Positions 1-35,892 of a stretch of DNA of 35,892 bases are shown here, one piece after another. This DNA comes from Alkaliphilus sp. (lineage in GTDB: Bacteria; Bacillota; Clostridia; Peptostreptococcales; NVVX01): positions 1,074 to 36,965 of the forward strand of contig NVVX01000001.1 of the NCBI GenBank assembly GCA_002733545.1, given 5' to 3'. The translations under genes and the position numbers were made by a program. The notes below the pieces were generated by a model. The model had not been told where the DNA came from. It worked only from the letters and a program-made list of their open reading frames with translations, and ran no database searches. Numbering within the stretch: position 1 is the first letter of the stretch; each line of letters starts with the position of its first letter.

Positions 1-1664
1 TTTGTAGCAACTGATTCTGTGATTTCTAAGACTATACATTTTGCATTCAAACCTAAATCATCTATTGTCTTTTTAAGAAAAGAAAATAGATTTTGATGAT
101 GGAGCTGTTTTACTGAGAGGTTAATATGCATCTTAATGTGATTAATACCCTTGGTTTCCCACTCTATACATTGTATTAGAGCAGTTTTTATTACCCACTC
201 ACCTATTTCTATAATTTGACCAGTCTCTTCTGCTATAGCGATAAAACGATTAGGAGGCACTAAACCTCTAGTTGGATGCATCCACCTTATTAGAGCTTCA
301 GCTGCAACTACATTACAAGTTTTAGTATTAACTATTGGTTGATAATGTAGAATAAACTCATCATTAGACAATGCGCGCTGTAATTCATTTTTGATTTCAA
401 GTTTGCGTTTATTGGTTTTGTTGATATTAAGGCTGTACTGAATATACTTGTTTCTCCCTGACTCTTTTGCAGAATACATTGCTGCTTCCACAGCTTGTAC
501 TAGAATTTCAGAAGTAGTACCGTGTTCAGGGTAATTAGCAATGCCAATGCTGGCAGTAATATGGAAATCATAACCACTTACCGAGATTGTGGTGCTAAAC
601 TTATTTAATATTCGTTTAGCAATGTTAAAAACGCTATCTTTGTTATGATTATTAGGAATAAAAATAATGAACTCATCTCCACCAAACCTTGCCATAAAAC
701 AATCCTCTATGTCGGCGATTGCACTAGCAATTAATGCGGATATGTTTTGAAGAATCATATCTCCAATTGAATGACCTAGCGAATCATTAATTAGCTTAAA
801 GCCATCTAAGTCTATAAGCAGAAGTGAAAAGTTTGAATTGGAGTTTTTCTCCTTTGCTAAAGCATCATGTAAAAATTCACAAAACCTATTTTTGTTAGGT
901 AATCCTGTAAGTGTGTCAATATACGCAAGCTGGTTTATTTTTTCTAGGTTTTTTACTTCGTCATTAATATTAGTGTGTGTACCTGCTATGCGTAAAGGAT
1001 TACCTTGTTCGTCCCAAGTAGCTTGTCCACGATTTAGTATCCAAATATAATCACCATTTTTTGTTTTCATTCGATACTTAACGTGATATAGCTGAGTCTT
1101 TCTATTGAGATAATCATTAGAGTTATTTATAAGTCGAGAAAGATCTTCGGGATGAACTAAATTACGCCATGATTCTAGAGAACTTTCACAATCATCCAAA
1201 CTGAAGCCAAGAAGTTCCCAAGACTTGTCTAAGTACATTATATTATTAACTATATCCCATTCCCAGATGGCATCATTTGAACCTTCAAGAATTAATTTAT
1301 ACTTTGTTTCACTTTTAAGCAAGGCCTCTTCTTTGGTAAGTAAATCATCAATAGTTTGATGTAAAGTGTCTTCAGTCGCGAGTAATTGTGAGTAAGTAGC
1401 TTCAAGTTCTAGATTTTTTTCTAGTATTGCTTTATTTTTAACTGAAAATGCAGTAATTGTTTTCGAAATTAGAAAGAATAGAATAATTGATGTAAAAAGT
1501 GTAGTTAGAACTATTGAATAAATGGCAAAATTATCAATACTCAAATAAATATACAATCGTTTAGACAATTGCATCATCGAAAGTATGAAAGAAGTTGATA
1601 TAATGAAAAATATTATTGGCGTTTTTAAGGGGTTAGTGCTTGTAAATAGCGTATTTTTTTTCAA
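1..1664 (-). CDS. Membrane-anchored PAS-GGDEF-EAL cyclic-di-GMP signalling protein, C-terminus truncated by the window start
   Basis: Minus-strand reading opens at TTG (1664-1662) after AAGGTGG: LKKNTLFTSTNPLKTPIIFFIISTSFILS... It has hydrophobic N-terminal segments, a PAS-like region (YKLILEGSNDAIWEWDIVNNIMYLDKSWELLGF), a canonical RFGGDEF motif near 680-700, and an EAL region (LHYQPIVNTKTCNVVAAEALIRW) near 280-370. Absent from the ORF track, probably because it is incomplete. Confidence 0.85.
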   Translation of the reverse strand, partial: MKKNTLFTSTNPLKTPIIFFIISTSFILSMMQLSKRLYIYLSIDNFAIYSIVLTTLFTSIILFFLISKTITAFSVKNKAILEKNLELEATYSQLLATEDTLHQTIDDLLTKEEALLKSETKYKLILEGSNDAIWEWDIVNNIMYLDKSWELLGFSLDDCESSLESWRNLVHPEDLSRLINNSNDYLNRKTQLYHVKYRMKTKNGDYIWILNRGQATWDEQGNPLRIAGTHTNINDEVKNLEKINQLAYIDTLTGLPNKNRFCEFLHDALAKEKNSNSNFSLLLIDLDGFKLINDSLGHSIGDMILQNISALIASAIADIEDCFMARFGGDEFIIFIPNNHNKDSVFNIAKRILNKFSTTISVSGYDFHITASIGIANYPEHGTTSEILVQAVEAAMYSAKESGRNKYIQYSLNINKTNKRKLEIKNELQRALSNDEFILHYQPIVNTKTCNVVAAEALIRWMHPTRGLVPPNRFIAIAEETGQIIEIGEWVIKTALIQCIEWETKGINHIKMHINLSVKQLHHQNLFSFLKKTIDDLGLNAKCIVLEITESVAT

Positions 1665-2036
1665 TATAATTACCACCTTATTAATAAAATTTTGAATCTC
1701 ATTTGCCTATTCTATATCATAAATAGAAAAAAGCAAGCAAACAAATGTTATGTTAATGTTAATTATTTTTCTGAAGGGCTAAAATGATTAGTTGAGAATT
1801 TTTCATGCTATTGATGAAGATATTATAGATTATATGTACCCTAAATAGATTGTTCAAATCTAAGAGAATTTTTATGTTTGTAAATAATAATCATGAATCC
1901 AGAGAGCAAGAGAAGAGATTTTATGTAGTCGTTATATTAAAATTAAAACTAAGATTTAAAAGAAAAAATATGATAGAATACTACTATAACTTTGCGTAGA
2001 ATTCGTATGATGCGAATTAAATAGGAGGAAAAAAGA

Positions 2037-2714
2037 GTGGATAAAATCCTAATTATAGAAGATGAACGAAAGATTGCACGTTTTTTAGAATTAGAGTTAA
2101 CTTATGAAGGATATAAAGTAGAAATTGCATACGATGGAAGAGAAGGACTAAACAAGGCAGATGATGAAAGTATATCAATGATATTGCTAGATGTAATGCT
2201 TCCAGAGTTAAATGGAATGGAAGTGCTTAGAAGAATTCGCAAAAAATCAGAAGTTCCAATCATTATGCTCACTGCAAAAGACGATGTTTTCGATAAAGTA
2301 GCAGGACTTGATTTAGGGGCTAATGACTATATGACAAAACCGTTTGCTATTGAAGAACTATTAGCTAGAATTAGAGCGTCAATAAAGAGAACTCCAGTAA
2401 AAAGCGAACCCTCAAATGTGCTTAGAATGGGTAAATTAGTTATGAATTCTTCAATGCATACTATTCTATATGATGACAACAAAATTGAGTTAACTAAAAA
2501 AGAATTTGATTTGTTAAAATATTTGATTCAGAATAAAAATATTGTATTAACAAGAGAAAGAATTTTAAGTAAAATATGGGACTATGATTATTTTGGCGGG
2601 GCTAATACAGTGGATGTACATATTAGATATTTAAGAAAAAAAATTGATGAAAAATTTAGTATTAAACTTATACAAACAATAAGAGGGATAGGGTATGTGA
2701 TAAGAGATGAATAG
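2037..2714 (+). CDS. OmpR-family two-component response regulator
   Basis: Receiver domain (KILIIEDERKIARFLELEL, LLDVMLPELNGMEV, MLTAKDD, YMTKPF) plus winged-helix C-terminus (NTVDVHIRYLRKKID, TIRGIGYVIRDE). GTG start with aggagg RBS. Confidence 0.93.
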   Translation: MDKILIIEDERKIARFLELELTYEGYKVEIAYDGREGLNKADDESISMILLDVMLPELNGMEVLRRIRKKSEVPIIMLTAKDDVFDKVAGLDLGANDYMTKPFAIEELLARIRASIKRTPVKSEPSNVLRMGKLVMNSSMHTILYDDNKIELTKKEFDLLKYLIQNKNIVLTRERILSKIWDYDYFGGANTVDVHIRYLRKKIDEKFSIKLIQTIRGIGYVIRDE

Positions 2715-3882
2715 ACATCCTAGAACTAAAGCAATTATAGCGAAAGTAAAGATGTTCATTAAAGATGTAGCAAGAAAAATTTTGAGACTTTTTTATTTTT
2801 CTATATCATTTAAACTAACCTTTGTATTTACAGCAATATTGTCAGGATTTATGCTGTTTGTGGTAGTAGCTGTATTTATGGGGATGAATTATTTAGCAGA
2901 TTTCGCAATAAACAACGATTATCGGTTTCTGCAAATTATTACTGACGCCAATAGTGTTAATCATTTCATGCAGCTTGTCATGTGGACATTTGTAGTAGCA
3001 TACTTGCTTGGAGTATTATTGCTAATAAAAATTGGAACAAAAGCAAGTCGCAAAATACTTGGTCCAATAAAGAAGATGACACAGCAGGCAAAAGAAATTA
3101 CTGTGCAAAACTTGGGTTCTAGACTTGATTTAAGTACAGCACAAGACGAACTACGGGACTTAACAGAAACCATTAATGACATGCTTGGCAGTATTCAAGA
3201 ATCGTATAACATGCAAAGTCAGTTTGCATCAGATGCATCGCACGAGTTAAAGACGCCTATTGCAATTATTCATGGATACGCAGATTTGGTTAGACGTTGG
3301 GGTAAAGAGGACAAAGCAATCTTAGAAGAATCAATTGAAGCAATTAAAAATGAGTCCAAAAACATGCAGTCGTTGGTAGAGAAACTTCTGATGCTCTCAA
3401 GAAGTGACAAACAAGACTTTAGTTTGGCAAAAGGAGAGTTTGAAATTAATGAACTACTAAAAGAAATAGTTAGAGAAACTAAAATGATTGATAGGGATCA
3501 TAAAGTAATTGAGAAACTAGATATAGAGCGGGTAATTAATGCTGATAGAACAACATTAAAACAAGCTATTAGAGTATTTATTGATAACAGCATTAAATAT
3601 ACACAAAAGGATGGGACTATAACTATTACTACAATGCAAAAAAGAAGAAAATTTACAATAGTAGTTGAAGATAATGGTGTGGGCATTCCTAAGAAAGATT
3701 TGCCTTACATCTTTAATAGATTTTATAGAGTTGATAAATCTAGAACTAAAGAATCTGGTGGGCACGGATTAGGGCTTGCTATAGCACAGCTTATAATAGA
3801 TAGGCATAATGGGAATATTACAGTTGATAGCAAAATAGGAGTAGGCACTAAAATATTCATAGATTTACCTTTTTCAAAATAA
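2707..3882 (+). CDS. Two-component sensor histidine kinase with HAMP domain
   Basis: Two TM segments, HAMP region, H-box SDASHELKTPIAIIHGYADL, N/G boxes DNSIKYTQKDG, DNGVGIPKKD, GGHGLGLAIAQ. Overlaps the regulator gene by 8 nt. Confidence 0.93.
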   Translation: MNRHPRTKAIIAKVKMFIKDVARKILRLFYFSISFKLTFVFTAILSGFMLFVVVAVFMGMNYLADFAINNDYRFLQIITDANSVNHFMQLVMWTFVVAYLLGVLLLIKIGTKASRKILGPIKKMTQQAKEITVQNLGSRLDLSTAQDELRDLTETINDMLGSIQESYNMQSQFASDASHELKTPIAIIHGYADLVRRWGKEDKAILEESIEAIKNESKNMQSLVEKLLMLSRSDKQDFSLAKGEFEINELLKEIVRETKMIDRDHKVIEKLDIERVINADRTTLKQAIRVFIDNSIKYTQKDGTITITTMQKRRKFTIVVEDNGVGIPKKDLPYIFNRFYRVDKSRTKESGGHGLGLAIAQLIIDRHNGNITVDSKIGVGTKIFIDLPFSK

Positions 3883-3926
3883 GCGCTACAAAAATGAAGA
3901 AAACCTAGAAGACAAGGAGAAGTTGA

Positions 3927-6900
3927 ATGTTTAACATTACTGATAGAACAATCTTGGAGATGTCAACAAGTTTCAGAGTATATGAAAGAGGAAGAAGGTA
4001 TTATCTAGGCAAAAGAATTTCTTCGCTAGAATTTAACAAAGAACTATATGTTTTTAATGCTACTGTAATAGGGACGCAGGAGTATAATATTGAAATAGAC
4101 TTCTACCAAAATGGAGATTATTGTGACTCAACATGTGATTGTCATGCCTACAACAAATTTTGGGGAGGTTGTAAGCATATTGTAGCAGTAATGTTTGAAA
4201 TAGGAGAAAGAGATAGAAAACGTGAATATGATAGACAAAACCCTAAAGAAATTGTAGGAAATATTTTGAATTATTTTTGGAGCAAAGAAACATCTGAGAA
4301 AAAAATACTCTCTCTTGAAGTAACATATGAGTTTGATACTTATGGATATAAAGATGTCGAATTTGCATCTTCGCTAAGTTTAAGATTGGGTGAAGAAAAG
4401 CTTTATGTAGTAAAAAATATCAAAAAAATATTGATAGCAATTAAGGAAGGAGAAGAGCTTGTATTTGGGAAAAATTTCACATACAGTCCGCAGATATACG
4501 ATTTTAATGAAGAGGATAAAAAAATAATAGATTTATTAATTGACTGCTATGAAAAAGAAGAGTACATATCTAGTGAAGGAAATTATTCTAAGACTTTAAA
4601 TAGCCTGTTCGATGGGAAAAAAATGATTTTAACAACAAATACGATAAAAAGATTTTTAGACATTGCAAGGGAAATAGACTTTAATGCAATTATCCTTGGA
4701 ACTAAATACGAGAATGTACAGATAATAGATAGTGATTTAGAAGTTGACTTTTTGTTGACGCAAGAAGGAGAAGAACTTGTTCTTGAAGTGAATTTTGATG
4801 ATACTATGACATCCTTAGTTAAGGATGGAGCGTATTTCTTTGCAGCAGGAAAGATACGTAGAGTATCTAAACAACAAATTGATGCATTTTTCCCATTTTA
4901 TAATGCAGTAATTCACCAAGAAAACCACTCTATAGAAATACCAAAAGAAATGAGCGAAAGCTTTATTTCTGAAACATACCCACATATAGAAAAAATCGGA
5001 AAAATTATTATAGATGAAAAAGTTTCTGCGCTTATGTATAAACCCGAAATAAAGCCAGAAATATATTTAGACAAAGAAGATGAAAGAGTAACTGCCAAAA
5101 TCAAGTTCATCTATGATGATGTTCATATAGACCCATTTAATGATAGTTCAAATATTAAAAGAGAAGAAAGTAAAATATTACTAAGGAATGTTGAGAGAGA
5201 AAGAGAAATTATTAGTATTTTTGAAGACGCAGAGTTTAAAGTTATAAATGCCAAAGTATATTTAGACGATGACGAATTGATTTTTGATTTTGTCAATGAG
5301 AAAATAGTCAAATTACAAACAATTGCAGATGTATACTATACTAAAAAATTTAAAAGCATGGAAATTAAAGACAGTTCTTCTTTTTCTGGTGGGATTAGAT
5401 TAAATACTGGAAGCGACATGCTAGAGTTTGATTTTAATATTGAGGGGATTGAGAAAACAGAGTTAACGGATGTTTTTAAATCTATCAAAGAGAAGAAGAA
5501 ATATTATAAGTTGAAAAATGGGGCTTACTTACCATTAAACATACCAGAGATACAAGATGTGTCAAAGTTAGTCGATTCTTTGGATTTAGATAAAAAAGAC
5601 TTTGAAAAAGACTTGGTGGAGATTTATAAATATAGAGCGATGTATTTAGATGAGCAATTAAAAGAGAGCAGCCTTAAATTCATTAAGAGAAATCTGTCCT
5701 TCAAAGAACTAGTTCAGAATGTAAAAGAACCTGGAGATATAGACTTTCAAATTCCAAGTGAATTGGAAGATACAATGAGGGAATATCAAAAATTTGGATT
5801 CAAGTGGTTAAAAACACTATCGAAATATGGTCTAGGTGGAATTTTGGCTGACGACATGGGGCTTGGAAAAACACTTCAAGTTTTGACCTTTCTTTTATCA
5901 GAAAAAAGAGAAAAAGGTCAAGCTCCTTCTATAGTTATTGCCCCAACATCTTTGGTATATAATTGGGAAGCAGAAATAAAAAAATTTACGCCAGATTTGA
6001 CTGTTCTTATAATTGCAGGCAGTAAAGAAACAAGAATGAATAGCATTAAAAATGTGGATGGATTTGACGTTATTATCACATCGTATCCATTAGTAAGAAG
6101 AGATGTAGATCTCTATAATGGAACTGTATTTAGATATTGTATAATAGATGAGGCTCAAAACATTAAAAATCATGGGTCGATAAACTCAAAAGCTGTTAAG
6201 AGAATAAGTGCTAAAAACTACTTTGCATTAACAGGCACTCCTATAGAGAATTCGCTAACAGAGTTATGGTCAATTTTTGACTTTATAATGCCGGGTTATT
6301 TATTATCTCATGCAAAATTTAAGAAGCAATTTGAAAAACCAATAATTAAAGAGAATGACAATGTGGCGCTTCGTGATCTACAAAAACATATTAGTCCTTT
6401 CTTGTTACGGAGGATTAAGAAAGATGTTTTGAAAGAACTTCCAGAAAAAATTGAAAACAAAATAGTAGCAAACCTAACAAATCAACAAAAAATAGTATAT
6501 ATGGCTTACTTGAAGCAGATTAAAGAAAAAATTGAAGAAGAGATAAAAGAAAAAGGATTTGACAAAAGCTATTTCGGAATTCTAACAGGGCTTACTAGAC
6601 TAAGACAAATTTGTTGTCATCCATCATTGTTTATTGATAATTACGAAGGAGAGAGCGGTAAAATGCTACTATTAGAGGAATTAATTACAGAGTCCTTGGC
6701 TGGGGGACACAGAATTTTGTTGTTTTCTCAATTTACGAGTATGTTATCAATAATAAAAACAATGTTAAACAAAAACAAAATTGATTATATGTATTTGGAT
6801 GGTTCTACTGCTATGAAGGATAGAGGAGAAATGGTAAATGAATTTAACAACGGAGAGTGTAAAATATTTTTGATTTCACTAAAAGCAGGAGGCACAGGAT

Positions 6901-7166
6901 TAAACCTTACTGGTGCAGACACTGTAATTCACTTTGATCCTTGGTGGAACCCAGCAGTAGAAGATCAAGCTACCGACAGGACTCACAGAATTGGACAAAA
7001 AAAATCGGTACATGTTATGAACTTAATTACAAAAGGAACAATAGAAGAAAAAATACATAAACTTCAGCAAAAAAAGAAAGATATGATTAATGCTGTAATT
7101 AAACCTGGAGAAACATTGGTATCAAAAATGAGTAAAGAAGAAGTGATGGATTTGTTTGATGTGTAA
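3927..7166 (+). CDS. SWIM zinc-finger SNF2-family DEAD/DEAH-box helicase
   Basis: N-terminal SWIM motif CDCHAYNKFWGGCKH; helicase motifs ILADDMGLGKTLQ, DEAQNIKN, ALTGTPIENSLTELWSIFDF, LLRRIKKDVLKELPEK, DPWWNPAVEDQATDRTHRIGQ. Confidence 0.93.
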   Translation: MFNITDRTILEMSTSFRVYERGRRYYLGKRISSLEFNKELYVFNATVIGTQEYNIEIDFYQNGDYCDSTCDCHAYNKFWGGCKHIVAVMFEIGERDRKREYDRQNPKEIVGNILNYFWSKETSEKKILSLEVTYEFDTYGYKDVEFASSLSLRLGEEKLYVVKNIKKILIAIKEGEELVFGKNFTYSPQIYDFNEEDKKIIDLLIDCYEKEEYISSEGNYSKTLNSLFDGKKMILTTNTIKRFLDIAREIDFNAIILGTKYENVQIIDSDLEVDFLLTQEGEELVLEVNFDDTMTSLVKDGAYFFAAGKIRRVSKQQIDAFFPFYNAVIHQENHSIEIPKEMSESFISETYPHIEKIGKIIIDEKVSALMYKPEIKPEIYLDKEDERVTAKIKFIYDDVHIDPFNDSSNIKREESKILLRNVEREREIISIFEDAEFKVINAKVYLDDDELIFDFVNEKIVKLQTIADVYYTKKFKSMEIKDSSSFSGGIRLNTGSDMLEFDFNIEGIEKTELTDVFKSIKEKKKYYKLKNGAYLPLNIPEIQDVSKLVDSLDLDKKDFEKDLVEIYKYRAMYLDEQLKESSLKFIKRNLSFKELVQNVKEPGDIDFQIPSELEDTMREYQKFGFKWLKTLSKYGLGGILADDMGLGKTLQVLTFLLSEKREKGQAPSIVIAPTSLVYNWEAEIKKFTPDLTVLIIAGSKETRMNSIKNVDGFDVIITSYPLVRRDVDLYNGTVFRYCIIDEAQNIKNHGSINSKAVKRISAKNYFALTGTPIENSLTELWSIFDFIMPGYLLSHAKFKKQFEKPIIKENDNVALRDLQKHISPFLLRRIKKDVLKELPEKIENKIVANLTNQQKIVYMAYLKQIKEKIEEEIKEKGFDKSYFGILTGLTRLRQICCHPSLFIDNYEGESGKMLLLEELITESLAGGHRILLFSQFTSMLSIIKTMLNKNKIDYMYLDGSTAMKDRGEMVNEFNNGECKIFLISLKAGGTGLNLTGADTVIHFDPWWNPAVEDQATDRTHRIGQKKSVHVMNLITKGTIEEKIHKLQQKKKDMINAVIKPGETLVSKMSKEEVMDLFDV

Positions 7167-7234
7167 TTGTTAGTATGGTTATTACATGAAATAGTGATTT
7201 TTTAGTTAGAAAGTATAAAAACAGGGGGAATGAC

Positions 7235-7753
7235 ATGTCTTTAGAAATTGAATTTTTCTTAAAGGTACTACTTGCAGTAGTAAGCTTTAGTTTTGCTGCT
7301 TACAAGATGTTTAAAAAAAAATACTATTTTATTCTATCAATAATTTTAGTGATGTTTGCTTATAATGTGATGGAGACAAATAGGATATATGAAATTGAAT
7401 TTCATCAAAGAACTTTTCAGGCAGATAGAATTGAAATTATTGATTTGAAGAATAATCGAATAATTAAAGTTGCAGCTGAAGAATTATTTAGAGATGTGCA
7501 CATTCTTACTACAAGAAGAGACAGATTCTCTAGAAACATTGTGATGGAGGAAATATATATCCTTAATTTCTATAAAAACGATAAAAAAATTAATAGTTTT
7601 ACATTACTAACATTTACGCAATCCAAGATAATATCAGGGGTACAGTTAACTACATTAAAAAAGGAAAGAGTAATTGCTAGAAGAAAAGGCGATTACCGTA
7701 GACTAGGACAAATGCTATATCGAAATTTAGAGAAAATATTGGAGAACAATTAA
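7235..7753 (+). CDS. Hypothetical protein with two N-terminal TM helices
   Basis: 172-aa ORF with agggggaatgacATG RBS/start, hydrophobic N-terminus (FFLKVLLAVVSFSFAAY, KYYFILSIILVMFAYNVM); no family recognised. Confidence 0.65.
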   Translation: MSLEIEFFLKVLLAVVSFSFAAYKMFKKKYYFILSIILVMFAYNVMETNRIYEIEFHQRTFQADRIEIIDLKNNRIIKVAAEELFRDVHILTTRRDRFSRNIVMEEIYILNFYKNDKKINSFTLLTFTQSKIISGVQLTTLKKERVIARRKGDYRRLGQMLYRNLEKILENN

Positions 7754-7788
7754 AATAGCAGGATGAGCAAAAAAGAGATTGTTTTTTG

Positions 7789-7827
7789 ATTATAACATTA
7801 GATATACTTGAAAACTAATGTTATAAT
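7789..7827 (+). promoter_or_regulatory. Perfect 13-bp inverted repeat with extended -10 promoter upstream of the ABC-3C operon
   Basis: attataacattag (7789-7801), 13-nt spacer, ctaatgttataat (7815-7827). The right arm contains TGtTATAAT, with TATAAT at 7822-7827. Confidence 0.7.
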
Positions 7828-7863
7828 GAATTAATATTGCGATGAAACTTAGGGGGATTATTA

Positions 7864-8835
7864 GTGAATCGATTGAATTATTTTAATTATATTGAAGAAA
7901 AATTAAACCTGTTAGCGACTAGAATAAAAAAGCGTGGCAAGCTGAATTTACTAGAGCTGAATATTCATTCTGAGAATTTTTATTGTGAATTGTTAAACAT
8001 GATTTTTGGCTTTAGTTTAGCAAATAGGAACTACGAAAAAAGAAATATCGAAGGTATAGATTTGATAGATAAAACTAATAGAATAGTTGTGCAGGTATCG
8101 GCTACATGTTCAAAACAGAAAATAGAGCAGTCTTTAAAAAAAGAAACATTGACAAGCTATGAAGGATATAGATTCATATTTGTATTAATATCTGGAGACG
8201 CAAGCATACTTAAGAAAAAAACTTATTTGAATCCACATAATATTTCATTTGAACCAAAAGCAGATATAATAGATTTAACTGATATATTGAATAAAATTTT
8301 TTGCAAATCTATAACAGAACTAAGAAGACTGTACGAATTGATTAAGGGAGAATTAGGTGAAGAAATAGATGTAGTAAAAATGGATTCAATCTTAGCAGGA
8401 ATTATTGATATACTGTCGAGAGAGCCGCTTGCAAACTCTATTGGCAAACCTGAAGTAGATACTTTTGAAATAATGAGAAAGATTGAGTATAATAATCTAG
8501 TAAACACAAAAATGATAATTAATGATTATAAAATTTACTATCACAAAATAAACCAAAAATACAAAGAATTTGACAAGCAAGGCGCTAATAAGAGCATGTC
8601 AGTTTTTCAAACAATTAAAAAACAATATAGCATTGAAATGGATGAATGCAAAGACGAAGATGAAATATTTCTTAAGGTCATAAATAACATTATGACTATA
8701 GTAATAACTAGTAAAAACTATGTAGAAATTACATTTGAAGAATTAGAAATGTACACGGGGATACTTGTGGTAGATGCGTTTATTAGATGTAAAATTTTCG
8801 AAAATCCGGAGGGATATAATTATGTTATTACCTGA
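7864..8835 (+). CDS. SMEK domain-containing protein, first component of an ABC-three-component (ABC-3C) system
   Basis: N-terminal region SENFYCELLNMIFGFSLANRNYEKRNIEGIDLIDKTNRIVVQVSATCSKQKIEQSLKK resembles the SMEK domain. GTG start after agggggattatta; first gene of a three-gene overlapping operon. Confidence 0.75.
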   Translation: MNRLNYFNYIEEKLNLLATRIKKRGKLNLLELNIHSENFYCELLNMIFGFSLANRNYEKRNIEGIDLIDKTNRIVVQVSATCSKQKIEQSLKKETLTSYEGYRFIFVLISGDASILKKKTYLNPHNISFEPKADIIDLTDILNKIFCKSITELRRLYELIKGELGEEIDVVKMDSILAGIIDILSREPLANSIGKPEVDTFEIMRKIEYNNLVNTKMIINDYKIYYHKINQKYKEFDKQGANKSMSVFQTIKKQYSIEMDECKDEDEIFLKVINNIMTIVITSKNYVEITFEELEMYTGILVVDAFIRCKIFENPEGYNYVIT

Positions 8836-9049
8836 TAATATTCTGCCAGAACTGAGTATTTATTACAATGGAGCTGTGCTTTTAGAAGAATTGCAAAGCA
8901 AATCTGTCTCGCCGATGATGGATTTATATCAACTGGTTAAAAGTAAAAACGAGACTTCTTTTTCGACGTTTATATTGTGTCTAGACTGGCTGTTTCTAAT
9001 TGGAGTTGCAAAATTGAACGATGAAGGTGCGGTGGAGCTATGTTCATAA
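8822..9049 (+). CDS. ABC-three-component system middle component (small protein, MC6-like)
   Basis: 75-aa product MLLPDNILPELSIYYNGAVLLEELQSKSVSPMMDLYQLVKS... with ggaggg RBS before ATG 8822. The ORF-track start at 8774 is a longer in-frame alternative. Position between SMEK and DUF2326 genes and size fit an ABC-3C middle component. Confidence 0.65.
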   Translation: MLLPDNILPELSIYYNGAVLLEELQSKSVSPMMDLYQLVKSKNETSFSTFILCLDWLFLIGVAKLNDEGAVELCS

Positions 9050-10761
9050 AGGAACTAAAAATTATAGGTAAAGGGATAGTTATAAGAAAAATAAAGTTCC
9101 ACAAAGGGATTAATTTAATTGTAGATGAAACACCAACTACTGACGAAAAAAGCACAGGAAATAATGTTGGAAAAACCACAGTTTTAAAGTTGATTGATTT
9201 TTGCTTAGGAGCTAAAGCTTCAATAATCTACACAGATGAAGAAAACAAAAAAGATATTTATCTTCTTGTGAAAGAGTACTTGATTGAGCATAAAATTCTA
9301 ATTATATTAACTCTTACGGAGGATTTAGATAGTTTAGATGTAAAAGAAATCTTTATAGAAAGAAACTTTTTATTAAGAAAAGAAACGATTAGAAAAATAA
9401 ACGGTATTCAGTATAGTGAAAAAGAGTTCGAAACGGAGCTCTTAAAGTTGATAATACCAGGGCATAAATTAGAAAAACCCTCGTTGAGACAAATTATTTC
9501 ACATAACATTAGGCATAAGAACGAAACTTTAAACAACACTTTAAAAACGCTAAGCAGCTATACTACTGATGTTGAATACGAAACTCTGTATCTATTTCTT
9601 TTGGGTTGCGATTTTGATGGAGGCTCAAAAAAATATACTATTCTGGCGGAAATTAAACAAGAAATTAAGTATAAGAAGAGGCTAGAAAAAACGCAGACCA
9701 GAAATGCATATGAGATTGCACTTACAATAATTGACGATGAAATAACAGAACTCAATAAAAAGAAGTCTAACTTCAATTTGAATGAAAATTTTGAAGTTGA
9801 TTTAGACAACTTAAATAAAATAAAGTGGAGAATCAATAAAAAAAGTTCAAAGATTAGCAACTTGAAAATACGTTTAGATTTGATTAATGAAGCAAGAGAA
9901 GAAATGAGAAATAACACTTCGCAAATCGATTTGAGACAACTTAGAATGATATATGAGCAGGCAGTGCAAAATATTATGGGGATACAGAAAACTTTTGAGG
10001 ATTTAGTAGCTTATCATAATGGAATGATTTTGGAAAAAATCAAGTTTATTTCTGCCGAATTGCCATCATTAGAGAAGAATATAAAAAACGAAGACAGCGC
10101 ACTTAATAGATTACTTCAAGAGGAAAAAGAATTGATTAATAAGATATCTAAAAGTGAAACTTTTGAAGAGCTCGAGGTACTAATCATTGAGTTAAACGAA
10201 AAACATAAGTCAAAAGGAGAATATGAAGCGATTGTTGCGCAAATTGAAGAAGTAGAAAATAACATTAAGAAATATAATATTGAGTTAGAAATAATCGAAG
10301 ATGAATTGTTCACAGGAAATTTCGAGAGCAAATTGAAATCTAGACTTACAAAATTCAATAAATATTTCTCGGAAGTTTCAAATGAACTTTATGGCGAAAA
10401 ATACGCATTAAAATATGATGTCATAGTGAATAAAGAAAATAAAAAAATTTACAAGTTCAGCGCTTTTAATGCAAATTTGAGTTCTGGGAAGAAACAAGGA
10501 GAAATAGTTTGTTTTGATTTGGCTTATATTTTGTTTGCTGACAATGAAAAAATATCATGTTTACATTTCTTGCTAAACGATAAAAAAGAGCTAATGCACG
10601 GGAATCAACTAGTGAAGATATCGGAATTTATTAGAAATAAAAATATTCAATTAGTTTTCTCGATTTTAAAGGATAAATTACCGAAAGAAATAGATGTTGA
10701 AAAAAACATAATTATAAGATTATCGCAGGATAGTAAGCTGTTTAAGATCGAGTCAAATTAG
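9040..10761 (+). CDS. DUF2326-type SMC/RecN-like ABC ATPase, third component of the ABC-3C system
   Basis: Walker A GNNVGKTT in NNVGKTTVLKLIDFCLGA, long central coiled coil, signature-like LSSGKKQGEIVCFDLAYILF and downstream LHFLLND (Walker-B/D-loop area), as in DUF2326 proteins. Confidence 0.8.
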   Translation: MFIKELKIIGKGIVIRKIKFHKGINLIVDETPTTDEKSTGNNVGKTTVLKLIDFCLGAKASIIYTDEENKKDIYLLVKEYLIEHKILIILTLTEDLDSLDVKEIFIERNFLLRKETIRKINGIQYSEKEFETELLKLIIPGHKLEKPSLRQIISHNIRHKNETLNNTLKTLSSYTTDVEYETLYLFLLGCDFDGGSKKYTILAEIKQEIKYKKRLEKTQTRNAYEIALTIIDDEITELNKKKSNFNLNENFEVDLDNLNKIKWRINKKSSKISNLKIRLDLINEAREEMRNNTSQIDLRQLRMIYEQAVQNIMGIQKTFEDLVAYHNGMILEKIKFISAELPSLEKNIKNEDSALNRLLQEEKELINKISKSETFEELEVLIIELNEKHKSKGEYEAIVAQIEEVENNIKKYNIELEIIEDELFTGNFESKLKSRLTKFNKYFSEVSNELYGEKYALKYDVIVNKENKKIYKFSAFNANLSSGKKQGEIVCFDLAYILFADNEKISCLHFLLNDKKELMHGNQLVKISEFIRNKNIQLVFSILKDKLPKEIDVEKNIIIRLSQDSKLFKIESN

Positions 10762-10913
10762 CAAATCAATATTTTTATTTCGGGCGCAGAAAAGTTAGAA
10801 GTAAAAAAACATTGTACTTGCACCAATGGATATTTTGATTGACATGTTTTGTTGCGAGATATGAATTATTTTAACGCCAATAATATATTTTTGATAAATA
10901 CGGAGGTATAATT

Positions 10914-11474
10914 GTGAAAAACAGATGCGGATGGGTAGGAAAAGAGGCTATATACATTAAATACCATGATGAAGAATGGGGTGTGCCAGTTCATGATGAT
11001 AAGCAATTATTCGAAAAATTAATTTTAGATGGTGCACAGGCGGGATTAAGTTGGATTACAATACTCAAAAAACAACAAAACTACAGAGAGGCTTTCGACG
11101 GGTTCGATGCAGAAATAATTGTGAATTATAATGATGTAAAGATTGAAGAGCTAATGCAAAATAGCGGAATAGTTCGTAACAGAAGAAAAATTGAATCAGT
11201 TGTTAAAAATGCTCGTGCTTTCTTAGAAGTGCAAAAAGAATTTGGCAGTTTTGATAAATACTTGTGGCAATTTGTAAATTATAAGACTATTAAAAGCAGA
11301 TGGGAAAATATCAAAGATGTACCTTCGAAAACTAAAGAGTCAGAAAAAATGAGTAAAGATATGAAGAAGAGAGGCTTTTCTTTTGTTGGGGCAACAATAT
11401 GCTACGCTTTTATGCAGGCAATTGGTATGGTAAATGACCATGTAGTTACTTGCTTTAGACATGAAGAAGTGTAG
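10914..11474 (+). CDS. tag: DNA-3-methyladenine glycosylase I
   Basis: RCGWVGKEAIYIKYHDEEWGVPVHDDKQLFEKLILDGAQAGLSWITIL and C-terminal MKKRGFSFVGATICYAFMQAIGMVNDHVVTCFRH are characteristic. Confidence 0.93.
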   Translation: MKNRCGWVGKEAIYIKYHDEEWGVPVHDDKQLFEKLILDGAQAGLSWITILKKQQNYREAFDGFDAEIIVNYNDVKIEELMQNSGIVRNRRKIESVVKNARAFLEVQKEFGSFDKYLWQFVNYKTIKSRWENIKDVPSKTKESEKMSKDMKKRGFSFVGATICYAFMQAIGMVNDHVVTCFRHEEV

Positions 11475-11521
11475 AGAGTTTTTTGTGTTTTAAAAATTAA
11501 GAGACTAAAGAGGTGAATTTT

Positions 11522-12790
11522 ATGTTAACTAAAGCACCAAGAGGAACGAAAGATATTTTACCAAAACAAAGCTATAAATGGCATTATGTTGAGAATGCAG
11601 TAAGAGAAATTGCTGAAAGATTTGGTTACTCAGAAATAAGGACACCAATATTTGAGCATACAGAATTATTTGAGCGGAGCATTGGAGAGACAACTGATAT
11701 TGTTGGTAAAGAAATGTATACATTTGAGGATCGTGGAGAAAGAAGTATTACGCTCAAGCCTGAAGGAACAGCACCAGTTGTTCGTGCATTAATTGAAAAT
11801 AAGCTGTACGCAGATGCTCAACCAACAAAATTGTACTACATTACACCTATTTTTCGTTATGAAAGACCGGGGGCAGGAAGATATAGACAACATCATCAAT
11901 TTGGAATAGAAGTTTTCGGAGCAATAAATCCTGCAGTTGATGTAGAAGTTATGCATCTTGCAATGAGTGTATATAAGAAATTAGGACTAAAAAACCTAGA
12001 GCTTAGAATTAACAGTGTAGGCTGTCCAAAATGCAGAGTTAAATATAATGAATTACTAAAACAGTTTTTAGAACCAAAATTAGATAACTTATGTGGCACT
12101 TGTCACACGAGATACGAGAAAAATCCTATGAGAATTATAGATTGTAAAAATGATTCTTGCCAAGTGCAAGTAGAGAATGTTCCTTTAATGCTTGATAATA
12201 TTTGCGAAGAATGTAGCTCTCACTTTGAGGGAGTAAAAAAATATTTAAAAATTATTGGCATTGATTTCGTTGTTGACCCTAAAATAGTTAGAGGATTAGA
12301 CTATTACACAAAAACTGCATTTGAGATACTATCAGATGAACAAGGGAAAAAAGGAACTCTATGTGGTGGTGGAAGGTATGATGAATTAGTAAAACAATGT
12401 GGTGGGCCTAAAACGCCAGGGATTGGGTTTGGGATGGGATTAGAAAGACTAATTGCATCATTAGAAACACAAGGTATTGAAATACCTAAGCCTAAACAAC
12501 CTGATATCTTTATAGTAACAATGAGCGATGAAGCAAGAGAAAAGGGATACAAGATAATAGCAGAATTAAGAGATGAAGGTATACTATCAAGAATAGATTA
12601 TCTTGATAGAAGCGTAAAAGCCCAGTTTAAATATGCTAACAAAGTAAATGCACGCTTTAGAATTATTTTAGGAGAAGAAGAACTTAAGAATGAAACTGTA
12701 ACATTAAAAGATTCGTTAACATCGATAAATGAAGAACTAACTTTAGATGAGTTAGCTATAAAAATTAAAGAGAAATTAGGGAGGGCTTAA
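11522..12790 (+). CDS. hisS: Histidyl-tRNA synthetase
   Basis: MLTKAPRGTKDILPKQSYKWHYVE, class II motifs (TLKPEGTAPVVRA, FRYERPGAGRYRQHHQFGIE, VRGLDYYTKTAFE, GGGRYDELV). ATG 11522 with agaggtg RBS preferred over the track start at 11513. Confidence 0.95.
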   Translation: MLTKAPRGTKDILPKQSYKWHYVENAVREIAERFGYSEIRTPIFEHTELFERSIGETTDIVGKEMYTFEDRGERSITLKPEGTAPVVRALIENKLYADAQPTKLYYITPIFRYERPGAGRYRQHHQFGIEVFGAINPAVDVEVMHLAMSVYKKLGLKNLELRINSVGCPKCRVKYNELLKQFLEPKLDNLCGTCHTRYEKNPMRIIDCKNDSCQVQVENVPLMLDNICEECSSHFEGVKKYLKIIGIDFVVDPKIVRGLDYYTKTAFEILSDEQGKKGTLCGGGRYDELVKQCGGPKTPGIGFGMGLERLIASLETQGIEIPKPKQPDIFIVTMSDEAREKGYKIIAELRDEGILSRIDYLDRSVKAQFKYANKVNARFRIILGEEELKNETVTLKDSLTSINEELTLDELAIKIKEKLGRA

Positions 12791-12791
12791 A

Positions 12792-14558
12792 ATGTTAGAT
12801 ATAAAAAGAACCCATATGTGTGGCATGTTAACTAAAGAAAATATTGAAGAAACGGTTGCTTTATCTGGTTGGGTACAAAAAAGACGAAATTTAGGTGGTT
12901 TAATATTTGCAGACTTAAGAGATAGATCAGGAATAGTTCAAATTGTTTTTAATGAAGATGTTTCAAAAGAAGCATTCGAGCGAGCGGACGAATTAGGTTC
13001 AGAGTATGTAATTTCAGTAGTAGGTAAAGTATTTATAAGACAATCAATTAATAGTAAAATGCCCACGGGCGAAATAGAGGTATTTGCAGAAAAACTAGAA
13101 ATTTTGAATGAATCAGAAACACCGCCAATTTATATAAAGGATAATGATGACGTTTCAGATAATCTTAGACTAAAGTATAGATATTTAGATTTAAGAAAAC
13201 CATCAATGCAGAAAAATTTAATTACTAGACATAAAACAGCAATGATGGTAAGAGATTTTCTCAGCTCAGAAGGATTTATTGAGGTAGAAACACCTGTGCT
13301 TACCAAACCAACACCAGAAGGTGCAAGGGACTACCTAGTGCCTAGTAGAGTGAATAAAGGGAAGTTTTACGCCCTGCCTCAATCACCACAACTATTTAAA
13401 CAACTATTAATGGTCAGTGGCATGGAAAAATATTTCCAAATAGTAAAATGCTATAGAGACGAAGACTTAAGAGCAGACAGACAACCAGAGTTTACGCAAA
13501 TTGACTGTGAAATGTCTTTTGTAGACATACCAGATGTTTTAGCAATAAACGAGAGAATGATTAGCAAAATATTTAAAGAAATGATCAATGTAGAAATAGA
13601 TCTACCACTAAAGCAAATTACTTTTAAAGAGGCAATGGAGAGATATGGCTCTGACAAGCCAGATACAAGATTCGGTTTTGAACTAATTGATTTATCTGAC
13701 GTAGTTAAAGACTGCGGATTTCAAGTCTTTTCTTCATCAGTTAGTGAAGGCAATTCTGTAAGAGCAATTAATATAAAAGGCTATGCAGATAAAATTAGTA
13801 AAAAAGGTATAAAGAAATTTGAAGAACTAGTTAAAACGTATGGTGCAAAAGGTCTTGCGTGGATAAAGGTTACAGAAGAAGGAATTAGTTCACCAATAAC
13901 AAAATTCTTTACAGAAGAAGAATTGGCAAAAATATTAGAAACAACAGATGCTAAAGACAATGACATGATTTTTATTGTAGCAGATGTTAATCAAGTTGTA
14001 TTTGATGCATTAGGACATCTTAGAGTACAAGTTGCAAAAAAATTAGCGGTTATCGATAAGAGCGTATTCAATGCACTTTGGGTAACAGAATTTCCTTTGC
14101 TTGAGTATAACGAAGAAGAAGAAAGATACGTAGCGAGGCACCATCCATTTACTGCACCTATGGACGAAGATCTTCATATGTTAGAAACTGCTCCTGAAAA
14201 AGCAAGAGCAAAAGCTTATGACTTAGTTATTAATGGATATGAAATTGCAGGTGGAAGCATAAGAATTCATACTGCCGACTTACAACAGAGACTATTTAAT
14301 GCATTAGGATTTTCAAACGAAGAAGCATGGGATAAGTTTGGTTTCTTATTAAATGCATTTAAGTATGGCACGCCACCACATGGTGGAATTGCATATGGCT
14401 TTGATAGGTTAGTAATGTTACTGACAGGAGAAGAAAACATAAGACAAGTCATTGCTTTTCCAAAAAACCAAAATGCAGCATGCCCTCTAACAAATGCGCC
14501 TGCAGTTGCAGAGGAGAAACAGTTAGAAGAGCTTGGGGTTTGTTTAATTCAAAAATAG
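12792..14558 (+). CDS. aspS: Aspartyl-tRNA synthetase
   Basis: MLDIKRTHMCGMLTKENIEETVALSGWVQKRRNLGGLIFADLRDRSGIVQIV, class II motifs FTQIDCEMSF and GIAYGFDRLVMLLTG. Confidence 0.96.
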   Translation: MLDIKRTHMCGMLTKENIEETVALSGWVQKRRNLGGLIFADLRDRSGIVQIVFNEDVSKEAFERADELGSEYVISVVGKVFIRQSINSKMPTGEIEVFAEKLEILNESETPPIYIKDNDDVSDNLRLKYRYLDLRKPSMQKNLITRHKTAMMVRDFLSSEGFIEVETPVLTKPTPEGARDYLVPSRVNKGKFYALPQSPQLFKQLLMVSGMEKYFQIVKCYRDEDLRADRQPEFTQIDCEMSFVDIPDVLAINERMISKIFKEMINVEIDLPLKQITFKEAMERYGSDKPDTRFGFELIDLSDVVKDCGFQVFSSSVSEGNSVRAINIKGYADKISKKGIKKFEELVKTYGAKGLAWIKVTEEGISSPITKFFTEEELAKILETTDAKDNDMIFIVADVNQVVFDALGHLRVQVAKKLAVIDKSVFNALWVTEFPLLEYNEEEERYVARHHPFTAPMDEDLHMLETAPEKARAKAYDLVINGYEIAGGSIRIHTADLQQRLFNALGFSNEEAWDKFGFLLNAFKYGTPPHGGIAYGFDRLVMLLTGEENIRQVIAFPKNQNAACPLTNAPAVAEEKQLEELGVCLIQK

Positions 14559-14590
14559 AATGTCTGAAAAATATTATTGGAAAATATTTA

Positions 14591-14629
14591 AACTACCTTC
14601 ATATTGTGTATGTAGGTAGGTAGTTTTTT
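14591..14629 (+). terminator. Rho-independent terminator after aspS
   Basis: aactacct (14591-14598) pairs with aggtagtt (14618-14625), followed by a T run to 14629. Confidence 0.65.
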
Positions 14630-14759
14630 GAACTACTGATATTCTGTTAAATAAAATGAAAACTTTGTTTTATGCCATAAACTTACTAGTATTCTATTAG
14701 TCATAATGGGATAAATATAACTACAGAGCTCATATTAAAAAGTACAATTTCGAAATACA

Positions 14760-14805
14760 TTGACAAAGGATGAAGCAACCTATATAATATTGATAATTGT
14801 TATCG
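14760..14805 (+). promoter_or_regulatory. Consensus sigma-A promoter with overlapping Fur-box-like operator upstream of the DUF2325 gene
   Basis: TTGACA (14760-14765), 17-nt spacer, TATAAT (14783-14788), then tgataat-t-gttatcg (14791-14805), an imperfect 7-1-7 repeat. Confidence 0.65.
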
Positions 14806-14832
14806 GTAAATACATATGGGGAGGCTAGATAA

Positions 14833-15138
14833 ATGAAAGCATTATTAGTTGGAGCAGATAGGCTTGGCAACATACCTAAGACCCTGTCAAATCATGGAAT
14901 AACAGATTACGTGCATTGGACTGGCAGAAAAAAAGGCATGAGAAAAATGGAAATGCCTGAAAATATTGGCGTAGTAATTGTATTTTATGATTTTATTGAG
15001 CATAATATTACAAAGATTATAAAAACTAAAGCTAAGCAAAACAAAGTACCATGTATTTTTTCAAAAAGATCATGTACTGACTTGACAAGACGTTTAAATA
15101 ACTGTAATGAGTGTGTTTTTGCATGTTCTAATAATTAA
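14833..15138 (+). CDS. DUF2325 domain-containing small protein with Cys-rich C-terminus
   Basis: MKALLVGADRLGNIPKTLSNHGITDYVHWTGRKKG matches the DUF2325 pattern; ggggagg RBS upstream; C-terminal CX6CX9CX2CX3C. Confidence 0.75.
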   Translation: MKALLVGADRLGNIPKTLSNHGITDYVHWTGRKKGMRKMEMPENIGVVIVFYDFIEHNITKIIKTKAKQNKVPCIFSKRSCTDLTRRLNNCNECVFACSNN

Positions 15139-15140
15139 CA

Positions 15141-15169
15141 TTGCAAATTGATTTACTTTATGGTAGTAT
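15141..15169 (+). promoter_or_regulatory. Putative promoter of the 6S RNA
   Basis: TTGCAA (15141-15146), 17-nt spacer, TAGTAT (15164-15169). Confidence 0.4.
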
Positions 15170-15175
15170 TAAATA

Positions 15176-15382
15176 GAAGTAAATCCTGCTGTGTACGAAG
15201 AAACGGTTGTTTTGAGCTAACAGAATTACATTGGAAATCTAAGTTCATGTACGTAGTAAATGCCCTCTTGAGGGGACTTATGAAATATGTGACTGGGCAT
15301 CCACCTACGATAGTGGGTTTCAAAACAGCTGAATCAAACGGCATAGCGGGTAAACTTTAATCCTTATATAGGATTTTTTTTT
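15176..15382 (+). ncRNA. ssrS: Probable 6S RNA (SsrS/BsrA-like)
   Basis: About 200-nt noncoding rod-like fold in the aspS-tcdA gap. Closing stem cctgctgtgt pairs with gcatagcggg (10 bp with wobbles); apical pairings cgtag/ctacg and atgccc/gggcat; ends in the 15359-15382 terminator. Synteny matches B. subtilis bsrA between aspS and yrvM (tcdA). Confidence 0.7.
15359..15382 (+). terminator. Rho-independent terminator of the 6S RNA
   Basis: aatcct (15359-15364), loop, aggatt (15370-15375), followed by a T run. Confidence 0.7.
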
Positions 15383-15403
15383 GATTTCTAAAAAGGAGAC
15401 AAT

Positions 15404-16111
15404 ATGAAAAACAAGAGATTTTTGCGAACAGAACTACTAATAGGATCAGAAGGAATTGAAAAACTAAGGAATTCTAAAATTGCAATTTTTGGTGTTGGAG
15501 GAGTGGGTTCATACTCAGTTGAGGCACTAGCTAGGTGCGGAGTTGGCAAAATAGTACTAGTCGATTATGATAAAGTTTGCATCACAAACATAAATAGACA
15601 GATTCATGCGACTTCTACAACAATTGGAGAAATTAAAGTGAAGGCCATGAAAGATAGAATACTTGATATAAATCCAGATGCAGAAGTAGTTATTTTTAAT
15701 GAGAAATATATTAGTGAGAGTGCAAACAAATTATTAAGTGACGATTATGATTATGTAATTGACGCAATAGACATGGTGAGCTCAAAAATAGATCTAATAG
15801 TAAAATGTAAGGAAAGAGGAATAAAAATAATCAGTAGCATGGGTGCTGGTAATAAGATGGACCCTACAAAATTTGAGGTTTCAGATATCTTTAAAACTGA
15901 AATATGCCCACTTGCAAGAGTTTTGAGAAAAGAACTTAGAAAAAAAAATGTTTCAGATTTAAAAGTAGTATATTCAAAAGAGATAGTTAGTAAAACTAAA
16001 AGAAAAGATCAAAATATAGAAAAGCTTATCGGAAGCATATCATTTGTGCCATCTGTTGTAGGATTAATTTTGGCATCTGTTGTTGCAAAAGAAATAATTG
16101 AAAAAGAATAG
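15404..16111 (+). CDS. tcdA: tRNA threonylcarbamoyladenosine dehydratase (ThiF/E1-like)
   Basis: RTELLIGSEGIEKLRNSKIAIFGVGGVGSYSVEALARCGVGKIVLVDYDKVCITNINRQIHA. Confidence 0.92.
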   Translation: MKNKRFLRTELLIGSEGIEKLRNSKIAIFGVGGVGSYSVEALARCGVGKIVLVDYDKVCITNINRQIHATSTTIGEIKVKAMKDRILDINPDAEVVIFNEKYISESANKLLSDDYDYVIDAIDMVSSKIDLIVKCKERGIKIISSMGAGNKMDPTKFEVSDIFKTEICPLARVLRKELRKKNVSDLKVVYSKEIVSKTKRKDQNIEKLIGSISFVPSVVGLILASVVAKEIIEKE

Positions 16112-16121
16112 GGGTGAAACA

Positions 16122-16565
16122 GTGCAAAAAGCTGGAGTAGTAATTTCAGTAGAAAGAAACGTTGCAAAAGTAGAGATTCAAAAGCATTCAAGTTGTTCTA
16201 ATTGCAGTGCTTGTAAGTTAGGAGATGAAAATTCATCTTTAGTGGCAGAAGTATATAATCAAATCGGTGCTAAAGTAGGTCAAACAGTATACATAGATAT
16301 GGAGAGCAAACAAGTTTTATCGGCAGCGTTTATTGTGTATATAATTCCATTGTTTTCTTTGCTAGCAGGAATAATGCTAGCTAGCACAATTTTAAATACA
16401 ATAGGGATTATGAAGAATGCAGATATTTACTCAGCAATTGTAGGATTTTTTATGATGACGGCATCATTTGTTATAATTAGACTAAAAGATAAAAAATTTA
16501 AGAGTAGCGGCAAATACTTACCAATGATTACTGAAGTAGTTAATGACGGAGAAGGACCTTACTAA
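16122..16565 (+). CDS. SoxR-reducing system protein RseC family
   Basis: VQKAGVVISVERNVAKVEIQKHSSCSNCSACKLGDE (CxxCxxC) followed by two TM helices. GTG 16122 with aggggtg RBS preferred over the track start at 16098. Confidence 0.85.
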   Translation: MQKAGVVISVERNVAKVEIQKHSSCSNCSACKLGDENSSLVAEVYNQIGAKVGQTVYIDMESKQVLSAAFIVYIIPLFSLLAGIMLASTILNTIGIMKNADIYSAIVGFFMMTASFVIIRLKDKKFKSSGKYLPMITEVVNDGEGPY

Positions 16566-16636
16566 TTGTGAGGCTCTTTTTTGGTCTAATATAAGTTTAA
16601 AAGGCATAATATTTGTATATGGAGGTGTGCCTTTTA

Positions 16637-16909
16637 ATGAAAAGCTATAAAGCAAGAGAATCAATTGCAGAACTACTTGAATTCCCAAAAGATATAATGC
16701 TTGATACATCTAAAATAACTATGATAGGTAATCTACAAATTCTTGTTGAAAATCATAAAGGAATTATTGAGTATACAGATAAAAAAATGCGCATTAACAC
16801 TAGATTTGGAATGTTAGAAATAGAAGGAGAAAAGCTACATTTAAAAAGCATATCAGCAGATGAAATAACGATAAATGGCAAAATAGTTAAGTTGTTATTC
16901 TCAAGTTAG
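16637..16909 (+). CDS. yqfC: YabP/YqfC-family sporulation protein
   Basis: AELLEFPKDIMLDTSKITMIGNLQILVENHKGIIEYTDKKMRI; next to yqfD. ATG 16637 with ggaggtg RBS preferred over 16613. Confidence 0.85.
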   Translation: MKSYKARESIAELLEFPKDIMLDTSKITMIGNLQILVENHKGIIEYTDKKMRINTRFGMLEIEGEKLHLKSISADEITINGKIVKLLFSS

Positions 16910-16939
16910 TAAATAAATCCTTTTAAAGGGTGTGTTAAT

Positions 16940-18124
16940 ATGCGATTTCGAAAAAATTATAGAGGGTTTGCCACTGTTAGATTAGAAGGGTTGGGGTTAG
17001 AGAAAATTATAAACTTTTGTGTTAGTAAAAACATTGATATCTGGGATGTAGATCGCAAACAGTATACATTATTAGAATTCAAAATTAATTTGAGGGACTA
17101 CAAATTACTAAATAAATTCTCTAAGAACCATGGTTTTAGAATTTATGTTATTAAAGAAACTGGATGTGAGGTATGGACAAATAGAATTTTAAAAAGAAAA
17201 GTGCTAGCAGCAGGAGCATTTTTTTCTTTAATAATTTTATTATACTTGTCTGGTTTTGTTTTTCGGATTGATGTAGTAGGTAACGATATTATTTATGCAG
17301 ATGACATTCTTACAGAATTAGAAAATGTAGGATTTGTGATTGGTACAAGGCACCAAAGCGTCGATTTAAGAGCAATTGAAAACCATTTAATGATACATAT
17401 TTCGGAATTAGCGTGGATAGGTATTGAAATAAAAGGTGTATATGCTAAAATTAAAATAGTAGAGAAAGTTCCTTCACCTAGTAAAATAGATAAAAATGTT
17501 CCAGTTAATGTAGTAGCTTTAAAGAATGGTGTAATTGAGAGTGTAATTGCACGAAGTGGAGACGCGGTAGTCAAAAAAGGTGACATTGTTGCAGCTGGAG
17601 ACTTGTTGATATCTGGTGTTTTAATTAGAGAAAACATGGAGCATCCAATGTTTACGCATGCATTTGGTGAGGTATATGCTAGAACATATTATGAGTTAGT
17701 AGAAATTCACCCATTATATGAAATTGTACAGAAGAAAACTGGTAGTAAGCAAAGAGAAACTGTTATTATTATAGGAACGAAAGAATATAAAATTGGAGAA
17801 GAAGTTAAATTTAATAAATATAATGCAGAAAAGAACAGCTACGAAATCATTAACTGGAGGAATAGAGAGATTTTTGTCGAAGTAATACACATAGAATACT
17901 ATGAAGTAATTGAAGTATCAAGGAGGGTAGAGTTAAGAGATATTGAAGAAACACTGAGTAAAGTTCTTTTAGAAGTATTGCAAGGCAGTGTTTTAAACTA
18001 CAGCGAAATATTAGATACAAAAATAGAATTTGAACTCATTGAAAATTATATGAAAGCAGAATTATGGGCCGAGGTCATTGAAAATATAGGGACTAAGAAA
18101 CGAATAGAGTTAGAGGAGGAATAG
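16940..18124 (+). CDS. yqfD: Sporulation protein YqfD
   Basis: 394-aa membrane protein between yqfC and phoH homologues; conserved FRIDVVGND region. Confidence 0.88.
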   Translation: MRFRKNYRGFATVRLEGLGLEKIINFCVSKNIDIWDVDRKQYTLLEFKINLRDYKLLNKFSKNHGFRIYVIKETGCEVWTNRILKRKVLAAGAFFSLIILLYLSGFVFRIDVVGNDIIYADDILTELENVGFVIGTRHQSVDLRAIENHLMIHISELAWIGIEIKGVYAKIKIVEKVPSPSKIDKNVPVNVVALKNGVIESVIARSGDAVVKKGDIVAAGDLLISGVLIRENMEHPMFTHAFGEVYARTYYELVEIHPLYEIVQKKTGSKQRETVIIIGTKEYKIGEEVKFNKYNAEKNSYEIINWRNREIFVEVIHIEYYEVIEVSRRVELRDIEETLSKVLLEVLQGSVLNYSEILDTKIEFELIENYMKAELWAEVIENIGTKKRIELEEE

Positions 18125-18127
18125 TTC

Positions 18128-19093
18128 TTGGTAAGCACTGTTGAGAAAACAATAAATATATATAATGCGGAAATTATTAGAGAATTATTTGGTGAGTATG
18201 ACAAGAAAATTAAGCTGATTCAGCAATTGTTGAATGTAGATATTTCTTTGCGACAAAAGGGAATTATTATAGTAGGAGAAGAGAAACAGGTAAGACTATG
18301 CGATAAACTAATTTTAAAATTAGTGAAAATAATTAAAAATGAAAAGAATTTATCACTTCAGCAAATTAGATATGTCATAAACTCTATTGGAAAAGAGAGT
18401 GAAAACAATTTTGAGGATCTTAAAAATGAAGTTGTATTCGTGACTGAAAAAGGAAAACCAATTAAACCGATGACTTTAGGGCAGAAAGAATATTTAGAAA
18501 CTATTAAGTCAAAAGACTTAACACTTGCTGTTGGTCCAGCTGGGACAGGAAAAACGTACCTTGCTGTAGCAATGGCCGTAAAAGCCCTTAGAAATGAAGA
18601 GGTCAGCAGAATAATATTAACAAGACCCGCCGTTGAAGCAGGAGAAAGCTTAGGGTTTTTACCGGGAGATATGAAAGAAAAAGTAGACCCATATTTAAGG
18701 CCTTTGTTTGATGCATTGTTTGATATATTGGGTGCAGATAAGTTTGAAAAATATATGGATAGAGATATAATAGAAGTAGCACCACTTGCTTTTATGAGAG
18801 GCAGAACTCTAAATTATGCTTTTATTATTTTAGATGAAGCACAAAACACTACAAAAGAGCAGATGAAAATGTTTTTAACAAGATTAGGTGTTGGCTCTAA
18901 AATTGTTGTAACAGGCGATATAACACAAATAGATTTGCCTAAAGCCAAGAATTGTGGACTTGTCCATGCAACAAAAGTGTTGAAGGATATGGAAGAAGTA
19001 GGCATTCAACTTCTAACAAAAAAGGATGTTGTTAGACATACATTAGTTCGTAAAATTATCGCGGCATATGAGAAAAACGAAAGTGATAACTAA
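18128..19093 (+). CDS. phoH: PhoH family protein (PhoH-like ATPase)
   Basis: PMTLGQKEYLETIKSKDLTLAVGPAGTGKTYLAVAMAVKAL, RPAVEAGESLGFLPGDMKEKVDPYLRPLFDAL, IILDEAQNTTKEQMKMFLTRLG. Confidence 0.94.
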   Translation: MVSTVEKTINIYNAEIIRELFGEYDKKIKLIQQLLNVDISLRQKGIIIVGEEKQVRLCDKLILKLVKIIKNEKNLSLQQIRYVINSIGKESENNFEDLKNEVVFVTEKGKPIKPMTLGQKEYLETIKSKDLTLAVGPAGTGKTYLAVAMAVKALRNEEVSRIILTRPAVEAGESLGFLPGDMKEKVDPYLRPLFDALFDILGADKFEKYMDRDIIEVAPLAFMRGRTLNYAFIILDEAQNTTKEQMKMFLTRLGVGSKIVVTGDITQIDLPKAKNCGLVHATKVLKDMEEVGIQLLTKKDVVRHTLVRKIIAAYEKNESDN

Positions 19094-19158
19094 ACAGTAG
19101 ATATTTAGAGAACTACTGAATACCTTTCGCTAGATTAGAAAGATTTCGGAGGATGAAA

Positions 19159-21270
19159 ATGAAAAAAACTAGAGTTTTATTAAAGTGGATACTAAGTACT
19201 AGGGGTGTGAGAATGCTAACTAGTAAGAAATCAATACATGCATTATTAGCTTTATTGTTTTTTATAAGCGTAGTTTCATTTTTAGTTTTGGCATTGATGC
19301 CTGAAAAGCATAATCTTGCAGTTGGAACCTTGTCACCTGTAGATATACATGCTACTAGGGATATTATTAATATAAGAGAAACAGATCAATTAAGACAAAG
19401 AGCAGCAGGCGACGCTGAATCTGTCTTTAGAATTGATCCAATGGTTCTAACAGCTGTTAATAAAGATATCGAAAACTTTTTCGAATTCTTATATAGTGTC
19501 ATAGAAGATGATGGACTAGACCTGCCTGCAAAAAAAGAAATAGTCCTGTTAAACAAGCTTAACATACCTTCTCACATTTTATCGTTAGCAGTAGCATCAC
19601 CAATAGACGAGTTGGAGTATCTCGAGAGCTTCACACATGAAACAGTATCATTGTTTTTGCTAAAAGGATTGAAAATTCAAGATTTGCAATTAGAAAAAAA
19701 CAACATAAGAGAACATATAACAGAATTTGATGGTTTTAATGATATGTATAAAGAATTAGCGATTTCAATTATTAATGCAACAATCAGACCAAATAGCTTC
19801 TTAGATATTGTAGCAACTGAACAGAAAAAAATTGAAGCTAAGAATGAAATTGAAGATATTATAATTAGAGAAGGAGATATAGTTGTAGGCGAAGGCGAAA
19901 TAATTTTAAGTAACAATCTAGTTATTCTAAGCGAATTAGGGTTGTTAGAAGGAGACAAAACAGCTGATATTATGTTGTTCATTGGTGTAGCGCTTATTAT
20001 ATTAGTAATGCAAATCTTGCTAATTACATACATGAAAATATTTAGCGAGACCATATTAAGTAAAAGTGGACAACTACTATTACTAATAATTATTTTTTTT
20101 ATAACTTTGATTATGGCAAGGGCTACTTCGGGAATTTCTATTTATTTAATGCCTACTGCGGCTTCAGTTATGCTGATTGCTCTATTGATTAATGCGCGAT
20201 TAGCTTTACTGATCAACCTGTGCGTTACAATATTAATTGCAATGTTTACTGATATCAATCTTTCTGTCATTTTTATGACGTTACTTGGAGGAACAGCGGG
20301 AGTATTTAGTATTAACAATGCTAATCAAAGAGGGAAAATATTTATTGCAGGACTTGTTGTTGGTTTAGTTCAAAGCCTTGCTATTATTGGGTTTGGACTA
20401 GTTAACATGACAGATTTATACGACTTATTGACGTTCGCGTTTTTAGCTTTATTAAATGGCGTATTTTGTTCAGTACTAACAGTTGGTTCGCTGCCTTTAT
20501 GGGAAAGTATTTTTGGAATTCTTACAAAAATAAAACTATTAGAACTCTCAAGTCAAAATCACCCGCTACTAAAAAAACTCATGATCGAAGCACCAGGAAC
20601 GTATCACCATAGTATTATTGTAGGAAATTTGAGTGAAGCAGCAGCTAATGCTGTTGGTGCGAATGCATTACTAGCAAGGGTAGGTTCTTTTTATCATGAC
20701 ATTGGGAAAACAAGTAGACCATACTTCTTTAAAGAAAATCAGTTGACTACAGAGAATCCACATGATAAAATCACTCCATCTCTAAGTACATTAATAATAA
20801 CTGGACATGTTAAAGATGGGATGGAAATGGCAAAAAAGCATAAACTACCTGTTGAAATTCAAGATTTTATTATTCAGCACCATGGTACAAGTTTAGTGGC
20901 ATACTTTTATCACAAAGCTAAGGAATTGGCAGATGGAGAAGATGTTGATGAGCAAAGCTATAGATACAATGGTATCAAACCGCAAACGAAAGAAACCGCA
21001 ATTGTAATGTTTGCAGATTCTGTTGAAGCAGCTATAAGGAGCCTATCTTCTCCTACAGAGGAAAAAATAAAAGCATTTATAACAAAGATAATTAAAGATA
21101 AATTAGATGATGGACAGATGGATGAATGTGATCTTACTTTGAAAGAGCTAGAAATAATTAAACAAACATTTGTAAAAACTATAATGGGAACTTTCCATGA
21201 AAGAATTGAGTACCCTGACAACAAGAAAATAGAAGCGAAGGGAAGAAAAACAGTTGAGCTTAGTAATTGA
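19159..21270 (+). CDS. 7TM receptor / HDIG-domain protein (YqfF/PgpH family, predicted c-di-AMP phosphodiesterase)
   Basis: N-terminal extracellular region, 7TM region, HD domain APGTYHHSIIVGNLSEAAANAVGANALLARVGSFYHDIGK; phoH-HDIG-ybeY synteny. ATG 19159 has better RBS spacing than 19153. Confidence 0.9.
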   Translation: MKKTRVLLKWILSTRGVRMLTSKKSIHALLALLFFISVVSFLVLALMPEKHNLAVGTLSPVDIHATRDIINIRETDQLRQRAAGDAESVFRIDPMVLTAVNKDIENFFEFLYSVIEDDGLDLPAKKEIVLLNKLNIPSHILSLAVASPIDELEYLESFTHETVSLFLLKGLKIQDLQLEKNNIREHITEFDGFNDMYKELAISIINATIRPNSFLDIVATEQKKIEAKNEIEDIIIREGDIVVGEGEIILSNNLVILSELGLLEGDKTADIMLFIGVALIILVMQILLITYMKIFSETILSKSGQLLLLIIIFFITLIMARATSGISIYLMPTAASVMLIALLINARLALLINLCVTILIAMFTDINLSVIFMTLLGGTAGVFSINNANQRGKIFIAGLVVGLVQSLAIIGFGLVNMTDLYDLLTFAFLALLNGVFCSVLTVGSLPLWESIFGILTKIKLLELSSQNHPLLKKLMIEAPGTYHHSIIVGNLSEAAANAVGANALLARVGSFYHDIGKTSRPYFFKENQLTTENPHDKITPSLSTLIITGHVKDGMEMAKKHKLPVEIQDFIIQHHGTSLVAYFYHKAKELADGEDVDEQSYRYNGIKPQTKETAIVMFADSVEAAIRSLSSPTEEKIKAFITKIIKDKLDDGQMDECDLTLKELEIIKQTFVKTIMGTFHERIEYPDNKKIEAKGRKTVELSN

Positions 21271-21766
21271 CAATAGACAAAATATTTTAAACATTGAAGA
21301 AGAGTTAGTTAAGATTTTAGAGCGCGTAGTGATTGAATGCTTAAATCGTGAAAAATTGAGCACTAAATATGAAGTTAGTTTATCATTTGTTAACAATGTT
21401 GAAATGAGTAAGTTAAACTATATGTATAGAAATAAGAAAGGAACGACAGACGTATTGTCATTCCCAATGCTTGAGAGTGAAAGCTTTGGTTGCAAAGCTG
21501 ATAATCAATATTGTATTTCTGATGATGAAAAATATAACTTCGCAGAAAAACTGCTAGGAGATATAGTTATATCAATTGAAAAAGCAAGAGAACAAGCAAC
21601 TCAATATGGGCACAGTATACAAAGAGAAATCGCATTTTTGACAGTCCATAGTATGTTTCATCTTATGGGTTACGATCACGAAGGCGAGAGTGAGAGAAAA
21701 GAAATGAGAGAAAAAGAAGAAGATTTGTTGTGTTCCTTAGGCTTAAAAAGACAAGGTATGGAGTGA
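21254..21766 (+). CDS. ybeY: Endoribonuclease YbeY (rRNA maturation)
   Basis: LNYMYRNKKGTTDVLSFP, LGDIVIS, and metal motif HSMFHLMGYDH. Confidence 0.92.
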   Translation: MSLVIDNRQNILNIEEELVKILERVVIECLNREKLSTKYEVSLSFVNNVEMSKLNYMYRNKKGTTDVLSFPMLESESFGCKADNQYCISDDEKYNFAEKLLGDIVISIEKAREQATQYGHSIQREIAFLTVHSMFHLMGYDHEGESERKEMREKEEDLLCSLGLKRQGME

Positions 21767-21770
21767 AATT

Positions 21771-22469
21771 ATGCGAATTAGAAAAATGATTGATAGCTTT
21801 AACTATGCAGTAGAAGGGATAATTTACTCTGTTAAATCGCAAAAGAATATGAGAATCCATTATGGAATAGCCACTTTAGTGCTGTTTATGGCGCTTTTTT
21901 TCGACTTAACCAAGTACGAAGTAATGATATTGTTTTTAACAGTATCATTGGTAATTATTACAGAGATGCTTAATACTGCAATTGAAAAAACTATAGACTT
22001 AATAACAAGCGAATACCATGAACTAGCTAAAATTGCAAAAAATGTTGCCGCTGGAGCTGTGTTAATTTCTTCTCTTAATGCAATTATTGTATCTTATTTT
22101 TTGTTTTTTAGAAAAATAAATCCATACTCATTGAGAGTTCTTGAGCATGTAGAACAAGTTCCAGCGCATATCTCATTTATAGCATTAATAATTGTAATAA
22201 TTATTACAATTATAGGCAAAGCTTATTTTGCAAAGGGGACTCCTTTTCGGGGGGGAATGCCAAGTGGACATGCTGCAGTATCCTTTTCCTTAGTAACTTC
22301 AATAGCATTTATTTCTAGAGATGCTTTTGTGACTACAATGGCAGTTTTAATGGCCTTGCTTGTTTCGCAAAGTAGAATTGAAAGCAAAATTCATAGTTTG
22401 TTCGAAATAATAGTAGGTGCTACTGTAGGGGTATTGATAACAATTATTTTATTTAGGCTATTTACTTAA
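21771..22469 (+). CDS. Fused diacylglycerol/undecaprenol kinase (DgkA) - PAP2 phosphatase-like protein
   Basis: DgkA-like N-terminus (SFNYAVEGIIYSVKSQKNMRIHYGIA, VIITEMLNTAIEKTIDLI) fused to PAP2 motifs (GMPSGHAAVSF, SRIESKIHSLFEIIVGA). Confidence 0.88.
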   Translation: MRIRKMIDSFNYAVEGIIYSVKSQKNMRIHYGIATLVLFMALFFDLTKYEVMILFLTVSLVIITEMLNTAIEKTIDLITSEYHELAKIAKNVAAGAVLISSLNAIIVSYFLFFRKINPYSLRVLEHVEQVPAHISFIALIIVIIITIIGKAYFAKGTPFRGGMPSGHAAVSFSLVTSIAFISRDAFVTTMAVLMALLVSQSRIESKIHSLFEIIVGATVGVLITIILFRLFT

Positions 22470-22572
22470 CGGATTCTTATGAAAAAGAAGGCTTGAATTA
22501 TTATTTCTAGGAAAAACTAATGCAAATATTTGTTTTAGTAGCAGTTAACTTAAAATTAGGATGTGACGATTT

Positions 22573-23169
22573 ATGTGGAAAGATATAAGAACTACACTTT
22601 TGACTGGCTTAGTAGTGTTACTACCTACAGCTTTGACTTTAATCCTAATATTTTGGATGCTAAATAGAGTGGATGCAATTTTTAGAAAACCTCTAGAAAC
22701 TTTAATTGGATTCCAAATATATGGCTTAGGCGTATTTATTACTTTGTGTCTAATCTATGGTGCGGGCATAGCAGCAAGACGCTTTACTTGGAAAAATACA
22801 AAATCCATACCAGAACTTGTATTTGGAAGAATTCCTTTAGTTAGAACTATTTATTACTCTATCAAACAGTTAACAGAAACAATATATGGAAGCAAGAAAA
22901 CTAGCTTTAGAGAGGCAGTTCTAGTTGAATATCCATCAAAAGGGATTTATATGATTGCTTTTATAACTTCTGTAGGGTTAGCAGAAGTTAAAGAAATAAT
23001 AGGTGATGAAGTTGTTAGTCTGTTTATACCAACTACACCAAACCCTACATCAGGTTTATATATTATGCTACCGAGAAGAGAAGTAACACCTTTAAAAATA
23101 TCTGTTGAAGATGCGATAAAGCTAGTTATTTCAGGTGGGATTGTAAAACCATTAGAAGACAGAAAATAG
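22573..23169 (+). CDS. DUF502 family membrane protein
   Basis: TTLLTGLVVLLPTALTLILIFWMLNRVD, GRIPLVRTIYYSIKQL, FIPTTPNPTSGLYIMLPR. Confidence 0.88.
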   Translation: MWKDIRTTLLTGLVVLLPTALTLILIFWMLNRVDAIFRKPLETLIGFQIYGLGVFITLCLIYGAGIAARRFTWKNTKSIPELVFGRIPLVRTIYYSIKQLTETIYGSKKTSFREAVLVEYPSKGIYMIAFITSVGLAEVKEIIGDEVVSLFIPTTPNPTSGLYIMLPRREVTPLKISVEDAIKLVISGGIVKPLEDRK

Positions 23170-23309
23170 AGTTGGAAAGTGAAAAGTGAAAAGTTTGATA
23201 GAAAAAGAGAAAAAATCTGTAGGGACTCCCTTCGTGGGTATCCGAACTAAAATCCAAAAATATTAAAATTGGAAATAAGAAAGAAAGTATAGAAAGGAAG
23301 AGCTAATAA

Positions 23310-24443
23310 GTGGGACACATAAAAAAAGTTTTGTTAATACTGCTTATTTTTACACTTTTGCATGGTATTATAGGATGTAAACAAGAAAACAATTCTATAG
23401 AAAATACAGAAAATCTAAGTTCAACAAGTAAAGAAAAAGAAATACAGATTGTTTATGATAATGAAGGGGAAGAGGCGGCAAATGAAATAAATGAACAAAA
23501 AGAGGAGAAGCCAGGTGGAAAAGGAGTTAATTCTTTAACTGGATTATGGATAGATGAAAGTATTGTCTCTAGAAGACCAGTGGCAGTTGTTATAAACAAC
23601 ATTAGAAAAGCACTACCACAGAGTGGAATATCTCAAGCTGGCGTTATTTATGAGACTTTAGCTGAAGGAGAAATAACTAGACTAATTGCATTATTTAAGG
23701 ATTTTAATGCAAAAAAAATAGGACCACTTCGCAGTGCGAGACACTATTTTATAGATTTTGCACTTAATCACGATGCAGTGTTTGTGCATCATGGAGTCAG
23801 TCCATTAGCGGCAACGGCTATAAAAAATCTTAAACCAGCTAACTTGGACTCTCTATCTCATTTAGAGAAAACTTTATCATGGAGAGATTCAACTAGAAGA
23901 AAACAAAGAGGAATGTTTGAGCATAGTCTATATACTAATACCGAGAAAATATTAAAAACATGGAATACTGTTGGCTATCGAATGAATTTGAAAGAAAGTT
24001 ATTTACCAATGTTTGTGTTTAGTGAAAAAGATTGGACGCCTATTGGAAGTGAAGCAAAAAAAGTAACAATCCACTTTTCAAAAGTGTATGTACCAGAATT
24101 TTACTTTGATAATGAAACGGGATTGTATTTAAGAAATCAATTCGGCAAACCACATATAGATGAATATAATGGTGAGCAACTATCAGTTAAAAATATTTTT
24201 ATTTTATTCACAGATATATGGACAATAAAAGGTGATGATGCTTTTAGAAGAGACATGAACTTGATAACTAGTGGAACAGGAAAGTATATAACAAATGGTA
24301 GGGCGATTCCAATAACATGGAGCCGAAAATCGAATTATTCACCATATATATTTAAAGATATAGACGGCAATATTCTTGAAATTAATAAAGGTAAAACGTG
24401 GATTTGTATTTTCCCTAAAAATAACAAAATAGAAATCCGATAG
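23310..24443 (+). CDS. DUF3048 family lipoprotein
   Basis: Lipobox-like IIGC; RPVAVVINNIRKALPQSGISQAGVIYETLAEGEITRLIALFKDF and IGPLRSARHYFIDFA are typical of DUF3048. Confidence 0.88.
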   Translation: MGHIKKVLLILLIFTLLHGIIGCKQENNSIENTENLSSTSKEKEIQIVYDNEGEEAANEINEQKEEKPGGKGVNSLTGLWIDESIVSRRPVAVVINNIRKALPQSGISQAGVIYETLAEGEITRLIALFKDFNAKKIGPLRSARHYFIDFALNHDAVFVHHGVSPLAATAIKNLKPANLDSLSHLEKTLSWRDSTRRKQRGMFEHSLYTNTEKILKTWNTVGYRMNLKESYLPMFVFSEKDWTPIGSEAKKVTIHFSKVYVPEFYFDNETGLYLRNQFGKPHIDEYNGEQLSVKNIFILFTDIWTIKGDDAFRRDMNLITSGTGKYITNGRAIPITWSRKSNYSPYIFKDIDGNILEINKGKTWICIFPKNNKIEIR

Positions 24444-24470
24444 AGTAAATAATTTCTTGGAGGCAAAATA

Positions 24471-24896
24471 ATGAGTAAAAAAATTGATAGTAAAGAATTA
24501 ATAAACAAGGCTATAGAAGCTAGAAAAAATGCGTACGTGCCATACTCTAACTTTCCTGTAGGAGCAGCTGTATTAATGGATTCAGGAAAAATATATACAG
24601 GTTGCAATGTAGAGGCAGCTTCTTATGGAGCAACTAACTGTGCAGAGAGAACAGCAATATTTAAAGCTGTTTCAGAAGGAGAGAGAAAAATAGAGGCAAT
24701 AGCAATCGTAGGAGACTTAAATGCCATTACTTATCCTTGTGGTATTTGCAGGCAAGTTTTTATTGAGTTTGCTAAGGAGATGAAAATTATAGTTGCTACA
24801 TCAGAAAACAAATACAAAGAATATTCACTGGGTGAAATAATGCCATTTTCCTTTACCCCAGATGACTTAAATAATATCAATAATGGAGGTAAGTAA
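24471..24896 (+). CDS. cdd: Cytidine deaminase
   Basis: YVPYSNFPVGAAVL, GCNVEAASYGATNCAERTAIFKAVSEG, PCGICRQVFIEF. Confidence 0.95.
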   Translation: MSKKIDSKELINKAIEARKNAYVPYSNFPVGAAVLMDSGKIYTGCNVEAASYGATNCAERTAIFKAVSEGERKIEAIAIVGDLNAITYPCGICRQVFIEFAKEMKIIVATSENKYKEYSLGEIMPFSFTPDDLNNINNGGK

Positions 24897-24897
24897 A

Positions 24898-25785
24898 ATG
24901 GAGTTTAAATCAGGATTTGTTTCAATTATAGGAAGACCTAATGTTGGAAAATCAACACTGATGAATAAGTTGATTGGTGAGAAAATAGCAATTGTTTCTG
25001 ATAAACCACAAACTACTAGAAACAGAATACAGTGCATATATACAGATAATAAATCACAAATAATTTTTTTAGATACACCTGGAATACATAAACCCAACCA
25101 TAAACTTGGTGATTTTATGGTTAAGACAGCGACTAAAACTTTAAAAGAAGTTGACGTCATACTATTTGTAGTTGATGATAGCACTAAAATTGGACCGGGA
25201 GATAGATTTATTATGCAACAATTAGAACAGATAAAGACTCCAATTATTTTAGTAATGAACAAAATCGACTTAATGGCTCAAGAAAGATTTAATATACTGT
25301 ATCAAGAATATTTAGCTTCTGGCATTTTCACAGATATTGTTGGTATATCAGCGAAAGATGGATTAAACCTGACCTCCCTTGTAGACAAAATATTAGCGCA
25401 TTTTGAAGAAGGACCAAAATACTTTCCAGAAGACATGATAACTGATCAACCTGAAAGAGTAATAGTAAGTGAAATTATAAGAGAAAAAGTACTTAACTAT
25501 ATAGAACAAGAAATTCCACATGGAGTAGCGGTTGAAGTAACTCTTATGAAAAAAAGAAAAGACAAAGAAATTATCGATATACACGCAACAATTTATTGCG
25601 AGAAAAAATCACATAAAGGTATAATAATTGGAAAAGAAGGAAGAAAACTTAAAGGGATAGGTAAAAGTGCAAGAATTGATATTGAAAGTTTGCTAGGATC
25701 AAAAATATACCTAGAGCTATGGGTTAAAATCAAAGAAAACTGGAGAAATAATGCTGTGAATTTAAGGGATCTTGGATATAAATAG
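24898..25785 (+). CDS. era: GTPase Era
   Basis: GFVSIIGRPNVGKSTLMNKLIGEKIAIVSDKPQTTRNRIQCIYT, DTPGIHKP, KH domain IIIGKEGRKLKGIGKSARIDIE. ATG 24898 with ggaggt RBS preferred over 24883. Confidence 0.96.
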   Translation: MEFKSGFVSIIGRPNVGKSTLMNKLIGEKIAIVSDKPQTTRNRIQCIYTDNKSQIIFLDTPGIHKPNHKLGDFMVKTATKTLKEVDVILFVVDDSTKIGPGDRFIMQQLEQIKTPIILVMNKIDLMAQERFNILYQEYLASGIFTDIVGISAKDGLNLTSLVDKILAHFEEGPKYFPEDMITDQPERVIVSEIIREKVLNYIEQEIPHGVAVEVTLMKKRKDKEIIDIHATIYCEKKSHKGIIIGKEGRKLKGIGKSARIDIESLLGSKIYLELWVKIKENWRNNAVNLRDLGYK

Positions 25786-25808
25786 CAAAGACGAAGAACA
25801 AGAGGTAT

Positions 25809-25920
25809 GTTGCGGGGACGGTTGCGGGGACGTTTCGTTTGACACGATGTTGCGGGGACGTTTCGTTTGACAGGTTTGGCAGGTAGCAGCTACCCCTGTC
25901 AAACGAAACGTCCCCACGAC
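25809..25920. repeat. GC-rich REP-like palindromic repeat cluster between era and recO
   Basis: Truncated unit gttgcggggacg (25809-25820), direct copies gttgcggggacgtttcgtttgaca[c/g] at 25821-25845 and 25849-25873, and an inverted copy cctgtcaaacgaaacgtccccacgac at 25895-25920 (24/26 complementarity to 25849-25874). Confidence 0.85.
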
Positions 25921-26017
25921 ACCCCGACACCTTGTGTGAATCACTTTGTTTGTTTATCCAGTGGGAACCTGCAGAACTGGTGCAAATAAAAAAACGTGAC
26001 AATACGGAGAAAAAAAT

Positions 26018-26764
26018 ATGCTGATCAAAACAGAAGGATTTGTAATAAAAAATATAAAATATTCGGAGCATGACAGCATTGTAACTATATTTACACGTGA
26101 GCTTGGCAAAGTAACTGCTATAGCAAAAGGTGTAAGAAGGCCTAAGAGTAAAATGAGAGCTGGAATTCAACCCTTTAGCTATAGTGAATTTGTACTATAT
26201 AAAGGTAGGAATCTATACACAGTTAATCAGTGCGACTCAATAGAAATATTTTACTCGCTACGAGAAGACTTATTTAAATTATCATATGCTTCATATTTAT
26301 TAGAATTAATAGGAGCAGTTATTATAGAAGAACAAACTAATAATAGATTGTTTAACCTACTAGGAAAGGCTCTGTACATGTTAAAGAAAAAAGATATTGA
26401 GATAAATACCATAGTAAGAACTTTTGAGCTGCAGTTTTTAGAATTTTCTGGTCTAAGTCCAAATATTACTTCGTGCGTAGAATGTGGAAGTGAAGAAATT
26501 ACTTCACATAGATTTAGTAATAGAGAAGGAGGACTACTTTGTGAACAATGCGTAGATAGGGATAGAGGAGCAGTTGAGGTTTCAAAACACACGATAAGAC
26601 TAGCGAACTATTTATTAAATGCAGATATAAAAAAAATAACAAAACTTAAAATAAGCGAATTTCTAAATAACGACTTAAGTAAAATAACAAGAAGATATAT
26701 TTTAGAACATACTAACGTGTACGAATTTAAGAGTTTGAAAATTCTTGAGGGACTTGCTAAGTAA
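26018..26764 (+). CDS. recO: DNA repair protein RecO
   Basis: [65 protein letters not shown]; Zn site CVECGSEE...CEQC. Confidence 0.95.
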
Positions 26765-26889
26765 AGATTGGAGGCTGTTTGCCTAGTTGTGATTTTTTTA
26801 GGCGAAAGATTATTAATAGACCGGTTTTAGAGTATACTACTACGTGAAGGATGTTTTATATATATGATATTGAGAAGGAGAGAGAAAAT

Positions 26890-27339
26890 ATGGACATTAA
26901 TTTAGAAAGTATTGATATTATTAGAGAACGAGCAGGTGTATCTTATAAAAAAGCAAAAGAGGCTATTGAACAAACTAATGGTAATATTGTAGATGCTCTA
27001 ATTTTTTTAGAAGAAGTAGTAGATGAAAAGAAATGGAGCGAATCTGTTGGAGAGATAGGAAATGACATAATAGGAAAAATAAAAGAATTAGCTAAGAAGG
27101 GAAATGTTACGAGAATCATAATTAAAAAAGAAGGAGATGTGTTATTAAATATTCCTGTTACTGCAGGTGCAATTGGAATTGTACTAGCGCCTATTGCATC
27201 TATAGTAGGTGTTTCAGCAGCTATTTTGGCGAAAATGACAGTAGAGATAGTAACTAAAGATGGTGAAATTGTTAATATCAATAAATTCACTAGCGCCAAA
27301 AATGAGAATAATGGGATAAACAATGAGGAAGTAGATTAG
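26890..27339 (+). CDS. UBA-like plus DUF4342 domain protein
   Basis: UBA/EF-Ts-N-like IIRERAGVSYKKAKEAIEQTNGNIVDALIFLE followed by DUF4342-like KIKELAKKGNVTRIIIKKEGDVLLNIPVTAGAIGIVLAPIAS. ATG 26890 preferred (aaggagag upstream). Confidence 0.78.
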   Translation: MDINLESIDIIRERAGVSYKKAKEAIEQTNGNIVDALIFLEEVVDEKKWSESVGEIGNDIIGKIKELAKKGNVTRIIIKKEGDVLLNIPVTAGAIGIVLAPIASIVGVSAAILAKMTVEIVTKDGEIVNINKFTSAKNENNGINNEEVD

Positions 27340-27356
27340 AGAAGGTAAAAAATGTG

Positions 27357-27385
27357 TTGACAAACAGCTACCTCTTTGTTAAAAT
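27357..27385 (+). promoter_or_regulatory. Sigma-A promoter of the glyQS T-box transcript
   Basis: TTGACA (27357-27362), 17-nt spacer, TAAAAT (27380-27385). Confidence 0.75.
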
Positions 27386-27399
27386 TATTAATAATTATA

Positions 27400-27591
27400 T
27401 ACTTGAGCAATGAAGAAGAAAAGTAGTTAGAATATGTTGTTTTAGAGAGTCGAGTGCGGTGTAAACTTGATACAACTTACTAACGAAAGGAAATTCTGAG
27501 CTTATCCTTTGAGTGGACACAAAGTGTCAACGAGGGTGGAACCGCGGAAGATCAATCTTTCGTCCCTGTTATGTGGATGAAGGATTTTTTT
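27400..27591 (+). promoter_or_regulatory. T-box leader (tRNA-Gly-sensing riboswitch) upstream of glyQS
   Basis: Stem I features (gaagaagaaaAGTAG, AGAGAG, ggtg), T-box sequence gAGGGTGGAACCGCGG (27532-27547), antiterminator pairings aggg/ccct and aaga/tctt, and an alternative terminator. Confidence 0.9.
27556..27591 (+). terminator. T-box-regulated intrinsic terminator
   Basis: tctttcgtcc (27556-27565) pairs with ggatgaagga (27575-27584), 10 bp with two G-U pairs, then T7 (27585-27591). Mutually exclusive with the antiterminator. Confidence 0.85.
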
Positions 27592-27617
27592 GTTATTTAT
27601 AATTGGAGGAGATAATT

Positions 27618-29006
27618 TTGAAAACAGAAAAAACGATGGATAAAATTGTAGCCCTAGCTAAATCAAGAGGTTTTGTATTTCCAGGCTCGGAAATATACGG
27701 AGGTCTTGCTAACACATGGGATTATGGACCGCTAGGTACTGAACTTAAAAAAAATATTAAAAAAGCATGGTGGAAAAAGTTTGTTCAACAAAGTCCATAT
27801 AACGTGGGGTTAGACAGCGCAATACTTATGAACCCACAAACATGGGTTGCTTCGGGGCATGTGGGCGGTTTTAGTGACCCTTTAATGGACTGCAAGAAAT
27901 GTAAATCTAGATTTAGAGCAGACAAACTAATTGAAGAACATGCTCATAAAAAGGGTAAAGAAGTAATAGTCGATGGATGGGATAGCGGTGCAATGGAAGA
28001 ATATATTACAGATAAGGCGATTAAATGCCCAACTTGTGGGGTAATCGATTTTACAGGTATTAGACAGTTTAACCTTATGTTTAAGACATCTCAAGGGGTA
28101 ACAGCAGATTCAAGCAAAGATATTTATCTTAGACCAGAAACAGCTCAGGGAATATTTGTTAACTTTAAAAATGTCCAAAGAACATCCAGAAAAAGAGTTC
28201 CATTTGGAATCGCCCAAATAGGTAAAGCTTTTAGAAATGAAATTACACCTGGAAATTTTATTTTTAGAACTAGAGAATTTGAACAAATGGAATTAGAGTT
28301 TTTCTGCAAGCCAGGAGAAGATATTAAGTGGTATGAATATTGGTCGAAATTCTGTAAAGAATGGGTACTTAACCTTGGAGTTGATGAAAAAAGCATTAGA
28401 ATGAGAGAACACTCAGAAGACGAGCTTTCACACTATAGTAATGCAACAGTAGATATTGAATTTGAATTCCCATTTGGCTGGGGAGAAATATGGGGAATTG
28501 CTGACAGAACAGATTTTGACTTAAAACAACATGCAGAGCATGCAGGGGTAGACTTTGCATATCAAGATCCTATTACCAATGAAAAATTTGTCCCATATTG
28601 TATTGAACCTTCTGTAGGTGTAGACAGGCTTGCTTTAATGTTCTTAGTAGATGCTTACACTGAAGAAATTATTGACGAAAAAGAAAGCAGAGTTGTACTT
28701 AAGCTTCATCCGGAATTAGCTCCTTTTAAAGCTGCAATATTTCCATTAACTAAGAAATTAAAGGAAAACGCTATAGAAATATATAATAAACTATCAGAAA
28801 AATTCATGGTAGAGTACGACGATGCAGGCAGTATTGGCAAGCGATATAGAAGACATGATGAAATTGGCACACCATTTTGTATTACTTTTGATTATGATTC
28901 ACTAGAAGATAACTGCGTTACAATAAGACATAGAGATACAATGGAGCAAGAGAGAGTTGAGATCTCCAAACTTGAAGGATACCTAGAGAACAAAATGAAG
29001 TATTAA
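27618..29006 (+). CDS. glyQS: Glycyl-tRNA synthetase, single-chain type
   Basis: [70 protein letters not shown] 27618 after ggaggag. Confidence 0.95.
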
Positions 29007-29045
29007 CACTTTGAATGTTAGCTTTGAATAATAAAGGAGGAGAAT

Positions 29046-29879
29046 ATGAGCAAAGAGAGATTAATTATTTATATTATATCTGACTCAATCGGTGAAACGG
29101 CGGAACAAGTAGCAAAAGCAGGTATAAGTCAGTTTGATTTTACAAATTACGAAATAAGAAGATACCCACATATGACCGATAAAATACAATTAACGGAAAT
29201 TATAGATAGAGCTAAAGATGAAAATGCTTTAATAATATTTACAATGGTAGTAAACGAACTCTCTGAGTATATTACAGATGCTTGTAGTCATTATGACATT
29301 CCTTATATTGACGTAATGTCGCCAGTAATATACTCAATGAGCCATGCATTGCAAATGACTCCAAAAAAAGAAGCAGGGTTACATAGAAAGCTAGATGCAA
29401 CATATTTTAGAAGAATTGCGGCAATAGAATTTGCTGTTAAATATGATGATGGAAAAGACCCACGAGGGCTAAAAAAAGCAGACTTAATATTGGTAGGAAT
29501 CTCCAGAACTTCCAAAACACCTCTTAGCATGTACTTGGCGCATAAAAAGATTAAAGTCGCTAACGTACCACTGGTTCCAGAAGTTCAACTTGCCAAAGAA
29601 CTACTTGAAGTCAATCCTAAAAAAATTATCGGATTAACAACTGATCCTGTGAAATTAACACAAATAAGGCAAGAAAGATTGAAAGCTCTAGGGTTAAAAC
29701 AAGAAGCTAATTATGCAAGCATGGAACGAATTTTAGAAGAAATGGACTATTCAGAAAAAGTAATGAAAAGATTGAATTGCCCAGTAATTGATGTATCAAC
29801 AAAAGCTGTTGAAGAAAGTGCAAGCATAATTATGGAGATACTAAGAGAAATAGGATATGAAATTAAGAATAGCAAATAA
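29046..29879 (+). CDS. Pyruvate, phosphate dikinase regulatory protein (DUF299/PDRP, kinase/phosphorylase)
   Basis: IYIISDSIGETAEQVAKAGISQF, P-loop GISRTSKTPLSMYLA; adjacent to ppdK. Confidence 0.93.
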   Translation: MSKERLIIYIISDSIGETAEQVAKAGISQFDFTNYEIRRYPHMTDKIQLTEIIDRAKDENALIIFTMVVNELSEYITDACSHYDIPYIDVMSPVIYSMSHALQMTPKKEAGLHRKLDATYFRRIAAIEFAVKYDDGKDPRGLKKADLILVGISRTSKTPLSMYLAHKKIKVANVPLVPEVQLAKELLEVNPKKIIGLTTDPVKLTQIRQERLKALGLKQEANYASMERILEEMDYSEKVMKRLNCPVIDVSTKAVEESASIIMEILREIGYEIKNSK

Positions 29880-30005
29880 TACGTTTCAGTAATTTAGAAA
29901 AATAATCTAATAGAAGATTATTAGAGAAAACCTAGTATGTATTGTGAAAAAATCAGATCTACAGTTTAGAAAGTGGTATGAAAAAAAGTTGAAGGAGTGT
30001 CCACT

Positions 30006-32627
30006 GTGAAAAAATTTGTTTATGATTTTAACGAAGGAAACTTATCACTTAAACCTTTGCTCGGAGGTAAAGGTGCTGGACTTGCTGAAATGACATCTAT
30101 AGGACTGCCAGTGCCTTTCGGATTTACAATAACCACTAAAGCGAGTAACGAATTTATAGAACAAGGCAATCTATTATGGGGTGAATTAAAGGCAGAAATT
30201 TTTCAGCATTTAGCAAAGCTAGAAGAACATACATCTAAGAAATTTGGGGGAAAACAAAATCCTCTATTAGTATCTGTACGGTCTGGTTCTGTGATTTCAA
30301 TGCCAGGCATGATGGACACAATATTAAATTTAGGAATGAATGATGAAACTGTTGAAGCGATTGCTTCGCGTACTAATAATGAATGCTTTGCATACGACAG
30401 TTATAGAAGGTTCATTCAAATGTATGCAGACGTAGTCTTAGGAGTTGCAAAATATAAGTTTGAGAACATATTAAGTAAGGTTAAATTGGAAAGTAATATT
30501 TCGCATGATTCGGAGCTATCTGTAGAGAATCTAAAAAAAATAGTTAATGAATATAAGAAAACTATTATCAAAGAAACTAAGATAAGATTTCCACAAGACG
30601 TTAAAGAACAACTACTATTGGCAATTGAAGCTGTTTTCAAATCATGGGAAAACCCACGTGCTAAGATTTACAGAAAAATCAACGATATTCCTGATAATTT
30701 AGGAACAGCTGTGAATATTCAATCGATGGTATTTGGAAACATGGGAGAAACTTCGGGAACAGGAGTTGCGTTTACAAGAAATCCGTCAACTGGAGAAAAA
30801 AAATTATTTGGAGAGTTTTTGATTAATGCACAAGGGGAAGACGTCGTAGCAGGTATACGAACTCCAAATAAGATAGAACAGTTAAAAGGTATAATGCCAA
30901 AAGCATATAATGAATTTCAAAAGATTGCAAGTTTGTTAGAAGAACATTATAAAGAGATGCAAGATATTGAATTTACAATAGAAAATAGCAAGTTATATAT
31001 TTTGCAAACTAGAACAGGAAAGAGAGCAACGGCGGCAGCTATAAAGATAGCTGCAGATATGGTTGAAGAAGGACTTATTAGCCAAAAAGAAGCTATATTT
31101 AAAGTTGAGCCTGCACAATTAGATCAACTGCTGCATCCATCGTTTGACAAAGAAGAACTTAACAAGCAAAAAATCTTAACAACGGGGCTAGGGGCGTCGC
31201 CAGGTGCTGCTTCAGGCAAAATATTCTTTAACTCAAAAAATGCTGTAAAGGCGCACGAAGCGGGAGAAAGAATAATATTAGTTAGACAAGAAACATCGCC
31301 CGAAGACATTGAAGGAATGTCGGTTTCAGAAGGGATACTTACTGCAAGAGGAGGCATGACTTCACATGCTGCTGTTGTGGGTCGAGGGATGGGGAAATGT
31401 TGTATAGTAGGTGCAGGAAAAATTAATGTTGACGAAGAAAGCGGACTCTTTCGAGTGGGTGAAATAACAGTCAGAGAAGGCGAAGAGATTTCATTAGATG
31501 GTGAAAAAGGGAATGTTTATTTAGGCAAAATCCCTACCACAAAACCAAAGCTAGCAGGAGATTTCGATAAATTTATGAGTTGGGCTGATAGTTTTAGAAA
31601 AATGGGAGTGAGAGCAAATGCAGATACCCCAAAAGATGCGAATCAAGCTTTAGAATTTGGGGCTGAAGGCATTGGACTATGCAGAACTGAGCATATGTTT
31701 TTTGAATCTAATAGGATTGACTCAGTAAGAGAAATGATATTAGCGCAAACAGCAGATGACCGACAGCAAGCGTTAAGTAAATTATTGCCAATGCAAAGAG
31801 AAGATTTTATTGCCATATTCAAAATAATGAAAGAACTACCAGTGACAGTAAGACTGTTAGACCCTCCATTGCACGAGTTTTTGCCACAATCAAAAAAAGA
31901 AATAGAAGAGCTAGCTAAAAATTTGAATGTGACACAAAGAGTACTAAAAGAGACAATGAATTCATTATTAGAAGTAAATCCAATGTTAGGACATAGAGGT
32001 TGCAGATTAGCAATAAGTTACCCTGAAATATACGCAATGCAAGTAAGGGCAATTATGGAAGCAGCAGTATATGTAAAAAAACATGAAAATATCAACGTAA
32101 AACCTGAAATTATGGTCCCTTTAGTTGGAGAAGTGAAAGAATTTCAATTTATTAAGAAAGCTATCATTAATATTGCAAATGAGATTTTAGAAAAAGAGAA
32201 ATGTGAAATAGAATATTTAATAGGTACTATGATAGAAGTTCCAAGAGCAGCCCTAGTTGCAGATGAAATAGCAAAAGAAGCAGATTTTTTCTCAATTGGA
32301 ACAAATGATTTAACGCAAATGACATACGGTTTTTCAAGAGATGATGCAGGAGCATTTATTAGAGAATACATCAATAAAGGAATACTTGAAAATGATCCAT
32401 TTCAGTCAATAGATCAAAAAGGTGTAGGTAAATTGATGGAAATAGCAGTAAAACTAGGGAAAAAAATAAGACCAAATCTAAAGATTGGTATATGCGGAGA
32501 ACACGGAGGAGAACCAAAATCTATTGAGTTTTGCAAAAAATTAGGACTAGATTATGTATCATGTTCACCTTATCGAATTATTATTGCAAGATTAGCATCT
32601 GCTCAAGCTGAAGCAAGATACACTTAA
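30006..32627 (+). CDS. ppdK: Pyruvate, phosphate dikinase
   Basis: KKFVYDFNEGNLSLKPLLGGKGAGLAEMTSIGLPVPFGFTITT, catalytic His loop GGMTSHAAVVGRGMGKCC, C-terminal EFGAEGIGLCRTEHMFF and GICGEHGGEPKSI. GTG 30006 with ggagtg RBS preferred over 29997. Confidence 0.96.
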   Translation: MKKFVYDFNEGNLSLKPLLGGKGAGLAEMTSIGLPVPFGFTITTKASNEFIEQGNLLWGELKAEIFQHLAKLEEHTSKKFGGKQNPLLVSVRSGSVISMPGMMDTILNLGMNDETVEAIASRTNNECFAYDSYRRFIQMYADVVLGVAKYKFENILSKVKLESNISHDSELSVENLKKIVNEYKKTIIKETKIRFPQDVKEQLLLAIEAVFKSWENPRAKIYRKINDIPDNLGTAVNIQSMVFGNMGETSGTGVAFTRNPSTGEKKLFGEFLINAQGEDVVAGIRTPNKIEQLKGIMPKAYNEFQKIASLLEEHYKEMQDIEFTIENSKLYILQTRTGKRATAAAIKIAADMVEEGLISQKEAIFKVEPAQLDQLLHPSFDKEELNKQKILTTGLGASPGAASGKIFFNSKNAVKAHEAGERIILVRQETSPEDIEGMSVSEGILTARGGMTSHAAVVGRGMGKCCIVGAGKINVDEESGLFRVGEITVREGEEISLDGEKGNVYLGKIPTTKPKLAGDFDKFMSWADSFRKMGVRANADTPKDANQALEFGAEGIGLCRTEHMFFESNRIDSVREMILAQTADDRQQALSKLLPMQREDFIAIFKIMKELPVTVRLLDPPLHEFLPQSKKEIEELAKNLNVTQRVLKETMNSLLEVNPMLGHRGCRLAISYPEIYAMQVRAIMEAAVYVKKHENINVKPEIMVPLVGEVKEFQFIKKAIINIANEILEKEKCEIEYLIGTMIEVPRAALVADEIAKEADFFSIGTNDLTQMTYGFSRDDAGAFIREYINKGILENDPFQSIDQKGVGKLMEIAVKLGKKIRPNLKIGICGEHGGEPKSIEFCKKLGLDYVSCSPYRIIIARLASAQAEARYT

Positions 32628-32675
32628 ATTGCTGTGTTACGTATTTAATGTTTAAACAGACACGTATAAAACTTA

Positions 32676-32700
32676 AAAAGAGCGTATGCTCTTTTTTTTT
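32676..32700 (+). terminator. Rho-independent terminator after ppdK
   Basis: aaaagagc (32676-32683), loop gtat, gctctttt (32688-32695), continuing T run. Confidence 0.88.
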
Positions 32701-32813
32701 GTAATACTTTTGTAAGCAAAATGTAATAGAAAAAATGTTCGATTTTTAAAGGGTTATTGTTTTTAATATAGAATATAGATATATCTCGTATTGAGAGAAG
32801 GTGAGTCTAATCT

Positions 32814-33827
32814 ATGAGTAAAAATTTAAGGGAACTTACAGAAACTCTTGAAGCTAGTAGTTTAGCTGCATATGCACAGCTAAGTACAATGACTAAGGGA
32901 AGAAGAAAAAATGAAGAACTATGTGATATACGTACTGAGTTTCAACGCGATCGTGACAGAATTATTCATTCTAAGTCTTTTAGAGCATTAATAGGAAAGA
33001 CGCAAGTATTTATTGTTAAGGACGATTTTTTTAGAACAAGGTTAACGCATACGTTAGAAGTAAGCCAAATAGCAAGAACTATTGCCAGATCGCTAAGGTT
33101 AAACGAAGACTTAATTGAAGCGATAGCACTAGGGCACGACCTTGGGCATACATGCTTTGGACATAGTGGAGAAGAGGTGCTAGATAAGATAAATGGTGGG
33201 TTTCATCATAACGAACAAAGCCTTAGAGTTGTGGATATGCTGGAGCGTGATGGAAGAGGTTTAAATCTGACACATGAGGTGCGAGATGGTATACTCAATC
33301 ATACTGGAAGTAGAGTGCCTTTAACTATGGAAGGAAAACTAGTCAGAATTGTAGATCGTATTACCTACCTTTGTCATGATATACAAGACAGCATTAATGC
33401 GCAAATATTATGTTCATCAAAAATTCCAAAACACATCATAAATGCATTGGGAGACTCACATAGCAAAAAAGTTAACACATTTGTTGTAGATATTGTTGAA
33501 GAAACTTCAAAGCAGATGCTTAAAGGGAATGAGGCGCAAATATATCAAAGCGAATTTTTGAATGAAATCATGCATGATTTGAGAGTCTTTATGTTTGAAA
33601 ATGTGTACAATGGTAATATTTGCTTAAAAGAAAAAGAGAAAGCAACTTTTATTGTAAGTGCAATATATGACTATTTACTTGATAAACCTGAAGAGCTACC
33701 TAAAGAATATTATGTAATGATAAATAACAACACAAGAAGAAGAGTAATCACAGATTATATAGCTAGCTTAACAGATTCTCGCGCGATTAAATTATTTCAA
33801 CAAATTTTTATCCCATCACCAAACTAA
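32814..33827 (+). CDS. dgt: Deoxyguanosinetriphosphate triphosphohydrolase-like HD protein
   Basis: RTEFQRDRDRIIHSKSFRALIGKTQVFI, RLTHTLEVSQIARTIARSL, ALGHDLGHTCFGHSGEEVL. Confidence 0.93.
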   Translation: MSKNLRELTETLEASSLAAYAQLSTMTKGRRKNEELCDIRTEFQRDRDRIIHSKSFRALIGKTQVFIVKDDFFRTRLTHTLEVSQIARTIARSLRLNEDLIEAIALGHDLGHTCFGHSGEEVLDKINGGFHHNEQSLRVVDMLERDGRGLNLTHEVRDGILNHTGSRVPLTMEGKLVRIVDRITYLCHDIQDSINAQILCSSKIPKHIINALGDSHSKKVNTFVVDIVEETSKQMLKGNEAQIYQSEFLNEIMHDLRVFMFENVYNGNICLKEKEKATFIVSAIYDYLLDKPEELPKEYYVMINNNTRRRVITDYIASLTDSRAIKLFQQIFIPSPN

Positions 33828-34053
33828 CTTATAACTATTCACCTACACCGGATTTATGGTTGATTATTATTTGGAGATTCTGCATGATATTTTCAAAAAA
33901 ATTTGAGATAATAGAAGGAAAAGCATATAGTTTGTCGAATTATAAGACAAGATCAAAAAAATATAAGTTTTTTCTTTAAGAGTTATCGCTAATTTGTTGG
34001 TTATTGGATAAATAGAAAAAAGAGTATAATTACTCAATTTAAAGGTGGTAAAA

Positions 34054-35865
34054 GTGAAAAATTTTTTTTCGGATGAAATGGTGCAAAAAATTCAAGAAAA
34101 TAGCGAAATAGTGAGTGTTATTGCATCCTATTTAGATTTACAACCATCAGGCAGCTCGCATAAAGCGCTGTGTCCTTTTCATAATGAAAAAACGCCATCG
34201 TTTACTGTAAATCAAGAAAAGCAAATTTTTAAATGCTTTGGATGTGGTGAAGCAGGAAATGTAATTAGTTTTATTATGAAAGCAGAGAATTTGGATTTCG
34301 TTGATGCGCTTAAATTGCTTGCAGAAAGAGCAAATATTTCAATTGAAAATACAAGTATCTCCGATAAAGAAAGAGAAGAAATTAATAAGAAAACATTGTT
34401 TTACGAAATAAATAGAATTGCAGGAGAGTATTTTTACCATAAATTAACAAAAAAGAATAATCAGGCAATTAATTACCTAAACATAAGAGGGCTAAAATCA
34501 AAAACGATTAAAAGTTTTGGACTAGGCTATGCTTTGGATAGCTGGAACGATTTAATGCAGCATTTAACGGGTAAAGGATTTAGTTTGGCAGACATAAAAG
34601 AGTGCGGACTAATAAGACAAAATACTAAATTGAATACTAAAGCGAAACAATATGACTCATTCCGCGATAGAATTATGTTCCCGATATTTGACATTAGAGG
34701 AAAGGTAGTAGGCTTTGGTGGTAGGACATTAGATGATACCTTACCTAAATATATTAATTCACCTGAGACTTTAGTTTTTAGTAAAAGTAATGTTTTATAT
34801 TCGCTAAACATAGCAAGAAAAAATACTAAAAACAGAAAGATTATTTTAGTTGAAGGATATATGGATGTTATTCTCTTGAACCAAGCAGGTATAAAAAATA
34901 CAGTAGCCACTCTTGGGACTTCATTAACAAACCAACACGCAAAAATTCTTAATAAATATTGTGATGAAGTAATTATTTGTTTTGATAATGATGATGCTGG
35001 CAAGAAAGCGACTTTGAGGAGTATAGACATTTTAGATGCTGTGGGATTAGATGTAAAAATATGCATTCTTGACAATGGAATGGATCCAGATGACTTTATT
35101 AGATTAAAAGGTGAACAAGAATTTAGTTATATGATAGATAGAGCGTTAGGCAGAGTAGATTATATCATGTTGACAGCTAAAAAAAATATCAACCTCAATA
35201 CATCAGATGGTAAAATTAAATTTATTCGAGAGATGTCTATATTGGCAAAACGTTTGAAAAATCCTGTGGAAATTGAATTGTTTCTACAGAAAATTGAGAA
35301 AGAAATTGGTGTTTCCTACAATGCTATTAAACAGGAGATATTCGGAAACGATGCTAAACCGCTGAAAAGCCTAAATAAGAAGTATACTTCTACTATCAAT
35401 AGCAATAATAAGTATATTAATCCCATTACCATAATAGACCGAAAAGGCAGTATTATTGCTGAAACACAGTTTATTAAGTTTTTATTGACTGAAAGAGAAA
35501 ATATTGCTAAGGTAATTAAAGAAATTGAAGCAGAAGACTTTACGATAACTAGTCATAAAAAAATTATCAAGTATTTATATAATAATTATAGTGATTTTGA
35601 TATGGATACTATGATGGAAGAAATTTCATTAGAAAAAAAAACGATTCAAGAGATTATGCAAATAGACATTCAACATACTAATATAAGAAAAAATGTTAGT
35701 GTCTACATTAAAAAGATAAAAAGGAATTGCTTAATCGAAGAATTACAAAGACAGCAAAAACTGTTAGAAGACACTAACAAACATAATAAGAAAGAAGTTG
35801 AGGACAAATTGCTAGAAATTGGTATGAGAATGCTGACAATAAATACAGAAATACAGAAACTTTAG
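34054..35865 (+). CDS. dnaG: DNA primase
   Basis: Zn finger CPFHNEKTPSFTVNQEKQIFKCFGCGEAGNVISFIM, TOPRIM LVEGYMDVILLNQAGIKNTVATLGTSL, CFDNDDAGKKA. GTG 34054 with aaaggtgg RBS preferred over 34045. Confidence 0.95.
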   Translation: MKNFFSDEMVQKIQENSEIVSVIASYLDLQPSGSSHKALCPFHNEKTPSFTVNQEKQIFKCFGCGEAGNVISFIMKAENLDFVDALKLLAERANISIENTSISDKEREEINKKTLFYEINRIAGEYFYHKLTKKNNQAINYLNIRGLKSKTIKSFGLGYALDSWNDLMQHLTGKGFSLADIKECGLIRQNTKLNTKAKQYDSFRDRIMFPIFDIRGKVVGFGGRTLDDTLPKYINSPETLVFSKSNVLYSLNIARKNTKNRKIILVEGYMDVILLNQAGIKNTVATLGTSLTNQHAKILNKYCDEVIICFDNDDAGKKATLRSIDILDAVGLDVKICILDNGMDPDDFIRLKGEQEFSYMIDRALGRVDYIMLTAKKNINLNTSDGKIKFIREMSILAKRLKNPVEIELFLQKIEKEIGVSYNAIKQEIFGNDAKPLKSLNKKYTSTINSNNKYINPITIIDRKGSIIAETQFIKFLLTERENIAKVIKEIEAEDFTITSHKKIIKYLYNNYSDFDMDTMMEEISLEKKTIQEIMQIDIQHTNIRKNVSVYIKKIKRNCLIEELQRQQKLLEDTNKHNKKEVEDKLLEIGMRMLTINTEIQKL

Positions 35866-35892
35866 AAGGAAGGAGGGAAAAGAAATTGAGTG

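Follow-up and report, generated by a model that had tools for sequence, protein, structure and literature searches.

ABC-three-component (ABC-3C) systems were reportedly predicted by Krishnan et al. in 2020. They combine an SMC/Rad50-like ATPase, an effector whose N-terminal domain is enzymatic and whose C-terminal domain is of an ABC-3C type, and a small middle gene between the two, and their distribution is sporadic and mobile. In a review of the Lamassu superfamily, whose layout is LmuA, LmuC and LmuB, they are counted as included (PMC10586767). A second point of reference is the short-Argonaute system SPARDA, since the SMEK-APAZ/short-Ago complex of Kordia is reported to have weak collateral nuclease activity on both double- and single-stranded DNA (PMC12205087; also PMC10810196). 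For the ABC-3C type composed of SMEK_N/CTD10, MC6 and DUF2326 (PF21941, PF20275, PF20293, PF10088), we found no experiment in the open literature; literature matches for 'SMEK' concerned the eukaryotic protein of that name, a PP4 subunit that is unrelated to the bacterial SMEK domain and shares its name by coincidence.

The stretch of DNA analyzed here (the window; 35,892 nucleotides from an Alkaliphilus sp. genome) carries all of these components: three overlapping forward-strand genes encode, in this order, an effector consisting of SMEK_N and CTD10, Middle Component 6 (MC6), and a DUF2326 ATPase (Table 1). The tight operon described in an earlier note on this sequence was recovered with all open reading frames in place, with overlaps of 14 nt (effector/MC6) and 10 nt (MC6/ATPase). 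The MC6 start at 8822 is backed by a GGAGGG ribosome site and by homologues, while the ORF lister had placed it at 8774. Pfam recognized SMEK_N (8e-43), CTD10 (1e-28), MC6 (2.2e-24) and DUF2326 (4e-20), all over the curated cut-offs, and NCBIfam likewise assigns SMEK_N to the effector. These matches are far beyond chance and fit the ABC-3C layout, bearing out the earlier proposals that the first and third products resemble SMEK and DUF2326, that they enclose a middle component of about 75 aa, and that the operon is to be filed under ABC-3C; the label 'SMEK-like' was correct for the N-terminal domain, but left the second, diagnostic domain, CTD10, unnamed. NCBI annotation uses the same ABC-3C names for relatives in Priestia and Escherichia coli. 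Compared with described SMEK_N/CTD10, MC6 and DUF2326 systems, the window has the same components, order, overlaps and lengths, and we found no difference of substance. We regard the operon as a divergent but otherwise unremarkable representative of a named, little-tested ABC-3C class.

Table 1. Features of the ABC-3C operon and its surroundings (window coordinates; amino acid positions refer to the respective protein)
Feature	Position	Strand	Remarks
Segment absent in congener G002	7168-11501	+	Holds ORF172 (7235-7753), ABC-3C operon and tag (10914-11474)
Cassette unit common to window and congener G001	about 7782-10795	+	92.2% nucleotide identity
Inverted repeat	7789-7827	+	Perfect, 13 bp, 13-nt spacer; TATAAT (-10-like, 7822-7827) in right arm
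Effector gene (SMEK_N+CTD10)	7864-8835	+	GTG start after AGGGGG; 323 aa
SMEK_N nuclease domain (putative activity)	aa 9-145 of effector	+	Pfam, PDB sequence match
CTD10 docking domain	aa 177-313 of effector	+	Pfam
MC6 gene	8822-9049	+	ATG start; 75 aa; Pfam MC6
DUF2326 ATPase gene	9040-10761	+	ATG start; 573 aa; SMC/Rad50/LmuB-like coiled-coil ABC ATPase
Walker A, GNNVGKTT	9157-9180 (aa 40-47)	+	G40, N41, G44, K45 and T46 invariant in 71 homologues
ABC signature, LSSGKKQ	10477-10497 (aa 480-486)	+	SSGKKQ conserved in homologues
Walker B, FLLND, with K515	10567-10584 (FLLND 10567-10581, aa 510-514)	+	Model strand 510-514; homologue alignment

Scanning one genome per species yielded 157 relatives, 80 of which were retained. 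All three genes are intact and in the same order in 70 of these loci; six are complete but have a broken reading frame, two have a degraded effector, and two are truncated by a contig end. Two loci without SMEK_N (L043 and L054) were considered as effector swaps, but were read as degraded genes instead. Gene overlaps are nearly constant across bacteria and archaea: of 71 operons, counting that of the window, 68 have an effector/MC overlap of 14 or 17 nt, and 67 an MC/ATPase overlap of exactly 10 nt. Furthermore, distances between the ATPases correlate with those between the SMEK proteins (rho 0.81; permutation maximum 0.18). Fixed order, kept overlaps and correlated distances together indicate that the three genes travel as one unit, and they are probably translationally coupled. 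The overlaps (8822-8835 and 9040-9049 in the window) also tie together the codons at both gene ends. MC6 is presumed to be an adaptor between effector and ATPase. The inverted repeat ahead of the effector gene occurs as a perfect match only once in the genome and never in 100 shuffles; it likely overlaps the operon promoter and may be a candidate operator or hairpin. As a family-wide operator it was rejected, since it is not conserved in homologues.

When the effector sequence was searched against the PDB, only one hit was convincing: 26bh, the Mrr/SMEK domain of the Mrr-APAZ pAgo from Kordia jejudonensis, at 3e-13 with the single sequence and at 2e-20 with a 46-sequence profile; the best PADLOC match is an Argonaute-associated REase protein. 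Five effector residues (E37, D66, Q77, S79 and K86) are invariant in all 71 homologues, and the corresponding E, D, Q and K are retained in the homologous domain of the Kordia SPARDA protein. Judging from this conservation, E37, D66, Q77 and K86 would be catalytic and would form a PD-(D/E)XK-type site of the form E...D...QxS, with the lysine shifted to the next helix. In the AlphaFold model (mean pLDDT 80), the N-terminal half combines helices with a small sheet, and the C-terminal half is all helical. A Foldseek search of this model against the PDB returned nothing at E<=0.001, the best matches being Bacillus subtilis YydB (0.019) and LmuA (2.3); given these weak matches, the assignment of the window effector as a putative SMEK_N nuclease rests on sequence homology. 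The two systems differ in their sensors, a guide-RNA Argonaute with APAZ in SPARDA and an SMC-like ATPase with a middle component in the window.

Both halves of the effector also occur in other settings. CTD10 follows other, Pfam-unnamed N-terminal domains in four loci (L097, L098, L099 and L101; an example is SEGQAYENLF...YGNIGD in L097), and these domains probably represent another effector type; in L097-L099 the genes lie beside ATPase genes. The PDC-M68A models of PADLOC match the CTD10 proteins of L097 and L098, but do not match the SMEK effector of the window, although PDC-M68B is the best match of its ATPase. A NACHT/NPHP3-like ATPase encoded on a plasmid of Staphylococcus equorum (1434 aa; L110:4001-8305), yet another sensor type, carries SMEK_N as a fusion. 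The presence of CTD10 behind other N-terminal domains, together with this fusion, indicates that sensor and effector are separable modules.

In the DUF2326 ATPase, the Walker A motif of the earlier note holds, and its LSSGKKQ is the ABC signature, but FDLAY, which the note lists after the latter, belongs to the following helix rather than to Walker B, which is FLLND. Most ABC ATPases have a catalytic glutamate directly after Walker B. Here, a lysine occupies this position, and D514-K515 is found in 71 of 71 homologues; at this place, HDS and QDS are seen in two distant DUF2326 proteins. None of the 71 homologues contains a CxxC zinc hook. The ATPase model matches the folds of B. subtilis YydD (6.5e-20) and Salmonella LmuB (5e-10 and 1e-9; 9hqx/9hqu), as well as those of LmuAB-DNA, SMC heads and Rad50, while a sequence search of solved structures gave coiled-coil chance matches only. 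Among known folds, YydD matches the ATPase best, and its partner YydB is likewise the best, if weak, fold match of the effector; sequence identity between the window proteins and the YydD-YydB pair is low (16–19%), and the YydD-YydB entry, 9a6c, is itself an integrative model. The PADLOC LmuB HMM recognizes the window ATPase (1.9e-12) and 45 of 46 family members, and PDC-M68B matches the window protein at 3.5e-34 and all 46 members. In the ATPase tree, the window protein branches off first within a clade rich in Bacillota.

The operon is similar to Lamassu (LmuACB/DdmABC) in its three-gene layout, its variable N-terminal effector domain, and its SMC-like ATPase, which matches LmuB by both HMM and fold and has lost the catalytic glutamate, as has LmuB, where it is generally replaced by glutamine (PMC10586767). 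Unlike Lamassu, it has a SMEK_N+CTD10 effector, MC6 rather than LmuC, no CxxC zinc hook, and lysine, not glutamine, at the glutamate position. Of Lamassu in the narrow sense (LmuACB), LmuB was recognized, but the PADLOC LmuA and LmuC models did not match the effector and MC6 up to E=1.

Comparison with congeners showed that the cassette is mobile, with reciprocal empty sites within the genus. In one congener (G002), snf2 and hisS are direct neighbors, and everything between 7168 and 11501 of the window is absent. In another (G001), the cassette lies elsewhere in the chromosome, flanked by genes for a phosphatidylserine decarboxylase-like protein and a small membrane protein, and this site is empty in the genome of the window, where 117 bases separate the matched flanks. 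These flanks are 76–86% identical between the two genomes; the higher identity of the cassette (Table 1) fits a separate acquisition. No terminal repeats or target-site duplications were seen at the cassette edges. The effector and ATPase genes of the G001 copy have frameshifts, which are either real decay or draft errors. Beside this copy lies a phosphoribosyltransferase-like fragment (L094:10005-10409) that was not found in the other two congeners and is perhaps part of another inserted element.

The earlier note had described an acquired island between SNF2 on one side and tag/hisS on the other. Empty-site comparison with two congeners confirms the island; however, since the segment absent from G002 includes tag (3-methyladenine glycosylase), this gene is part of the variable stretch and not a fixed border. 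In G002, a 94% identical tag is found elsewhere (L092:3477-4037), near mutS and a relBE-like pair and without the cassette, and tag itself seems to have moved. The segment also holds ORF172, whose 172-aa product has a hydrophobic N-terminus and no family match.

Relatives are patchily distributed across many bacterial phyla and archaea. Consistent with an acquired, non-universal cassette, the CTD10 family was found in only 10 of the 391 genomes of the class. Phyla are intermingled in the ATPase tree, with Bacillota requiring five changes and Bacteroidota eight. Of 5426 E. coli genomes, 34 contain DNA relatives of the ATPase gene, in every case on the chromosome. In the two copies inspected, the full operon is annotated; one adjoins tRNA-Thr after proA, the other a prophage with an integrase remnant, and in both a higA-like gene and the conjugation genes traJ/trbJ/trbL follow. 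An intact E. coli homologue (L107:7709-10623) has proteins that are 43% and 56% identical. Plasmid-borne copies occur in Priestia and Caballeronia, and a search of phage records with the ATPase found none.

This distribution bears on two other explanations. The operon could encode a housekeeping complex for DNA repair or recombination, with SbcCD/Rad50-like end processing, that is mobile by chance; although an ATPase of SMC/Rad50 fold with a nuclease partner, followed by a DNA glycosylase gene, would suit such a role, we regard it as very improbable in view of the patchy occurrence, the empty sites in congeners, the copies on islands and plasmids, and the unrelated location of tag in the cassette-free G002. 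Somewhat less remote, but still improbable, is that the cassette guards its carrier element, in inter-element competition or in an addiction-like manner, rather than the host against phage. The conjugation and HigA antitoxin genes near the E. coli copies and the plasmid-borne relatives speak for this, but the operon has no immunity partner, and no mobile-element genes were recognized beside it in the window. Such a role would be compatible with phage defense rather than exclusive of it. A tRNA scan of the window was negative. The flanks of 35 relatives contain a few known defense genes (type III RM, Wadjet JetA/B, Shedu SduA, Druantia DruM, AbiEi); as these were counted without a control set, we do not use them as proof of a defense island.

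We consider it probable, with some reserve, that the operon is a mobile ABC-3C (Lamassu-superfamily-like) defense cassette, in which an SMC-like sensor releases a DNA-cutting, cell-disabling nuclease on foreign DNA and which would thereby protect against phage or plasmid. By analogy with Lamassu, the DUF2326 protein would dimerize via its ATP-bound SMC/Rad50-like heads and bind foreign or aberrant DNA, such as ends, hairpins or replication intermediates. With lysine in place of the catalytic glutamate, ATP would be hydrolyzed slowly or not at all and would serve chiefly as a binding switch. MC6 and CTD10 would keep the SMEK_N nuclease inactive in the complex and, upon DNA engagement, pass the signal on, so that SMEK_N domains are freed or clustered. 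Cleavage of DNA by these domains would be independent of sequence; it would destroy the invader and probably also disable the cell. Activation of this kind has parallels in SPARDA, whose related nuclease domain is activated by tetramerization (PMC12205087), and in Lamassu, for which solved structures bear titles that refer to a nuclease-sequestration state and to a DNA-bound LmuA tetramer.

With the same architecture, the effector might instead cut only the sensed DNA, in a restriction-like manner without collateral killing, as Wadjet, which is likewise SMC-based, targets plasmid DNA directly (PMC10586767); coexpression of nuclease and sensor in a fixed geometry would also agree with this. We consider this unlikely, since the nearest characterized SMEK nuclease, that of Kordia, shows collateral cleavage (PMC12205087), and Lamassu, which includes the nearest characterized relatives of the sensor, is thought to act by abortive infection (PMC10586767).

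Within the defense reading, a more specific and tentative possibility, to which we give somewhat over one chance in three, is that SMEK/CTD10/MC6 systems constitute a Lamassu-like class of their own, whose hydrolysis-deficient ATPase, with its lysine invariant in bacteria and archaea, serves as a one-way DNA-triggered switch driving the nuclease also employed by SPARDA. To the named type, the present analysis adds the predicted nuclease identity of the effector and its link to Argonaute systems, the lysine that invariably follows Walker B, the conserved gene overlaps, the sites that are reciprocally empty, and the E. coli homologue. The invariant residues in nuclease and ATPase, the intact E. 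coli homologue and the naturally empty sites in congeners are testable handles. Furthermore, the effector of Argonaute SPARDA systems is here tied to an SMC-like sensor, which allows its activation by two unrelated triggers to be compared; if the separate class is real, one effector would be plugged into both guide-directed and guide-free DNA sensors.
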